Shown here in pieces: positions 1 to 64,000 of a stretch of 64,000 nucleotides of DNA. The DNA lies in contig CAUJHW010000005.1 of assembly GCA_963205005.1 (NCBI GenBank), forward strand, positions 1-64,000. Reading direction: 5' to 3'. Origin of the DNA: Pseudomonadota bacterium. GTDB taxonomy: Bacteria; Pseudomonadota; Alphaproteobacteria; Caulobacterales; Caulobacteraceae. A program made the translations under genes and the position numbers. The first letter of the stretch is position 1; every line of letters begins with the position of its first letter. Under the pieces are notes generated by a model. The model did no database searches, was not told the origin of the DNA, and saw nothing but the letters and a program-made list of their open reading frames with translations.

Positions 1-1935
1 TCAGGCCTGCGGCTCGAACCAGATCGGCGAGGACCAGGCGCGTTCCATGACCGTGGGGGCGAGCTTCGGGTTGGGCGGCGTGCCGTTGCGCAGGGCGTCC
101 CAGGTCGACCAGCGGCAGGAGGGGTTCTCCAGCACGCGCACGTAGTAGAACGCCCGCTGCTTCGGATTGAAGGTGGGGTCGGTCCAGGCGGTGCTGAGCT
201 GGACGTCGCCCTTGAAGCGGTCGGGCTGGCAGGTCTTCAGGTCGACGCCGGCGCCATTGGCCGGGCAGCGGCCCGAAGCGTCCACCTTGCCGCCGTCGGC
301 GCAGGCCACATCGAAGACGCGCTCCTTCGCCACGCCGTTCTCGACCCAGCCCTTCACGATCTGCGCCCGCTGGAGGTATCCCGAGGATGGGTCGCGCACG
401 GCCCAGAGCAGGAACTTCGGCGCCCGTCCCTTGGACGGCAGCAGGTCGCCGCCCATCGGCACGCCATGCGCATAGGCCTGCCGGACCGCGTCGGTGCGGG
501 CCATCACGTCGGCCGGGAAGTCATAGCCGGCGAAAAACCGCACCTTGATCCGCGGACCCGAGGTGGCGAACGTCTCCTTGCGCCGCATGGCCGCATAGAT
601 CGCCTCGCGGCTGTTCTCCTCGGCCCAGACACCCGCCAGGCCAGAGGCGCCCCAGCTCTGGAAGCGTCCGCCGGCGGTCGACGGATCGGTTCCTTCCCAG
701 GTCTTTGCACCCTTGGGAGGCGTTGAACCGCGCAGTTCCGGGGCGCCGTCGTTGCGGCCTGTCTTGCTGAAGTAGTTGGGCTCCTCGACGCTGCCCGGGG
801 CGGCGTTGTGGGTGTCGGACGAGCTGATGAAGCCGAACTTGAACGGGTTGTAGCCCTTGGTCTGGCGCAGCAGGATTCCGTCCTCGAGCGCCTTGCGGAC
901 ATAGCCGCCCTGGAACTTGGTGATGGCCTTGTCCGTGCCGATGTAGCTTTCCATGATCTCGAAGTTCGCCCACTCGTCGTTCGGCGACAGCGAGGGGTGG
1001 GTCTCGGACGTCCCCTTGATCTGGGAGATCTCCACCAGAGGCTCGTTACGGTTGCGCAGGTCAGCATAGGCCCGGTCCAGGGGCTGGCCGTTGAGCCGGA
1101 CGCTGTCGAACATCAGGCCGTCGCTGCCATTGGAATTGTGCGGGATCGCAAGGGCCTCGATGCCCTTGGACCGCCAGCCGTCCATCGCCTTCCAGAGGTC
1201 TTCCGGATCGCGTGACATGTTGGCGCTGTAAGGTGCGCCCACGACCTTCGAGCCACGGAAGATCACGTTGCGGTGCAGGTTGCGGCCGTCCGGCGCCGAG
1301 GTGAACTCATAGCCGACGAAGGTCGTGAACCGGCCTGGCTGGTTGTGCCGGGCGGCAGCGTCCTGGATCTCGTTCCACGACTTCGACACGATCTCGGGCG
1401 AGCTGAACTCCTTGGGCAGGGTGTTGTCGCGGAAGGCGGTGACCACCCGGGTGAACGCCGCGCGGATGGCCGCCGGCTCCGGGCTGAACAGGCCTTCGGT
1501 GACCGGGAGCTTCGACAGCGGGCTCTTCGGGTCCGCGGCCTCACGGATGGCCCCGATGTACTCGGCGTGGTCGGTCACCGCGACGAAGTCCAGCGGACCG
1601 CCGGCCAGGCGGATGTCATACCCCTGGGCGTGCCCGATCGCCTCGCCCTTGGCGAACCGGTAGGCGTCGTCCGGCGAGCGGCGGACGTTGAAAATGTAGG
1701 CGTCGAACGACAGCTGGGTATGGACGTGCAGGTCGCCGAAATAGGCGTTCCGGTCAGCGCTGTAGCCTGGCAGGCGCTGCTTCACGGGCGCCTTGGCCGC
1801 GGCGGGCGCGGCGGCCCTGGCTGTCGCCGCGGGTTTGGCCGGCGCAGGGGCCAGTTGACCCGCGCTGAACGCGGCTGTGCCGCCCACGATGAGACCCACC
1901 AGCACCGCCGGTCCCACATAACGCATCGTTGTCAT
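1..1935 (-). CDS. DUF3604 domain protein (PHP-like), exported, copy 2
   Basis: A 644-residue protein. Residues 6-26 form a hydrophobic signal or anchor segment, and an Ala/Pro-rich linker follows. The conserved core starts at DLHVHT (about residue 68) and carries further His/Asp clusters: VTDHAEY (about 120), PHNSNGSDG and SSDTHNAAPG. Such clusters suggest a PHP-type metal-dependent hydrolase fold, but the reaction of DUF3604 proteins is not established. It lies 116 bp downstream of a close paralogue on the same strand, so the two are probably co-transcribed. The last 40 or so residues of the two proteins are almost identical. The ATG at 1935 is the only start that keeps the signal segment. 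The family call is firm; substrate and function are unknown. Confidence 0.88.
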   Translation of the reverse strand: MTTMRYVGPAVLVGLIVGGTAAFSAGQLAPAPAKPAATARAAAPAAAKAPVKQRLPGYSADRNAYFGDLHVHTQLSFDAYIFNVRRSPDDAYRFAKGEAIGHAQGYDIRLAGGPLDFVAVTDHAEYIGAIREAADPKSPLSKLPVTEGLFSPEPAAIRAAFTRVVTAFRDNTLPKEFSSPEIVSKSWNEIQDAAARHNQPGRFTTFVGYEFTSAPDGRNLHRNVIFRGSKVVGAPYSANMSRDPEDLWKAMDGWRSKGIEALAIPHNSNGSDGLMFDSVRLNGQPLDRAYADLRNRNEPLVEISQIKGTSETHPSLSPNDEWANFEIMESYIGTDKAITKFQGGYVRKALEDGILLRQTKGYNPFKFGFISSSDTHNAAPGSVEEPNYFSKTGRNDGAPELRGSTPPKGAKTWEGTDPSTAGGRFQSWGASGLAGVWAEENSREAIYAAMRRKETFATSGPRIKVRFFAGYDFPADVMARTDAVRQAYAHGVPMGGDLLPSKGRAPKFLLWAVRDPSSGYLQRAQIVKGWVENGVAKERVFDVACADGGKVDASGRCPANGAGVDLKTCQPDRFKGDVQLSTAWTDPTFNPKQRAFYYVRVLENPSCRWSTWDALRNGTPPNPKLAPTVMERAWSSPIWFEPQA

Positions 1936-2051
1936 TCGCCCGCCCTCCCCGCCGGCCCGAACCGGACCGGAATTGTCTCGTCGCTAACCCTGGGCGTCGG
2001 CGTTGTCACCCCGGCGTCCCAACTTTTGCTCTTCGCCCGCCCCGGCTCCGC

Positions 2052-3992
2052 TCAGGCCTGCGGCTCGAACCAGATCGGTGAGGACCAGGCGCGTTCCATG
2101 ACCGTCGGGGCGAGCTTCGGATTGGGCGGCGTGCCGTTGCGCAGCGCCTCCCAGGTCGACCAGCGGCAGGACGGATTCTCGAGAACGCGGACGTAGTAGA
2201 AGGCCCGCTGCTTCGGATCGAAGCTGGGATCGGCCCACACCGTGCGGAGCTCGACATCGCCCTTGAAGCGGTCCGGCTGGCAGGTCTTCATGTCGACCGT
2301 CGCGCCGTTCGAAGGGCAGCGCCCCGTCGCCGAATCCACCTTGCCGCCATCGGCGCAGGCCACGTCGAAGACACGCTCCTTGGCCACGCCGTTCTCGACC
2401 CAGCCCTTCACGACCTGCGCACGCTGCAGATAGCCCGACGAGGGATCGCGAACCGCCCAGACGAGGAACTTCGGCGCGCGGCCCTTCGAGGCCAACAGGT
2501 CACCGCCCATCGGGACGCCGTGAGCATAGGCCTGCCGCACCGTGTCAGACCGGGTCAGCAGGTCGGCCGGGAAGTCGTAGCTGGCGAAGAACCGAACCTT
2601 CATCCGCGGACCGGACGTGGCGAAGGTCTCCTTGCGCCGCATGGCGGCATAGATCGCCGTTCGGCTGTTCTCCTCGGCCCAGACCCCGGCCAGGCCCGAA
2701 GCGCCCCAGGCCTGGAAGATCGGTCGAGCCGGAGCGCCGGGGGCATAGGCCTCGTCCCAGGTCTTCGCGCCCTTCGGCGGGGTCGAACCCCGCAGCTCCG
2801 GCAACCCGTCACGACGGGCGGTCTTGCTGAAGTAATTGGGTTCCTCGACGCTGCCGGGGGCGGCGTTGTGGGTGTCGGACGAGCTGATGAAGCCGAACTT
2901 GAACGGGTTGTAGCCCTTGGTCTGCCGCAGCAGGATCCCGTCGGTCAGGGCGCGGCGGACGTAGCTTCCGGCGAACCGGGTCACATCCCTGTCCGACCCG
3001 ATGTACTTTTCCATGATCTCGAAGTTGGCCCACTCGTCGTTGGTCGACAGCGAAGGATGGGTCTCGGAGGTGCCCTTGATCTGGGAAATCTCCACCAGCG
3101 GCTCGTTGCGCATCCGCAGTTCGGCATAGGCCCTGTCCAGCGGCTGGCCGTTGAGCCGGACGCTGTCGAACATCAGGCCGTCGCTGCCGTTGGAATTGTG
3201 CGGAATCGCCAGGGCCTCAATCCCCTTGGTCCGCCAGCCGTCCATCGTCCGCCACAGATTCTCGGGATCGGCGCTCTCGCTGGCCGAATAGGGTGCACCA
3301 GGCACGTTTGCGCCGCGGAAAATGACGTTCCGGTGCAGGTTCCGGCCGTCAGGGGCCGAGGTGTACTCATAGCCGACGAAGGTCGTGAAACGGCCCGGCT
3401 GATTGTTGCGGGCCGCCGCGTCCTGCACCTCGCGCCAGGCGCGCGAGATGATTCCCGGGTCGTTGAATTCCTTGGGCAGAGTCCCCGCGCGGCGCGCCGC
3501 CCCCATCCGCAGGAAGGCCTTCTGGATCTCGTCCGGATCGGGACTGAACAGGCCCTTGCTGAATTCGAGATCGTGCAGCGGCGAGTCTTCCTTGCCGGCC
3601 TCGCGCACCACCGAGAGGTATTCGGCGTGATCAGTGACCGCGACGAAGTCCAGGGGGCCACCCTTCAGCCGCACGGGATAGCCGCTGGAATGGCCGATCA
3701 CCTCGCCCTTGGCGAACCGGTACGCATCGTCAGGCGTCCGGCGCAGGTTGAAGATGTAGGCGTCGTTCGACAGGTAGGTGTGAACGTGCAGGTCGCCATA
3801 GTAGGCGTTGCGATCCGGGTTGTACCCCGGCAGGCGGGTCTCGCCGGGTGCGGCCCTGGCTGGCGCTGCCGGCGCCGCGGCCGTGGCCGGTCTGGAGGCG
3901 GGCCGGGCCTGCTGGCCGGCGCTGAATGCGGCGCTGCCGCCGACAATCAGGCCAACGACAACAGCGGGTCCCACATACCTCAGGATGGTCAT
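2052..3992 (-). CDS. DUF3604 domain protein (PHP-like), exported, copy 1
   Basis: A 646-residue paralogue of the protein encoded just downstream. It has the same plan: signal or anchor segment (about residues 6-26), Ala/Pro linker, DLHVHT motif, VTDHAEY, PHNSNGSDG and SSDTHNAAPG. The two proteins align nearly end to end, diverging most at residues 30-60 and 130-200, which points to tandem duplication followed by divergence. Predicted to be a periplasmic or membrane-anchored metal-dependent hydrolase of unknown substrate. It is the promoter-proximal gene of the pair and is divergent from the SDR gene across a 193-bp intergenic region. Confidence 0.88.
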   Translation of the reverse strand: MTILRYVGPAVVVGLIVGGSAAFSAGQQARPASRPATAAAPAAPARAAPGETRLPGYNPDRNAYYGDLHVHTYLSNDAYIFNLRRTPDDAYRFAKGEVIGHSSGYPVRLKGGPLDFVAVTDHAEYLSVVREAGKEDSPLHDLEFSKGLFSPDPDEIQKAFLRMGAARRAGTLPKEFNDPGIISRAWREVQDAAARNNQPGRFTTFVGYEYTSAPDGRNLHRNVIFRGANVPGAPYSASESADPENLWRTMDGWRTKGIEALAIPHNSNGSDGLMFDSVRLNGQPLDRAYAELRMRNEPLVEISQIKGTSETHPSLSTNDEWANFEIMEKYIGSDRDVTRFAGSYVRRALTDGILLRQTKGYNPFKFGFISSSDTHNAAPGSVEEPNYFSKTARRDGLPELRGSTPPKGAKTWDEAYAPGAPARPIFQAWGASGLAGVWAEENSRTAIYAAMRRKETFATSGPRMKVRFFASYDFPADLLTRSDTVRQAYAHGVPMGGDLLASKGRAPKFLVWAVRDPSSGYLQRAQVVKGWVENGVAKERVFDVACADGGKVDSATGRCPSNGATVDMKTCQPDRFKGDVELRTVWADPSFDPKQRAFYYVRVLENPSCRWSTWEALRNGTPPNPKLAPTVMERAWSSPIWFEPQA

Positions 3993-4126
3993 CTTGCCCT
4001 CTCCCTGTCAGCCCGCCTTCCAGGGCGAGCGATGCCGCTGCGATCCGGTCCGGAGGCGCGGCGTTTCCTCGAAGCCTACGGGTGTTACCGGGCGGGATCA
4101 ACACCGTCCGAACCTCTCTGGAGCAA

Positions 4127-4155
4127 TTGAGCCCAATCGGTAACATTGATATCAG
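4127..4155 (+). promoter_or_regulatory. candidate sigma70-type promoter for the SDR gene
   Basis: TTGAGC (4127-4132) and TATCAG (4150-4155) are separated by exactly 17 bp in the divergent region between the DUF3604 pair and the SDR gene. An 8-bp palindrome TGATATCA (4147-4154) overlaps the -10 and could bind a regulator. This is inferred from spacing and a partial consensus match only. Confidence 0.35.
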
Positions 4156-4185
4156 TCTTGCAGCTCATCACCCGGAGACACGGAC

Positions 4186-4971
4186 ATGGACATTCAGAAC
4201 AAGGTGATCGTCATCACGGGCGGCGGCAGCGGCATCGGCAAGGCCATGGCCGAGACGTTCCATCGCGAAGGGGCCCGGGGCATCGTCGTCGCCGACATCA
4301 ATGGCGCCGCGGCTGAGGCCGTCGCCGCGACGGTCGACGGCGTGGCCATCCGGACGGACGTGTCCGACGAGGCCGATGTGATACGCATGGTCGCCCTGGC
4401 CGAGGCGCGTTTCGGGACCATAGACCTGATGTGCTCGAATGCCGGCATCTCCGGGCGCGACCCTGATTTCAACAACGCCACGTCGGCCAGCAACGAGGCC
4501 TGGATGCGCGGCTGGGCGGTGAACGTGATGGCTCACCTCTACGCCGCTCGGGCGGCCCTGCCCGGCATGATCGCCCGGGGCGGCGGGTATTTCCTGCATA
4601 CGGTATCGGCCGCGGGCCTGCTCAGTCAGCCCGGGAGCCCGGCCTACGCCGCCACCAAGCACGCCGCCGTGGGCTTCGCCGAGGCTCTGGCCATCACCCA
4701 TCGCAACCAGAACATCCGCGTCTCGATCCTCTGCCCGCAGGCGGTGGACACGCCGCTGATCCGGGGAGCCAGCGGCTCTCAGAGCGTCGATGGCGTCCTG
4801 TCGCCCGAAGCCGTGGCCGAAAGCGTGGTGGCGGGCCTGGCCGCGGAGGCCTTCCTGATCCTGCCGCACCCCCAGGTCATGACCTACATGCAGCGCAAGG
4901 TCGGCGACTACGACCGCTGGATCGGCGGCATGGCCCGCCTGAGGGACAAGATCGCGGCGCCCGCCGGCTGA
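4186..4971 (+). CDS. SDR family NAD(P)-dependent oxidoreductase
   Basis: A 261-residue classical short-chain dehydrogenase/reductase. The cofactor motif TGGGSGIG is at residues 11-18, the NAG motif near 85, and the catalytic Tyr154 and Lys158 lie in YAATK, with the expected Ser upstream in HTVSAAG. An Asp (VVADING) after the second strand favours NAD over NADP. A GGAG ribosome site (4174-4177) sits 8 nt before the ATG. Substrate specificity cannot be read from sequence. It is a single gene, convergent with the efflux lipoprotein gene. Confidence 0.92.
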   Translation: MDIQNKVIVITGGGSGIGKAMAETFHREGARGIVVADINGAAAEAVAATVDGVAIRTDVSDEADVIRMVALAEARFGTIDLMCSNAGISGRDPDFNNATSASNEAWMRGWAVNVMAHLYAARAALPGMIARGGGYFLHTVSAAGLLSQPGSPAYAATKHAAVGFAEALAITHRNQNIRVSILCPQAVDTPLIRGASGSQSVDGVLSPEAVAESVVAGLAAEAFLILPHPQVMTYMQRKVGDYDRWIGGMARLRDKIAAPAG

Positions 4972-5051
4972 CCACCTTTCCCGGCATCCGGCGACGAACC
5001 TGCCAGACGCTGGAGCCAAACGAGGACGGACCGACGGGGCAGGTGGCCCCG

Positions 5052-6503
5052 CTAGTTCGCGGCGGCGGGTCGCCAGTCGGCGGCGGTGGCGGCGTAGAGC
5101 TTCACCATGTTCTCGAGCTGGCGCCCCCTGGACTGGGCCACCTCCATCCGGGCGCGGTTGAGGTCCTGCTGGACCTCGACCACCTGCCGCTGCGTCGCGG
5201 CGCCCAGCCGGAATGACGCGTCGCCGACGCCCACCCTCGCCTGGGCCGTGGCCAGGGCGCGGCCGTTGGCGGCCACGATGTCGCGATCGGCGCCAAGCGC
5301 GGCCAGCACATCGCTGACCTGAACAAAGGCGCGCACCACCGTCTCCTGGTAGCGGGCCAGCGCGATCCTGGCGTCGGCCTCGGCCGCGCGCTGCTTCGCC
5401 TTGAGGGCGCCGCCATTCAGAACGGGCGCGCTCAGTCCCGAGAACAGGTTCCAGCCGCTGGCGCCATAGCCGAACAGCCCATCGGGCCCGGTGTCGGTCT
5501 GGGTGAGCGTCGCCGACAGGCGCACGTCGGGATAGCGGTTGGCCTGGGCGATCCCGATGGCCGCGGTCGCCGCATGCAGCTCAGCCTCCGCCGCCAGGAT
5601 ATCCGGGCGACGCCGCACCAGCAGCGATGGCAGCGCGACCGGCACGTCCGAAGGCAGTGTCAGCTGCGAGAGCTCGAACGCTGGCGGCGTCCAGTCGGCC
5701 GGCGACCGGCCGACCAGCAGCGCCAGCTGGTGATTGGCGTAGGCAAGATCGCGCCGGAGTTTCGGCAACTCGGCCTCGTCCTTGGCCAGCTGGCCCATCG
5801 GCACGTTGAGCGAAGACAGCGGCTCACCGCCGACCTGATAGGCGCGGATAAGCATGTCGATCACCTTGCGGTCGTCCACGATCACGGCCTCAAGGCCCAC
5901 GATCCGGGCCCGCAGCGCCGCAGCCCGCACGGCCTCGCGGGCCACGTTGCCGGACAGGGCGAGATAGGCTGCGTCGGCTTCCCGCGCCTTCGCTTCCGCC
6001 CGGGCAGAGGCCCGCTCGGTCTCCCGGCGCCCACCGCCGAAGAGGTCGAGATCGTAGGAGACCTCGCTGCCCACGGAGAACAGGTTCAGCGTCGGGGGCT
6101 TGAGGCCGCCAAAGCTGCTGAAGCCGAACTGCCGGGAGTTGATCCGGGAGCGTCGCGCGCTGAGGTCGAGGTCAGCCTGCAGCGCCTGCTCGCCGCGTAC
6201 GGCGTCCGACTGCGCCGCCGCCCGCTCCAGGGTCGCGCGGGCCTCGGCCACGGTGGGGCTGTTGGCGAGCGCCATACGGATGACCCGATCCAGCTCCGGC
6301 GACCCGAGCGCCTGCCACCAGGGGCCGACCGCGCGGGTCTCGCCGTCAAGGCGCAGGCTCGGGGCCGCGGGGTCACCCGCCATGGCATAGCCCGACGCCG
6401 CCGCGCCTTCGGGCGGAGCCGGAGCCTTGAAGTCGGGACCGACAGTCGTGCAGGCGCCCAGCGCCAGACCGAGGACGGCGACCGCTGCGAGACCGGAGCG
6501 CAT
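5052..6503 (-). CDS. NodT-type efflux outer-membrane lipoprotein (TolC-like)
   Basis: Outer-membrane channel component of a tripartite drug exporter, 483 residues from the chosen start. The N-terminus is a lipoprotein signal with lipobox LALGAC, followed by the typical NodT sequence TVGPDFKAP. The long helical, Ala/Arg/Gln-rich repeats are those of TolC-type trimers. The ATG at 6503 is preferred over an upstream in-frame ATG because it places the signal at the N-terminus and follows the emrA stop by one base. Last gene of the marR-emrA-nodT unit. It should pair with EmrA and with EmrB, encoded on the other side of marR. Confidence 0.92.
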   Translation of the reverse strand: MRSGLAAVAVLGLALGACTTVGPDFKAPAPPEGAAASGYAMAGDPAAPSLRLDGETRAVGPWWQALGSPELDRVIRMALANSPTVAEARATLERAAAQSDAVRGEQALQADLDLSARRSRINSRQFGFSSFGGLKPPTLNLFSVGSEVSYDLDLFGGGRRETERASARAEAKAREADAAYLALSGNVAREAVRAAALRARIVGLEAVIVDDRKVIDMLIRAYQVGGEPLSSLNVPMGQLAKDEAELPKLRRDLAYANHQLALLVGRSPADWTPPAFELSQLTLPSDVPVALPSLLVRRRPDILAAEAELHAATAAIGIAQANRYPDVRLSATLTQTDTGPDGLFGYGASGWNLFSGLSAPVLNGGALKAKQRAAEADARIALARYQETVVRAFVQVSDVLAALGADRDIVAANGRALATAQARVGVGDASFRLGAATQRQVVEVQQDLNRARMEVAQSRGRQLENMVKLYAATAADWRPAAAN

Positions 6504-6504
6504 T

Positions 6505-7587
6505 CTACTTCGCCGCCGCGGCAGCGGGCGCGGCGGCGCCATCGCGCACGTCGACCTTTACCTTCGCCGACAGGCCCGCAGCCAGGCCGGGCGGGATCTT
6601 CTCGAACTCGATCCTGACGGGCAGGCGCTGGCTCACCTTGACCCAGTTGCCGGTCGCGTTCTGGGCAGGAAGCGCCGAGAACACCGAGCCTGTGCCAGGC
6701 GAGAAGCTGGCCACGTGTCCGCGAAGGTCGTGCTGGGGGTAGGCGTCGATGTCGATGGTGACCGCCTGGCCGGTCTTCATCTTCGTGAGCTGGTCTTCCT
6801 TGAAGTTCGCCTCGATCCATGGCGGCCCCGAGAGCAGCCAGAACGCGATCTGCGAGGCGTTGAGATAGCTGCCCACCGGCATCTGCTGCACACGGGCGAC
6901 GATGCCGTCCGCCGGGGCCACCACAGTGGTGAAGGAGACCGCCAGCCGGGCGCGATCCAGCTGCGCCTGGGCCTGCATCACCGCCGGCGCGGCATCCGGC
7001 GAGAGGTCGGGATCCCCGCCGAGACCGGCCAGGGCCTGAGACGCGGCCTGTTCGGCGGCGGCCAGTTGCTCGCGGGCGAGCGCCACCTTGTGCGCCGCGT
7101 CGTCGGCCTGCAACTGGGCCACGACGCCCACCGCCACCAGCTTGCGCAGACGCTCGGCCTCGCGGGTGTTGAACGCCAGCGTCTCGCGGGCCGCCTGGAC
7201 GTTGGCCGCCTGCAGCCGGTAGGCCGCGCGCAGGCCGTTAACCTGCAGGCGGGCGCCAGCCAGCTGGGCGGCGGCGGCCTGTGCGCCGGCCTCATAGTCG
7301 CGGGAATCCAGCCGGAACAGCACCTGTCCGCGCCGGACGAACTGGTTCTCCTTGACGTAGATGTCGGTAACGCGCCCGGCGATCGAGGGCGCGACCGGGG
7401 CCTTGGCGATCTGGACGTAGGCGTCGTCGGTGGTCTGGAAATGCCCCCGCGTCATCACGTAGGCCATGAGGATCGCCGCGATCAGCAGCGGACCGGCGAT
7501 GATCAGCGGCCAGCGCCAGCGCCGCAGTCCGCGGGGCGGCGCGTTGGTGTGGATTTCGCCCTTCGCGGGATCGACCGGGCCGCTCAT
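6505..7587 (-). CDS. emrA: EmrA-type HlyD family membrane fusion protein
   Basis: Periplasmic adaptor of an EmrAB-type multidrug exporter, 360 residues. A single TM helix lies at about residues 25-48. The biotinyl-lipoyl-like half-motif (TTDDAYVQI...APVAPSIAGRV), a long coiled-coil hairpin (about 100-210) and a beta-barrel follow. The ATG at 7587 overlaps the marR stop as ATGA, implying translational coupling. The longer upstream reading would lie inside marR and has no homology-like content. It links inner-membrane EmrB to the NodT-type channel. Confidence 0.93.
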   Translation of the reverse strand: MSGPVDPAKGEIHTNAPPRGLRRWRWPLIIAGPLLIAAILMAYVMTRGHFQTTDDAYVQIAKAPVAPSIAGRVTDIYVKENQFVRRGQVLFRLDSRDYEAGAQAAAAQLAGARLQVNGLRAAYRLQAANVQAARETLAFNTREAERLRKLVAVGVVAQLQADDAAHKVALAREQLAAAEQAASQALAGLGGDPDLSPDAAPAVMQAQAQLDRARLAVSFTTVVAPADGIVARVQQMPVGSYLNASQIAFWLLSGPPWIEANFKEDQLTKMKTGQAVTIDIDAYPQHDLRGHVASFSPGTGSVFSALPAQNATGNWVKVSQRLPVRIEFEKIPPGLAAGLSAKVKVDVRDGAAAPAAAAAK

Positions 7588-8072
7588 CGTGCCGTCTCTT
7601 CGTCGTGGGTTTCGTGGGTGATGTTCAGGAGGCGCTCGCGCAGCCGGACCAGCATTGAGTCGAGCTGCGACAGCTCGCCTGCGGACAGGTCCCGGAACCA
7701 GTCCGCCTGCAGATCGTCGGCCGTGGCGAACATGAGGGGAAGCAGGTCTTTGGAAAGCGGCGTGAGCTTGACCCGCCACTTGCGGCGGTCGGCCGGGTCG
7801 GCGCAGCGCTGGACGTGGCCGCTGCGCTCAAGGCGGTCGACCATCTCGCCGATCGCCACGCGGCTGATCTCGAGACGTTCGGCGAGCGCGGCCTGGGTCT
7901 GGCCGTCCTGCCGCGAAAGCGAGGCGATCACCCGCCAGGTCGAACCGGTCAGACCCGTCACCCGCATGCGCTGATCGAAGGCCGCCCGCATCAGCCGGGT
8001 AACCTCCGCCAGACCGTATCCGATCTCGAGACGAGGGTTCGATCCTTCTGGCGGCGGGGCGGGCTGGCTCAT
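7584..8072 (-). CDS. MarR family transcriptional regulator of the efflux locus
   Basis: Winged-helix repressor of about 162 residues. The core reads TWRVIASLSRQDGQTQAALAERL...VDRLERSGHVQR...DRRKWRVKLT, with the DNA-recognition helix and the DRR wing typical of MarR. It is the first gene of a unit with emrA (ATGA overlap) and nodT, and divergent from emrB, so control of both flanks from the shared region is the obvious inference. The start is uncertain: ATG 8072 and ATG 8078 are both possible and neither has a strong ribosome site. Confidence 0.9.
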   Translation of the reverse strand: MSQPAPPPEGSNPRLEIGYGLAEVTRLMRAAFDQRMRVTGLTGSTWRVIASLSRQDGQTQAALAERLEISRVAIGEMVDRLERSGHVQRCADPADRRKWRVKLTPLSKDLLPLMFATADDLQADWFRDLSAGELSQLDSMLVRLRERLLNITHETHDEETAR

Positions 8073-8125
8073 GACCATGGATTTCGTTGCGACCGCGTAG
8101 CCTTCGGATGTGAGGCGCCTTATCG

Positions 8126-8150
8126 TCAAGTGCCTTGCGAAGAGACTTGA
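8126..8150. promoter_or_regulatory. candidate MarR operator (inverted repeat)
   Basis: The perfect arms TCAAGT (8126-8131) and ACTTGA (8145-8150) are separated by 13 bp in the marR-emrB intergenic region. Position and symmetry suit a MarR dimer site controlling both directions. No binding evidence; inferred from symmetry and context. Confidence 0.45.
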
Positions 8151-8220
8151 CCGCGGGGCGGCGCCGGTTCAGGCCGTCGTTCCCGGCCGCAGGCGCGTGG
8201 GAAGGCTAAGGATCGGATCG

Positions 8221-9747
8221 GTGGCGTCGGCCCAGGACATCAAGAACCGGATACCGATCACCGGCGCGCTGATGCTGGCGACGCTGATGAACACCCTGGA
8301 TTCGACGATCGCCAACGTCGCCCTGCCGCATATCCAGGGCAGTGTCTCGGCGGCCCAGGACCAGATCACCTGGGTGCTGACCTCGTACATCATCGCCACT
8401 GCGATCATGACGCCGCTGTCCGGATGGCTGTCGCAGAAGTTCGGCCGCAAGCGGATGTTCATGTTCTCAATCGTCGGCTTCACCCTGGCCTCGGTGCTCT
8501 GCGGCATCGCCACCAGCCTGCCCGAGATCGTGATCTACCGGCTGCTGCAGGGGATCGCCGGGGCCTCGCTGATGCCGCTGTCGCAGGCGACCATGCTCGA
8601 CATCTGGCCCCAGCACATGATTCCGCGGGTGATGAGCCTGTGGAGCGCCGCGGTGATCCTGGGCCCGATTCTCGGCCCGACCCTGGGCGGATGGCTGACC
8701 GAGACGCTGGACTGGCGCTGGGTGTTCTTCATCAACGTGCCCATCGGCATCCTGGCCTTCCTGGGCATCTCGACCTTCATGGACGTGGACGACGGCGGTC
8801 GGCAGAGACCGTTCGACTTCCTCGGATTCACCGCCCTGGTCCTGTTCATCGGCGGCTTCCAGCTGATGCTGGACCGCGGACCCGGCAAGGACTGGCTTCA
8901 GTCGCCCGAGATCGTGATCGAGGCCGCGATCGCCGCCGCTGGTCTCTGCGTGTTCATGGCCCAGACCCTGACGGCCGAGCATCCGTTCTTCCACCGCGAT
9001 CTCGCCAAGGACACCAACTACGTCGGTTCGGCGATCTTCGGCCTGTTCATCGGGGTGCTGCTGTTTTCCACAAGCGCGCTGCTGCCGCTCTTCATGCAGA
9101 ACCTGCTGGGCTATTCGGCTCTGCACAGCGGCTGGGCCAGCATGCCGCGCGGCGTCGGCTCGCTGATCGCCTTCCTGGCCGTGCCCTGGATGGTGGTCCG
9201 ACTGGGCGCCCGGCAGGTGCTGACCCTGGGCGTCGGCATATCTGCGCTGGCGCTCTGGCAGATGAGCCAGTTCAACCTCGACATGACCGCCACCCCGATC
9301 ATGGTCGCCGGGTTCGTGCAGGGCATCGGCACGGGGCTGATGTTCGCCCCGCTGAACACCCTGGGCTATGCGACCCTTGACCCCTCGCACCGCACCGAGG
9401 GCACCATCGTCGCCACCATGGCCCGCACCCTGGGCTCCAGCGCCGGCATCTCGATCGTGCAGGCGATCCTGATCAACAACAGCACGCTTGCCCATGAACG
9501 CCTCACCGAGCGCATCGCGGTCGGTGATCCGTCCATCGCCGGGGCGTTGCCGTCGATGCTCGATCCCGCGACCACCAGCGGTCTGGCCATCCTCAACGGC
9601 GAGGTGACCCGGCAGGGGGCGATGATTGGCTATGCCAACGTGTTCAGCTGGATGGCGGTGGCAAGCCTGTTGCTTCTGCCGCTGCTTCTGCTGATGAGAC
9701 CCGCGCAGGCGCCCAGGCCAACCGGCGTGGAGGCCCACGCGGACTAG
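8221..9747 (+). CDS. emrB: EmrB/QacA-type MFS drug transporter (DHA2, 14 TM)
   Basis: Inner-membrane proton-driven drug exporter of about 508 residues. The DHA2 signature region LMNTLDSTIANVALPHI lies in TM1, LSQKFGRKR in the loop after TM2 (motif A), and GPILGPTLGGWL is motif C. About 14 hydrophobic segments can be counted. The start is taken as GTG 8221, after AAGGAT about 10 nt upstream. The frame stays open to 8110, but that part is Arg-rich and lies in the regulatory region. It should work with EmrA and the NodT channel encoded divergently. Confidence 0.93.
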   Translation: MASAQDIKNRIPITGALMLATLMNTLDSTIANVALPHIQGSVSAAQDQITWVLTSYIIATAIMTPLSGWLSQKFGRKRMFMFSIVGFTLASVLCGIATSLPEIVIYRLLQGIAGASLMPLSQATMLDIWPQHMIPRVMSLWSAAVILGPILGPTLGGWLTETLDWRWVFFINVPIGILAFLGISTFMDVDDGGRQRPFDFLGFTALVLFIGGFQLMLDRGPGKDWLQSPEIVIEAAIAAAGLCVFMAQTLTAEHPFFHRDLAKDTNYVGSAIFGLFIGVLLFSTSALLPLFMQNLLGYSALHSGWASMPRGVGSLIAFLAVPWMVVRLGARQVLTLGVGISALALWQMSQFNLDMTATPIMVAGFVQGIGTGLMFAPLNTLGYATLDPSHRTEGTIVATMARTLGSSAGISIVQAILINNSTLAHERLTERIAVGDPSIAGALPSMLDPATTSGLAILNGEVTRQGAMIGYANVFSWMAVASLLLLPLLLLMRPAQAPRPTGVEAHAD

Positions 9748-9769
9748 GCCCTGACGCCCGCTTCAGGGC
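9748..9769 (+). terminator. hairpin directly after emrB
   Basis: GCCCTGA (9748-9754) and TCAGGGC (9763-9769) form a 7-bp stem starting on the base after the emrB stop. No T-run follows, so it may be a weak or Rho-assisted terminator. Confidence 0.4.
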
Positions 9770-9887
9770 AAAGCGGCGGACGCGACGACGAAATTGAGTC
9801 TCAGGCCTCGCGGAATGCGGGGGTGTGACGCTAAGAGGTTCACGGCAGCCGGCCCCCAAGACGCCGGCGCGCAATAGGGATGAGTAC

Positions 9888-11588
9888 ATGCACTACGCGG
9901 AACTGAACCAGGCCTGGGCCGAACTCACGCAGCCGGGCGCGGCTTTCGAGATCACCGAGGTCGAGGCCAACGGCGCCAAGGTGCGCGCCTTCAAGAACGC
10001 GCCCCCGACCGTGCGGGCGCTGTGGCTGTCCACCGCCGCCTTCGGACCCCGCGACTACCTCGTCTATGGCGACGAGCGGGTCACCTACGAACAGGCCCAC
10101 GCCAAGGTCGCCTCGATCGCCGCCTGGATGTGGGACCAGGGCCTGCGGCCGGGCGACCGCGTCGCCGTGGCCATGCGCAACTTCCCGGAATGGATGCTGA
10201 TCTACTGGGCCGGCGCCTGCATCGGCGTCGCCATCGTCGGCATGAACGCCTGGTGGACCGCCCCCGAGATGGCCTACGGCCTGACCGACGCCGCGCCCAA
10301 GGTGGTGTTCGCTGACGCCGAGCGGATCGCCCGCATGGAAGAACAGCCTGGCATGCTGAACGGCGCGACCCTGGTCGGCGTCCGTTCGCCCGTCCTGCCG
10401 GAAGGAGCCATCCCCTGGTCGCAGGTCGAGGGCCACGGCGGCGCGCTGCCAGACGTCGCCGTCGACCCCGATGCGGACCTCTGCATCTTCTACACCTCGG
10501 GCACGACCGGCTTCCCGAAAGGTGCCCAGCTCACCCAGCGCAGCTGCGTCAACAACCTGTTCAACATGATGTTCTCGGGACAGGTGCACACGCTCGCCAC
10601 CCAGCGCGGAACGGGCGTTGTCCCTGACCCGACCGCCGCCCCGCCGATCCCGGTGACCCTGATCACCACGCCGCTGTTCCACGTCACCGCCAACAACTGC
10701 GCCGCCTACGCCACGACCGCCGGCGGCGGGAAGATGGTCCTTATGCACAAGTGGGACGCCGGCGAGGCGCTCAAGCTGATCGAGCGCGAACGCGTCGGCT
10801 CGGTCAGCGGCGTGCCAGTGATGTCCCGCGAGCTGGTGACCCACCCGGACTTCGCCAAGTACGACACCTCCAGCCTGCTGTCGGTCGGCGGCGGCGGCGC
10901 CCAGCTGCAGCCCGACCTGGTGGACAAGATCGACAAGACCGTCTCCACCGCCCGGCCGAACACCGGCTACGGCATGACCGAGACCTCGGGGATCATCACC
11001 TCGGTGTCGGGCGACTTCTTCGTCGACAAGCCGGCCAGCTGCGGCCGCGCCATGCCGACCTTCGAGACCCGCATCGTCGGCGACAACGGCGAGGCGCTTC
11101 CCCCCGGCCAGCCTGGTGAGCTGTGGGTGCGCGGCGCCTCGGTGATCAAGGGCTACATCAACCGCCCCGACGCCACCGCCGAGTCGATCACCGACGGCTG
11201 GCTGCACACCGGCGACGTGGCCTACATCGACGATGAGGGCTTCATCTTCCTGGTCGACCGCAAGAAGGACATGGTCCTGCGCGGCGGTGAGAACATTTAC
11301 TGCGCCGAGGTCGAGGCGACGATCCACCAGCACGCCGCCGTGGCCGAGTGCTGCGTCTTCGGCGTGGCCGACGCCCGCCTGGGCGAGGAGGTCGGCGCGG
11401 CCATCGTGCTGCGGCCCGGCGAGAGCCTCGACGCGGAAGCGGTCCGCCAGCACTGCGTGGCGCTGATCGCCAAGCACAAGGCGCCCCGCTACGTCTGGAT
11501 CCTGGACACCCCCCTGCCCCGCAACGCCAACGGCAAGTTCCTCAAGCGCGAGCTGCGGGAAACCCTGTCAGTGGCCGACGCCGGCTGA
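9888..11588 (+). CDS. acyl-CoA synthetase (class I adenylate-forming ligase)
   Basis: A 566-residue ligase predicted to activate a carboxylic acid to an acyl-AMP and then an acyl-CoA. Motif A3 YTSGTTGFPKG starts near residue 202. A5 is GYGMTETSG, A7 is TGDVAYIDDEG, A8 is DRKKDMVLRGGENIY, and the A10 lysine lies in NANGKFLKREL. The ATG at 9888 follows AGGGA by about 8 nt; upstream in-frame sequence lacks family features. It is the first of an 11-gene plus-strand run. The acid substrate is not readable; company with a crotonase and a CoA-transferase suggests catabolism. Confidence 0.93.
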   Translation: MHYAELNQAWAELTQPGAAFEITEVEANGAKVRAFKNAPPTVRALWLSTAAFGPRDYLVYGDERVTYEQAHAKVASIAAWMWDQGLRPGDRVAVAMRNFPEWMLIYWAGACIGVAIVGMNAWWTAPEMAYGLTDAAPKVVFADAERIARMEEQPGMLNGATLVGVRSPVLPEGAIPWSQVEGHGGALPDVAVDPDADLCIFYTSGTTGFPKGAQLTQRSCVNNLFNMMFSGQVHTLATQRGTGVVPDPTAAPPIPVTLITTPLFHVTANNCAAYATTAGGGKMVLMHKWDAGEALKLIERERVGSVSGVPVMSRELVTHPDFAKYDTSSLLSVGGGGAQLQPDLVDKIDKTVSTARPNTGYGMTETSGIITSVSGDFFVDKPASCGRAMPTFETRIVGDNGEALPPGQPGELWVRGASVIKGYINRPDATAESITDGWLHTGDVAYIDDEGFIFLVDRKKDMVLRGGENIYCAEVEATIHQHAAVAECCVFGVADARLGEEVGAAIVLRPGESLDAEAVRQHCVALIAKHKAPRYVWILDTPLPRNANGKFLKRELRETLSVADAG

Positions 11589-11683
11589 ACGTCCAGACCC
11601 GAAGACGCCATGGCGGCGACGCCAGGGATGACGCACAATCCGCAAGGACACCGGCCGAAGAGCCGCCAGTTGGGAGTGAAGCA

Positions 11684-11992
11684 ATGGAACTGAAGCCCGG
11701 ATCGCGCTGGAAGAGCGCCGTCTGCGACACCGAGGTCGTGGTGGTTCGCCCGCCGAAGACCCCGGTCAGCCTGGAATGCGGCGGCCATCCCATGGTCGCG
11801 CACGCCGCCGCCAAGCCCGAGGGCCTGAGCGTCTCGGCCGACCATTCCGGCGGCACCGGCATGGGCAAGCGCTTCGCCGACGAGGACAGTGGCATGGAAG
11901 TGCTCTGCTCCAAGGGCGGCGCCGGCTCGCTGTCGATCAACGGCCAGCCGATCCTGCCCAAGGACGCCAAGAAGCTGCCGGCCTCGGACTGA
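11684..11992 (+). CDS. small conserved-looking cysteine protein between two CoA ligases
   Basis: A 102-residue soluble protein I do not recognise. The N-terminal half has GSRWKSAVCDTEVVVVR followed by LECGGHPMV, and the C-terminal half has MEVLCSKGGAGSLSINGQ, so there are three cysteines and a glycine-rich, probably all-beta fold. GGGAG lies about 7 nt before the ATG, supporting translation. It is tightly placed between two adenylate-forming ligases (95 bp and 7 bp gaps). An accessory or substrate-carrier role is inference only; a metal-binding or rubredoxin-like fold is possible but lacks a complete CxxC pair. Confidence 0.75.
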   Translation: MELKPGSRWKSAVCDTEVVVVRPPKTPVSLECGGHPMVAHAAAKPEGLSVSADHSGGTGMGKRFADEDSGMEVLCSKGGAGSLSINGQPILPKDAKKLPASD

Positions 11993-11999
11993 CGCCGCC

Positions 12000-13499
12000 A
12001 TGCATACCGCCCTCCTGCTCGACATGATGGCCGACGCGGCGCCCGACCGGCTGGCGCTTGGGACGCTGAAGGATGGTCTGACCTTCGCCGAGGTCCGCCG
12101 GCGCGCTCACCACGGCGCGGAGTGGCTGGCGTTCCAGGGCGGTGGCACGGTCGTGTTCCTGGGCCTGAACGGCCCCGCCCTTCCAGTCGCTCTGTTCGCG
12201 GCCGGGATGCTGGCCAAGCCGTTCGCGCCCCTGAACTACCGGCTGCCGGACGCCGACCTGCGCAAGCTCTTGGCCCGCACGGCGCCGTCGGTGGCCATTG
12301 TCGATGACGACATGGTCGCTCGGCTGGGCGACACCCCGGAGGTGACAGTGGTCTCCCGCAGTGCCTTCGAGGCGGCCTGCAACGGACTAGGCGTCAGCGA
12401 GGCCTCCTTCGACGAGGACCACGACGTCGCCGTCCTGCTGTTCACCAGCGGCACCACCGGCGACCCCAAGGCCGCGATCCTGCGCCACGCCAACCTGACA
12501 TCCTATGTGATCTCGACCGTCGAGTTCATGGGCTCGGAGGAGGACGAAGCCGCGCTGGTCAGCGTGCCGCCCTATCATATCGCCGGGATCTCGGCGGTGC
12601 TGACCGGCGCCTTCAGCGGCCGGCGGATCGTGCACCTCGAGGCGTTCACGCCCGAGGCCTGGGTCGAGGCCGCAGCGGCCGAGCAGATCACCCACGCCAT
12701 GGTGGTCCCCACCATGCTGGGCCGGGTGCTGGACGTGCTGGAGGCCCGCGGCGAGACCCTGCCGCGCATGAAGGCGATCTCCTACGGCGGCGGCCGCATG
12801 CCCCAGCCCGTGATCGAACGCGCCCTGAAGGTGTTGCCGCACGTGGGCTTCGCCAACGCCTACGGCCTGACCGAGACCAGCTCGACCATCGCCATCCTGG
12901 GGCCCGACGATCACTGGGCGGCGATCAATTCCGAGGACGAGGCCGTGCGCCGTCGCCTCGGCTCGGTCGGCCGGCCGCTGCCCAGCCTTGAGGTCGAGAT
13001 CCGCGGTCCCGAGGGCGAACTGCTGCCGGCCGGCCAGTCCGGCGAGATCTATGTGCGCGGCGAGCAGGTCTCCGGCGAATACACCCACAAGAAGATGCTC
13101 AACGCCGACGGCTGGTTCGCCACCAACGATGGCGGCTGGATGGACGAGGAAGGCTATCTCTTCGTCGAGGGCCGGCTGGACGACGTGATCGTGCGCGGCG
13201 GCGAGAACATCTCGCCCGGCGAGATCGAGGACGTGCTGCGCGAGCACCCGGGCGTCGCCGACGTGGCGGTCCTGGGCCTGCCGGACGATCACTGGGGCGA
13301 GAAGGTCGCCTGCGTGATCGTGGGCAAGGACGGGCAGTCACCGTCCACGGACGATCTGGCCGGCTGGGTGAAAGCGCGGCTGCGCTCCACCAAGACCCCG
13401 GAGGTCTGGGCGTTCCGCGAGGCGCTGCCCTACAACGACACCGGCAAGCTGCTGCGCCGCCAGCTCAAGGCCGAGATGACCCCGGCCGCGGCGGCCTGA
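12000..13499 (+). CDS. second acyl-CoA synthetase (class I adenylate-forming ligase)
   Basis: A 499-residue adenylate-forming enzyme. LLFTSGTTGDPKAAILRH is the A3 loop, NAYGLTETSS is A5, TNDGGWMDEEGY is A7, EGRLDDVIVRGGENISPGEIE is A8, and the A10 Lys is in NDTGKLLRRQL. It is shorter than the first ligase and clearly divergent from it, so probably acts on a different acid or a different step. The ATG at 12000 lies 7 bp after the small-protein stop; the upstream open frame is a shadow of that gene. Confidence 0.93.
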   Translation: MHTALLLDMMADAAPDRLALGTLKDGLTFAEVRRRAHHGAEWLAFQGGGTVVFLGLNGPALPVALFAAGMLAKPFAPLNYRLPDADLRKLLARTAPSVAIVDDDMVARLGDTPEVTVVSRSAFEAACNGLGVSEASFDEDHDVAVLLFTSGTTGDPKAAILRHANLTSYVISTVEFMGSEEDEAALVSVPPYHIAGISAVLTGAFSGRRIVHLEAFTPEAWVEAAAAEQITHAMVVPTMLGRVLDVLEARGETLPRMKAISYGGGRMPQPVIERALKVLPHVGFANAYGLTETSSTIAILGPDDHWAAINSEDEAVRRRLGSVGRPLPSLEVEIRGPEGELLPAGQSGEIYVRGEQVSGEYTHKKMLNADGWFATNDGGWMDEEGYLFVEGRLDDVIVRGGENISPGEIEDVLREHPGVADVAVLGLPDDHWGEKVACVIVGKDGQSPSTDDLAGWVKARLRSTKTPEVWAFREALPYNDTGKLLRRQLKAEMTPAAAA

Positions 13500-13521
13500 C
13501 CCGCCGGAGGCCCGGACGCCC

Positions 13522-14505
13522 TTGCCCCCCGATCCCCAGGCGACGATCTCCGCGCTGATCGCCCTGGGCGGGGCCGGCGTCGAGGTCGTTGAACTGCCGT
13601 CAGCGGCGCAGGTGCAGCGCGGCGGGTGCGTGGCGGTGGGGGTTCACCGACGCGGTCCCCTGCCGACCCGGGGCCTCGACGGCTTCGACATCCTGCTGAG
13701 CGGCGACCTCGCTGCGCCGCGCCCGTGGGTAGGGGTGTCGCCGGATCGCCTCGACGACGCCATCGCCGTTCTGCGGACAGTCGTCGCCGCCCAGCCCGTG
13801 GCCGCCGCCGCAGCTGCCCAGGTGCTGCGCATGACCCTGAGCCTGGATTTCGCTGCGGCCCTGATCCTGGAATCCCTCACCTATTCCATGCTGCTGGCCT
13901 CGGACGGCTTCCGGACCTGGCGGGCGGAAACCCCGGTCCGGACGCGGGCGGACGACGACGGCCCGCGAGTCTCGATCGCCGGGGGTGCGGCGGCGCTGTC
14001 GATCCGTCTGGAACGCCCCGCTGCGCGCAACGCCTTCGACGCCCGGATGCGCGACGAGCTGTGCGAAGCCCTGGCCTTCGCCCTGGAGCACCCGGACGGC
14101 CCTGCAGTGACTCTGAGTGGGGCGGGTCCCGCCTTCAGCGCCGGGGGCGACCTCAACGAATTCGGGACCGCCGCCGACCCAGGCGCGGCGCACCTGATCC
14201 GCACACTGCGCTCGCCCGCCCGGCTGGTGCGCGACCTGGGCGGACGCCTCACGGCGCGCCTGCACGGCGCCTGCGTGGGCGCGGGCATCGAAGTACCCGC
14301 CGCAGCGTCGCGCGTGACCGCCAGGCGGGGCGCCACCTTCCGCCTGCCCGAGGTCTCAATGGGCCTGATCCCCGGCGCGGGCGGCACGGCGACCCTGCCC
14401 CGGCGGATCGGAAGACGTCGCACCGCCTGGCTGGCGATCTCCGGCGCCGAGCTGGATCTCGACACCGCGCTGGCCTGGGGCCTTGTCGATGCGGTGGAGG
14501 CGTGA
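13522..14505 (+). CDS. enoyl-CoA hydratase/isomerase family protein with apparent permuted order
   Basis: A 327-residue crotonase-superfamily protein with a TTG start after CCGGAGG (13504-13510). The catalytic part is C-terminal, from about residue 153: LSIRLERPAARNAF, oxyanion segments SAGGDLNEFG and GACVGAGIEV, and the catalytic-Glu region LPEVSMGLIPGAGGT. The protein stops right after ALAWGLVDAVEA, where ordinary crotonases continue with a C-terminal helical tail. A tail-like stretch (LRMTLSLDF...ESLTYSMLLASDGFRTW) instead sits near residues 95-135. That suggests a circular permutation. It overlaps the next gene by 4 bp (GTGA). Confidence 0.85.
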   Translation: MPPDPQATISALIALGGAGVEVVELPSAAQVQRGGCVAVGVHRRGPLPTRGLDGFDILLSGDLAAPRPWVGVSPDRLDDAIAVLRTVVAAQPVAAAAAAQVLRMTLSLDFAAALILESLTYSMLLASDGFRTWRAETPVRTRADDDGPRVSIAGGAAALSIRLERPAARNAFDARMRDELCEALAFALEHPDGPAVTLSGAGPAFSAGGDLNEFGTAADPGAAHLIRTLRSPARLVRDLGGRLTARLHGACVGAGIEVPAAASRVTARRGATFRLPEVSMGLIPGAGGTATLPRRIGRRRTAWLAISGAELDLDTALAWGLVDAVEA

Positions 14506-15521
14506 GCCCGATCAGCCCTGCCCTGGCGCTTCAGACGGCGCAGATCGCGGCGCTGACCGGCGCGCTTGGCCGCCAGGTGGACGTGGCAGGCCTCGGCGTG
14601 CTGGACCGCACCGGCCAGCTGCCCCTTGCCCCACCGGGGCTAAGCTCGCCCAACGGCGCCTGCCGCCTGTTCCGCGCCGCCGACGGCTGGATGACGCTGA
14701 ACCTGGCCCGCGAGGAGGACCACGACCTGATACCGGCTTGGCTGGATTGCGGGTTCGGCGGCGAACCCTGGGACGCCGTCGCCAGCTACGCCCGCCATCA
14801 GACCCGCGCGGATCTCGTCGCCGGCGCCGACCTGCTGGGCCTGCCCGCCGCCGCGGTCGGTGAAACGATCTGCGACAGCCTCGATCCGCCCCGCCTGCCG
14901 CTGGGCCGGCCCGGCCGCACCGGCGGAGCGCTGAGCGTGATCGATCTTTCCGCCCTCTGGGCCGGTCCCATGTGCGGGGCGATCCTGGCTGCCATGGGCG
15001 CCGAGATCACCAAGGTCGAAAGCGTTCGCCGCCCAGACCCGACGCGGACCTCGACCCCCGATTTCTTCCGGCGCCTGAACGGGGCCAAACGCCACCTCGC
15101 GCTCGACCTTGGCGCAGCGGACGGACAGGCCCGCCTGCGCGACGCGATCCTCGTCGCCGACGTGCTGATCACCAGCGCCCGGCCCCGCGCCTTCGCCGGC
15201 CTGGGCCTGGATCCAGCCGAGGTTTTCGCCGAACGCCCGGGCCTGGTCTGGGTGGCTGTGACCGGGTACGGCTGGACCGGCGCGGCGTCATCCCGCGTGG
15301 CTTTCGGCGACGACGCAGCCGCTGCGGGCGGGCTGGTCCGATGGACGCCTGGCGGGCAGCCCCGGTTCCTGGGCGATGCGCTGGCCGACCCCGTCACCGG
15401 ACTGGCGGCGGCAATCGGCGCCCTGCGCGGACTGGAGGCCGGCGGCGGCGTCCTGGTCGATGTGGCCCTGGCAAAGTCGGCCGCCGGCGCCGCCCATGTC
15501 TGCGGCCTGTCGCACGCATGA
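14502..15521 (+). CDS. CaiB/BaiF (family III) CoA-transferase-like protein, domains in swapped order
   Basis: A 339-residue protein starting at GTG 14502, overlapping the crotonase stop. The Rossmann-like CoA-transferase core is C-terminal (about residues 145-335): VIDLSALWAGPMCGAILAAMGAE, LNGAKRHLALDL, the Asp-bearing AFGDDAAAAGGL, and DALADPVTGLAAAIGAL. The region that normally follows it, the small domain with a DGW-type strand, here precedes it (GACRLFRAADGWMTLNLA near residue 50). Total length is below the usual 380-400. Predicted to move CoA between acids; partner acid unknown. It is coupled to the next gene by an ATGA overlap. Confidence 0.83.
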   Translation: MSPISPALALQTAQIAALTGALGRQVDVAGLGVLDRTGQLPLAPPGLSSPNGACRLFRAADGWMTLNLAREEDHDLIPAWLDCGFGGEPWDAVASYARHQTRADLVAGADLLGLPAAAVGETICDSLDPPRLPLGRPGRTGGALSVIDLSALWAGPMCGAILAAMGAEITKVESVRRPDPTRTSTPDFFRRLNGAKRHLALDLGAADGQARLRDAILVADVLITSARPRAFAGLGLDPAEVFAERPGLVWVAVTGYGWTGAASSRVAFGDDAAAAGGLVRWTPGGQPRFLGDALADPVTGLAAAIGALRGLEAGGGVLVDVALAKSAAGAAHVCGLSHA

Positions 15522-16918
15522 CCCTGACGATCCGCAACGTCGAAGTGGAGGGCCGTCCCGGGCTCGACGTGCGCATCGAGGCCGGCCGCATCGCAGCCAT
15601 CGGCCGCCGGCTGCCCGGCCAGGGCCCGGACCTGGACGGCCGGGGCGGCGCCCTGATCCCCGGCCTCTGCGACCACCACATCCACCTGTTCGGCCTGGCG
15701 GCGCGGGCGGACTCCGTGGCGCTGGAGGGGGTCTCCGGCCCCGCCGACCTCGCCGCCCGGATCGCGGCCGCCGTCGCCGCGAAGCCAGGCGGCGCCTGGG
15801 TGCGCGCGCTCGGCTACCACGAAGCCATGGCCGGCGACCTCGACCGCGTGGCCCTTGACCATCTGGCCCCGCACCACCGTCTCCGGGTGCAGCACCAGAC
15901 CGGCTCGCTCTGGATGCTCAACAGCCTGGCGCTCGAGAGTGTGTGCGGCGACGGCGACCCGCCGGGCGTCGAACGTGGTGCGGACGGACAGCACACGGGT
16001 CGCGTCTGGCGGCAGGACGCCTGGCTGCGGTCGCGGATCGGAGCGGAGCCACCACCGCTGGCCCCCATCGGCCGCCGTCTGGCCGCCTTCGGGATCACCA
16101 CCCTCACCGACGCCAGCGTCACCACCGACGCGGACGTCGCGACCCGGCTGGCCGACGCGCGTCGCGTGGGCGACCTGCCCCAGCGGCTGACCCTGATGAG
16201 CGGCGGACCGCTGGAAACCCCCGCCGACGGCGCCGTCGCCGTAGGCCCGATGAAGGTGCTGCTGGACGACCACGCCCTGCCCGACTTCGACGACTTCGTT
16301 GACCGCGTCGGCCGGGCGCGGACCTGGGGTCGCCCTGTCGCCGTCCATTGCGTGACCGCCGGGGAACTGGCGCTCAGCCTGGCCGTCCTCACGGCCGCCG
16401 GTGCGCGGCCCGGCGACCGGATCGAGCACGGCGGGGTCATTCCGGCCGGGGCGATCCCGCAACTGCGCGACCTGGGCCTGACCGTGGTCACCCAGTCGGC
16501 GTTCATCCGCGAACGGGGCGACCGATACGCCGCCGAGGTGGAGGCGGGCGAGCAGGACGACCTCTACCGCTGCGCCAGTCTGCGCGCCGCCGGTGTGCCG
16601 GTGGCCGGAAGTTCAGACGCCCCCTACGCCTCGCCCGACCCCTGGCTGGGGATCGCCGCCGCCATTGACCGCCGCAGCGCCGCCGGCCGGGTGCTGGGCG
16701 CGGCCGAACGGCTGGCCCCGGCGGAGGCCCTGTCGCTGTACCTGGATGCGCCGGACGCGCCGGGCCGCCGCCCGCGGACCGTGACGGTGGGCGCCCCTGC
16801 CGACCTCTGCCTGCTGGCCTCTCCGCTCCGGGACGTCCTGGCGTCTCCGGGGCGTGACCAGGTGGCCGCCACGCTCGTCGCCGGCGATGTGATTCACCTG
16901 GCCGCCAGGCTTGGCTGA
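15518..16918 (+). CDS. YtcJ-type amidohydrolase
   Basis: A 466-residue metal-dependent hydrolase of the amidohydrolase superfamily. The HxH metal motif is in CDHHIHLFGL (about residue 51), the later His ligands in VHCVTAGE and IEHGGVI, and the catalytic Asp in SSDAPYASPDPW. The N- and C-terminal beta-sandwich parts flank the barrel, as in YtcJ and N-substituted formamide deformylases. Start ATG 15518 overlaps the CoA-transferase stop. It probably hydrolyses an amide or lactone intermediate of the cluster; the substrate is unknown. Confidence 0.87.
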   Translation: MTLTIRNVEVEGRPGLDVRIEAGRIAAIGRRLPGQGPDLDGRGGALIPGLCDHHIHLFGLAARADSVALEGVSGPADLAARIAAAVAAKPGGAWVRALGYHEAMAGDLDRVALDHLAPHHRLRVQHQTGSLWMLNSLALESVCGDGDPPGVERGADGQHTGRVWRQDAWLRSRIGAEPPPLAPIGRRLAAFGITTLTDASVTTDADVATRLADARRVGDLPQRLTLMSGGPLETPADGAVAVGPMKVLLDDHALPDFDDFVDRVGRARTWGRPVAVHCVTAGELALSLAVLTAAGARPGDRIEHGGVIPAGAIPQLRDLGLTVVTQSAFIRERGDRYAAEVEAGEQDDLYRCASLRAAGVPVAGSSDAPYASPDPWLGIAAAIDRRSAAGRVLGAAERLAPAEALSLYLDAPDAPGRRPRTVTVGAPADLCLLASPLRDVLASPGRDQVAATLVAGDVIHLAARLG

Positions 16919-17002
16919 CGTGGCGTCCGTGTTGGACGATGCGGGATGGCGGTCTAGCGTCCGGTCGGAGAGCCGGCATGAGACCGCTCAGTGAGGAAGC
17001 CC

Positions 17003-18133
17003 ATGCTCAACAAGCTCGACGACTTTCCGGTCCACCAGACCCCGGAACCTCTGGCGCACCCTGCGACCAGCGACCGCAATGTCTATGACCGGACATGGTT
17101 CAACGGCTACGCGGCGGACGGCTCGTACTATTTCGGCGTCGGCATGGCGATCTATCCCCACCGCGGCGTCCTCGACTGCGCGTTCAGCGTGGTGCAGCCC
17201 GGTGGCCGGCAGCACTGCTTCTACGGCTCGCGGCGCGCACCGATCGAGCGGACCGAGATGCAGGTCGGCCCGTTCCGGCTGGAAGTGATCGAGCCCATGC
17301 GCCGGACCCGGCTGATCCTGGAAGACAACGCCAGCGGCCTTTCCTGCGATCTGACCTTCTCGGCCCGCACCGCCGCGATCAAGGAGGCGCGCCAGACGCT
17401 CTACTCCGGTCCCCGCGCGACCATGGACTCCACCCGCTTTGACCAGTTCGGCCGCTGGAGCGGCGTGATCCGCACGCCGGACGGCGAGATCAAGGTCGGC
17501 GACGACCTCTGCATGGGCACCAAGGACCGCTCCTGGGGTGTGCGTCGCGTTGGCGAGCCCGAGGGCGGCGGCGCTCCGAATGCGCCGGGCGGGTTCTTCT
17601 TCCTGTGGGCCCCGCTGATCTGGGACGACCACATCTCGCACGCCATCTTCTTCGACGGCCAGCGCGGCGAGGCGCTGGTGCGCGAGGGCATCGTCGCCCC
17701 GCAGTACGCCAGCGAAGCCGCGATCCCTGCCGGTGTCGAGGACGGCCTGGACCAGCGCATGGCCACGGCCCGGCATCGGGTGGCCTATGTGCCAGGCACG
17801 CGCCTGGCCGCCTCGGCCGAGATCGACCTCGTGCCGCTGGAAGGGCCGATTCGCACCATCTCGCTCGACCCGATCCTGAAGTTCCAGATGAAGGGCCTGG
17901 GCTATGGCCACCCGGTCTGGGGCCAGGGCATGTGGAAGGGCGAACTGGAGATCGGCCACGAATCCTTCGACCCCCGCCAGGTCGATCCGCTGGCGCCGGA
18001 GAACCTGCACGTGCAACAGGTGGTGCGGGCCACCGACGGCGAACGCAACGGCATCGGCGTGCTGGAACAGGTCTGCATCGGGCCCTACGCACCGGCCGGC
18101 TTCACAGCCATGCTGGACGGCGCCAAAACCTGA
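17003..18133 (+). CDS. CrtC/AttH-like lipocalin-fold protein (DUF7064/7065-like)
   Basis: A 376-residue soluble protein with no signal peptide. Its strings WFNGYAADGSYYFGVGMAIYP, FDQFGRWSG and GTKDRSWGVRRVG resemble the hydroxyneurosporene-synthase (CrtC)/AttH group, whose members act on or bind hydrophobic terpenoid-like ligands. GAGGAAG (16993-16999) precedes the ATG. Such proteins recur beside acyl-CoA ligases and nitronate monooxygenases in degradation clusters of Sphingomonadales and Caulobacterales (recollection, not checked). Enzymatic activity is unproven; a hydratase or ligand-binding role is inference. Confidence 0.7.
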   Translation: MLNKLDDFPVHQTPEPLAHPATSDRNVYDRTWFNGYAADGSYYFGVGMAIYPHRGVLDCAFSVVQPGGRQHCFYGSRRAPIERTEMQVGPFRLEVIEPMRRTRLILEDNASGLSCDLTFSARTAAIKEARQTLYSGPRATMDSTRFDQFGRWSGVIRTPDGEIKVGDDLCMGTKDRSWGVRRVGEPEGGGAPNAPGGFFFLWAPLIWDDHISHAIFFDGQRGEALVREGIVAPQYASEAAIPAGVEDGLDQRMATARHRVAYVPGTRLAASAEIDLVPLEGPIRTISLDPILKFQMKGLGYGHPVWGQGMWKGELEIGHESFDPRQVDPLAPENLHVQQVVRATDGERNGIGVLEQVCIGPYAPAGFTAMLDGAKT

Positions 18134-18197
18134 ACAGGACCGGGCGGTCGCGGCGCGCGATCGCCAGGATCGACAATCAAGCTATGGGGGCGGAGAC

Positions 18198-19055
18198 ATG
18201 CTGAGCTGGCAGATCGGTGCGGTGAAGGTCACGCGCATCGTCGAGATGCAGATGCCGATCCCGGCAGGCCCCGACAACGGGTTCATTGCCGAGGCCACGC
18301 CCACGGCGCTGCGGGCGATCCCCTGGCTCTACCCGCACTTCGTCGACGAGCAGGACCGGATGCTGCTGTCGATCCACGCCCTGCTGGTCGAGGCCCCCGG
18401 TCTGCGGCTGGTGGTCGACACCTGCGTCGGCAACGACAAGCCGCGCAGCCTGTCCGGCGGCCGGGCGCTGGCCACCGACTTCCTCAAGGCCTTCGAGGCG
18501 GCCGGCTGGACGCGCGACAGCGTCGACGCGGTGATCTGCACCCACATGCACGTGGATCACGTCGGCTGGAACACCATGCTGGTCGACGGCAAGTTCGTCC
18601 CGACCTTCCCCAACGCCCGCTACCTGCTGGGCCGCATCGAGTTCGAGCACTGGTCGTCGGAGGGCGACGCCGAGCAGCAGGCGATCCTCGCGGACTCGGT
18701 CCAGCCGATCCTCGACGCCGGGCTGGCAGAGTTCGTGGGCCTCGACCATGTGGTCTCGCCCAATGTACGGCTGGTCCCGACCACGGGCCACACGCCGGGC
18801 CATGTGAGCGTGATGATCGAGTCCGAGGGCCAGAGCGCGGTGATCACCGGCGACATGAGCCACCATCCCTGCCAGCTGGCCCATCCGGACTGGTCGCCCA
18901 CGTTCGACAGCGACAAGGCCGCCGCCGCCACGACGCGGGCCCGCATGTTCGCCGAATGGGCCGACCAGCCGATCCTGGTGATCGGCACCCACTACGCCGG
19001 GCCGACCGCCGGCCATGTCCGCCGCGAAGGCGACGCCTTCCGCTTCGACGTCTGA
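18198..19055 (+). CDS. MBL-fold metallo-hydrolase
   Basis: A 285-residue cytoplasmic metallo-beta-lactamase-fold hydrolase. The metal motif is HMHVDHVGW (about residue 115), the third His lies in TTGHTPGHVSV, the Asp in VITGDMSHHP and the last His in IGTHYAGPT. GGCGGAGAC precedes the ATG. The lineage resembles quorum-quenching lactonase-like or thioesterase-like MBL enzymes; an ester, lactone or thioester substrate in the same pathway as its neighbours is likely but not shown. Confidence 0.88.
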   Translation: MLSWQIGAVKVTRIVEMQMPIPAGPDNGFIAEATPTALRAIPWLYPHFVDEQDRMLLSIHALLVEAPGLRLVVDTCVGNDKPRSLSGGRALATDFLKAFEAAGWTRDSVDAVICTHMHVDHVGWNTMLVDGKFVPTFPNARYLLGRIEFEHWSSEGDAEQQAILADSVQPILDAGLAEFVGLDHVVSPNVRLVPTTGHTPGHVSVMIESEGQSAVITGDMSHHPCQLAHPDWSPTFDSDKAAAATTRARMFAEWADQPILVIGTHYAGPTAGHVRREGDAFRFDV

Positions 19056-19100
19056 CGCCTTTCCCTTCCCATCAAGCCACCCAACGCCAGGAACGCTCTC

Positions 19101-20078
19101 ATGAAGACCCGCATCACCGAACTCTTCGGCATCAAGCACCCGATCATCCAGGGCGGCATGCACTTCGTCGGCCTGGCCGAAATGGCCGCGGCCGTGTCGA
19201 ACGCCGGTGGCCTCGGCATCATCACCGGCCTGACGCAGCGCACGCCGGAACTGCTGGCGGCCGAGATCGCCCGCTGCCGCGCGATGACCGACAAGCCGTT
19301 CGGCGTGAACCTGACCTTCCTGCCCTCGGTCACGCCGCCGGACTATCCCGGCTACGTGAAGGCGATCATCGACTCGGGCGTGAAGGCGGTCGAGACCGCA
19401 GGCAACAATCCGGCCAAGTGGCTTCCCGCCCTGAAGGAAGCCGGCGTCAAGGTGATCCACAAGTGCACCTCGGTCCGCCACGCCCTGAAGGCCGAGGCCA
19501 TCGGCTGTGATGCGATCAGCGTCGATGGCTTCGAGTGCGGCGGTCACCCGGGCGAGGATGACGTGCCGAACTACATCCTGCTGCCCCGCGCGGCCGAGGA
19601 ACTGAAGATCCCGTTCGTGGCCTCGGGCGGCGTGGCCAACGGCCGGCAGCTGGCCGCGGCTCTGGCGCTGGGCGCCGAGGGCATCAACATGGGCACCCGG
19701 TTCATCGCGACGAAGGAAGCTCCGGTCCACGACAACGTAAAGCAGGCCATCGTGGCGGCGACCGAGCTCGACACGCGGCTGATCATGCGTCCGCTGCGCA
19801 ACACCGAGCGGGTGCTTACCAACAGCGCGGTCGAGCGCCTGCTGGTCAAGGAGCACGAGCTCGGTTCGAAGATGAAGTTCGAGGACATCATCGCCGAGGT
19901 GGCGGGCGTCTATCCCAAGGTCATGCAGGACGGCGACATGGAAGCCGGCGCCTGGTCCTGCGGGATGGTCGTGGGCCTGATCCACGACATCCCCACCTGC
20001 CAGGAACTGATCGACACCATCATGGCGGACGCCGAGTCGATCATCCGCAAGCGGCTGGCGGGCTTCCTCGACGCCTGA
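19101..20078 (+). CDS. nitronate monooxygenase-like FMN protein
   Basis: A 325-residue TIM-barrel flavoprotein of the nitronate monooxygenase/2-nitropropane dioxygenase family. The N-terminal FGIKHPIIQGGMHFVG and GGLGIITGLT and the flavin-phosphate region FVASGGVANGRQLAAALALGAEGINMGTRF are visible, with DGFECGGHPGEDD carrying the usual His. Many relatives in catabolic clusters are not acting on nitroalkanes but on enoyl- or quinone-type substrates, so the true reaction is open. It lies 45 bp after the MBL gene. Confidence 0.88.
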   Translation: MKTRITELFGIKHPIIQGGMHFVGLAEMAAAVSNAGGLGIITGLTQRTPELLAAEIARCRAMTDKPFGVNLTFLPSVTPPDYPGYVKAIIDSGVKAVETAGNNPAKWLPALKEAGVKVIHKCTSVRHALKAEAIGCDAISVDGFECGGHPGEDDVPNYILLPRAAEELKIPFVASGGVANGRQLAAALALGAEGINMGTRFIATKEAPVHDNVKQAIVAATELDTRLIMRPLRNTERVLTNSAVERLLVKEHELGSKMKFEDIIAEVAGVYPKVMQDGDMEAGAWSCGMVVGLIHDIPTCQELIDTIMADAESIIRKRLAGFLDA

Positions 20079-20094
20079 CGGCGGCGGAACCACC

Positions 20095-21042
20095 ATGCGC
20101 GAAGGACCCGACGCCGGGACGGCCGGAATGCGACGCCTCGACGGCGGAACCTTCACCATGGGCTCCGAGCAGTTCTATCCGGAGGAGCGGCCCCGCCGGC
20201 AGGTGCGGGTCGATCCCTTCTGGATGGACGAGGCGCCCGTAACCAACCGCCAGTTCGAGGCCTTCGTGCGCGCCACCGGCCATGTGACGGTGGCCGAGAT
20301 CGCGCCGGATCCGAAGGACTATCCGGGGATGCCGGCGCATATGGCCCGGCCCGGCTCCCTGGTCTTCACGCCGCCTGCGGGGCCCGTTCCGCTGGACGGG
20401 AGCGCAGCATGGTGGACGTTCCACTTCGGCGCCTACTGGCGCAGGCCCTATGGCCGGCATGGCCCGAAGGCGCGCGACGATCACCCGGTGGTGCACGTGG
20501 CCTATGAAGACGCCGCCGCCTATGCCCGCTGGGCCGGCAAGGACCTGCCCACAGAGGCGGAATGGGAGTTCGCGGCGCGGGGCGGGCTCGAAGGCGCCGA
20601 ATACGCCTGGGGCGACGAACTGGCGCCGGGCGGTCAGATGCTGGCCAACTACTGGCAGGGCCAGTTCCCCTGGCAGAACCTGGAGCTGGACGGCTGGGCG
20701 CGCACCTCGCCGGTTCGGTCCTATCCGCCCAACGCCTTCGGCCTCTACGACATGATCGGCAATGTCTGGGAATGGACCTGCGACTGGTACGCCGAGCAGC
20801 CCGCCGCGCTCCCCAGCCCCTGCTGCCTACCGTTGAACCCGCGCGGCGGACCGGAGAACAGCAGCTACGATCCCCTGACCCCCGACATCCCGATCCCGCG
20901 CAAGGTGATCAAGGGCGGCTCGCACCTCTGCGCCGAAAACTATTGCCAGCGCTACCGTCCGGCCGCCCGCCATCCCGAGGCCGTCGACAGCGCGACCACG
21001 CACCTGGGATTTCGGTGCGTCGTACGCGACTCCGCGGCCTGA
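20095..21042 (+). CDS. formylglycine-generating enzyme family protein (SUMF1/EgtB-type fold)
   Basis: A 315-residue FGE-sulfatase domain protein: GGTFTMGSEQFYPEERP near the start, DEAPVTNRQFEAFV, LPTEAEWEFAARGG, GNVWEWTCDWY, and KGGSHLCAENYCQRYRPAARHP at the C-terminus. Cys279 and Cys284 match the two active-site cysteines of true formylglycine-generating enzymes, which oxidise a sulfatase Cys to formylglycine. No sulfatase is encoded in this window, so the client is elsewhere or unconventional. The gene is only 16 bp after the nitronate monooxygenase gene. Confidence 0.9.
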   Translation: MREGPDAGTAGMRRLDGGTFTMGSEQFYPEERPRRQVRVDPFWMDEAPVTNRQFEAFVRATGHVTVAEIAPDPKDYPGMPAHMARPGSLVFTPPAGPVPLDGSAAWWTFHFGAYWRRPYGRHGPKARDDHPVVHVAYEDAAAYARWAGKDLPTEAEWEFAARGGLEGAEYAWGDELAPGGQMLANYWQGQFPWQNLELDGWARTSPVRSYPPNAFGLYDMIGNVWEWTCDWYAEQPAALPSPCCLPLNPRGGPENSSYDPLTPDIPIPRKVIKGGSHLCAENYCQRYRPAARHPEAVDSATTHLGFRCVVRDSAA

Positions 21043-21105
21043 CCGCTGTTTGTCCCGCGCCACGCCCGCTATGCTGAGTTCCACAAAACAAGGGGGGATG
21101 CCGCG

Positions 21106-22134
21106 ATGACGGCGACGGACAACAGACTCGCGCTCAGCGGCGTGCCGGGCTCGCCCTACACCCGCAAGATGCTGGCCGTGCTCAGATACCGCCACATCCC
21201 GTACCGGCTCATCATGGGCTCGCGGGACATGCCCGGCCTGCCGCAGCCCAAGGTCGGCCTGCTGCCGACGTTCTATTTTCCGGATGGGGCCGGGAGCCTG
21301 CAGGCAGTCACCGATTCCACGCCGATCATCCGCCGGCTGGAACGCGAGCACCCCGAGCGGTCCGTGCGGCCGGCCAACCCCGTGCTGGCGCTCATCGACG
21401 CGATCCTTGAGGACTACGGCGACGAGTGGCTGACCAAGGCCATGTTCCACTACCGCTGGCACTATGCCGACGACATCGCCCGCTCCGCCGCCGTGCTGCC
21501 GAACTGGGCCCGGGGCCGGATGTCCGACGAGGCCCTGAAGGCCGCCGGGACCGTCTTCGCCGAACGCCAGATCCCGCGCCTGCGCTATGTCGGCTCCAAC
21601 GAGACCACCTGGGACGTGATCGAGGCCAGCTACATGCGGTTCCTCGACGCCATGGAAGCGCATCTGCGCGACCACGCCTTCCTGCTGGGCGCCCGGCCCG
21701 GCGCGGGCGATTTCGGCGTGTTCGGCCAGTTGACCCAGCTGGCCCTGTTCGACCCGACCCCGATGGCGATCACCGCCGTGCGCGCGCCGCGGGTCATGGC
21801 CTGGACCGCCGCCCTGGAAGACCTGACCGGCCTTGAGCCCCGGGACTCCGACTGGTTCGACCCCGCCGCCCTGCCCGCCACGCTCACCGCCATCCTGAAG
21901 GAAGTCGGCCGCGTCTATGTCCCGCTGCTCCTGGCCAACGCAAAGGCCGTCCGGGCCGGCGCCGAACAGGTGGAGACGGTCATCGACGGCAAGGCCTGGG
22001 TGCAGCAGCCGTTCCCCTATCAGGCCAAGTGCCTGATGTGGCTTCGCGAGGAGTATGCCACGCTCGATACCGGCGCCCGAGCCGAGGCCGACGCGGCGCT
22101 GGCCGGCACGGGCTGCGAGGCGTTGTTCGCCTAG
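21106..22134 (+). CDS. glutathione S-transferase family protein
   Basis: A 342-residue protein with an N-terminal thioredoxin-like GST domain ([25 protein letters not shown], then a [10 protein letters not shown] segment holding the gamma-glutamyl-binding Asp-Ser/Thr) and an extended helical C-terminal domain (about residues 95-330). It is longer than the usual 200-230 residues because of the extra C-terminal part. An AGGGGGG site lies about 9 nt before the ATG. Likely glutathione conjugation or ring opening in the preceding catabolic run, or an independent detoxification role. Its TAG overlaps the convergent glutaminase stop. Confidence 0.83.
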
Positions 22135-23060
22135 AACACCGACCAGCCGGCCAGCTTCACCAGCTGTTCGAGCGCCCTGGCGCCGACGTATGAGGTGCCG
22201 GCCTCGTCCAGCCCCGGCGACCAGACGGCGATGGCGGCGCGGCCCGGGACGATGGCAAGGATCCCGCCGCCCACGCCGCTCTTGCCCGGCAGGCCGACGT
22301 GGAAGGCGAATTCGCCCGAGGCGTCATAATGGCCGCAGGTCATCATCACCGCGGCGATCCGCCGCGCGCGCTCGGGCGTGGTGACATAGGCGCCGCTGAT
22401 CGGGTCGGTCCCGCCGTTGGCCAGGAACAGGCCGGCGCGGGCCAGCTGGCGGCAGGTGATCCTGAGCGAGCACTGCTGGAAATAGGTCTGCAGCGTCTCT
22501 TCCACGCTGGTCATGTTGTCGAAGCCGCGCATGAAGTTGGCCAGGCTGTAGTTGCGGAAGCCGGTGGCCGCCTCGGACTTCGCCACCTCGGGGTCCACAT
22601 CGATGGTGTCGACACCCGACAGCATCCGCATGAAGTCGCGGATCTCGGCGATCCCCTCGGCGGGCGGGCGGCCGGCCAGCAGGGCGTCGGTGACCACGAT
22701 GGCCCCGGCGTTGATGAACGGATTCCGCGGGACGCCGCGTTCGTGCTCGAGCTGGACGATGGAGTTGAACCGCGAGCCGGAGGGTTCGCGCCCGACCCGC
22801 TTCCACAGGTCCTCGCCGTGGCGCTCCAGGGCCAGCGTAAGGGTGAAGACCTTGGAGATGCTCTGGATCGAGAACGGCATCCAGGCGTCGCCGGTCTCAT
22901 GGGCCTCGCCGTCACAGGTGATCACCGCCAGGCCGAACCTGCGGGCGTCCACCCGGGCGAGCGCGGGGATATAGTCAGCGACCTTTCCGCCCCCCAGGTG
23001 TTGCTGCATGTCCCGCCCGACAGTGGCGACGATTTCAGCAAGGTCGGGCTTCGATGGCAT
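22131..23060 (-). CDS. glsA: glutaminase
   Basis: A 309-residue glutaminase A, hydrolysing L-glutamine to glutamate and ammonia, with a serine-dependent beta-lactamase-like fold. The nucleophile and general base are Ser67 and Lys70 in [10 protein letters not shown]. The downstream [14 protein letters not shown] and GKSGVGGGI segments are characteristic. Full length for the family. The stop shares CTAG with the GST gene. It is divergent from the ATP-grasp gene across about 130 bp. Confidence 0.95.
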
Positions 23061-23194
23061 GTCCGGCGGGTCCAGGCGCCGCGCGCGCGGCAGGGGGAAA
23101 AGCGAGACGCTATCACGTGACCCGCGAGAATGGCCGAGCTTATGATGGCGAAACGGCGCATGAGTCTCCGTGGATCTTGGGGCGAGGACCGGGC

Positions 23195-25714
23195 TTGGCC
23201 ACCGACACGTCGACCGAACCGCGACACGGAGGCGGACGCGATGCGCCGGCCGCCCGGCGGCTGTCGGCGTGGCTGAAGGGCTATCGGCCCCTGCCCGGCG
23301 TTCCGGACGAACTGTTCGACGAGCACGGCCGGCCGCGGGACCGGTGGATCGCCTTCCTGGGTGAGTTCGCCGCCCACACCGAAGGCGCGTTCGGAATCGC
23401 CACCCGGCACCTGCGCGACACCGGAGCCTCGCACAGGGTCTATGGCGAGGATCACGAGCAGACCTGGCCCATCGACCCCCTGCCCCTGATCCTTGACCAG
23501 GCGGAATGGGATGAGATCACCGCCGGCGTCACCCAGCGCGCCAACCTTATCGAGGCGGTGCTGCAGGACATCTACGGCGAGGGCAAGCTGGTCTCCGAAG
23601 GCGCTCTGCCGGCCGCCGCCCTGGCCGGAAGTCCGGACTTTCTGCGCTCCATGGTCGGCGCCAAGCCCGCCGGCGGCCGCTACCTGCAGCTCTACGCCGC
23701 CGACCTGGGCCGTGGACCGGATGGCCGCTGGTGGGTGCTGGACGACCGCACGCAGGCGCCGTCGGGCGCCGGCTACGCCCTGCAGAACCGGCTGGTGGTC
23801 TCGCGCGCCTATCCGGCCCTCTACAACAGCATGAACGTCCATCGGGTGGCGCCGTTCTTCGACGCCTTCCGCAAGGGTCTGTCCGAGGCCGGCGACCGCA
23901 GTGACCCGCGCATCTGCCTGCTGACCCCCGGCCCGTTCAGCCAGACCTATTTCGAACAGGCCCACCTGGCCCGCTACCTTGGCTTCCTGCTGGTCGAGGG
24001 CGATGACCTGGTGGCCCGCGACGGCAAGGTCTACGTCCGCACCATCGCTGGACTGAAGCGGGCCGACGTGATCCTGCGTCGGGTGGACGCCGACTTCCTC
24101 GATCCGCTGGAGCTCAACACCAGCTCGCGCCTGGGCACGCCCGGGATGCTGGAAGCGATCCGCGAGGGCGGGGTGGCAGTCATGAACATGCCGGGCTCCG
24201 GGGTGATGGAATCCCGCGCCCTGCTGGGTTTCATGCCGCAGCTCGCCCGCCGGCTGCTGGGCGAGGAACTCAAGCTGCCCAACGTGGCGACCTGGTGGTG
24301 CGGCCAGCCGCGTGAGCGCGACCTTGTCGAGTCCACCCTCGAAGACCTGATCGTCGCGCCCGCGTTCAACACGCCCAATCCAGACGGCGGATTCGCCGGG
24401 CCGCGCCTGGTGGCGGACATGAGCCCCGACGAGCGGGCCGCCTTCATGCGCAAGTTCGCCGACCGGCCAGGCGACTTCGTCGGCCAGGACGTGGTCCGGC
24501 TGTCGACCATGCCGGTGCTGCGCGACGGCAAGCTGGAGCCGGCGCCCTTCGTGCTGCGGGTGTTCGCGGCCGCCACGCCGGACGGCATCAAGATCCTGCC
24601 CGGCGGCTTCTGCCGGATGTCGGACCGCACCGACGTGCGGGCCATCTCCATGGGCGAAGGCGCGCGCACAGCCGACGTCTGGGTCATCGACGAAAAGCCC
24701 GTTGAACGCCTGACCCTGATCCCCAGCCGCGATGACGTGAAGGTGCGGCGCATCCTGGGCCACCTGCCCAGCCGGGCGGCGGACAACCTGTTCTGGCTGG
24801 GCCGCTACATCGAGCGCGCGGAGGCGACGCTCCGGTTGGTCCGCAGCCTGTGCACCAGCCTGATGGCTTCCGAAGCCGCGATCCACGCCAGTGGCGAGAC
24901 CTTCGACACCCTGCGCCGTCTGCTGGTCGAATGGGGCGCGCTGGACGAGAAGACCATGGCCAGCAGCGTGCTGGAGGCCGCCCGCGCCAGCCTCCACGAC
25001 GAAACGGCCTGGGGCTCGGTGATCAGCCTGGTCCGTTCGGCCAAGCGCACCGCATCCGGCATGCGTGAGCGGCTTTCGCCCGACTTCTGGGCGCTGCTTC
25101 TGGAGCTGGAGGCCGACCTCGGCGGCGACGAGGTCCTGGGGTCCGAGGCCGAGGCGCTCAAGCAGGTGGAAGACGCTCTCCAGCACCTGGCCGGCCTGTC
25201 GGGCCTGTCGCAGGAGAACATGAACCGGGTAGCGGGCTGGCGCTTCCTCGACATGGGCCGACGGATCGAGCGCGGCGTGAACATCTGCCGCTTCACCCGC
25301 ATGCTCGCCCACGACAAGGCGACCCTGGACGACCTCGACCTGCTGCTGGACCTGGCCGACAGTCAGATCACCTACCGCGCCCGCTACCTGGTAGGCCTGG
25401 CCCTGACGCCGGTCCGCGATCTGGTGATGCTGGATCCGTACAACACGCGCTCGCTGGCCTTCCAGCTGACCACGCTCAAGGACCACCTCTCGGTCCTGCC
25501 GACCCTGCAGGACGACGGCATGCTGGAGGAGCCCAGCCGCATCCTGCTGCCCCTGGCTACCGAGGTGGAGACAGAGGACGCCCGGCGCCTCGACGCCGAC
25601 AAGACCCACCGCTGGGAACGCGCCCTCATGCGGGCCTCCGGCGCCATCGCCGACCGCTTCTTCCTGCAGGGGGCCAACGCCGTGCCGACGGTCAAGCTGG
25701 TCGGGCTGGCGTGA
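23195..25714 (+). CDS. fused circularly permuted type-2 ATP-grasp and alpha-E domain protein
   Basis: About 839 residues. The N-terminal half is a circularly permuted ATP-grasp domain ([47 protein letters not shown], then the glycine-rich [12 protein letters not shown]). The C-terminal half is the all-helical alpha-E domain ([27 protein letters not shown] to the end). ATP-grasp proteins of this type are predicted to form amide bonds on peptides, but the product is unknown. The TTG at 23195 is preferred, with GAGGA 6 nt upstream; the frame is open back to 23054 but that part overlaps the glutaminase start. Coupled to the next gene by GTGA. Confidence 0.9.
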
Positions 25715-26595
25715 TCTACGGTCTTCGCCATCGCACAACCTACAGCTACAGCGACTCTGTCAGCTTCGCCCGCTGTGTCCTGCGCCTGACCCCGCGTTCT
25801 TCCGCCTCGCAGACCGTTCTGGAGAGCTCGATCCGGGTCACCCCGCGCCCGTCCATGCGCCAGGAGCGCACCGGAGCGTTCGGCGCACAGATGGTGACGG
25901 TGATGGTCGACCGGCCACACGACACCCTGGTCATCGACGCGCGCTCACGGGTCGACGTCCACACCCCGCCGCCGCCGGACGCGATCTCCAGCCTGCCCTG
26001 GGAAGCCGTCCGCGGCCTGGCGTTCGAGAACCGCGACATCGGCCCCGAAGGTCCGGCCAACTACCTCTACGCCACCAACCGGACCCAGCTGGTCCCCCGC
26101 ATCACCGACTACGCCCGCGAAAGCCTGAAGCCCGGCCGCCCAATCGTGGCGGCGGTGTCCGAGCTGATGAGCCGGGTCTACCGCGACTTCCGCTACGATC
26201 CCGGCGCGACCGAGGTCTCGACCCCGGTATGGCAGGCCTTCGACGCCCGCCACGGGGTCTGCCAGGACTTCGCCCAGATCATGATCTCCGGACTGCGCGG
26301 CCTGGGGGTGCCCACGGCCTATGTCTCGGGCTACCTGCGCACCATTCCACCGGAAGGTCAGCCGCGGCTGGAGGGCGCCGACGCCACCCACGCCTGGGTC
26401 TCGGTGTGGTGCGGTGAGGCGGCCGGCTGGGTCGGCTTCGATCCCACCAACGACATCCTGGCCGCCGACGACCACATCGTGCTGGCCGTGGGCCGCGACT
26501 ATGCAGACGTTGCCCCCATCGACGGGGTGATCCTGGCCACAGGCGCCCAGACGCTCAAGGTCGAGGTGGACGTGGTCCCGGAAGACGGGACCTGA
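25711..26595 (+). CDS. transglutaminase-like cysteine protease/amidase (bacterial N-terminal type)
   Basis: A 294-residue protein with an N-terminal beta domain starting at YGLRHRTTYSYSDSV and a C-terminal transglutaminase core. The catalytic triad reads Cys184 (HGVCQDFAQI), His227 (ATHAWVSV) and Asp244 (GFDPTND). GTG 25711 overlaps the ATP-grasp/alpha-E stop. This three-domain set is a conserved bacterial module predicted to make and trim a peptide or peptide tag; no substrate is known. Cytosolic, with no signal sequence. Confidence 0.93.
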   Translation: MIYGLRHRTTYSYSDSVSFARCVLRLTPRSSASQTVLESSIRVTPRPSMRQERTGAFGAQMVTVMVDRPHDTLVIDARSRVDVHTPPPPDAISSLPWEAVRGLAFENRDIGPEGPANYLYATNRTQLVPRITDYARESLKPGRPIVAAVSELMSRVYRDFRYDPGATEVSTPVWQAFDARHGVCQDFAQIMISGLRGLGVPTAYVSGYLRTIPPEGQPRLEGADATHAWVSVWCGEAAGWVGFDPTNDILAADDHIVLAVGRDYADVAPIDGVILATGAQTLKVEVDVVPEDGT

Positions 26596-26660
26596 GGCTT
26601 CAGGTCTCCAGACGGCGCCCGGTCAGTTTCCCCGGAGCCGATTGGACTGAAAGGCGCGGC

Positions 26661-28169
26661 TCAATAGCCGGCGGCGGCCTCGGCGGCCTTCATGAACGGT
26701 TGCCGGAACCCCTGGCGCACATCGGACTGGACGCCGAACTCCATCAACCTGTCCTCGGCAGGCGTGTAGGCGGGCCAGGACTTTCCGCCGCAGGCCGGCC
26801 GGCCGTCGCGGGCGAAAGCCACCCAGCAGGCGTGGATCAGCGCCTCCATGCCCCGGTCCTCCTCGGTGATCATCCGTCCGGCCAGCTTCGAGCCTGTGCC
26901 GAAGACATAGATGATCTCGGCGCCGTGGGCCGCCCCGGGCACGCGGTCGCGCTGGGCGGTCGCCACATATGAGAAGTGGTACAGCCACGAGGGCGCACCA
27001 CCGGACGCGCGCGCCGCCACCCAGCGGGCCGGAGCCCCCATCACCACGTCGGTATAGGCGGCCTGGGCAGCAGCCTCCGGCGTGACCCCCTCGGTGAGAT
27101 ACAGCGCCCGCTGCTCCGGCTTCAGCCGCCCCAGCGCCACGGCCGGCGGAATCGGGAATGCCCGCATCAGCGAGGCCTCGAAACTGTTGCTGCCGATGAT
27201 CAGCGGCACGTCGATCGCACGCCCGGCGGCAAACGCCTTGCCGGGAGATTCCTTCAGCAGCCTTCCGTCCGCGACCGGGCCGATGGCGCCCGCTCCGCCC
27301 CCGCTCACGATCAGCTTGTCCACCGGCAGGCCGCGGAGCTGGGCTACGGCCGCGTCTGCGCCGGACAAGCCCGCCGCGCTCGCCATCGCGACGCCCCGGA
27401 CCTCCTCCTCGGCCAGGCCGGGCGCCGGCTGCCAGCCGCCGCCGGACTCCACGATCGCCTTGTCGAACAGCCCCTTGGCTGACGGCGTCGCCAGAAGCGC
27501 CAGGATGCTGGCCCCGCCCGCGGACTCGCCGAAAACCGTCACGTTGCGCGGGTCGCCGCCAAACGCAGCGATGTTCTTCCGCACCCAGTCCAGCCCTGCC
27601 ATCTGGTCCATCAGGCCATAGCTGGCCAGAGGCTCGGTGGGCTTCGCGGCCCGGGTCAGCGCCGGATGCGCGAAGTAGCCGAACGCGCCCAGCCGGTAGT
27701 TAAGGGTCACCAGCACCACGCCGTCCCGGGCGAACGCCCCGCCGTCATAGATCGGGCCGGCTCCGGACCCGAACCGGTGCGCGCCGCCGTGAATCCAGAC
27801 CATCACGGGGGCCGACTTCGCTCCCCTCGGCGAGAAGATGTTGAGGCTGAGGCAGTCCTCGCTCTGCGGACGGCCGCCGCCCGCGGCGGGAATGCCATCA
27901 GGACGCGCGCCCTGCACGCAGATCGGCCCGTAGTCGGCGGCGTCGCGGGGTTCGATCCAGGGCTGCGGCGGACGCGGAGGCGCCCAGCGGCCCTCGCCCG
28001 CGGCGGACGCGGCGAACGGGATGCCGCGGTACACCGAGGCTCCGTCCTCGATCACACCGCGCACTGGTCCCGATGTGGTGGAGGCGACAGGCCGTTCCTG
28101 GGCCACGGCGACACCGGCGGCGGCCATGAACAGGGCCAGCCCGGCCAGGCTGGAGATCACGCGCTTCAT
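26661..28169 (-). CDS. secreted type B carboxylesterase
   Basis: A 502-residue alpha/beta-hydrolase. The signal peptide is residues 1-24 (cleavage near GVAVAQE). The nucleophile is in GESAGG (TVFGESAGGAS), the oxyanion hole in VWIHGGAHRFG, and the usual EDCLSLNIF segment is present. ATG 28169 is chosen because it starts the signal peptide. It is the last gene of the TetR-controlled aromatic-degradation unit, 53 bp after tetR, so it may release an aromatic acid from an ester outside the cytoplasm; it could also be expressed on its own. Confidence 0.88.
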   Translation of the reverse strand: MKRVISSLAGLALFMAAAGVAVAQERPVASTTSGPVRGVIEDGASVYRGIPFAASAAGEGRWAPPRPPQPWIEPRDAADYGPICVQGARPDGIPAAGGGRPQSEDCLSLNIFSPRGAKSAPVMVWIHGGAHRFGSGAGPIYDGGAFARDGVVLVTLNYRLGAFGYFAHPALTRAAKPTEPLASYGLMDQMAGLDWVRKNIAAFGGDPRNVTVFGESAGGASILALLATPSAKGLFDKAIVESGGGWQPAPGLAEEEVRGVAMASAAGLSGADAAVAQLRGLPVDKLIVSGGGAGAIGPVADGRLLKESPGKAFAAGRAIDVPLIIGSNSFEASLMRAFPIPPAVALGRLKPEQRALYLTEGVTPEAAAQAAYTDVVMGAPARWVAARASGGAPSWLYHFSYVATAQRDRVPGAAHGAEIIYVFGTGSKLAGRMITEEDRGMEALIHACWVAFARDGRPACGGKSWPAYTPAEDRLMEFGVQSDVRQGFRQPFMKAAEAAAGY

Positions 28170-28222
28170 TCGGCTCTGTCCCCGCAACGAGACACCGATA
28201 ACGCAGCCGCCGCGCCTGTCGG

Positions 28223-28879
28223 TCAAGCCCGCGACGGACCCGCCCGCACCAGGTCATCGGCGGCCTGGGCGGCGATCGTTTCAGCTTCGGCGGATGGAAC
28301 CCCCAGTCCGCGGAGCAGCAGGGCAGAGATCTGCTGGGCCAGGCTGATCGCCAGCGGCAGCGACGGCTCGCGGCTGACCCGCGCCAGCGCCGCCTGGGTC
28401 ACGCCCATCACGAACACCAGAGCAGATTCCAGGGTCGCGATCGCGAAGCGGCCTGACGCGAGTCCGGCCGTCAGGTCATCGATGAGGCCGCGGTTCAGGC
28501 GGACGTTCGTGCTGACCAGCGCGCCGGACACCCGAACCAGCACGCGCGCCCTTTCAGGTTCGTCCACGGCGAAGCGGACATAGACGCAGGTCGCCCGCAC
28601 CATTCGCCGGGCAGGATCCTCGACGCCGGCATTGGCGGCGTCGACCGCCTTCTCGATACCCGCGCGGATCTCGGCTGTGACCGCCCCTACCAAGGCCTCG
28701 CGATCGGCGAAGTGATTGTAGAAGCTGCCCTTGGCCACCCCGGCGGCCTGGACGATGTCGTCGATGGCCACGGCGTCCACCGGCCGCTCGGCGAAGAGCT
28801 CACGGCCCGCGCGGATCAGGGCCTCGCGGGTGCGGGCGCCGCGTCCGGTCGGGGGCGGTGAGGCGGTTGAAGGACTCAT
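28223..28879 (-). CDS. TetR family transcriptional regulator
   Basis: A 218-residue repressor with an N-terminal HTH (RTREALIRAGRELFAERPVDAVAIDDIVQAAGVAKGSFYNHFADREALV) and a divergent ligand-binding C-terminal domain. It lies 17 bp after the hydroxylase gene within the minus-strand unit, so it is likely co-transcribed with the genes it controls. The perfect palindrome at 32143-32156 over the first gene's start codon is the best candidate operator. Start ATG 28879; no strong ribosome site. Confidence 0.9.
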   Translation of the reverse strand: MSPSTASPPPTGRGARTREALIRAGRELFAERPVDAVAIDDIVQAAGVAKGSFYNHFADREALVGAVTAEIRAGIEKAVDAANAGVEDPARRMVRATCVYVRFAVDEPERARVLVRVSGALVSTNVRLNRGLIDDLTAGLASGRFAIATLESALVFVMGVTQAALARVSREPSLPLAISLAQQISALLLRGLGVPSAEAETIAAQAADDLVRAGPSRA

Positions 28880-28896
28880 GATGGTCTTGAGGGGTA

Positions 28897-30342
28897 TCAG
28901 GCCACCCCCGCGACCGCGAGGCCCGGCGCACGCGCCGACCACGCGGCCGCCAGCACAGCTGCGTCGCCGGTCCCGAAGACATAGCGGTCGGGCCGGACCA
29001 GGACAGCCTCGGCCCCCTGCTTCTCGAGCCAGTCGGACAACGCTGCGCGATAGGGCGCCAGACGGGCGGCGTTGAGGTCAGCGCGGCCGATCAGCCAGGG
29101 TCCGGCGCCGAGAACATCATCCAGACCACGGTCGTCAGCCCAGGGCTGGAAGAACAGGGTCCCGGCGGCCGGGCTTCCGGGCAGGAGACAACCGGGACCA
29201 AGCGGCGGCGGGCTGAAGCTGGGCAGCGGCGGCTTCGGTCCCGGGCCGATCATGGCCGCGTCACGGGCGGCGGCGGCCTCCGGGTCCAGAGTGCAGACCA
29301 GCCGCCCCATGCCGATCGCCAGCTCGATGAACGCCCGCACATGCGGCTCGCGCTCGGACTGGTAGGTGTCGAGCAGGGCGGGGTCGGCCCCCTCCAGCAC
29401 CGCAGCCAGCTTCCAGGCCAGGTTGGCCGCGTCACGCAGGCCCGCGCACATGCCCTGCCCCGCGAACGGCGGCGTCTGGTGTGCGGAGTCGCCGGCCAGA
29501 ATCACTCGTCCCTGCCGCCACCGGTTCGCCACCAGCCCGTGAAAGCGATAGACAGCCCGGCGTTCGATCTCGATGTCACCGCAGTCCCACGCCGCGACCA
29601 GCGGCAGGATGAAGTCGTCGGCCAGCACCTGCTCGGCCGTCTCGCCCGGCAGCAGCATGAATTCCCAGCGGTGGCGTCCCGGGCCCATCAGCACGCAGGT
29701 GGTCGGGCGGGCCGGATCGCAGATCTGCAGGTTCACGTCCGGAACCCGCGCACCCTCGTTCACGCGGACATCGATCACCAGCCAGGGTTCATCGAAGCCA
29801 TAGTCGAAAAGTCCGCCACCCAGGGCCGCGCGCACCGCGCTGGAGCCGCCGTCGCAGCCGACCAGGAAACGTGCCCGCACCGTCTGCCGGCCGCCCGGTC
29901 CCTCCAGTGTCGCCACAACGCCTTCGGCATCCTCGATATAGCCGGTGAAACGCACGCCGATGCGCGTCTCGACCTTCGGATCGGCGGCCACCTTGGCGCG
30001 CAGGGCGTGTTCGAGGCCGGGCTGATGGAACATGTAGCTGGCCCGCCACCCTGACGGCGAGCCGCCTGCCGAGCCTTCCATACGCATCAGCACCCGGCCG
30101 TCGGCGGCGCGGAATTCATAGGCCGGGGCCGGCCGGGCGTGCTGGCTTACCGCCTCGGTGACGCCCAGCTGCTGGAACAGCCGCATGATCTCATGGTCGA
30201 AGTGGGCGGCGCGGGGCAGCGGATAGACCTCGGGGTCCTTCTCCACCACCAGCACCGAAACGCCCAGGTCCCCCAGCAGGGCGGCCAGGGCCGCCCCCAC
30301 AGGGCCAAGGCCCACGATCAGCACATCGCAGTCGGCGGCCAT
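28897..30342 (-). CDS. FAD-dependent aromatic hydroxylase (MhpA-like)
   Basis: A 481-residue class A flavoprotein monooxygenase. The FAD Rossmann motif is VGLGPVGAALAALLG near the N-terminus, the DG motif lies in VGCDGGSSAVR, and the GD motif in ILAGDSAHQTPPFAGQGMCAGLRDA. It resembles 3-(3-hydroxyphenyl)propionate hydroxylases, which use NAD(P)H and O2 to add an ortho hydroxyl before ring cleavage. It is 10 bp after the FAH-family gene. The phenolic substrate is not determined. Confidence 0.9.
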   Translation of the reverse strand: MAADCDVLIVGLGPVGAALAALLGDLGVSVLVVEKDPEVYPLPRAAHFDHEIMRLFQQLGVTEAVSQHARPAPAYEFRAADGRVLMRMEGSAGGSPSGWRASYMFHQPGLEHALRAKVAADPKVETRIGVRFTGYIEDAEGVVATLEGPGGRQTVRARFLVGCDGGSSAVRAALGGGLFDYGFDEPWLVIDVRVNEGARVPDVNLQICDPARPTTCVLMGPGRHRWEFMLLPGETAEQVLADDFILPLVAAWDCGDIEIERRAVYRFHGLVANRWRQGRVILAGDSAHQTPPFAGQGMCAGLRDAANLAWKLAAVLEGADPALLDTYQSEREPHVRAFIELAIGMGRLVCTLDPEAAAARDAAMIGPGPKPPLPSFSPPPLGPGCLLPGSPAAGTLFFQPWADDRGLDDVLGAGPWLIGRADLNAARLAPYRAALSDWLEKQGAEAVLVRPDRYVFGTGDAAVLAAAWSARAPGLAVAGVA

Positions 30343-30352
30343 GGGTTGGGTC

Positions 30353-31198
30353 CTAGGCGCAGGGGTTCTCGATGGCGCCGAGGCCATCGATCTCGATCCG
30401 GACGACGTCGCCCGGTCGCAGGAACTTCGGTGGCTTCATCGCCGCCCCGATCCCGCCCGGCGTGCCGGTGTAGATCAGGTCGCCGGGTTCCAGGGTCATG
30501 GCCTGCGACAGGTGGGCGACCTGGTCCCAGACGTCGAACACCAGATGGCGGGTGTTGGAATCCTGTCGGGGTTCGCCATTGACGAAGGCGCGGATGCCCA
30601 GAGCGTGCGGGTCGGCCACCTCGTCGGCGGTCGTGATCCAGGGGCCGAAGGGCGCGTGGGTGTCGAACGACTTGCCCAGCGTCCACTGAGGCGTGCTGTG
30701 CTGCCAGCGCCGCTCGGTGCCATCGTTGCCGACGCAGTAGCCGAACACCGCGGCCGCGGCGTCGTCCCGGGCGATATGCCGGCCGCCGGCGCCAATCACG
30801 GCCACCATCTCGGCCTCATAATCGGCGAAGCCGCCCTCGGGCGCTTCCATGGCGTCGAACGGGCCGTTGGCGGCGCTGGGCGCCTTGGCGAACCACACCT
30901 GCTTGTCCGGCGCGGCCATGCCGCTCTCCTCGATGTGGTCGGCATAGTTCAGGCCGATGGCGAAGATCTTCCCCGGCCGCGGGATCGGGGCCAACAGGCG
31001 CACTTCGGCAAGGGCCAGGGTGTTCGGGGCGCTGTCGCTGATCCGGCGGACTTCAGCCTCGATGGTGGGCCAGGCGGCGATCAGCCCGATCATGGTCGCA
31101 GGCAGGCCCGGCGCGGCGCGCGACAGCGGGACGATCCGGTCGCCCTGGACGAGGCCGAGTTCCGGCGTGCCCCCGGCGGTGAAGGTGGCGAGTTTCAT
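30353..31198 (-). CDS. fumarylacetoacetate hydrolase family protein
   Basis: A 281-residue FAH-fold enzyme. IFAIGLNYADHIEESG, the metal ligands in DYEAEMVAVIG (Glu) and the C-terminal GDLIYTGTPGGIGAAMKPPKFLRPGDVV are diagnostic. These enzymes hydrolyse or decarboxylate 2-oxo or enol acids downstream of ring cleavage. It sits between the dioxygenase and hydroxylase genes with 15-bp and 10-bp gaps, so it is the likely processing enzyme of the ring-cleavage product. Confidence 0.92.
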   Translation of the reverse strand: MKLATFTAGGTPELGLVQGDRIVPLSRAAPGLPATMIGLIAAWPTIEAEVRRISDSAPNTLALAEVRLLAPIPRPGKIFAIGLNYADHIEESGMAAPDKQVWFAKAPSAANGPFDAMEAPEGGFADYEAEMVAVIGAGGRHIARDDAAAAVFGYCVGNDGTERRWQHSTPQWTLGKSFDTHAPFGPWITTADEVADPHALGIRAFVNGEPRQDSNTRHLVFDVWDQVAHLSQAMTLEPGDLIYTGTPGGIGAAMKPPKFLRPGDVVRIEIDGLGAIENPCA

Positions 31199-31213
31199 GT
31201 GACGTCCTTCGGC

Positions 31214-32149
31214 TCAGCCCATGGTCGGCGGCGGGGTGGGTCCCCACTGCACGCCCAGCAGGTCCTGGAGGGTGGCGGTGCTGGAGCCGTCGGCGGCGGT
31301 GAACAGGTCGCCGTCGGTCCAGTGTTCCAGGGTGTGGCCCCAGGGGTCGCGCCAGTAGTCGAACACCTGGCTGCCCAGGATGTGACGCCCGACGCCCCAT
31401 TCGGCGGTGCGGCCGGCCGCCTTCAGGCGATCGTGGCCGGCCATCAGGTCGTCGACGTCGGCCACCTCGAAGGCGGCGTGGTTGAACCCCGACCCCTTCG
31501 GGCTCTGGATCATGAACAGGCTGTGGTGGTCGGTGGGCGTGTCGCCCCGGTCGCAGCGGAAGAACGCGCCGATGGAGAACTCCGGCGTCAGGGCGATCTC
31601 GTCGGAGGTGATCAGGCCGAAGCGGTCCTTGTACCAGCGCTCGCTGGCGCGGAAGTCGCTGACGTTCAGCACGATGTGGCCCAGGCGCACCACGTGTGCC
31701 GGACCCTGTCCGGTGCGCTTGGTCTGCCGCAGGCGATCGCGGCCCGCGGCGTTGTTCCAGGGCGCCCGGCGGGGCAGGTCCAGCGGATCGACCGGCGCCT
31801 GGCCCGCGACCACCTCGACCGTGCGGCCGTCGGGATCGGTCAGGATAACCACCTGGCCGCCGCCTGGCGCCTCGAAGGGACGCACCTCCGCCCCCTCGGC
31901 CTCGGCCAGTGTCCGCAGGTCGGCGACGGACGCCGCGCGCAGGCCCAGGCCGGAGAAGCCCGCTTCACCCTCTTCGGTGACGTGGACAAAGGGTGCGGTT
32001 CCCGATCCCCGCCCGTAGAGCCGCCCATCCGGCCCTTCGAAGGGGATCAGACCGAAGTCGGTCAGGAACTGGCGCATCTCGGCCAGGTCCGGAGCGGAGA
32101 AGCGGACGTGCGACACGTCCTCGATCTTGATGAGACTTGAAGTGACCAT
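31214..32149 (-). CDS. VOC-family extradiol (meta-cleavage) dioxygenase
   Basis: A 311-residue two-domain vicinal-oxygen-chelate protein. Fe(II) ligands can be read in the second domain: His in RLGHIVLNVSDF, His in GFNHAAFEV and Glu in HTLEHW. The first domain (SHVRFSAPDLAEMRQFL) is structural, as in 2,3-dihydroxybiphenyl dioxygenases. The chosen start, ATG 32149, has no Shine-Dalgarno sequence and lies inside a perfect palindrome. The frame is open upstream to 32329 but without family sequence. First gene of the catabolic unit; the catechol substrate is unknown. Confidence 0.87.
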   Translation of the reverse strand: MVTSSLIKIEDVSHVRFSAPDLAEMRQFLTDFGLIPFEGPDGRLYGRGSGTAPFVHVTEEGEAGFSGLGLRAASVADLRTLAEAEGAEVRPFEAPGGGQVVILTDPDGRTVEVVAGQAPVDPLDLPRRAPWNNAAGRDRLRQTKRTGQGPAHVVRLGHIVLNVSDFRASERWYKDRFGLITSDEIALTPEFSIGAFFRCDRGDTPTDHHSLFMIQSPKGSGFNHAAFEVADVDDLMAGHDRLKAAGRTAEWGVGRHILGSQVFDYWRDPWGHTLEHWTDGDLFTAADGSSTATLQDLLGVQWGPTPPPTMG

Positions 32150-32156
32150 TTGGTCA
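32143..32156. promoter_or_regulatory. perfect palindromic operator over the dioxygenase start codon
   Basis: TGACCA and TGGTCA form perfect arms with a 2-bp centre, and the dioxygenase ATG (32147-32149 on the minus strand) lies within them. The form is typical of TetR-family operators, and a tetR gene is in the same unit. Upstream on the minus strand, TTGCGA and CAATCT are spaced 17 bp, placing transcription start at or next to the ATG. Binding and promoter are inferred. Confidence 0.55.
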
Positions 32157-32343
32157 GATTGAAGCAAGCCCCGATCGTTCGCAAGGGAAATTTCCAGGTC
32201 GGCTGATGACGGTCTCGTCAGTTTTGCCACAATCAGATTCAGTGGCAGTATGAATGTCACTAGTCTGTGTTGCCGGGACGCAGGGTCGGCTATGGTCGGC
32301 CGGCGCCTTTCCGGCGTCGTCCGCCGCAACAGGTCTTCACGCC

Positions 32344-33831
32344 ATGCGCATCTCCAAGGCTATCGTCACCCTCTTCGGCGCGCTGTTCGGCGCCCTGGGC
32401 GTCGGCTTCTGGCTGGCCCCCGAGCGGCTCGCCCAGCGCTTCGATCTCCAGGCGCTCGGCGTCGCCGGGCTCTCGACCCTGCGCGCCGACATGGGCGGGG
32501 CATTCCTGACGCTCGCGTTCCTCTGCCTTGTCGGCGCCTGGATGAAGCGTCGGGCCCTGCTGATCGCCGCGGCGGGCGTGCTCAGCCTGATCGTCGTCGG
32601 TCGGATACTGGCCTTCGCCATCACCGGCAGCCCAGCGGCCATGGGCGCGAACATGGTGGTTGAGGTCGCCGCGGTGATCGCCCTGCTCGTGCACGCACGC
32701 GCCCTTGCCCGCATGCAGGCGGCCGAGGCACGGCCCGTCCGGCCGGTCCGCGCGCTGGTCATCGGCGCACTCATCATCGGCGCGCTTGGAGCCGGCCTGT
32801 CGGTCGCCGCGCACAATCCGAAGGTTCAGGACGCCCTCGTGGCGAAGGCCGTGCGGACCCAGGTTCAGCGCACCAACAAGGCCCTGCTGGGCGACGACGC
32901 CCTGCGCGTGGCGATCTGCGGCAGCTCCGCGCCGCTCCCGAGCCCCGACCGCGCCAAGGCCTGCGTGGCGGTGATGGCCGGCGGCAAGGTCTACATTGTC
33001 GACAGTGGTCCGGAGTCGACCAAGAACCTGATGCGCTGGTCCCTCCCCCTGGACCAGGTGGGCGGAGTGCTGCTCACCCACTTCCACTCAGATCACATCG
33101 GCGACCTGGGCGAACTGAACCTGCAGAGCTGGGTGCAGGGCCGCGCCGCGCCGATGCCTGTGTATGGCGGCCCGGGGGTCGAGCAGGTGGTCGCCGGCTT
33201 CAACGCCGCCTACGCCCAGGACGAGGTCTATCGCGTGGCCCATCACACGGCCCAGCTGCTGCCGCCCTCCGCCGGAACCATGATCGCGCGGCCGATCGCC
33301 ATGCCGACAGAAGCACAGCCGCACACCGCCGTGTTGCTGGACGACGGCCGGATGCGGATCACCGCCATCGAGACCAATCATGCGCCGGTGAAGCCCGCCT
33401 ACGCCTACCGGTTCGACTACCGCGGTCGCTCGGTGGTGATCACCGGCGACACCACGGCCTGGGCGCCGCTGGTTGAGGCCTCACGCGGCGCCGACGTGAT
33501 GGTGTCCGAGGCGATGAACCGCGAGATGGTCGCCGCCCTGCAGAAGGTCACGGGCGAGACCGGCCGGCCACGCGTCTCTCACATCATGCACGACATCCAG
33601 AGCTATCACCTGTCGCCAACCGAGGCGGCGACCATGGCCAACGCCGCGGGTGTGAAGCTGCTGGTGTTCTATCACCTGCTGCCCGCGCCGGATAACGCGG
33701 TCCTGCGCACGGTGTTCACGCGCGGGGTCGACGAGGTGCGGAAGGGCCGCTGGGACCTGTCCAGCGACGGCAGCCTCTACACCCTGCCGGTAGGATCGAC
33801 GGACGTGCTGGTAGGCCGGGTGGCCTACTAG
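32344..33831 (+). CDS. membrane domain (DUF4345-like) fused to an RNase Z-like MBL hydrolase
   Basis: A 495-residue protein with two parts. Residues 1-160 hold four to five hydrophobic segments with the DUF4345-like string GVGFWLAPERLAQRF. A further TM lies near 165. The rest is an MBL-fold hydrolase: HFHSDHIGDLGELN, ITGDTTAW, and His-rich SHIMHDIQSYHLSP and FYHLLP. The catalytic domain probably faces the periplasm. This looks like a gene fusion; substrate unknown. ATG 32344 starts the first TM. The stop shares CTAG with the convergent small gene. Confidence 0.83.
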   Translation: MRISKAIVTLFGALFGALGVGFWLAPERLAQRFDLQALGVAGLSTLRADMGGAFLTLAFLCLVGAWMKRRALLIAAAGVLSLIVVGRILAFAITGSPAAMGANMVVEVAAVIALLVHARALARMQAAEARPVRPVRALVIGALIIGALGAGLSVAAHNPKVQDALVAKAVRTQVQRTNKALLGDDALRVAICGSSAPLPSPDRAKACVAVMAGGKVYIVDSGPESTKNLMRWSLPLDQVGGVLLTHFHSDHIGDLGELNLQSWVQGRAAPMPVYGGPGVEQVVAGFNAAYAQDEVYRVAHHTAQLLPPSAGTMIARPIAMPTEAQPHTAVLLDDGRMRITAIETNHAPVKPAYAYRFDYRGRSVVITGDTTAWAPLVEASRGADVMVSEAMNREMVAALQKVTGETGRPRVSHIMHDIQSYHLSPTEAATMANAAGVKLLVFYHLLPAPDNAVLRTVFTRGVDEVRKGRWDLSSDGSLYTLPVGSTDVLVGRVAY

Positions 33832-34079
33832 GCGTCGTAGGTCCGCACGGTATGGGCCACGTGGAAGCATCCCGAATGCGACAGCACGATCCAGTCACCG
33901 CTGTGGGCCACGACCGGGCCTTCGGGGGTAAGCACCTGGACGGCGCTGGCCTCGGACACGGATCTGGCTTCGTCGCCGAGCCACTGCCAGAGCACGGCCC
34001 AGTTCTTCTGGTCGTGCGCCGGGGGGACCCGGAGCGCGGCGCCGTGGTCGAAGGGGGGATGCAGGCGGATGACTGACAT
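33828..34079 (-). CDS. small hypothetical protein (83 aa)
   Basis: An 83-residue soluble protein I do not recognise by name. It has HDQKNWAVLWQWLGDEARSV followed by VVAHSGDWIVLSHSGCFHVA. The GDWIV-type strand resembles small phage-like or housekeeping proteins of unknown function. It ends on the CTAG shared with the MBL gene. It is divergent from the XRE regulator across about 210 bp. Coding bias and the precise stop overlap favour a real gene. Confidence 0.6.
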   Translation of the reverse strand: MSVIRLHPPFDHGAALRVPPAHDQKNWAVLWQWLGDEARSVSEASAVQVLTPEGPVVAHSGDWIVLSHSGCFHVAHTVRTYDA

Positions 34080-34291
34080 TGGCCTCGGGAATCGCAACGC
34101 GGTACCGGGAGACTTCGGCCCTGTTTCGGTCACCAAGAGCTTAACTGCGCGGCATTCGAACGCAGTCCGCCTGGTTGAACGCTGTTCCCCTCAGGGCTGA
34201 AAATGCTTTGCAGACCCTGGAACAAAGGATTTTAGTCGCAACTTGGACTTGCGGTGTCGGACGGGGACAGCGCGCAATGGAGGATTTGCAG

Positions 34292-34714
34292 ATGGTGGAG
34301 GTGTCCACAAAGGCGCCTGATCCGATGGACATCGCGCTCGGGGCCGCGGTGCGTATTCGTCGTCGAACGATCGGGATGTCGCAGGAGGCTCTGGCCGAAC
34401 AATGCGGGGTCAGCTTCCAGCAGATCCAGAAATACGAGAACGGCGCCAACCGGATTTCCTTCTCGCGCCTCGTGCAGATTTCCCGCGCGCTGCGCTGCCG
34501 GGTCACTGACCTGATGGATGTCTTCGACGGCGCCGACAAGGAAACCGCCGAGGACCTGGACCTGCTCACGCGCATGCGCACGCCGGGCGCGCTCGAGCTG
34601 CTCACCGCCTTCGAGAAGCTGGCGCCTGACGTCCGCAGCTCGCTGGTGGGGCTGGTCCGCGCGCTGACATCGCAACAGGCGGCCGCGGCGGCCAAGCTGG
34701 CCGTTCACGCCTGA
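34292..34714 (+). CDS. XRE-family helix-turn-helix regulator
   Basis: A 140-residue DNA-binding protein. The HTH is IGMSQEALAEQCGVSFQQIQKYENGANRISFSRLVQISRAL (about residues 30-70). The helical C-terminal part includes LLTAFEKLAPDVRSSLVGLVRAL, a likely dimerisation segment. GGAGGA (34279-34284) is ideally spaced for ATG 34292; an in-frame ATG at 34277 is possible. The 212-bp upstream region is AT-richer than its surroundings and probably holds the promoter. Targets are unknown. Confidence 0.9.
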   Translation: MVEVSTKAPDPMDIALGAAVRIRRRTIGMSQEALAEQCGVSFQQIQKYENGANRISFSRLVQISRALRCRVTDLMDVFDGADKETAEDLDLLTRMRTPGALELLTAFEKLAPDVRSSLVGLVRALTSQQAAAAAKLAVHA

Positions 34715-34735
34715 CACCTGTTCCCGGGCACTGAA

Positions 34736-34768
34736 CGAAATGGCCGGGCGCCTCGCCCGGCCATTTCG
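34736..34768. terminator. bidirectional hairpin between xre and tlpA
   Basis: Perfect 15-bp stem (34736-34750 with 34754-34768) and a 3-nt loop, in the 64-bp gap between two convergent genes. There is no T-run on either strand, but stem strength and position make a shared terminator very likely. Confidence 0.75.
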
Positions 34769-34778
34769 CATTGCGGCC

Positions 34779-35405
34779 TCAGCCCGCAGCCAGCACCTTG
34801 TCGACGAGCGCCCGGGCCTCGGGGCCCGACCAGTCGGCCTCGCCGGCCACCCGCGCCTTTTCCAGGCCGTCGCGACCGTAGATCACCGTCGTCGGCGCAC
34901 CGGGCGCATTGACCTTGAACGGCAGCTTCATCTCGCGGTCGTGGTAGAACTTCAGCGGATCGTGACGGGCGATGAACAGCCGGGCCTTCGTCGCCGAGGT
35001 CTCGGAGTCGATGCTGACCGTCACCACCTCGACATCCTTGCCCGCATATGCGGCCTGCAGCTTGGCCAGGGTCGGCATCTCGGCGACGCAGGGCGCGCAC
35101 CAGGTGGCCCAGATGTTCAGCACTACGACCTTGCCCTTCAGGTCGGCGATCTTCATCGGCTTGCCGCTGGAATCGAAGAACGTGTAGTCGGGCGACGGGA
35201 CTGGCCCCGTCGCCATCGTCAGCTTCTCGGACATCGGCTTGACCGCCGCGGCCGGGGTCGCGACAGGCACGGTCGGCGGCGTCTTGGTGGATGACTGCGC
35301 CATGATGTAGACAACCGCCGCGACGCCCACGAGGGCGGCGCCCCAGAGGGCCCCTCTCAGGACCCCGCTCCTGGGCTTTACGGACGCCTGCGGACCTTCG
35401 CTCAT
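34779..35405 (-). CDS. TlpA-family thiol:disulfide oxidoreductase
   Basis: A 208-residue membrane-anchored thioredoxin-like protein. One N-terminal TM (about residues 16-38) is followed by a Thr/Pro/Ala linker and a TlpA/ResA-type domain with the CxxC active site in [17 protein letters not shown] and the cis-Pro region in [11 protein letters not shown]. Likely a periplasmic disulfide reductase, for example in cytochrome c maturation. Its ATG is directly back to back with the argH ATG (CATATG), leaving no intergenic spacer, so each promoter must lie inside the other gene. Confidence 0.9.
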
Positions 35406-36827
35406 ATGACCGACTCTTCCTCTGTCCCGCCCGCCAAGCCCGCACCTGCGGGACAGGCCATGTGGGGGGGCCGTTTCTCGGGGAAACCCGCCGAGCTGAT
35501 GCAGGCGATCAACGTCTCCATCGGCTTCGACCGGCGACTCGCCGACCAGGACCTTGCCGGTTCGCGAGCGCATGCGGGGATGTTGCTCAAGCAGGGCGTG
35601 ATTTCAAGCGAGGACGCCGCCGCCATCCTGGGCGGCCTCGACACCATTGCCGGCGAGATCGCCGCCGGGACCTTCCCCTTCCGCGACGAGTTCGAGGACA
35701 TCCACATGAACGTGGAGGCCCGTCTGCGCGAACTGATCGGCCCCGCGGCCGGCCGCCTGCACACGGCGCGCTCGCGCAACGACCAGGTCGCGCTGGATTT
35801 CCGCATGTGGGTGCGCGACGCCTGTGATCGGACGACGGCCCAGATCCGGGCGCTCCAGACCGCGCTGCTCGCCAAGGCAGAGGCTCATGCCGATGCTGTG
35901 ATGCCCGGCTTCACCCACCTGCAACCCGCCCAGCCGGTCACCTTCGGCCACCATCTGATGGCCTATGTGGAGATGTTCGGCCGCGACGCCTCGCGCTTCG
36001 TCGACGCCCGGACGCGGATGAACGAGAGCCCGCTGGGCGCCGCCGCCCTGGCCGGCTCGCCGTTCCCCATCGACCGGCACATGACCGCCGGAACCCTGGG
36101 CTTCGACCGGCCGACCGCCAACTCTCTGGACAGCGTCGCCGACCGTGACTTCGCCCTGGAGAGTCTGGCCGCTGCAAGCGTCTGCGCCATCCACCTGTCG
36201 CGGCTGGCCGAGGAGATCGTCATCTGGATGACGCCGCAGTTCGGTTTCATCCGGCTGTCGGACGCCTTCACCACCGGCTCGTCGATCATGCCGCAGAAGA
36301 AGAACCCCGACGCCGCCGAGCTGGTGCGGGCCAAGGTCGGCCGCCTGCTGGGCAGCTTTACCCAGCTCTCCGTGGTGATGAAGGGCCTGCCGCTGACCTA
36401 TTCGAAGGACATGCAGGAGGACAAGGTCCCCACCTTCGAGGCCTTCGACGCCCTGGAGCTGAGCCTGCTGGCCATGGCCGGAATGGTCGCCGACCTGGAG
36501 CCCGATCGTGAACGGATGGCCGCCGCCGCCGGCGCCGGCTACTCCACCGCCACCGATCTCGCCGACTGGCTGGTGCGCACGCTCAACATGCCCTTCCGCG
36601 ACGCCCACCACGTCACCGGCGCGGCGGTGAAACGGGCCGAGGAACTGGGCGTCGGCCTGCCCGACCTGCCGCTGGCCGATCTGCAGGCCCTGGATCCCCG
36701 CATCACGGCCGCCATCTACGATGTGCTGACGCCGGAGGCTTCGGTCGCCAGCCGGGTCAGCTATGGTGGCACCGCGCCGGATCAGGTCCGCGCGCAGATC
36801 AAGCGTTGGAAGGAAGCCCTGGCATGA
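35406..36827 (+). CDS. argH: argininosuccinate lyase
   Basis: A 473-residue enzyme of the fumarase/aspartase superfamily, splitting argininosuccinate to arginine and fumarate in the last step of arginine synthesis. [10 protein letters not shown] is at residues 19-28, [12 protein letters not shown] near 117, [13 protein letters not shown] holds the conserved His, and the signature loop is [12 protein letters not shown]. It has a 15-20 residue N-terminal extension before the usual WGGRF start, so ATG 35460 is an alternative. It overlaps the lipoprotein gene as ATGA. Confidence 0.96.
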
Positions 36828-37132
36828 CCCGCATTCTGGCGATCTCGACCGCCCTGATCCTCGCCGCGGGCCTCGCCGGCTGCGGCAAGGTGGGCCAGCT
36901 GGAGCGCCCCGGCCCGCTGTTCGGCCAGGAGCGCAACACCACGAAAAAGGCCGACCAGGCCGAGCGCAACGCCCAGGACCCCAGCCGCCCCGTCGACACC
37001 GTCGACCCGCGCGACCGCTCCACCGACCCTGCCCCGCCGCGCACCCTGCCGATCCCCGGAACCAGCACGGGCGCCACCGGCGTCGCTCCGCCCAGCGCGA
37101 TGCCCGATCCCTACGCCAACCCCCGCCGATGA
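36824..37132 (+). CDS. lptM: LptM-like small lipoprotein
   Basis: A 102-residue lipoprotein with signal peptide and lipobox GLAGC at residues 16-20, followed by GKVGQLERP, which matches the LptM/YifL motif (C-G-x-x-G-x-L). LptM assists the LptDE lipopolysaccharide translocon in the outer membrane. The rest is a disordered Pro/Asp/Arg-rich tail, longer than in E. coli. It has ATGA overlaps with both argH and lysA, so the three genes are translationally coupled. Confidence 0.8.
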
Positions 37133-38400
37133 ATCACTTCGAGCTTGAGGGGGGCGAGCTCCACTGCGAGGGCGTGGCTCTGTCGGCCATCGCCGAGGCG
37201 GTCGGCACGCCGGTCTATGTCTATTCGTCGGCGACCCTGGAACGGCACTACACCGTCCTGCGCGATGCCCTGGTGGACGCCGGCCTCGGCCAGCCGCTGA
37301 TCGCCTACGCGGTCAAGGCCAACTCCAACGTCGCGGTCTTGCGCACCCTGGGAAAGCTGGGCGCGGGCGCCGACACGGTCTCCATCGGCGAGATCAAGCG
37401 GGCGCTGGCGGCGGGCATCCCGGCCAGGCGCATCGTCTTCTCCGGCGTCGGCAAGACCGAGGCCGAGCTGGCCTTCGCCCTGGACGTGGGCGTCGGCGAG
37501 ATCAACGTCGAGTCCGAACCCGAGATGCACTTGGCCTCGAAGGTCGCCCAGGCGCGCGGGACCCGGGCGACGATCGCCATCCGGGTCAACCCGGACGTCT
37601 CCGCCGGCGGCCACGCCAAGATCTCCACCGGCAAGTCAGAGAACAAGTTCGGCGTCTCGTTCTCAGAGGCCGAGCGGCTCTACGCCCAGGCCTCCAACAA
37701 CGCCGGCCTGAAGCCCGTCGGCGTCACCTGCCACATCGGCAGCCAGATCACCGACCTGGCCCCGCTGGAGGAAGCCTTCGTCAAGATGCGCGGCCTGGTC
37801 CAGCGCCTGCGCACCGAGGGCCTCAGCGTTGAGCGCCTCGACCTGGGCGGCGGCCTGGGCGTGCCCTATTTCAACATGCCGACGCCTGCGACGCCGGCTG
37901 ACTACGCCGCCATGATCGCGCGCACCATGAAGGGCCTGGACGTCGAATTCGCCTTCGAGCCGGGACGGATGATCGCCGCCAACGCCGGCATCCTGCTCTC
38001 CCGGGTGCAGCACATCCACGAACGCCCCGAGGGACGGAAGTTCGCAGTGCTTGACGCAGCCATGAACGACCTGATCCGGCCCGCCATGTACGACGCCTAC
38101 CACGACATCCGGCCGGTGAAGCCGCGGCCCGGCCCGCTGGTGACCTACGACGTGGTGGGTCCCATCTGCGAGACCGGCGACACCTTCACCCGCGACCGCG
38201 ATCTGCCCCGGCTGGAAGCCGGCGACCTGGTGGCCTTCATGAGCGCCGGGGCCTATGGCGCGGTCATGTCCAGCGAGTACAACTCGCGCCTGCTGGTCCC
38301 TGAAGTGCTGGTGAAGGGCGATGAGTACGCCGTCGTCCGCCCGCGCCCGACCTATGAGGACATGCTGGACCGGGAACGCACGCCGCCCTGGCAGCTCTGA
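37129..38400 (+). CDS. lysA: diaminopimelate decarboxylase
   Basis: A 423-residue PLP enzyme of fold III converting meso-diaminopimelate to lysine. The PLP lysine is in AYAVKANSN (about residue 63). The glycine-rich phosphate loop LDLGGGLGVPY, FEPGRMIAANAG and the substrate Cys motif GPICETGDTF are all present. The ATG at 37129 overlaps the lptM stop. Last gene of the argH-lptM-lysA unit. Confidence 0.96.
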   Translation: MNHFELEGGELHCEGVALSAIAEAVGTPVYVYSSATLERHYTVLRDALVDAGLGQPLIAYAVKANSNVAVLRTLGKLGAGADTVSIGEIKRALAAGIPARRIVFSGVGKTEAELAFALDVGVGEINVESEPEMHLASKVAQARGTRATIAIRVNPDVSAGGHAKISTGKSENKFGVSFSEAERLYAQASNNAGLKPVGVTCHIGSQITDLAPLEEAFVKMRGLVQRLRTEGLSVERLDLGGGLGVPYFNMPTPATPADYAAMIARTMKGLDVEFAFEPGRMIAANAGILLSRVQHIHERPEGRKFAVLDAAMNDLIRPAMYDAYHDIRPVKPRPGPLVTYDVVGPICETGDTFTRDRDLPRLEAGDLVAFMSAGAYGAVMSSEYNSRLLVPEVLVKGDEYAVVRPRPTYEDMLDRERTPPWQL

Positions 38401-38518
38401 GCGGGCCGCTGACCCGAATCCGACGCCGCCACTCGCTTGCGAGGGGAGTGTGCTTCACTTGCCCTCGGCGCGGGCCTAGCTGCTGTACCGCAACGGGATT
38501 CAGCAAGAGGTAGATGGC

Positions 38519-39196
38519 GTGAGCATTCGGAACATTCTTGGGGCGCTGGCGGCGACGGCTGCGCTCACCTCTGCGGGCGCTGCGGGCGCGACGACCGTCA
38601 ACTGGGTCGATTGGACCGCCCAGACCAGCGGTACACACGTCGACGGGACCCTGACCATCGGCGCCAACGTGCTCGATATCGACTACGACGGCGCGATCGG
38701 CTTCACCCAGACCAACGGCGGCACCGACTACTGGGCCGCGCAGGTCGCCGACTACACTGATGGCGCGGTCAATCGCCCGACGGGTTCCGACATCATCGCC
38801 CTGAACGCCGGTGGCCAGAAGGTGGTGACCTTCAGCCAGGCCGTGATCAATCCGTTCTTCGCGTTCTCAAGCTGGAACGGCAACACCGTGGATTTCAGCG
38901 CGCCCTTCACCATCGTCGGGCAGGGCTGCGGACACTGGGGCTGCGGCACATTCGTGCCCAACGTCGGCAACACCGGTTTCACCGGTTCGGGTGAGGTTCA
39001 CGGCGTTCTGCAGTTCCAGGGAACCTTCACGTCGATCTCTTTCACCGACGTCTCTGAGAACTGGCACGGCTTCACCGTCGGCGCCGAAGGCGTTTCCACA
39101 GGCGCTGTTCCCGAGCCCGCCACCTGGGCGATGATGATCCTGGGCTTCGGCGCAGCCGGCGCCATGCTCCGCCGCCGCCGTACGGCGATCGCCTGA
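38519..39196 (+). CDS. PEPxxWA-CTERM sorting domain protein
   Basis: A 225-residue exported protein. The signal peptide is residues 1-24. A beta-rich body lacks a recognised domain. The C-terminal sorting signal is VPEPATWAMMILGFGAAG followed by an RRRR tail, recognised by an exosortase-type enzyme. GTG start after AAGAGG. Two close cysteines (QGCGHWGCG) may form a disulfide. Function unknown, probably surface-associated or secreted. Confidence 0.88.
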   Translation: MSIRNILGALAATAALTSAGAAGATTVNWVDWTAQTSGTHVDGTLTIGANVLDIDYDGAIGFTQTNGGTDYWAAQVADYTDGAVNRPTGSDIIALNAGGQKVVTFSQAVINPFFAFSSWNGNTVDFSAPFTIVGQGCGHWGCGTFVPNVGNTGFTGSGEVHGVLQFQGTFTSISFTDVSENWHGFTVGAEGVSTGAVPEPATWAMMILGFGAAGAMLRRRRTAIA

Positions 39197-39205
39197 CACC
39201 GGCTC

Positions 39206-39240
39206 CCTGCAGGGCTCCGCCGCGGGCGGGGCCCTACAGG
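39206..39240. terminator. hairpin terminator containing the GNAT stop codon
   Basis: Arms 39206-39221 and 39225-39240 form a 16-bp stem with two imperfect pairs and a 3-nt loop. It lies between the convergent PEP-CTERM and GNAT genes, and the right arm includes the last codons of the GNAT gene. Confidence 0.6.
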
Positions 39241-39698
39241 TCCAGGTGCATGAACTGGTTGAATTCGCTGGCCTCGTAGCCGGCGAAGACGCCGCCGGGC
39301 TGGAAGCCCCGCTTTCGGTACATCGCCAGCGCCGCCTCGAAGGACGGGCCGCTCCCCGTCTCCAGGCTGAGCCGACCCAGACCTCTGGCCCGCGCGGTCT
39401 CGATGATCCGCTCCAGGATCGCCGCGCCCACGCCCCTCCGAAGGTGATCGGGATGGGTGCGCATCGACTTGATCTCGGCTGAGCCGTCGCCCAGGTCCTT
39501 CAGCGCCCCGATGCCGGCAATGGCCTCGCCGTCCCAGGCGCTCCACACCGTCACCTCGGGAACCTGCAGCCCGGACAGGTCCAGGGCGAACACATGCCCC
39601 GCCGGCGAGTTGGCGTGCATGCCTGACAGGTGCAGCGCCAGCAGGTCGCGGGTCGGCTGGCCGGTGAGGTCGTCCTCGCGGATCGAGAGCGCGCTCAA
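39234..39698 (-). CDS. GNAT family N-acetyltransferase
   Basis: A 154-residue acetyl-CoA-dependent acetyltransferase. The acetyl-CoA motif A reads MRTHPDHLRRGVGAAILERIIETAR, followed by MYRKRGFQPGG. It starts at TTG 39698, which overlaps the hpt stop (TTGA), with GGAG 8 nt upstream. Last gene of the zinc-ribbon/hpt/GNAT unit. Substrate unknown. Confidence 0.9.
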   Translation of the reverse strand: MSALSIREDDLTGQPTRDLLALHLSGMHANSPAGHVFALDLSGLQVPEVTVWSAWDGEAIAGIGALKDLGDGSAEIKSMRTHPDHLRRGVGAAILERIIETARARGLGRLSLETGSGPSFEAALAMYRKRGFQPGGVFAGYEASEFNQFMHLDL

Positions 39699-40222
39699 TC
39701 CATCGCTCCGATGTAGGGCAGCCCCCGCATCTTGCCGGCCACGTCCATGCCGTAGCCGACCAGGAACCGGCCCGGCGCCTCCCAGGCCACGAAGTCGGGC
39801 TCCATCGAACGCGGCGTCGGCCAGGGCTTGCGGGCGAAGACGGCAGTCAGCACCTCACCGGCCCCGGAATCCCGCACGAGCCGGGCGGCCTCCGATAGCG
39901 ACAGGCCGGTGTCGAACACATCGTCCACCACCAGCGCCTTGCGGCCGGAGATCGGACGCTGAAGGTCCGCGCGGACCTCGCAGCGGCCGGTGGACTGACG
40001 GCCGTCCTTGTACGAGGCCAGCCACATGGCGTCGAAGGCGACCATCCGTCCGCGCCGCGCCAGCGCCCGGGTCAGGTCGGCGGCGAACCAGAGGCCGCCG
40101 GTCAGCAGGCACACGACCACGGTGTCGTCGTCGATGCGGGGCGCGATGATCTCCGCCAGAGCCTCCACGCGTTCGGCCACCTCGGCCTCGGAAATCAGAA
40201 CGGCGGGGTCAGTGTTGCTCAT
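39695..40222 (-). CDS. hpt: hypoxanthine(-guanine) phosphoribosyltransferase
   Basis: A 175-residue purine salvage enzyme, joining hypoxanthine or guanine to PRPP. The PRPP-binding loop is ALVVDDVFDTGLSL. The flexible-loop region WLASYKDGRQSTG and the C-terminal PDFVAWEAPGRFLVGYGMD purine-binding segment fit the family. It overlaps the upstream zinc-ribbon gene by 14 bp and the downstream GNAT gene by 4 bp. Confidence 0.94.
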   Translation of the reverse strand: MSNTDPAVLISEAEVAERVEALAEIIAPRIDDDTVVVCLLTGGLWFAADLTRALARRGRMVAFDAMWLASYKDGRQSTGRCEVRADLQRPISGRKALVVDDVFDTGLSLSEAARLVRDSGAGEVLTAVFARKPWPTPRSMEPDFVAWEAPGRFLVGYGMDVAGKMRGLPYIGAMD

Positions 40223-41060
40223 GGGGCGTCAGGGCGTCCGGGGAATCTGCGGGAAGGGGTTTGGCCTCGACCGCCTCGGGGGCGTGGCCCTCGGCGGGTG
40301 CGTGCGCGGCTTCGGCGTGGTCAGGGGCGGCGTGCCCGGCCGGGGCGTGGCCAGCGGGCTTCGCCGTCAGGTCGAATGCGGTCTCAAGCTTCGCCGAGCT
40401 GGCCGGCGGGTCGGGGAAAGACACCGCGAAATAACGGCGGCCGCCCGGCGGCACACGGGCGTTGAGGGGCTGGGCCAGAAGGGAGGCGAGCGGCGCGCCC
40501 GACTTGTCCAGCAGGCTTAGCCGGATCGGCGGCGCCTCGGTGGCGACCTTGTTCTTGTTGCGGATCACGCCGGTGATCGAAAGCACAGGGCGACCGGCCT
40601 GAAGCACCGCCTTGAAGGTCACGTCCTCGATCGCCAGGCCCAGGGTGTCCACCTCAAGGCCCACAGCCTCGAACACCGGCGCCGTGGCCGGGACAGCGTC
40701 GACCACAGCCTGCCGGAACAGCACCGCCGCGCCGATCGCGCCGATCAGCGCTACCGCCACGCCCAGGCCAATGAATATCCCGACACGCCGTTTTTTCTCC
40801 GGCGGCGCCTTGGGCTTGGGCGCCTTTGCCTTGCTGACGATCGCCAGGTCGTCGCCGGATCCGACCGGCAGGGTGTCGGGGATCTCGCCGCTGCCGGCGG
40901 CCGGCGTCGGGGCTGGTGGGGGCTTGGGCTCGGGGGCGCCATCCGGCATGGCGCGCCAGCGGTTGCCGCAGCTCGAGCACTTGACCGTTCGTCCCTGCGG
41001 CGGGACTCGGTCGTCGTCCACGAAATAGCTGGTGGCGCAGTCGGGACAGGTCAGTATCAT
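40209..41060 (-). CDS. MJ0042-type zinc-ribbon membrane protein (DUF3426-like)
   Basis: A 283-residue protein with an N-terminal zinc ribbon (Cys5, Cys8, Cys28, Cys31), a Pro/Ala linker, one TM near residues 92-115, and a beta-rich extracytoplasmic domain (about 120-230). It ends in a low-complexity His/Ala/Pro tail (GHAPAGHAAPDHAEAAHAPAEGH). Common in alphaproteobacteria next to ftsEX. Function not established; a regulatory or envelope role is inference. Confidence 0.87.
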   Translation of the reverse strand: MILTCPDCATSYFVDDDRVPPQGRTVKCSSCGNRWRAMPDGAPEPKPPPAPTPAAGSGEIPDTLPVGSGDDLAIVSKAKAPKPKAPPEKKRRVGIFIGLGVAVALIGAIGAAVLFRQAVVDAVPATAPVFEAVGLEVDTLGLAIEDVTFKAVLQAGRPVLSITGVIRNKNKVATEAPPIRLSLLDKSGAPLASLLAQPLNARVPPGGRRYFAVSFPDPPASSAKLETAFDLTAKPAGHAPAGHAAPDHAEAAHAPAEGHAPEAVEAKPLPADSPDALTPHEQH

Positions 41061-41117
41061 GATGGTCGAATCGGACGCTCCAGCACCCTCACTCCGAGGT
41101 CGCCGATTTCGGCCTCC

Positions 41118-41843
41118 ATGTCCAGAAACGCCAACGACGCCGCCGGGAACATGTCGGCCGACGAAATCCTCCGCTTTTCACGCGTTTCCATGCGGTACGG
41201 GCGGGGGCCTGACGTGCTCAGCGATGTCTCGCTCAGCCTCCCCCGCGGATCTTTCCACTTCGTTACGGGTCCGTCCGGAGCCGGCAAAAGCTCGCTGCTG
41301 AAACTGATCTATCTGGCGGCCCGTCCATCGGCCGGTTCAGTGCGGCTGTTCGGCGAGGACGTCACCCAAATGGCCGCCCGCGACCTGCCCCGCACGCGAC
41401 GGCGCATCGGCGTGGTGTTCCAGGACCTGTTGCTGCTGGACCACCTGTCGGCGTTCGACAACACCGCCCTGCCGCTACGCATCGCCGGTCACAAGGCCTC
41501 GGAGTATCGCGGCGACGTGGCCGAACTGCTGGCCTGGGTGGGTCTCGGCAATCGCATGGGGGCCCTTCCGCCGACGCTGGCCGGCGGTGAGAAGCAGCGG
41601 CTGGCCATCGCGAGGGCCGTGGTCAACCGCCCCGAGATCCTGCTGGCTGACGAGCCGACCGGCAACGTCGACCACGACATGGCGCTCAGGATCTACCGCC
41701 TGTTCGTCGAGCTGAACCGGCTGGGCACCACCGTGATCATCGCCACCCACGATCAGGACCTTGTCGCCCGATCCGGCCGGCCGGTGCTGCATCTGGAGAA
41801 GGGCCGCCTGAAACCGCTGCCGCCGCAGGGGCCGGTGACATGA
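41118..41843 (+). CDS. ftsE: cell-division ABC-type ATPase FtsE
   Basis: A 241-residue ATPase that partners with FtsX and drives cell-wall hydrolase activation at division. Walker A is GPSGAGKSS, the Q-loop VVFQDLLLL, the ABC signature LAGGEKQR (Ala replaces the usual Ser), Walker B ILLADEPTGNVD and the H-loop IIATHD. The second in-frame ATG at 41151 is an equally plausible start (230 aa). It is divergent from the zinc-ribbon gene by 57 bp. Confidence 0.94.
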   Translation: MSRNANDAAGNMSADEILRFSRVSMRYGRGPDVLSDVSLSLPRGSFHFVTGPSGAGKSSLLKLIYLAARPSAGSVRLFGEDVTQMAARDLPRTRRRIGVVFQDLLLLDHLSAFDNTALPLRIAGHKASEYRGDVAELLAWVGLGNRMGALPPTLAGGEKQRLAIARAVVNRPEILLADEPTGNVDHDMALRIYRLFVELNRLGTTVIIATHDQDLVARSGRPVLHLEKGRLKPLPPQGPVT

Positions 41844-41866
41844 ACCGTTTCCCGAACTTCCGCTCC

Positions 41867-41889
41867 CTCCTCCCCCTACAGGTGAGGAG
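41867..41889 (+). promoter_or_regulatory. hairpin sequestering the ftsX ribosome site
   Basis: CTCCTC (41867-41872) can pair with GAGGAG (41884-41889), which is the Shine-Dalgarno sequence of ftsX, 6 nt before its ATG. Flanking CGCTC and AGCG extend the stem with a small bulge. It would lower ftsX translation relative to ftsE. Inferred from complementarity only. Confidence 0.4.
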
Positions 41890-41895
41890 AGCGCG

Positions 41896-42786
41896 ATGAG
41901 CGATGTTTTCGATCCCACCCGCTGGAAGCCGGCGCCGTTCCTGCCCGAGGCTGACGCCCGTGATCCGGCGCTGATCTTCGTGATCGCGGTGCTTTGCTTC
42001 CTGGCCTGCCTGACCGCGCTCGGCGGACTGGCGGGCGACCGGGCGGCGGGCGGCTGGACCGGCCAACTCGTGGGAGAGGCGACCGTGATCGTCCGCGCCC
42101 GCGGCGGCGAAAGCCCCGACGCGGCCGCCGCCCGCGCCGCCGAGGCGCTGGCCGGCGTATCCGGCGTCACCGAGGCCCGCGCCCTGGAGCGGGAAAAGGC
42201 CTATGCGCTGATCCGCCCCTGGCTGGGCGACGGGACCGATCTCGATGACCTGCCGGTGCCCCGCCTCGTGGCTGTCACCCTCGACCGGCGCGCGCCGGCC
42301 ACCGCGATCACCCTCGACCGGGCGCTCAAGGCCCAGGGGCTCGACGCGGTCGTCGACGACCATTCCATCTGGATCAAGGACATCCGGCGGGCCGCCGGCG
42401 TGGTCCGCTGGACCGCCATCGCCATCTTCGTGCTGATCGCCGGCGGCGCGGCCGCCGTGGTCGCCTTCGCCACCCGGGCCGGCCTTGCCGCGCGCCGCGA
42501 CGTGGTCGAGGTGCTTCACCTGACCGGAGCCGAAGACAGCCAGATCGCCAGCCTGTTCGAGCTGCGGTTCGCCAGGATCGCGGCGGTCTCCGGCGCCCTC
42601 GGCGCCGCCGCGGCCGGACTTCTGGGCGCGGGCCTGCGGCTGGCCGGCGGCGGCCAGGGCATCACCCCGGCCCTCCCCATTGCCTGGATCGACCTGTTGG
42701 CGGTCCTGCCATGCCCGATCCTGGCCGCCCTGGTGGCCGCAGTCGCTGCGCGCCTTACGGCAAGGCGGCTGATACAAGGACTCTGA
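41896..42786 (+). CDS. ftsX: cell-division membrane protein FtsX
   Basis: A 296-residue inner-membrane protein. TM1 lies at about residues 27-47. An extracytoplasmic loop of about 120 residues (EATVIVRARGGES to IKDIRRA) follows, then three C-terminal TMs with GLAARRDVVEVLHLTGAEDSQIA between TM2 and TM3. This is the FtsX topology. The GAGGAG ribosome site lies inside a possible hairpin. Stop and next start overlap as TGATG. Confidence 0.92.
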   Translation: MSDVFDPTRWKPAPFLPEADARDPALIFVIAVLCFLACLTALGGLAGDRAAGGWTGQLVGEATVIVRARGGESPDAAAARAAEALAGVSGVTEARALEREKAYALIRPWLGDGTDLDDLPVPRLVAVTLDRRAPATAITLDRALKAQGLDAVVDDHSIWIKDIRRAAGVVRWTAIAIFVLIAGGAAAVVAFATRAGLAARRDVVEVLHLTGAEDSQIASLFELRFARIAAVSGALGAAAAGLLGAGLRLAGGGQGITPALPIAWIDLLAVLPCPILAALVAAVAARLTARRLIQGL

Positions 42787-43415
42787 TGAAGTCCATCGCC
42801 GCCTTCCTGGTCGTGGCGTTGATCTGGTTTTCCGGCCTCCTGGCCTACGCCGGCCGGGTCCAGCACTCGACGCCTAACCGCGCGCCCGCCCAGGCCCACG
42901 GCATCGTGGCGCTGACCGGCGCGAACTCCAACGAGCGCCTGGCCGCGGCCATGGGCCTGCTGGAAGACGGCTATGGCCGCCGGCTCCTGGTTTCAGGCGT
43001 CAACCCCATGGCCAGCCGCGCCGACGTGCGCCGGGTCTCCAAGGCCGTGCGAAGGCTCTACGACTGCTGCGTCGACCTGGGCTTTACCGCCGCCGACACC
43101 GTGGGCAATGCCCGCGAGACCCTCGCCTGGGCCGAGGCCATGCGCTACCGCAAGCTGATCATCGTCACCGCCGACTACCACATGCCCCGCGCCATGCTGG
43201 AGCTGAACGCCGTGCTGCGCGGCTCGGGCATCACCGCCCAGCCCTACGCCGTCCCCACCCGGGCGCTGAAGGCCCGCGACTGGTGGCGCAATCCGGCCGC
43301 CGCGAGGTTGATGGTGGTGGAGTATTGCAAGTATCTGGCGATCCTCGGCCGCGAGGCGGTGCTGGGGCTCGGTCCCCGCGAAGGTCCCGCGGCACAACAG
43401 AAGGCGCCCTCGTGA
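42786..43415 (+). CDS. DUF218 (YdcF/SanA-type) membrane protein
   Basis: A 209-residue protein with one N-terminal TM (residues 4-22) and a DUF218 domain: HGIVALTGANSNERLAAAMGLLEDGYGRRLLVSGV, NARETLAWAEAMRYRKLIIVTADYHMPRA. Members are implicated in envelope maintenance and peptidoglycan or lipid-carrier steps. It is coupled on both sides to ftsX (TGATG) and plsC (GTGA). Confidence 0.87.
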   Translation: MKSIAAFLVVALIWFSGLLAYAGRVQHSTPNRAPAQAHGIVALTGANSNERLAAAMGLLEDGYGRRLLVSGVNPMASRADVRRVSKAVRRLYDCCVDLGFTAADTVGNARETLAWAEAMRYRKLIIVTADYHMPRAMLELNAVLRGSGITAQPYAVPTRALKARDWWRNPAAARLMVVEYCKYLAILGREAVLGLGPREGPAAQQKAPS

Positions 43416-44116
43416 CTGCGATCCGCTCGACCGTCTATCTGATATTGTTCAGCATCTGGACGACGGTGGTCGCCGTGGGCTTCACGCCGATCCTGTTCGG
43501 TCCGCGCCGCTGGTCGCACCGCATGTTCAACTTCTGGGGCAAGGGCGTGATCGCCCTGCTTGCCCTGGCAGGTGTGCGGGTCGAGGTGCGCGGGCGAGAA
43601 CACATTCCGACCGGCGCCGCTCTGGTCGCGCCCAAGCACCAGTGCATGCTGGACGTTTTCGCCCAGTTCACCTGGCTACCCGCCAACGCCTTCGTCATGA
43701 AGAAGGAACTGGCGTGGATCCCCTGGTTCGGCTGGTACGGGAAGAAGGCCGGGGCGATCGTCATCGACCGCGCAGGCGCGGCCAAGACCATGCGTCAGCT
43801 GATCCGCGAGGGGGTCGACCGCTTCAGTTGGGGCGCCCAGCTGGTGATCTTCCCGGAAGGCACCCGCCAGCCGATCGGCGCCGTTCCCGACTACAAGCCC
43901 GGCATCGCCGCGCTCTACAAGGAACTGAACGTGCCGGTGTATCCGGTGGCCACCAACGCGGGCGAGCACTGGTCGGCCAAGGGGCTCCGGCTGACCCCCG
44001 GCCTGATCGTCTACGAGTATCTTGAACCGATCCCGCCCGGCCTGAAGCGCGCCGAGTTCATGCGCCTGCTGGAAGAGCGCATCGAAGCAAAATCCAGGGA
44101 ACTGGAAGGGCTGTGA
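43412..44116 (+). CDS. plsC: 1-acyl-sn-glycerol-3-phosphate acyltransferase
   Basis: A 234-residue membrane acyltransferase of phospholipid synthesis, making phosphatidate from lysophosphatidate. The HX4D catalytic motif is in KHQCMLD, and the FPEGTR motif lies near residue 150. An N-terminal TM (about 7-30) and a second hydrophobic segment (about 45-60) anchor it. Start is GTG 43412, overlapping the DUF218 gene. Last gene of the ftsE-ftsX-DUF218-plsC unit; it ends just before a palindromic repeat. Confidence 0.92.
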   Translation: MTAIRSTVYLILFSIWTTVVAVGFTPILFGPRRWSHRMFNFWGKGVIALLALAGVRVEVRGREHIPTGAALVAPKHQCMLDVFAQFTWLPANAFVMKKELAWIPWFGWYGKKAGAIVIDRAGAAKTMRQLIREGVDRFSWGAQLVIFPEGTRQPIGAVPDYKPGIAALYKELNVPVYPVATNAGEHWSAKGLRLTPGLIVYEYLEPIPPGLKRAEFMRLLEERIEAKSRELEGL

Positions 44117-44118
44117 TT

Positions 44119-44252
44119 TTCCCACCCCTACTGGGGAAGGACAGACCGCAAAGCGGTCAGGGTGGGGATTTCAGGTTCAGGCGCCGCGCCCGGCCGCGAC
44201 TCCCCCACCCTGCCTGCCTCTGGCAGGCTGTCCCTCCCCGTTAAGGGAGGGA
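44119..44252. repeat. dispersed four-hairpin palindromic repeat, copy A
   Basis: About 134 bp between plsC and chaC. It has four hairpins in order: CCCC/GGGG (44125-44136), GACCGC-AAA-GCGGTC (44144-44158), CCTGCC-TCT-GGCAGG (44213-44227) and TCCCTCCC/GGGAGGGA (44231-44252). CAGGGTGGGG and CCCCACCCTG face each other across a central GC-rich loop, so the whole element is one large palindrome. The same architecture occurs inside asnB. Its right end provides the last codons and stop of chaC. Confidence 0.85.
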
Positions 44253-44774
44253 CTGGGCCTCCACCATTTCCAGCAGTCGCTCCATCGACGCATCCCGAAC
44301 GCCCATCTCGCGCAGGTGGGCCACCAGGTCGCGCAGGTAGTCGACATTGCGGCCCGAGAGACCGGCGGCGCCGGCGATCAGCGCCGCCTGATGTTCCAGG
44401 TCCAGGGCCCCGGCCCACTGGGGATGGCTCACGTCTGACAGGAAGGTGAGCGACTCGACGCGCCGCCCGTCGTCCAGCCGCACCGGCCGGCGCGCCTCGA
44501 TATAGGTCTCGGTCGGCTGTTCGCGCTCCAGGAGGTAGGCATAGGTCTCCGCCCAGTCGGCCTCGTCCACCCGGTAGGCCGCGCCCCGCACCGCGCCGCC
44601 GGGGGCCAGCCCCAGCACCAGCCCCGGACGATCGTAAGTGCCCCGGTGATGGACGGAATAGATGCAGAAGGCCCGGCGGCGTCCGTGTAAGGTGGCGGCC
44701 CGCCGCTCGGCGAACGGGAAGCCGGGACGCCACATCAGCGACCCGTATCCGAAGACCCACCGTTCCGCCGTCAT
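44241..44774 (-). CDS. chaC: ChaC-like gamma-glutamylcyclotransferase
   Basis: A 177-residue enzyme predicted to release 5-oxoproline from gamma-glutamyl peptides such as glutathione. The substrate loop is FGYGSLMWRPGF at residues 8-19. The conserved YLLEREQPTETYIEARR region and its Glu are present. The last codons (SLP-stop) are read from the outer arm of the palindromic repeat. It is divergent from the DUF2125 gene by 38 bp. Confidence 0.9.
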   Translation of the reverse strand: MTAERWVFGYGSLMWRPGFPFAERRAATLHGRRRAFCIYSVHHRGTYDRPGLVLGLAPGGAVRGAAYRVDEADWAETYAYLLEREQPTETYIEARRPVRLDDGRRVESLTFLSDVSHPQWAGALDLEHQAALIAGAAGLSGRNVDYLRDLVAHLREMGVRDASMERLLEMVEAQSLP

Positions 44775-44812
44775 TCCCGACCCATTCTCCCGACCGTCGA
44801 CAAGACCCGCCC

Positions 44813-45862
44813 ATGTCTCTGCCCGATCCGACCCCGACCCGCAAACTGAGCCGGCTGGGCCTCTACGGCCCCTTCGCCGCGCTGCTGTTGCTGATCCTAG
44901 CCTGGAGCGCCGCCTGGGTCTGGGCCCGCGGCCAGGCCGAGACCCGGATGGATGCCGGCGTCGAACTGCTGAAGCGATCCGGCTACGACCTCGGCTGGAA
45001 GGAACGTCGCATCGGCGGCTATCCCTTCCGGCTCAACATCACCCTGACGGAGCCCTACGCCCGCGACCGGTCCGGCTGGGCGCTGGAGGCGCCGCGGCTG
45101 GAGGGCCAGGCGTTCATGCATGCCCCGACCGTGTGGGTGATCGCCGCCCCTGACGGCCTGACCTTCGTCCGCCCCCAGGGTGGCCCGGTGCGGGTGTCGG
45201 GCAAACTGATCCGCGCCAGCCTGAGCCACCTGACCACCGCCCCACCCAACATCTCGTTCGAAGGCGTGAACCTGGCCTTCCAGCCGGCCGCCGGCGCCCA
45301 GCCCTTCGGCCTCTCGGCCGCCGAGCGGATCGAGATCCACCTGCGCCGCGCGCCGAAGGAAGTCGGCGACGAGGCCGGCGTCTGGCTGATGGTCAGGAAC
45401 GGCAAGGCGGAACTCTCGGGCCTGCTGGGCCGGATCGCCGGCGACAAGCCGATCTCCATCGAATGGGACGGCCGGATGTCGAAGATCGACGCCTTCCGGG
45501 GCCCGGACTGGCGCGGCGCCGTGCGCAACTGGACCACCGCCGGCGGGCGGATGGCGGTCAAGCGCGGCGGACTCACCGCGGGCGATGCGGTGATCGGCGC
45601 CAACTCCGGCAGCCTGGGCGTCGGATCGGACGGCCGTCTTACCGGCGTGCTGGATGTCTCGCTGCGACAGGCGCCGCGCGCCCTGGGCGTGATGGGTTCG
45701 AGCGGGACCATTCCGCAGGACCGCGCGGAGGCCGCGGCGGCCGTCGCCACGGCGCGGGCGACCGGCGACATGGCCCGCGCAACGCTGAACTTCGAGGCCG
45801 GCCAGATGACGCTCGGCCCTGTCGCGCTGTCTCCCGCACCGAAGGTGTACGAACCGAACTAG
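44813..45862 (+). CDS. DUF2125 domain protein
   Basis: A 349-residue envelope protein with one N-terminal TM (about residues 18-38) and a long extracytoplasmic beta-rich domain (GYDLGWKERRIGGYPFRLNITL..., GWALEAPRLEGQAFMHAP). The family is alphaproteobacterial, of unknown function, and resembles lipid-transfer AsmA-like beta folds. The ATG at 44813 precedes the TM. The methyltransferase gene follows after 18 bp. Confidence 0.88.
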   Translation: MSLPDPTPTRKLSRLGLYGPFAALLLLILAWSAAWVWARGQAETRMDAGVELLKRSGYDLGWKERRIGGYPFRLNITLTEPYARDRSGWALEAPRLEGQAFMHAPTVWVIAAPDGLTFVRPQGGPVRVSGKLIRASLSHLTTAPPNISFEGVNLAFQPAAGAQPFGLSAAERIEIHLRRAPKEVGDEAGVWLMVRNGKAELSGLLGRIAGDKPISIEWDGRMSKIDAFRGPDWRGAVRNWTTAGGRMAVKRGGLTAGDAVIGANSGSLGVGSDGRLTGVLDVSLRQAPRALGVMGSSGTIPQDRAEAAAAVATARATGDMARATLNFEAGQMTLGPVALSPAPKVYEPN

Positions 45863-45880
45863 CTGGGCCATGGTGGGCCC

Positions 45881-46501
45881 ATGGCTTCTCTATACGAACG
45901 CTTCGTCCTGCCCGGCCTGCTGAAGTGCGCCTGCGCCTCGCCGGGGATCATGAAACAGCGCGCCATGGTCGTGCCGGGCGCCGCCGGCAAGGTGCTGGAA
46001 CTGGGCATCGGCATGGGCCTGAACCTTGCCTACTACGACCCGTCAAAGGTGGAGAGCGTCACCGGCGTAGATCCCGCCGCCGAGCTGCGCGCCATCGCGC
46101 TGGCTGCGCCGCATGATCCGAACCTGACCGTCCGCGTCGAGGACGGAACCGCCGAAGCCCTCCCCTTCGAGGACGGCAGCTTCGACTGCGTGGTCTGCAC
46201 GTTCACGCTCTGCTCGGTGCATACGCCGGTCAAGGCGCTCAGCGAGGCCCGCCGGGCGCTGAAGCCGGGCGGCCGCTTCCTCTACTGCGAACACGGCCTC
46301 GCGCCGGACGCCGACGTAGTGAAGTGGCAGCGGCGGATCGAGCCGGTCTGGAAGCGAATCGCAGGCGGCTGCCACCTGACGCGGCCGGTCACCTCGGCGA
46401 TCACCGCCGCCGGCTTCCACGTGCGCAAACAGGACAGCCAGTACATCCCCAAGGCCCCCCGCTTCGCCGGCTGGGTCGAATGGGGCGAGGCGACGGTCTA
46501 G
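45881..46501 (+). CDS. class I SAM-dependent methyltransferase
   Basis: A 206-residue Rossmann-fold methyltransferase. Motif I is VLELGIGMGLNLAYYD, the acidic ribose ligand lies in TGVDPA, and EDGTAEALPFEDGSFDCVVCTFTLCSV covers motifs II and III. The C-terminal part (GCHLTRPVTSAITAAGF) is like UbiE/METTL7-type lipid or thiol methyltransferases. The acceptor is unknown. Its TAG shares CTAG with the convergent small gene. Confidence 0.9.
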   Translation: MASLYERFVLPGLLKCACASPGIMKQRAMVVPGAAGKVLELGIGMGLNLAYYDPSKVESVTGVDPAAELRAIALAAPHDPNLTVRVEDGTAEALPFEDGSFDCVVCTFTLCSVHTPVKALSEARRALKPGGRFLYCEHGLAPDADVVKWQRRIEPVWKRIAGGCHLTRPVTSAITAAGFHVRKQDSQYIPKAPRFAGWVEWGEATV

Positions 46502-46698
46502 ATCCGGGCTTCGACCACCGGCAGGGCGAAGGCGCGGAAGCGGCTGGGCAGCCGCATGGCCGCCCGGGTGGCGTCGCGAACGCTCTGGAAGTGCTGTGCG
46601 AGGTCGGCAGCATCGGTCCAGGCGACGCGGGCGCTGTCGGGGGCGAGGTACTCGAGATGGTCCGCAGTGTTGCGGGCGACGACAACGGAAGACGCCAT
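46498..46698 (-). CDS. small hypothetical protein (66 aa)
   Basis: A 66-residue soluble protein, not recognised. It starts MASSVVVARNTADHLEYL and ends FRAFALPVVEARI. GGAGAAGAG lies about 7 nt upstream of ATG 46698, a good ribosome site, and the stop is exactly shared with the methyltransferase stop. Upstream lies an inverted repeat facing another small gene. Probably real; function unknown. Confidence 0.6.
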   Translation of the reverse strand: MASSVVVARNTADHLEYLAPDSARVAWTDAADLAQHFQSVRDATRAAMRLPSRFRAFALPVVEARI

Positions 46699-46713
46699 GG
46701 GCTCTTCTCCATC

Positions 46714-46729
46714 GAACGGTGTTCCGTTC
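46714..46729. promoter_or_regulatory. inverted repeat between two divergent small genes
   Basis: GAACGG and CCGTTC are perfect 6-bp arms with a 4-bp spacer, 16 bp upstream of the small minus-strand gene. It could be an operator or a leader hairpin; no regulator is identified. Confidence 0.25.
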
Positions 46730-46817
46730 TGGCTCACCTGACGCCCTGCGCAACAAGCCTCGTGCCAGGGCGCGAATCGTCGCTGACTCTTTCGCCAGTT
46801 TTGCCGGGGGGCTCACC

Positions 46818-47039
46818 GTGCCGCAGGTTCACTATGGGGTAGATTGCCAGGACGGAGTCTGGTGGGTCAGCCTGAACGACAAGCGGTTCGGCCCCTATTC
46901 GAGCCTCGACACCGCAATGGCCGCTGCGTCCGGCGCCGCCCACAAGGCCGAAGCCCAGGGCTACGAGGCCTTCGTGACCATCAACACGCCTGCTGAAAGC
47001 GCCGAAGAACCGGCCGGGCAAGACCAGGACGCCGCCTGA
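46818..47039 (+). CDS. small DUF2188-like protein (73 aa)
   Basis: A 73-residue protein from GTG 46818 after a G-run ribosome site. YGVDCQDGVWWVSLNDKRFGPYSSLDTAMAAASGAAHKAEAQG reads as a short beta-beta-alpha unit like DUF2188. The C-terminus is acidic (AESAEEPAGQDQDAA). It ends 31 bp before the 3' end of the convergent tRNA. The upstream extension of this frame lacks family-like sequence. Confidence 0.6.
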   Translation: MPQVHYGVDCQDGVWWVSLNDKRFGPYSSLDTAMAAASGAAHKAEAQGYEAFVTINTPAESAEEPAGQDQDAA

Positions 47040-47070
47040 GCCTGAAGGGGAAATTCGCGCGAGGGCCCCA

Positions 47071-47147
47071 TGGTAGCTGGAGGCGGGCTCGAACCGCCGA
47101 CCTGTGGGTTATGAATCCACCGCTCTAACCAGCTGAGCTACCCAGCC
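47071..47147 (-). tRNA. tRNA-Met (CAT), elongator type
   Basis: A 77-nt gene including an encoded CCA (plus-strand TGG at 47071-47073). The acceptor stem GGCTGGG pairs with TCCAGCT using G-U at both ends, the D-arm begins TAGCTCAG, the anticodon loop is TTCATAA, and the T-arm contains GGTTCGAGCC. Its A31-C39 pair in the anticodon stem is a mismatch. Sequence type fits elongator rather than initiator tRNA-Met (paired acceptor 1-72, no GGG/CCC anticodon-stem run). An Ile lysidine tRNA is less likely. Confidence 0.9.
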
Positions 47148-47173
47148 ACAGGGCCGCTCGCGCGAAGGCGCGG

Positions 47174-47202
47174 TTTATAGGGGGGAAGCCGCGAAGCTTC
47201 AA
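47174..47202 (-). promoter_or_regulatory. promoter of the tRNA-Met gene
   Basis: On the minus strand TTGAAG (-35) and TATAAA (-10) are separated by exactly 17 bp, about 27 bp before the mature tRNA 5' end. This is the clearest sigma70-type promoter in the window. Confidence 0.7.
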
Positions 47203-47245
47203 GCGCTTGGGAGATCGCCTTTCAACAGCTAGGTTTGACCCTGCG

Positions 47246-48274
47246 ATGAGCGTCCTCCACCTCCTGGGAACGGCCGGCGAAGGCGGGGCTGAAACCTACT
47301 TCGTCGACCTGGTGAAGGCGTTGAAGCGGGCGGGGGTTCCTGAGGCCTGCGCCATACGGGGCAACACGGCGCGGGAAACGCGGCTGGCCCGGGCTGGCGT
47401 GCCTGTGAAGGTGCTGCGCTTCGGCGGCCCCATCGACATCCTGACCCGCCCGGCCGCCGCCGGCTTCGCCTCGCTGCAGAAGACGAAGGTTGCGCTGGCC
47501 TGGATGAACCGCGCCGCCCGCCACACCCCGCGCGGTCCCTGGGCGCGGATCGGTCGGCTGGGCGGCTACTACAGCCTGAAATACTACAGGGGCTTCGATC
47601 ACCTGGTGGCGAACACCGAGGACATCGCAGAGTGGATCGTCAGCCAGGGATGGCCGGCCGGGAAGGTGTCCTGCATCCCCAATTTCGCCGCCGCCCCGCC
47701 ACAGGCCGAAGCGGTGGACCGCGCCAGCCTCGCTACGCCGCCGGACGTGCCGCTGCTGCTGGCTATGGGCCGGCTGCATGAGAATAAAGCCCACGACGTC
47801 AGCCTGCAGGCCCTCGTGCAGCTACCCGACGCCTGGCTGTGGATCGCCGGCGTAGGTCCGCTGGAGGCCAAGCTGCGCGGCATGGCCGAGGCCCTGGGCG
47901 TCGCCGACCGGGTGCGGTTCCTGGGGTGGCGCACCGATGCCTCGGCGCTCTACCGGACTGCGGATGTCTGCATCTTTCCGTCCCGTTTCGAGCCGCTGGG
48001 CAATGTGGTGATCCAGGCCTGGGCCCATGGCCTGCCGGTGGTCGCCGCCGCCAGCCAGGGACCCGGCGCCCTGATCCGCGAGGGCCAGGACGGCCTGCTG
48101 GTCCCCATCGATGACCCCGACGCCCTGGCCGGGGGCGCTCGCCGCCTGCTCGCCGATCAGGCCCTGCGCGCCCGCTTCGCCCGGGCAGGCGCAGCCCGCG
48201 TCGAGGCCGAGTTCTCCGAAGCCGCAGTCGTCGGCCAGTGGAAGGCGCTCTTCGCCGACTTCGGCGGCCTCTGA
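47246..48274 (+). CDS. glycosyltransferase family 4 protein
   Basis: A 342-residue GT-B fold glycosyltransferase. The N-terminal GTAGEGGAETYFVDLVKAL contains the acceptor-side glycine loop. The C-terminal part has LLLAMGRLHENKAHDVSLQAL, GPLEAKLRGMAEALGV and FPSRFEPLGNVVIQAWAHGLPVVA, where the nucleotide-sugar Glu motif reads EPLGNVVIQA. It is coupled to asnB by TGATG, suggesting work on an amidated or amino-acid-bearing glycan. Confidence 0.92.
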   Translation: MSVLHLLGTAGEGGAETYFVDLVKALKRAGVPEACAIRGNTARETRLARAGVPVKVLRFGGPIDILTRPAAAGFASLQKTKVALAWMNRAARHTPRGPWARIGRLGGYYSLKYYRGFDHLVANTEDIAEWIVSQGWPAGKVSCIPNFAAAPPQAEAVDRASLATPPDVPLLLAMGRLHENKAHDVSLQALVQLPDAWLWIAGVGPLEAKLRGMAEALGVADRVRFLGWRTDASALYRTADVCIFPSRFEPLGNVVIQAWAHGLPVVAAASQGPGALIREGQDGLLVPIDDPDALAGGARRLLADQALRARFARAGAARVEAEFSEAAVVGQWKALFADFGGL

Positions 48275-50070
48275 TGTGCGCCATCGCGGGGCAGCTGGGC
48301 GGAACGGACGCCGCCGCCGGCCCCATGATCCGCGCCCTCGCCCACCGCGGCCCTGACGGGATCCGCACCGAATCACTGCCAGGCGCGGAGCTCGCCCATG
48401 CCCGGCTGTCGATCATCGACCTGGATGGCGGCTGGCAGCCCCTGCACGCCGCCGGCGGCGTGGTGGTCGGCAACGGCGAGATCTACAACTATCTGGAAAT
48501 GGCCCGTGACCACGGCCTGGAGGGCCAGCTCTCCACCGGCTCCGACTTCGAGCCGCTGCTGCATCTGTACGCGCGCGAGGGCGAGGCCGCCTTCGCCCGC
48601 CTGCGCGGCATGTATGCCCTGTGCCTGATCGGTCCCGATGGCCGCGCGTGGCTGGCCCGCGACCCGTTCGGCATCAAGCCGCTCTACATCATGGAGCATG
48701 ACGGCGGCCTGGCCTTCGCCTCGGAACCCCGCGCCTTCTTCGCCGCCGGGCTGATGGCCCGGGTGCTGGACGACGACGCCGCCCGCGAACTGCTGGACCT
48801 CAACTACACGCTCGGTGAACGCACGGTATTCCAGGGCCTGCGCCGTCTGGCGCCGGGCGAGGTGGTCGAGGTGCGGGATGGCCGGATCATCTCGGGGCAT
48901 CGGCGCAGCCCGGTCCCTCCCTTAATGGGGAGGGACAGCTCGCCGAAGGCGAGCAGGGTGGGGGACTCAGGATCAAGCGCGGGGCCCGGACCTGACGCCC
49001 CCACCCTGACCGCTTCGCGGTCTGTCCCTCCTCACAAGGGGGAGGGAAATCTGGACGACGTCCTCGCCCATCTCGACGCCGTGCTGGAGAACTCTGTCGC
49101 CGTCCATCAGCGCGCGGACGTGCCCTACGGCCTTTTCCTGTCCGGCGGTATCGACTCCGCCGCCATCGCCACCCTGATGGCCCGGCTGAACAGCCGTCCG
49201 GTCACCGCCTTCACCTGCGGTTTCGACGCCCCCGGCGCGAAGGACGAGCGCGCCCAGGCCGAGCGGGTTGCCCGGGCTCTCGACCTCGACTGGCGCGAGA
49301 CCAACTTCGGTGAGGCGGATTTCTGGCGCATCCTGCCGCAGGTCGCCTGGGCGCTCGACGACCCCACCGCCGACTATGCCACCCTGCCCACCTACAAGCT
49401 CGCCGAGGCCGCAAAGGGTACGCTCACCGTCGTGCTCACGGGCGAGGGCGGCGACGAGCTCTTCGGCGGATACGGCCGCTATCGCCGCGCGCTCCGGCCC
49501 GGCTGGCTGGGCGGCCGCCCGGCTGAGCCCCGCGGCGCCCGTCCCGAGATTCTGGCCGCGTGGCGCGACGCCGCACGCGCGCCCCGCGGCGCCACGCCCT
49601 TGCAGGCCGCCCAATGGGCCGACATCGCCACCTGGCTACCCAACGATCTGCTGCTGAAGCTCGACCGCTGCCTGATGGCCCACGGTCTGGAGGGCCGTAC
49701 GCCGTTCCTCGATTCCGAGGTGGCCGCCTTCGCCTGGCCGCTCGCCGACCGGCTGAAGGTGCGCGGCGGCTACGGCAAGTGGATCCTGCGCAAGTGGCTG
49801 GAACGCGCCTGCCCCGCCGCCCAGCCCTGGGCGAAGAAACAGGGCTTCACCGTCCCGGTCGAGACCTGGATCGCCCCGCGCGCCGCCGACATCGCCGCCA
49901 ACCTGCCGAAGGTCGCCGCCGTCCGCCGCCTGATGGGCGATGAGGCTGCCGCACGGATGCTCACACCGGGCGCCGGCCGCTGGCCGCTGCTGTTCTTCGC
50001 CGTCTGGGCGCTGATCCATCTGGAGGGCGCCTCGCCTACGGACGCCCTGACAGCGATCTGCCCGGACTGA
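48274..50070 (+). CDS. asnB: asparagine synthetase (glutamine-hydrolysing) carrying an in-frame palindromic-repeat insert
   Basis: A 598-residue enzyme making asparagine or a related amide from glutamine and ATP. The Ntn glutaminase domain begins with nucleophile Cys2 (MCAIAG) and has LAHRGPDG. The synthetase domain has the PP-loop SGGIDS at about residues 290-295 and GEGGDELFGGYGRY. Residues 212-259 (SPVPPLMGRDSS...PPHKGEGN) are foreign to the family and are the translation of a 134-bp dispersed repeat placed in the interdomain linker. Without it the protein is about 550 residues, with both domains intact. Likely functional; acceptor could be a glycan amino acid. Confidence 0.92.
   Translation: MCAIAGQLGGTDAAAGPMIRALAHRGPDGIRTESLPGAELAHARLSIIDLDGGWQPLHAAGGVVVGNGEIYNYLEMARDHGLEGQLSTGSDFEPLLHLYAREGEAAFARLRGMYALCLIGPDGRAWLARDPFGIKPLYIMEHDGGLAFASEPRAFFAAGLMARVLDDDAARELLDLNYTLGERTVFQGLRRLAPGEVVEVRDGRIISGHRRSPVPPLMGRDSSPKASRVGDSGSSAGPGPDAPTLTASRSVPPHKGEGNLDDVLAHLDAVLENSVAVHQRADVPYGLFLSGGIDSAAIATLMARLNSRPVTAFTCGFDAPGAKDERAQAERVARALDLDWRETNFGEADFWRILPQVAWALDDPTADYATLPTYKLAEAAKGTLTVVLTGEGGDELFGGYGRYRRALRPGWLGGRPAEPRGARPEILAAWRDAARAPRGATPLQAAQWADIATWLPNDLLLKLDRCLMAHGLEGRTPFLDSEVAAFAWPLADRLKVRGGYGKWILRKWLERACPAAQPWAKKQGFTVPVETWIAPRAADIAANLPKVAAVRRLMGDEAAARMLTPGAGRWPLLFFAVWALIHLEGASPTDALTAICPD
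48914..49047. repeat. dispersed four-hairpin palindromic repeat, copy B, inside asnB
   Basis: Hairpins in order: TCCCTCCC/GGGAGGGA (left), GCTCGCC-GAA-GGCGAGC (48938-48954), GACCGC-TTC-GCGGTC (49008-49022) and CCCTCC/GGAGGG (right). CAGGGTGGGG (48954-48963) faces CCCCACCCTG (48999-49008). Order, spacing, orientation and core agree with copy A. The frame stays open through the element. Confidence 0.88.
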
Positions 50071-50167
50071 CGCCAGTGCGGGCGATCCGCGCGGCCGCAG
50101 GGGGCCGGCGACTTGCCGGTCGCATCCACCCCTGCGACGGTCGGGCACATCCTGGGGAACCTGCCGC

Positions 50168-51577
50168 ATGAAGTCCTTCGCCCTCGCCGCCCTGGCGCTT
50201 GCCGCCGTCGCGCCCGCCGCCGCCCAGGCCCAGGCCCCATCGCCCGGTGAGGCCGCCTTCCGCGAGCTGTTCAAGGAGATGGTTGAAACCGACACCAGCG
50301 CCGCCACCGGCGACTGCACCGCCCTGGTAAGGAAGACCGCCGCCCGGATGACCGCCGCCGGCTTCCCTGCCGGCCAGCTGCATATCTTCATCCCCGACGG
50401 CGCGCCGAAGGCCGGCAACCTGGTCGCGGTGCTGCCTGGCAAGGATCCCAAGGCCAAGGCCGTCCTGATGCTGGGCCACATCGACGTCGTGAACGCCCGT
50501 CGCGAGGACTGGGTGCGCGACCCCTTCGCCTTCATCGAGCAGGACGGCGAGTACTACGGCCGCGGCGTGTCCGACATGAAGGCCCAGGACGCCATCTGGG
50601 CCGACAACATGATCCGCTACGCCGCCGAGGGCTATAAGCCGCCCCGGACCATCAAGATGGCGCTGACCTGTGGCGAGGAGGGCGGCGGGGTCGTCAACGG
50701 CGCAGGCTGGCTGGCCAAGAACCAGCGCGAACTGATCGACGCCGGCATCGCGCTTACCGAGGGCGGCGGCGGCGACCTGGACGCGCAGGGAAGGAAACTG
50801 GCCGTCACCGTCATGGCGGCGGAAAAGTCCGGCGGCAACTTCGTGCTTGAGACCACCGGTCCCGGCGGCCACTCGTCCAAGCCGAGGCAGGACAATATCA
50901 TCGTCTCCATGGGGCAGGCCGTGGCCAACCTGCAGCGCCTCGACTTTCCCACCGAACTCAACGCCTTCAACCGCGCCTATTTCACCGCGCTCGCCCCGCG
51001 CGTCGACGCCGAGGCCGGCGCGGCCATGCGCAAGGTGCTGACCGATCCGCAGGACCCTGCCGCCAATGCCATCCTGAACCGCTCGGTCTCCTGGCGGGCC
51101 ATGATGCGCACCACCTGCATCCCAACCCTGATAGAAGGCGGCCACGCCGCCAACGCCCAGCCGCAGCGGGTGCGCACGACCATCAACTGCCGCACCCTGC
51201 CCGGCTCGCCCCTGGAACCGGTCGAGGCGGCCATTGTCGCGGCTGTGAACGATCCCGCCGTGAAGGTCATCGGCATGAACGGCGGCCCCCCGCGCCCGCC
51301 GGCCCCGCCGCTGACGCCGCAGATGATGGCCCCCATCCAGGCCGTGGCGGCCAAGGTGTTCCCCGGCGTCCCCGTCACCCCGATGCAGGAGACTTTCGGC
51401 ACCGACTCCAGCCGGCTGATCGCCGTCGGCATTCCGACCTACGGCTTCTCGGCCCTGTTCCGCGGCGACGACGCCGGCAATATCCACGGCCTGAACGAGC
51501 ACATCTCCGTGCAGTCGGTGATGCAGGGGCGCGAGTTCATGTACCGGCTGATCAAGGCCTACGCCGAGCAGAAGTAG
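50168..51577 (+). CDS. exported M20 family metallopeptidase
   Basis: A 469-residue zinc carboxypeptidase/aminoacylase-type enzyme with a signal peptide (residues 1-20, AAAQAQA). The first metal motif is MLGHIDVV and the catalytic/metal CGEEGGG contains the Glu pair; GRGVSDMKAQDA bridges the metals. The dimerisation domain begins about residue 220 (GPGGHSSKP). The last His is in NIHGLNEHISV. Periplasmic peptide or N-acyl amino acid hydrolysis is expected. Confidence 0.93.
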   Translation: MKSFALAALALAAVAPAAAQAQAPSPGEAAFRELFKEMVETDTSAATGDCTALVRKTAARMTAAGFPAGQLHIFIPDGAPKAGNLVAVLPGKDPKAKAVLMLGHIDVVNARREDWVRDPFAFIEQDGEYYGRGVSDMKAQDAIWADNMIRYAAEGYKPPRTIKMALTCGEEGGGVVNGAGWLAKNQRELIDAGIALTEGGGGDLDAQGRKLAVTVMAAEKSGGNFVLETTGPGGHSSKPRQDNIIVSMGQAVANLQRLDFPTELNAFNRAYFTALAPRVDAEAGAAMRKVLTDPQDPAANAILNRSVSWRAMMRTTCIPTLIEGGHAANAQPQRVRTTINCRTLPGSPLEPVEAAIVAAVNDPAVKVIGMNGGPPRPPAPPLTPQMMAPIQAVAAKVFPGVPVTPMQETFGTDSSRLIAVGIPTYGFSALFRGDDAGNIHGLNEHISVQSVMQGREFMYRLIKAYAEQK

Positions 51578-51606
51578 GCCGCCAACCTGGGCTCTGTACT
51601 CACTAT

Positions 51607-51636
51607 CGCTCATCCCGGCATTCGCCGGGATGAGCG
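51607..51636. terminator. bidirectional terminator hairpin
   Basis: Perfect 13-bp stem (51607-51619 with 51624-51636) and a 4-nt loop ATTC between the convergent peptidase and serine hydrolase genes. No T-run is visible. Confidence 0.75.
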
Positions 51637-51648
51637 GCAGGTGGGACC

Positions 51649-52842
51649 CTACCCCAGCGCGTCCGCCACCAGCGCCTGGGTCAGGCGCTGGCAGGGCGGC
51701 GAACGCTCATCGAGGCGCTGGATCATGCCCACGAACACCAGCTCGTTCTCCGGATCGACCCAGAACCAGGTCCCCGCCGCCCCGTCCCACTGGTAGGTTC
51801 CGCGCCCGACGCGAGAGCCGGCCAGGGCCGGGTCGGTGAACACCGCGCCGTTGAAGCCGTGACCGAAGCCCGGCCGGATCGACTGGTGGCCCACACCGTA
51901 GCCGCCGGCGAGGAGATCGTCGCCGAGGTGATTGGCGGTCATCAGCGCGACGGCCTCCGGGCTGATCACCCTAACCCCGCCCAGACTTCCGCGTCCCAGC
52001 AGCATCTGCGCGAAGCGGGCGTAGTCGTCGATCGTCGAGAACAGTCCGCCGCCGCCTGACGGGAGCTTCGGGATGCGGGAGGGATCGCGATCGAACAGCG
52101 CGTTCTCGGCCTCCACCAGTCCGCGCTTCTTGCTGCGCCGGTAGAGCGTGGCCAGCCGCGCCATCTTCGCGCCCGGCACGAAGAAGTCGGTGTCGACCAT
52201 GCCCAGCGGCGCAAAGACCTCCTCGCGCATGAAGTCCGGCAGGGTGCGGCCCGTCAGCCGCTCGATGATGGCCCCCTGAACGTCCATTGAGATGGAATAG
52301 CGCCAGCGACTGCCCGGGTCGTAGGCAAGCGGCGCGCGGGACAGGCGCCGCATCATGTCCGCCAGGTCGGCCGCCTGCCAGACACCCTCGGCGATATAGG
52401 CCGCGTCCGTCGGCTCGCTCGGGTCGAAGCCGTAGCCCAGACCCGCCGTATGGGTCATCAGCTCGCGCATCGTCGGGGCGTGCGACGGCGCCCCGCCGCC
52501 CCCCAGGGTCACGTCTGCGAACTCCGGCAGATGCCGGGCGATCGGGTCATCCGGCGACCAGAGCCCCCGGTCCCAGAGCACCATCATCGCCACGGCCGTC
52601 ACCGGCTTGGTCATGGAGTAGATGCGGTAGATCGTGTCCTGCGCCGACGCCTCGCTGCGGTCGATGTCCTTGAGGCCCAGCAAGGCGCGATGAACAACCT
52701 TCCCCCGCCGCGCCACCAGCAACGAAGCGCCCGCCAGTTCTCCCGACGCGATGAGCCCGGAGATTCCCGCATCCACGGCGGCGAGCCCCTCGGTGGAGAA
52801 GCCAAGATCGGCCGGCGGGGTATCGGGAAGGATCGCGTTCAT
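51649..52842 (-). CDS. serine hydrolase of the beta-lactamase (class C/PBP-like) family
   Basis: A 397-residue protein. The catalytic SxxK is in IYSMTKPV (about residue 73). RYSISMDVQG gives the Tyr motif, and HGFNGAVF near the C-terminus stands where the KTG-like element lies. No signal peptide is visible, so it is probably a cytoplasmic esterase or transpeptidase-like enzyme (EstB/LovD type). GAGG is 7 nt before ATG 52842, which is preferred over ATG 52860. Confidence 0.9.
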   Translation of the reverse strand: MNAILPDTPPADLGFSTEGLAAVDAGISGLIASGELAGASLLVARRGKVVHRALLGLKDIDRSEASAQDTIYRIYSMTKPVTAVAMMVLWDRGLWSPDDPIARHLPEFADVTLGGGGAPSHAPTMRELMTHTAGLGYGFDPSEPTDAAYIAEGVWQAADLADMMRRLSRAPLAYDPGSRWRYSISMDVQGAIIERLTGRTLPDFMREEVFAPLGMVDTDFFVPGAKMARLATLYRRSKKRGLVEAENALFDRDPSRIPKLPSGGGGLFSTIDDYARFAQMLLGRGSLGGVRVISPEAVALMTANHLGDDLLAGGYGVGHQSIRPGFGHGFNGAVFTDPALAGSRVGRGTYQWDGAAGTWFWVDPENELVFVGMIQRLDERSPPCQRLTQALVADALG

Positions 52843-53018
52843 GTCGGACCTCGGGACCATGGCCCCGATACCCTCGCGGATGCAGCGCGAGGCGTCCAGC
52901 GGGTCGGCCCGCCCGCAAATTTCACCCCGGATGGAATAAACGCCCGCCGACCTCCGTTCTCAGGTCAGCACCTCCGCGCGCGCCGGCGCCGGGCCACACC
53001 CTTGAATGGACTGCCAGG

Positions 53019-53702
53019 ATGAACCTGCCTACCTCCGACACCCTCTGGAAAACCCTGCGTGGCACGCTCGCCGCCGTCGCGGTGGCCGCCGTCGCCGGGG
53101 CCGCTTCGGCGGCGACCTACGTTCCGGTCACCCTGGACTTCGAGGACCTGGCCGACAGCGCCAATGGCGGCGTTCCGCTCGACGCCTACATGGGCTTCAG
53201 CTTTGACGCCGGGACCTTCTATGTCACCGCCCTGACCAACAACACGCTGATCACCAACAGCGCCCTGGTGATCACCCGCACCGATGGCAAGGCGTTCTAC
53301 TTCGACTCGCTGAAGTACTCGGCCCGTGGCGGCGACTCCGAGAAGTTCTACTTCCTCGCCCACAACGGCGCGGCAACGGTGTTCGACGGCGCCGACCTGA
53401 ACGCCAACGACGACGGCTACTTCAAGACTGACATCACCCAGCCGAAGCTGACCGAACTGTCGGGCTTCCAGAACCAGCTGATCACCCGCCTGACCATCGT
53501 CAGCGGCATCCGCGGCGCGACCAGCCAGGACTATCAGCGGATGACCGTAGACGACCTGCAGTTCCGCATCGAGGAGCCTGCGGTGGTCCCGCCGCCCCCG
53601 ACAGCCGTACCCGAGCCGGCGAGCTGGGCGCTGATGCTGCTGGGTTTCGGCGGCGCGGGCGCCGCGCTTCGCCGCCGACGGCGGCCGCTCGTCACGGCCT
53701 AG
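53019..53702 (+). CDS. PEPxxWA-CTERM sorting domain protein, second copy
   Basis: A 227-residue exported protein with a signal peptide (residues 1-32), a beta-sandwich body (TLDFEDLADSANGGVPLDAYMGFSF...), and the C-terminal sorting signal VPEPASWALMLLGFGGAG with an RRRRR tail. The body is unrelated by eye to the other PEP-CTERM protein in the window apart from the sorting tail. It resembles PEP-CTERM proteins with carbohydrate-binding-like folds. Its stop is shared (CTAG) with the TonB receptor gene. Confidence 0.88.
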   Translation: MNLPTSDTLWKTLRGTLAAVAVAAVAGAASAATYVPVTLDFEDLADSANGGVPLDAYMGFSFDAGTFYVTALTNNTLITNSALVITRTDGKAFYFDSLKYSARGGDSEKFYFLAHNGAATVFDGADLNANDDGYFKTDITQPKLTELSGFQNQLITRLTIVSGIRGATSQDYQRMTVDDLQFRIEEPAVVPPPPTAVPEPASWALMLLGFGGAGAALRRRRRPLVTA

Positions 53703-56038
53703 TAGGTCGCGCGCAACGTCACGCCGTACATCCGCGGATCGCTGGGAGTTCCCACGACCAGGCCGGAGTTTCCGGCCTGGACCGTGACGTTCTGAAGGTA
53801 GCGCTCGCCGAACAGGTTCTTCACCCAGACAGACGCCTCCCAGGCGCCATTCGACCGGAAGCCCGCCGTGGCGTTGAACAGGCGGTAGCCGTCGATCACC
53901 GTGTATCTGCTGGCGGTTGGATCGCCGAACGTGCGGGTCCGCGCCGAGAAATCTCCACGCACATAGGCCTCGCCGGCCACCGCGCCCAGGTCGAGATCGT
54001 CCCTGTATTCGGCGCCCGCGGTCCAGACAAACTTGGGCAGGTTCGGCAGGCCGCGGCCGGTCAGGTTGCAGACCGTCGTCGCATTGCCGATCAACTCCAG
54101 CGGGCACGGCCCGTTGCGGTACGAGGCGTAGATCCCCTTGGTCCGGCTCAGCCCGAACCGGCCGGTCAGGTGTGCGCTCAGCACGAAGGCGCCGTCGACC
54201 TCCAGGCCCTTCACCCGAACCTTCTCGATGTTTGCGAGGTAGCCCCGCAGGGCGCCCGGCCCGGTATCGACGACATTGGTCTGGAAGTCGCGGACCACGG
54301 TGCGGAAGACATCGACGTTCAGCACCAGCCGGCGATCAAACAGCTCGGATTTCAGGCCCAGCTCGTAGTTGGTGTTCCGCTCAGGCCGGACCACCGCCGT
54401 GGCCAGCGCCGGACTGTTGGCGGCGTCCAGGGGCAGGCCCGACATGTTGATCCCGCCTGACTTGCTCGCCTTGGCGAAGCTGGCGTAGGCCCGCGCCCCG
54501 TCACTGAACGCCCAGGACGCCGAGGCCCGGCCCGACAGGCTGCCGTCCCTGTCGCTGGCCCGGTAGGACTGCGGCCGCAGGATCGACAGCTTGCTGTTCA
54601 GCAGCGCGCCCGTCGCCGGGGCGCCCCCGAAGACCGTGGAGTCGAACTGGCCATCCTTGTCCTCGTAGGTGTAGCGCAGCCCACCCGTCAGGCTCAGCCG
54701 GTCGGTCACATGCCAGGTCGCCTCGCCGAACACAGCCGAGCTCTCGCTGTGGAAGCGCGTATGGCCGTCGGTGGTGTAGCCATCGAGCAGGTTCGCCGGA
54801 AACGCCGGCGCCAGGCCCAGCAGCCAGTAGGTCGCCTGCGGGCCGTAGCCGGTGATCGGCTCGCCCTTGATGGTCTGGGCGAAGTAGTAGAGCCCGGCGA
54901 CGTACTCGACCCCATGGCTGCCGTTTGAGGCGATGCGCAGTTCCTGGCTGTACTGGTCCTGGCGCGACGGGATGTGCTGGGTCAGCTGGATCGGGATCGA
55001 TGTGTAGTCGCGGTCATTGGCGGCGTCCCAGTTCCACCAGCGCCAGGCGCTGACGGAGGTCACCGTCGCGAAGCCCACGTCCCAGTTGGCCACCGCCGAG
55101 AACCCGGCGTCGTCGGTGTTCACCAGCAGGGGCGCGTCGATGTCGGTCAGGCGGTCGTGGGGATCCTGGCTGGGTGGCGCGTAGCCCAGTCCAGCCGCCA
55201 GGGCCGGATACTGCCGGGCGGCGGACCTGAGGGTTGTCCCCACCCGGACGAACACCTGCGTGCAACAGTCGGTGTTGATCGAGCTGTCGTCGCCGGACAG
55301 AAGCAGGCTGAACCGATCGTTCGGCTTGAAGAGCAGCTGGCCGTGGATGGCGCGATTGTCCACGTCGTTCTGCCTGCGGCCGCTGCGGACGTTGTGGATC
55401 ACGCCGTCCCGGAAGGTCCCGGTCACCGACAGGCGCCCGGCCACCACGCCGCCCCAGAGCGGTCCGGTCACGGTGACCTTTCCCTGCCGGTATTCGTGGT
55501 TTCCGAATGTGACTTCCGCCTCGCCGCCGAAGGTGAATGCCGGCGCCCGCGTGGTGATGTTGATCGCGCCCGCCGTGGTGTTCTTGCCGAACAGCGTGCC
55601 CTGCGGTCCGCGCAGCACTTCCACGCGCTCCACGTCCAGGAAGTCGAACGCCGCCGTGGCCGGACGGGCACGGTAGACCTGGTCGACATAGAAGCCCACG
55701 CCCGGCTCAAGCCCATCGTTTGACTGGGCAATGGCGACCACGCTCGATCCCAGCCCCCGGATGGTCACCGCCGTGTTTCGCGGGTTGGGCGAGGCGTAGT
55801 TCAGATTGGGGATCAGCTGGACGATCTGGCTGACGTTGTTGGTCCCGGACGTCCGCAGCGCCTCCGCGCCGACCACGGACAGCCCACCCGGCACGGCCTG
55901 GGCATCCTCGGACCTCAACCGGGCCGTGACGATAACGGTATCGATCTCCGCGGCGCTATCCGCCTGGGCCGGGCCACCAATCGCCAGCGTCGAAACTGCA
56001 CCCATAAGCGCCGCTACGCCCGACAGCTGTCCCGCCAT
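53699..56038 (-). CDS. TonB-dependent outer-membrane receptor
   Basis: A 779-residue receptor with a signal peptide (to about AQA at 26), TonB box IDTVIVTA (about 33-40), a plug domain (VPGGLSVVGAEAL to GTLFGKNTTAGAINITT), and a 22-strand barrel ending in ...MYGVTLRATY with the terminal aromatic. The plug wording is like Caulobacterales/Sphingomonadales receptors for carbohydrates or aromatic compounds rather than siderophores; this is inference. GGGGTGAGG precedes the ATG. Strong tandem palindromes lie immediately upstream. Confidence 0.95.
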   Translation of the reverse strand: MAGQLSGVAALMGAVSTLAIGGPAQADSAAEIDTVIVTARLRSEDAQAVPGGLSVVGAEALRTSGTNNVSQIVQLIPNLNYASPNPRNTAVTIRGLGSSVVAIAQSNDGLEPGVGFYVDQVYRARPATAAFDFLDVERVEVLRGPQGTLFGKNTTAGAINITTRAPAFTFGGEAEVTFGNHEYRQGKVTVTGPLWGGVVAGRLSVTGTFRDGVIHNVRSGRRQNDVDNRAIHGQLLFKPNDRFSLLLSGDDSSINTDCCTQVFVRVGTTLRSAARQYPALAAGLGYAPPSQDPHDRLTDIDAPLLVNTDDAGFSAVANWDVGFATVTSVSAWRWWNWDAANDRDYTSIPIQLTQHIPSRQDQYSQELRIASNGSHGVEYVAGLYYFAQTIKGEPITGYGPQATYWLLGLAPAFPANLLDGYTTDGHTRFHSESSAVFGEATWHVTDRLSLTGGLRYTYEDKDGQFDSTVFGGAPATGALLNSKLSILRPQSYRASDRDGSLSGRASASWAFSDGARAYASFAKASKSGGINMSGLPLDAANSPALATAVVRPERNTNYELGLKSELFDRRLVLNVDVFRTVVRDFQTNVVDTGPGALRGYLANIEKVRVKGLEVDGAFVLSAHLTGRFGLSRTKGIYASYRNGPCPLELIGNATTVCNLTGRGLPNLPKFVWTAGAEYRDDLDLGAVAGEAYVRGDFSARTRTFGDPTASRYTVIDGYRLFNATAGFRSNGAWEASVWVKNLFGERYLQNVTVQAGNSGLVVGTPSDPRMYGVTLRATY

Positions 56039-56047
56039 GCCTCACCC

Positions 56048-56103
56048 CGTTATGCGGTTTAAGTACATAACGCGACTCCGTTATGCGGTCGATATGCATA
56101 ACG
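56048..56103. promoter_or_regulatory. two tandem 25-bp palindromic operators upstream of the TonB receptor
   Basis: CGTTATG-N11-CATAACG occurs twice, at 56048-56072 and 56079-56103, with a 31-bp centre-to-centre distance (about three helical turns). The seven-base arms are perfect in both copies and both spacers begin CGGT. On the receptor strand they cover the region where the promoter must lie (TCGACC-N17-TATGTA is the best match). Likely binding sites for a dimeric regulator not encoded nearby. Confidence 0.7.
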
Positions 56104-56123
56104 AGATGCGGTGAGCGTGTTGA

Positions 56124-56144
56124 TGCTGACATCTCCTGTCAGCA
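56124..56144. promoter_or_regulatory. third inverted repeat in the TonB receptor-uvrB intergenic region
   Basis: TGCTGAC and GTCAGCA are perfect 7-bp arms with a 7-bp spacer. The sequence differs from the tandem palindromes next to it, so a different protein or a leader hairpin for uvrB is possible. Confidence 0.35.
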
Positions 56145-56196
56145 GGCCTGTGCGTTGATCTGGTGATCCTCGCGTGGAGCGCCTACCTTGAATGCC

Positions 56197-58434
56197 ATGC
56201 CCCGTCCTGCCGAACCGGCGGGCGTCGCGGATATGTCCGCGTCGTTCGACTACGATGAAAACACCATGCCGCTCCTCTGGAAGCCGCACCGTCCGGTGCG
56301 CCCGGAGAAGAGCGAGGGTGGCCGCAAGTTCAAGCTGGTCTCGGCCTACGACCCCGCCGGCGACCAGCCGACCGCGATCCGGGAACTGGTCGGCGGCATC
56401 GACGGTGGGGAGCGCGATCAGGTGCTGCTGGGGGTCACTGGCTCCGGCAAGACCTTCACCATGGCCAAGATCATCGAGGAGACCCAGCGGCCGGCTCTGA
56501 TCCTGGCGCCCAACAAGACGCTGGCGGCCCAGCTCTACAGCGAATTCAAGAGCTTCTTCCCCGAGAACGCGGTCGAGTTCTTCGTCTCCTACTACGACTA
56601 CTACCAGCCCGAGGCCTACGTCCCGCGGACCGACACCTACATCGAAAAGGACTCCTCGATAAACGAGCAGATCGACCGCATGCGCCACTCGGCGACCCGG
56701 GCGATCCTGGAACGCGACGATGTGATCGTGGTGGCCTCGGTGTCCTGCATCTACGGCATCGGCTCGGTCGAGACCTATTCGGCCATGACCTTCTCGCTGA
56801 AGGCCGGCGACCGCATCGACGAGAAGAAGCTGATGCAGGACCTCGTCGCGCTCCAGTACAAGCGCAATGACGCGGCCTTCGAGCGCGGCACGTTCCGCCG
56901 TCGGGGCGACACGCTGGAGATCTATCCGGCCCACTACGAGGACCGCGCCTGGCGGATCAGCCTGTTCGGCGACGAGATCGAATCGATCACCGAGTTCGAC
57001 CCGCTGACCGGCAAGAAGACCGCCGACCTGCAGGGCGTGAAGATCTACGCCAACAGCCACTACGTCACGCCGCGGCCGACGCTCCGGCAGGCGATCAACC
57101 ACATCAAGGACGAGCTCAAGGCGCGCCTCGACTGGATGGTGGCGAACGGCAAGCTCCTCGAGGCGCAGCGCCTCGAACAGCGCACCACCTTCGACATCGA
57201 GATGATCGAGGCCACCGGCTCCTGCGCCGGCATCGAGAACTACAGCCGCTATCTCACCGGCCGCCGCGAGGGCGAGCCGCCGCCGACCTTCTTCGAGTAC
57301 ATCCCGGACAACGCCCTGCTGTTCGTCGACGAGAGCCACCAGACCGTGCCTCAGATCGGTGGGATGTACCGGGGCGACTACCGCCGCAAGTTCACCCTGG
57401 CCGAGTACGGCTTCCGCCTGCCCTCCTGCATCGACAACCGCCCGCTCAAGTTCGAGGAGTGGGACGCCATGCGGCCGGACAGCGTGTTCGTGTCCGCCAC
57501 CCCCGGCCCTTGGGAGATGGAGCGCACCGGCGGCGTGTTCGCCGAGCAGGTTATCCGCCCTACCGGCCTCATCGACCCGCCGGTGGAGATCAAGCCGGTG
57601 CAGTCCGACGGCTTCAGCCAGGTGGACGACGTCATCGACCAGGTGCGCCAGACCGCCGCCGTCGGCTACCGCTCGCTGATCACCGTGCTGACCAAGAAGA
57701 TGGCCGAGGACCTCACCGAGTACATGCACGAGCAGGGCCTGCGGGTCCGCTACATGCACTCCGACGTCGACACCATGGAGCGGATCGAGATCATCCGCGA
57801 CCTGCGGCTGGGCGCCTTCGATTGCCTGGTCGGCATCAACCTGCTGCGCGAGGGCCTCGACATTCCCGAGTGTGGGCTGGTGGCCATCCTCGACGCTGAC
57901 AAGGAGGGCTTCCTGCGCTCCGAGACCTCACTCATTCAAACCATTGGCCGGGCGGCCCGGAACGTCGACGGCCGGGTCATCCTCTACGCCGACCGCGTCA
58001 CCGGCTCGATGGAACGCGCGCTCGCCGAGACGAAGCGCCGCCGGGAGAAGCAGCAGGCCTACAACCTCGACCACGGCATCACGCCCGAGAGTGTGAAGAG
58101 CCAGATCAAGGACATCCTCGCCAGCCCCTACGAGAAGGACCGGGTCACCGTGCCTGTGGGGATCGCCGAGGACGGCAAGCCGTTCATGGGCGACAACTTC
58201 AAGGTCACGCTCAAGGACCTGGAGGCCCGCATGCGCGAGGCCGCCGCCAACCTGGAGTTCGAGACTGCCGCCCGCCTGCGCGACGAAATCAAGCGACTGA
58301 AGATGCTCGACCTGGAATTCGCCAACGAGATGCTGACCCCCCAGGACGAGACCGCCGACAGGGGCGCTGTCAAGCGCGTCAAGGCAGAAGCCCGGGCCGA
58401 GGCGGCCGAGCGGTTCCGGAAGGGCCGGCTCTAG
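56197..58434 (+). CDS. uvrB: excinuclease ABC subunit B
   Basis: A 745-residue UvrB for nucleotide-excision repair. Walker A is GVTGSGKT. The beta-hairpin region is [12 protein letters not shown], the DEAD-like box VDESHQT, helicase motif [11 protein letters not shown], and the C-terminal UvrC-binding UVR motif [24 protein letters not shown]. An extended N-terminus precedes the usual core start. ATG 56197 is chosen over TTG 56188; ATG 56233 is also possible. No alphaproteobacterial LexA box was seen upstream. Confidence 0.95.
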
Positions 58435-59213
58435 TCGAAGGTGTCCGCCAGCCGCTGGGGTCCGCCGACCCTGCGCAGGTAGATCACCGCGTTCAGCGCC
58501 GTGCCGAGCGCCATCAGCACGGCGACCATCAGCTGGGTGGCGATCCGCACGCCGGGCGCGGCCGGATCCTCCGCGCCGCCCGCGGCGGCCACGGCGACGA
58601 CGCCGACCAGCATGCCGGGCAGGCTGAGGATCACCGAGGCCATCAGGAAGCCCAGGACCTGGCCGCGCATCCGGCCCCAGGAACCCGCCGCCGTGGCGCC
58701 CGGATCACCCACAAGCCAGGCGATCGGCAGCAGCATCAGCCGGGTCAGGACGATCGTACCCACCAGTCCTCCAGCCGCGACCAGCAGGAAGCGGGGCAGA
58801 AGCTGTTCGGGTGGCAGGCCCTGCGCGCCCTGCGCCACGAAGCCGAGCGCATTGGCCAGGACCGCAACGATGGCGGTCCAGAGCACGAAGCCCACGAACC
58901 CGGCGTCGAGCCGGGGCGGCGACCGCCCGGTCAGCAGGATATGCAGCAGAACGCCCTGAGCCGCGGAGTTCACGCAGGCGAGGACGCCCAGGAATGTCCA
59001 GGTCGCCGGGGTGAAGACCTGCCCGTCCATCGGCACGCCCATTCGCCGCCCGCCGAGGTCGAGGGCCAGGTCCGCGACAGCCAGCGCGCCGAGCACCATC
59101 CAGGCGCTTGAGGGCGCCGCCCGCAGCAGCCGGAACGCCGCGCCGGGCAGGCCGCCCTGTCCCAGGTCGAGCGGAGGACGCCAGGGCGCGCCGGGGGGCG
59201 TGGGGTCAGTCAT
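58431..59213 (-). CDS. multi-pass membrane protein of unknown function
   Basis: A 260-residue protein with about six hydrophobic segments (starting [122 protein letters not shown]). The residue pattern [15 protein letters not shown] at the end is like other alphaproteobacterial membrane proteins of unknown role. Its stop is shared (CTAG) with uvrB. Confidence 0.8.
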
Positions 59214-59447
59214 CCCGGCTCCCTACGACAGGCCGCGCCGCCGCGCCAGTTGGCCCGGCTTAACCACGCACCGTGTCGCCGGCGCCCCACCCGTGCGGAC
59301 AACAGCCTTAACTGGCCCCGTTCATGCGGCCGACAGGGAACCTGTGCTGTTTCAGGGCGTAGGTTCTGCAGCAGGGCAGGCCTTGCCGCGATCCGGACCG
59401 GGTCGCGGGCCGTCGGCGCCCTGGGGAGACATTTGAGGATCATGAGG

Positions 59448-59735
59448 ATGTCACCGTCACTCGCCGTGGTCGCCACCAACGACCTCAAGACCGGTCTTCC
59501 GAAAGCGGAGACCGTCGCGCAGCGCGTTCAGCGCCTGCAGGCCGAAGCCCGCCAGCTGGCCAAGGACCACGTCAGGACCCTGACCGTCGCCATGGCGGAC
59601 CTGGAGGGCCTCGCGGCCGAGATCGCAGAGGGGGGCGACTCCTATCCCCCCGGCGTGCGCGACATTGCCCGCCGCCTCTCCGAGGATCTCGACAGCCGCA
59701 TCCAGACCCTGGAAGCCATCACCGCCCGGACCTGA
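59448..59735 (+). CDS. small helical protein of unknown function (95 aa)
   Basis: A 95-residue, mostly helical cytoplasmic protein: AETVAQRVQRLQAEARQLAKDHVRTLTVAMADLEGLAAEIAEGGDSYPPGVRDIARRLSEDLDSRIQTLEAI. The helix-hairpin, Lys/Arg/Glu-rich sequence could form coiled coils. ATG 59448 is preferred, GAGG being 9 nt upstream; ATG 59442 is in frame. It follows a 228-bp region with no gene. Not recognised. Confidence 0.7.
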   Translation: MSPSLAVVATNDLKTGLPKAETVAQRVQRLQAEARQLAKDHVRTLTVAMADLEGLAAEIAEGGDSYPPGVRDIARRLSEDLDSRIQTLEAITART

Positions 59736-59742
59736 AGGGCGC

Positions 59743-60015
59743 CTAGCCCACCAGGTCCCGGAACTCCGGACTGCGGCGCAGCCAGGCGGCAGCGTAGCCG
59801 CAGATGGGCGTGATCTTTAGGCCGCGGTCGCGGGCGTCCTGGCTGAGCGCGCTCATCAGCCGGCCGGACGCGCCGGAGCCGCGCAGGGCGGGCGGGCTGA
59901 AGACGTAGTCCAGGTACATCCGGGGCCCGTCCAGCCGATAGTCGGCGTAGGAGGTCAGGCCCTGCTCATCCATCTCGTAGCGGGCGCCGGTGTCGCGCAG
60001 GGTCGTATCGGGCAT
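59743..60015 (-). CDS. short GNAT-type (YjdJ-like) N-acetyltransferase domain protein
   Basis: A 90-residue Gcn5-like fold typical of the small YjdJ/GNAT subfamily: ARYEMDEQGLTSYADYRLDG, LDYVFSPPALRGSGASGRLMSALSQDARDRGLKITPICGYAAAWLRRSPEF. The RGSGASGRLM loop corresponds to acetyl-CoA motif A. Lone domain; substrate unknown. It is divergent from the DUF3617 lipoprotein gene. Confidence 0.85.
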   Translation of the reverse strand: MPDTTLRDTGARYEMDEQGLTSYADYRLDGPRMYLDYVFSPPALRGSGASGRLMSALSQDARDRGLKITPICGYAAAWLRRSPEFRDLVG

Positions 60016-60075
60016 TCCGCAGGCTCCTCGTCCGTCGTAGGGTCCATGCTGGGGAACGCCGGAGGAACGATCAAG

Positions 60076-60633
60076 ATGCGTCGCGTACTTGTGCTTTGCG
60101 TGGGGCTGCTGGCCCTCGCCGCCTGCCAGAAGAAATCCGAGACCGCCGCGGTTGGCGACACGCCCTCCGCCGCCGCCACGGCTCCCGCCGCTTCACTCGG
60201 CCCGCCCAAGCGCAAGCCGGGGCTGTGGACCCAGACCGTTTCCTCAGACGGGATGACACAGACCATGAAGCTGTGCCTCGACGAGGCGACCGAGGCCAAG
60301 ATGACCGTCTGGGGCCAGCAGGCCAGCAAGGACATCTGCGAGAAGAACACCGTGACGCCCACGGCCGGCGGCTGGACCTTCGTCAGCGCGTGCGACATGG
60401 GCCAGGCGGGCAAGGTGACGACCACCGGCAAGGCGACGGGTGACTTCAACTCGAAATACGTGATCAAGGCCACATCGGTGACCACCGGCTCGTCGATGGC
60501 CCAGACCAACGGAACCCACGAGATGGAGATGACCGGGACCTGGGAAGGCGCCTGCCCGGCCAACATGAAGCCCGGCGACATGACCCTGCCCAACGGCATG
60601 ACCATGAACCTCAACAGCCTGCCGGGGAAATAG
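60076..60633 (+). CDS. DUF3617 domain lipoprotein
   Basis: A 185-residue protein with lipobox LLALAAC at residues 10-16 and a DUF3617 domain: KRKPGLWTQTVSSDGMTQTMKLCLDEAT, KDICEKNTVTPTAGGWTFVSACDM. Four Cys in the domain may form disulfides in the periplasm. GGAGGAACG is about 8 nt before ATG 60076, chosen over the upstream open ATG. Function unknown. Confidence 0.88.
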   Translation: MRRVLVLCVGLLALAACQKKSETAAVGDTPSAAATAPAASLGPPKRKPGLWTQTVSSDGMTQTMKLCLDEATEAKMTVWGQQASKDICEKNTVTPTAGGWTFVSACDMGQAGKVTTTGKATGDFNSKYVIKATSVTTGSSMAQTNGTHEMEMTGTWEGACPANMKPGDMTLPNGMTMNLNSLPGK

Positions 60634-60706
60634 GCGGCGTACATTCCGGGGACGTGTCGGGCGCGGCTGACCTGAGACGTCCTCTGTCCCGTTGAGGAGA
60701 ACGCCC

Positions 60707-61195
60707 ATGGCCAGCAAGGTCGACCTTCCCCCGAACCACGACCGCGAACTGGTGCTCGCCCGGATGGTCGAGGCCACGCCGGAACAGCTCTATCGCGTCT
60801 GGACGACGCCGGAGCTTTACCCGCGCTGGTTCTGCCCGGCGCCCTGGCGCGCGGAAGCCACGAAGATGGACCTGCGTCCCGGCGGCGCCAGCGAGACCAC
60901 CATGTATGGCCCCGATGGAGAGGTCGCGCCGAATCCCGGCGTCTATCTGGAAGTGATACCCAACCGGAAGCTCGTGTTCACCGACGCCTTCACCGAGGGC
61001 TGGGTTCCGGCCGAGGGCGGCGGGATGATGACCGCCACCGTCACCTTCGAGCCGCAGCCGGACGGCCGCACGCTCTACACGGCCCGGGTCAGCCACCCTA
61101 CCGTCGAGAAGCGCCAGCAGCACGAACAGATGGGCTTCCACGACGGCTGGGGCGTCGTCGCCGAACAGATGGAAGCGCTGGCAAAGACCCTCTAG
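60707..61195 (+). CDS. SRPBCC/AHSA1-type START-domain protein
   Basis: A 162-residue activator-of-Hsp90-ATPase-type START fold: RELVLARMVEATPEQLYRVWTTPELYPRWFCP, then GPDGEVAPNPGVYLEVIPNRKLVFTDAFTEGW. Such proteins bind hydrophobic ligands or act with ArsR-type regulators. GAGGAG is 7 nt before ATG 60707. The stop shares CTAG with the convergent thiolase gene. Ligand unknown. Confidence 0.9.
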   Translation: MASKVDLPPNHDRELVLARMVEATPEQLYRVWTTPELYPRWFCPAPWRAEATKMDLRPGGASETTMYGPDGEVAPNPGVYLEVIPNRKLVFTDAFTEGWVPAEGGGMMTATVTFEPQPDGRTLYTARVSHPTVEKRQQHEQMGFHDGWGVVAEQMEALAKTL

Positions 61196-62382
61196 GCCAG
61201 CTCGATCGCCATGGCCGCGGCCTCGCCGCCGCCGATACAGAGGCTGGCGACACCCTTGCGGCCGCCGCGCGCCTGCAGGGCGCTGATCAGGGTGGCCAGG
61301 ATGCGAGCGCCCGACGCGCCGATCGGGTGACCGAGCGCGCAGGCGCCGCCGTTGACGTTCAGCTTCGCCCGGTCGAGGCCAAGGTCGCGCTCGGCGATCA
61401 TCGCGACGACCGCGAAGGCCTCGTTGATCTCGAACAGGTCGACGTCGTCCACGCTCCAGCCGGCCCGCTTCAGGGCCTTCTGCACCGCCGGGACGGGCGC
61501 CGTGGTGAACAGGCCGGGCTCGTGGGCATGGGCCGCGTGGCCGGCGATGCGGGCGACGATGGTCATGCCCAGGCGGCGCGCCACGCTCTCGCGGGTCAGC
61601 ACCAGGGCCGCGGCGCCGTCGCTGATCGACGAGGCGTTGGCGGCGGTGATTGTGCCGTCCTTGGCGAAGGCGGGCTTGAGGGTCGGGATCTTGGCCGGAT
61701 CGGCCTTCAGCGGCTGCTCGTCCCTGTCGACCGTGACCGTTCCCTTGCGGTCGGTTACCTGAACCGGCGTGATCTCACGGGCGAAGGCGCCGCTCTCGGT
61801 GGCCGCGCGCGCCCTGGTCAGCGAGCCGATCGCGTACTCGTCCTGGGCCTCGCGGGTGAACTGGTAGGCCTTGGCGGTCTCCTCGGCGAAAGAGCCCATC
61901 AGCCGGCCCGGCTCGTAGGCGTCCTCCAGTCCGTCCAGGTACATGTGGTCAAACATGGTGTCGTGGCCGATCCGAGCCCCGGCGCGATGCTTGGTCATCA
62001 GGTAGGGCGCGTTGGTCATGCTCTCCATGCCGCCCGCGATGATCACGTCCACGGAGCCCGCGGCCAGGGCGTCATGCGCCAGGATCGCGGCCTGCATGCC
62101 CGAGCCGCACATCTTGTTGACCGTGGTGGCCTCCACCGACTTGGGCAGGCCCGCGCCCAGCGCGGCCTGCCGGGCCGGCGCCTGGCCGAGACCCGCCGGC
62201 AGCACGCAGCCCATGATGATCTGTTCGACGGCGGCAGGATCGACGCCCGAACGCTCAACCGCGGCGCGGACGGCGGCCGCGCCGAGATCGGTGGCCTTCA
62301 CGGCGGATAGCGTACCCTGGAAGCCGCCCATGGGCGTGCGGGCATAGCTGGCGATGACAACGGGATCGGAGGTCTGGGTCAT
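61192..62382 (-). CDS. acetyl-CoA C-acyltransferase (thiolase)
   Basis: A 396-residue thiolase. The nucleophile Cys92 is in TVNKMCGSGMQAA. GGMESMTNAPY, the His of NVNGGACALGHPIGASG and the C-terminal Cys of SLCIGGGEAAAMAI are all present. The length fits the acetyl-CoA acetyltransferase (biosynthetic) type, as in polyhydroxyalkanoate or ketone-body routes, rather than FadA. It starts 45 bp after the small ORF that follows mnmA. Confidence 0.95.
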   Translation of the reverse strand: MTQTSDPVVIASYARTPMGGFQGTLSAVKATDLGAAAVRAAVERSGVDPAAVEQIIMGCVLPAGLGQAPARQAALGAGLPKSVEATTVNKMCGSGMQAAILAHDALAAGSVDVIIAGGMESMTNAPYLMTKHRAGARIGHDTMFDHMYLDGLEDAYEPGRLMGSFAEETAKAYQFTREAQDEYAIGSLTRARAATESGAFAREITPVQVTDRKGTVTVDRDEQPLKADPAKIPTLKPAFAKDGTITAANASSISDGAAALVLTRESVARRLGMTIVARIAGHAAHAHEPGLFTTAPVPAVQKALKRAGWSVDDVDLFEINEAFAVVAMIAERDLGLDRAKLNVNGGACALGHPIGASGARILATLISALQARGGRKGVASLCIGGGEAAAMAIELA

Positions 62383-62427
62383 CCGGCAGATATAATTTCA
62401 GCGGGCGCCGAAAACCAGCCGCCGCGC

Positions 62428-62625
62428 TCAGGGCTGGCGCGTGGTGATGTCGCTGTAGGGGCCACCGTCGCGGATGGTCTTGTTCCGGTAGATTACCGCG
62501 CCGATCAGGTTCGGCTTCTGGCGGATCGCCGCGCAGAACTCCGGCCACAGGTCGGACGGCAGCCACAGGCACGGGGCGCGCGGATCCTCGTCACAGGCGA
62601 TGTCCACGAGTTGACGGGCGTTCAC
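62428..62625 (-). CDS. small hypothetical protein downstream of mnmA (65 aa)
   Basis: A 65-residue protein with a GTG start, 12 bp after the mnmA stop. MNARQLVDIACDEDPRAPCLWLPSDLWPEFCAAIRQ and VIYRNKTIRDGGPYSDITTRQP are the main strings; it has three Cys and three Trp residues or fewer by segment. Not recognised. Co-transcription with mnmA is likely. Reality moderate, based on spacing and codon use. Confidence 0.5.
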   Translation of the reverse strand: MNARQLVDIACDEDPRAPCLWLPSDLWPEFCAAIRQKPNLIGAVIYRNKTIRDGGPYSDITTRQP

Positions 62626-62637
62626 GGCCGCCCGCCG

Positions 62638-63816
62638 TCAGTGGTTCCGGACGGTCGAGGCGATGAAGCCGCCGCCCAGCACCCGCGTCGGGGCCTCTGG
62701 CGCATAGAGCACGCAGGCCTGGCCGGGCGCGACGCCCTCCTCCGGCGCGCCGAACACGATACCCGGAGCGCCATCGACCACGCCAAGCCGCCCCGGCACG
62801 GGCTCGCGGGTGGAGCGGACGCGGGCCAGGACGGGCCGGGCGCCGGTAATGGCGTCCTCGAAGGCGCCGCCGCCGATCCAGTTGATCTCCTTCAGGGCGA
62901 GGGACCGGGTGAGCAGGGCCTCGCGCGGGCCGACGATGACCTCGCGCCGGTCCGCATCGATGCGGACGACGAACAGCGGATCGCCCACGGCCACGTTCAG
63001 GCCCCGCCGCTGGCCGATGGTGTAGCGTGTCACCCCCTCGTGCCGGCCCAGCACCCGGCCGTCGAGATGCACGATGTCGCCCGGCTCCGCGCCGTGTGGG
63101 CGCAGGCGGTCGATGATCGTAGTGTAGCGGCCCTCCGGCACGAAGCAGATGTCCTGGCTGTCCGGCTTGTCGGCAACCCCCAGGCCCAGCGCCGCCGCTG
63201 CAGCCCGGACGGCAGGCTTGGGCAGGCCCCCAAGGGGGAAGCGCAGGTAGTCCAGCTGCCCGGCCGTGGTGGCGAACAGGAAGTAGGACTGGTCGCGGGC
63301 CGGGTCGAACGCGCGGTGCAGCTCGGGCCCGCCCGGGCCGACCTCGCGCTGGACATAGTGCCCCGTCGCCATGGCCTCGGCGCCCAGGTCGCGGGCGACG
63401 TCCAGCAGGTCGCGGAACTTCACCGTCTGATTGCAGCGGATGCAGGGGATCGGCGTCTCGCCGCGCAGGTAGGAGTCCGCGAAGTCCTCGATCACCTGCT
63501 CGCGGAACCGGCTCTCGTAGTCGAGGACATAGTGGGGGATGCCGATGCCCTCGGCGGCCGTGCGGGCGTCGTGGATGTCCTGGCCGGCGCAGCAGGCCCC
63601 CTTCTTCTGGATCGCTGCGCCGTGATCGTAGAGCTGCAACGTCACGCCGACGACGTCGTAGCCGGCCCGCGACAGCAGGGCGGCGGTCACCGTGGAATCC
63701 ACCCCGCCGGACATGGCCGCGACGATCCTGGCCCCGGCCGGCAGGCGCACGGCGTCACGCACGGCCTCGACGAGGCCGTCGCTCAGAGCTTCGGGAACGG
63801 TAAGGGGCGCGTTCAT
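62638..63816 (-). CDS. mnmA: tRNA-uridine 2-sulfurtransferase
   Basis: A 392-residue enzyme that installs the 2-thio group at wobble U34 of Lys, Glu and Gln tRNAs. The PP-loop is [19 protein letters not shown] follows, the first catalytic Cys lies in [11 protein letters not shown], and the second in [11 protein letters not shown]. All are intact. ATG 63816. It lies 80 bp from the flagellin-like gene end. Confidence 0.95.
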
Positions 63817-63895
63817 TGCCCGCCTATGTAGCGGTTGCGGCGCGGATTTTCGAGGTCGCCCGGGAATTCCGGCTCGAGGCGGCCAGAACCGCGGC

Positions 63896-64000
63896 CTACT
63901 TCAGGATGTTGAGCAGCGAGGAGGACTGCAGGGCCTGGAACACATAGGCGGCCGATTGCACCGAAAGCTGGGCCTGCTGCAGGTTGGCGGCGGCCTGGGC
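63896..64000 (-). CDS. C-terminal fragment of a flagellin or FlgL-like protein (gene continues past the window)
   Basis: The last 34 codons plus stop are visible. The translation is a heptad-like helix, [18 protein letters not shown] then [12 protein letters not shown], matching the C-terminal D0 helix of flagellin/hook-junction proteins. It is not the usual SIANQ...LSLFR ending, so a flagellin variant or FlgL is equally possible. Only the 3' end is inside the window. Confidence 0.5.

Follow-up and report, generated by a model that had tools for sequence, protein, structure and literature searches.

How does a conserved enzyme of two domains come to carry, between them, a peptide that is the translation of a dispersed repeat? 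The window analysed here (the whole stretch of 64,000 nucleotides) encodes asnB, an asparagine synthase (glutamine-hydrolysing), at 48274..50070 (+), whose product of 598 aa, insert included, scores above the cut-off of TIGR01536 (NCBIfam). Pfam places the glutaminase domain GATase_7 at residues 42-156 (48397..48741, +) and the synthetase domain Asn_synthase at residues 267-563 (49072..49962, +), and a palindromic element of 134 nt, here family A, lies between them at 48914..49047 (+). A sequence-only reading of this DNA had equated residues 212-259 with the repeat; the in-frame translation stands, while the stated range overshot the element by two residues on the left and by one on the right, the element covering residue 214 (in part) to residue 258. 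Its placing of the element between the glutaminase and synthetase domains holds as well: both are intact, with Pfam domains on either side, and the frame is open from the ATG at 48274 as far as the stop, which ends at 50070. Judged by AsnB, the nearest named relatives are records of Phenylobacterium, and the host is a relative of this genus. At Rfam gathering thresholds a tRNA was the single match in the whole window, with none for the element; a tRNA gene lies at 47074-47147 (-), directly upstream of the glycosyltransferase open reading frame that precedes asnB.

An artefact of assembly or sequencing could also place a repeat inside a gene, as the host genome (G000; 4.25 Mb, 97% complete) is split into 183 contigs and assemblies may break at repeats. 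However, the insert sits inside a 141-kb contig, a similar insert occurs in the nearest relative, and inserts that keep the asnB frame open are found in independent assemblies, including G054, which has 2 contigs, and that of G004, a near relative. We give an artefact practically no credence, and a frame broken by a sequencing error, which would have told against the earlier reading, did not appear.

A dispersed cloverleaf palindrome

The element folds far better than its shuffled counterparts, both as RNA (z -8.72) and as single-stranded DNA (-49.6 kcal/mol, the shuffled sequences averaging -28.07; z -7.45), and none of 200 shuffles equalled it in either case. It had been described as four hairpins; the strong fold is confirmed, but the arrangement is better drawn as a cloverleaf, in which a long terminal inverted repeat, each arm of which can also form a hairpin, encloses three hairpins. 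From the sequence and the consensus structure, the left terminal arm (48914..48935, +; TCCCTCCC..GGGGAGGGA) can form its own hairpin and pairs with the right terminal arm (49025..49047, +). Consensus structure and fold both place inner hairpin 1 at 48938..48954, the central hairpin 2, with a variable loop, at 48955..49007, and hairpin 3, which shows both-sided changes between copies, at 49008..49022 (all +). The consensus of 25 full-length copies from the host's own genome contains 37 predicted pairs, 12 of which show pair-keeping changes on both sides in at least one copy. Terminal inverted repeats are present, as the outer stem in this consensus and as the TTTCCTCCCC/GGGGAGGAAA ends in a further family, D; beside these, TCCCTCCC/GGGAGGGA form another pair of element ends.

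Family A is dispersed in G000. A search at E <= 0.001 gave 68 matches (40 of 84 candidates scored), many of them seen on both strands; merged by hand they make 37 places, a rough lower bound given the manual merging and the partial places, one of which is 21 nt. The window holds a second copy at 44120..44252 (-), matching at 80% over 44125-44252, which follows an acyltransferase open reading frame ending at 44116 and is intergenic save for the final 12 nt of an opposite-strand frame (44241-44774), which it shares. The sequence-only reading, which put this copy at 44119-44252 and took the element to be dispersed, was thus right in substance, with at least 37 places in G000. On one contig, three full-length copies lie within about 5 kb (G000:C134:25598-30659).

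Two of the 37 places are shown to lie inside genes, by domain matches flanking a spanning frame: asnB and a 5-oxoprolinase/hydantoinase gene, where family A lies between Hydantoinase_A and Hydantoinase_B (locus L017, G000:C64:18767-18909). The Pfam scan covered ten long spanning frames in G000, of which one, the oxoprolinase, had domains on both sides. The suggestion that the repeat can spread through coding sequence holds for these two genic places and is too strong for family A as a whole. Additionally, 49 of 180 frames are open over 30 copies, and 24 of the 30 have fewer open frames than their base-shuffled mean, so the element is not built to be read.

The best descriptions of palindromes that code for protein come from Rickettsia and Wolbachia. 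According to reviews, Rickettsia palindromic elements are in-frame palindromes within Rickettsia genes, and the Caulobacter CcrM-associated intergenic repeats (CIR) lie strictly between genes and have stops in all frames (PMC10969869, PMC2229807); the R. japonica paper reports that insertions occupy identical positions in every Rickettsia orthologue compared (PMC3767692). The comparison with Rickettsia elements had already been drawn from the sequence, and it is apt as a way of working: both are palindromes of about 100-150 bp with a strong fold (here the 134-nt element), inserted in frame in genes for conserved proteins (here asnB and 5-oxoprolinase). By analogy, and by description rather than sequence alignment, family A seems to work like the Rickettsia elements, but in a GC-rich environmental lineage of Caulobacteraceae, with most copies outside genes and with several families re-using one linker. 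Among the listed titles and abstract openings of open-licence full texts, none reports coding palindromes in Caulobacteraceae.

Other repeat classes resemble family A in part. CIR are likewise dispersed palindromes of more than 100 bp in Caulobacter and relatives; by their description, they are confined to intergenic DNA, have stop codons in all six frames and carry a GANTC site. Membership of CIR was rejected against that description, as only 13 of 30 family A copies carry the GANTC (CcrM) site and two copies are intragenic. MITEs are also short, lack coding capacity of their own, have terminal inverted repeats and sometimes form in-frame fusions; here, by contrast, comparisons of insert-free with filled sites gave no clear, clean target duplication. 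REP elements of the REP/RAYT type are dispersed hairpins, and single-hairpin states occur here too, although the present units are longer cloverleaves. A RAYT-type transposase was rejected as the mobiliser: Y1_Tnp has no match in G000 (97% complete) and is patchy in the genus, with matches at E <= 0.001 in 20 of 101 genomes, 18 of which pass the cut-off.

Probable repeated entry into one linker

A strong asnB match was found in 95 of 101 genomes of the genus, and 89 loci were read, leaving out six fragmentary genomes. Measured from PGE to LDAVLE, the linker is 36-42 aa long in 62 of the 89 genes and 48-86 aa in the other 27. By eye, the 27 long linkers divide into family A (8), family B (7), the B-like family D (4), family C (3) and others (5). 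Families A, B and C are also found by a genus-wide DNA search (101 genomes, E <= 1e-5) in 45, 68 and 58 genomes respectively, with copy numbers that are lower bounds because eight candidates were scored per genome. Fold z falls below -3 in 20 of the 27 long linkers versus 2 of the 62 short ones, whose median is -0.07; measured by this threshold, the remaining seven long linkers are no better folded than shuffles. In the particular case of the G083 asnB (L041), a 69-aa linker has no palindrome (z 0.57) and may descend from an eroded insert or have another origin.

As a control, internal inserts of at least 20 aa were counted around asnB and are found in 9 of 34 asnB sequences versus 0 of 98 sequences from seven neighbouring gene families (33 loci, L127-L159, plus the window, which contributed seven of the 98). 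Beyond the genus, a wider family search matched 105 of 249 genomes, 49 of them from other genera as counted by hand, and 11 loci were read. These were returned for full-length alignment, which biases the sample towards long linkers; by eye, seven of the 11 linkers from other Caulobacteraceae genera are clearly palindromic, L205 is partly so and L200 and L203 are not, while the boundaries drawn for L208 were wrong. Neither the 89 genus linkers nor these 11 contain the same residues without the repeat, the case that would have spoken against capture. In-frame capture of a dispersed palindrome between conserved domains, as first read from the sequence, is borne out. The notion of one insertion event fares less well: the window insert is real, and the same linker appears, from families assigned by eye, to have been entered repeatedly and by several families.

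On a quick tree of the 89 asnB genes with the linker columns removed, the occurrence of inserts is scattered. Presence of a long linker requires at least 16 changes, six of them forced by starred branches, and six insert classes require at least 24. The 20 strongly folding inserts (z < -3) require at least 14, or 11 once 11 rows that are ambiguous or scars have been removed. Placing these 20 insert-bearers in a single clade costs 785 log-likelihood units and was rejected. Counts of this kind cannot separate gain from loss. As read from the sequences, the case for gain rests on one species, G008, whose family D insert lies within a group (SH-aLRT 100) in which the other four genes are insert-free; these sisters have domains 92-95% identical and linkers of 38 aa. 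The G008 insert is 93% identical over 131/131 nt to a copy elsewhere in its own genome (G008:C76), and the likeness ends sharply at TTTCCTCCCC..GGGGAGGAAA. The B insert of G034 likewise has its two best further matches within the same genome, at 84% over the full length of the query. The window insert matches its best own-genome copy at 83% versus 82% for the asnB copy of its nearest relative, G004; the own-genome copy being hardly closer, this insert may be older and common to G004.

Apparently collapsed states occur as well. Single terminal hairpins stand in the short linkers L049 and L080 (z < -3) and, by eye, in L052 and L054. A parallel is found at one intergenic place, which we take from recognition of the sequence to be the ruvA-ruvB junction (L239, L248): G008 has a full family D element there and G068 a single terminal hairpin, and the corresponding place in G066, G038 and G009 has neither. 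These states could also be explained by one ancient insertion in the linker, inherited and often deleted, whose families were switched by gene conversion through CCTCCC/GGGAGG arms. Families A, B and D have such arms in common (by eye), the single-hairpin linkers and the two states at the presumed ruvA-ruvB junction would fit a history of deletion, and L021 and L022 probably carry one common insert. However, the ends of family C differ, G008 is nested with full support among insert-free genes and has its near-identical copy elsewhere in the genome, and the shuffle-like folding of short linkers leaves most of them without trace of an earlier palindrome. We consider a single ancient insertion improbable.

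Repeated, tolerated capture and decay of palindromic repeats in the asnB linker is, in our judgement, very probably the explanation. A resident, normally non-coding repeat of about 115-140 bp, with discrete ends and terminal inverted repeats, would have landed in the linker of asnB, and we propose that the insert persisted since its length and reading frame allow uninterrupted translation. In Caulobacteraceae, several repeat families would have entered this linker, on many occasions. Movement may depend on an enzyme acting in trans. Elements would later be lost by erosion or by collapse to a single terminal hairpin, the latter possibly through recombination of one palindromic end with the other. 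Resemblance between the linker and the element ends is not supported as the mark of the target: with three end pairs compared between the linker and the rest of the gene in 60 insert-free genes, 38%, 52% and 28% of equal-width windows elsewhere score as well.

Effect on the protein and a second linker

What such an insert does to the enzyme can be approached from prediction and from rates of change. In the AlphaFold2 model, built with 26 aligned sequences, residues 213-257 have pLDDT below 50, with the domains mostly better and weak stretches at 48-51, 391-407 and 450-457. Between the window gene and its nearest relative (L021/L022), dN/dS rises from about 0.10 in the domains to 0.32 in the insert region. 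Nine pairs were compared, and in each the insert region is under weaker constraint than the domains, although pairs from different families are not homologous in that region. Filled linkers are also short of native sequence: 22-28 native codons are left in seven A inserts whose ends the script found (those of the eighth, L034, it did not), versus 37.9 on average for 60 insert-free linkers, so that about 10-15 codons are missing, which may have been replaced at insertion or lost later. On the simplest reading, the insert peptide is a disordered, tolerated spacer outside the folded domains, and its presence would be near-neutral for the enzyme.

Inserts might instead be kept as a useful peptide or hairpin, acting in mRNA regulation, domain spacing or protein interaction. 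Re-use of the asnB site, the existence of a similar oxoprolinase linker and dN/dS below 1 in plausibly homologous insert regions are compatible with such a role. The inserts nevertheless differ in sequence and family, 62 of the 89 genes manage with short linkers, and the region is predicted to be disordered and is the less constrained part in 9/9 pairs, which makes retention for a function very unlikely. We return to tolerated capture as the preferred reading.

The interdomain linker of 5-oxoprolinase appears, on sequence evidence, as a second re-used site. Among the best 30 of 96 matching genomes (L168-L197), this linker is 71-100 aa long and folds at z < -3 in 20 of 30, and by eye several different palindromic families occupy it in relatives. 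The host's own oxoprolinase linker (L168) folds weakly (z -1.34), and its element was recognised by sequence, at 73% over 134 nt. A family C peptide search in the genus found matches in 16 of 101 genomes, with five matches in oxoprolinase loci (of 30 loci from this search, nine with a match near a contig end were skipped). As a tentative generalization, which we hold to be possible rather than probable, the interdomain linkers of asparagine synthetase and 5-oxoprolinase may be standing landing pads in Caulobacteraceae, where families enter, replace about 10 native codons, collapse and are replaced, such that the linker would evolve mainly by turnover of selfish repeats and not by point mutation.

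In a further difference from the Rickettsia elements, one and the same linker is found without insert, filled, switched or collapsed in related environmental species. The coexistence of these states allows direct tests of the way in which selfish DNA gives rise to protein sequence, of a linker's tolerance and of the means by which the palindromes move. As a separate observation on family B, four half-element matches lie at a regular spacing of 272-273 nt in another genome (G099:C2:428843-429709), as if a longer hairpin-bearing unit were arranged in tandem.
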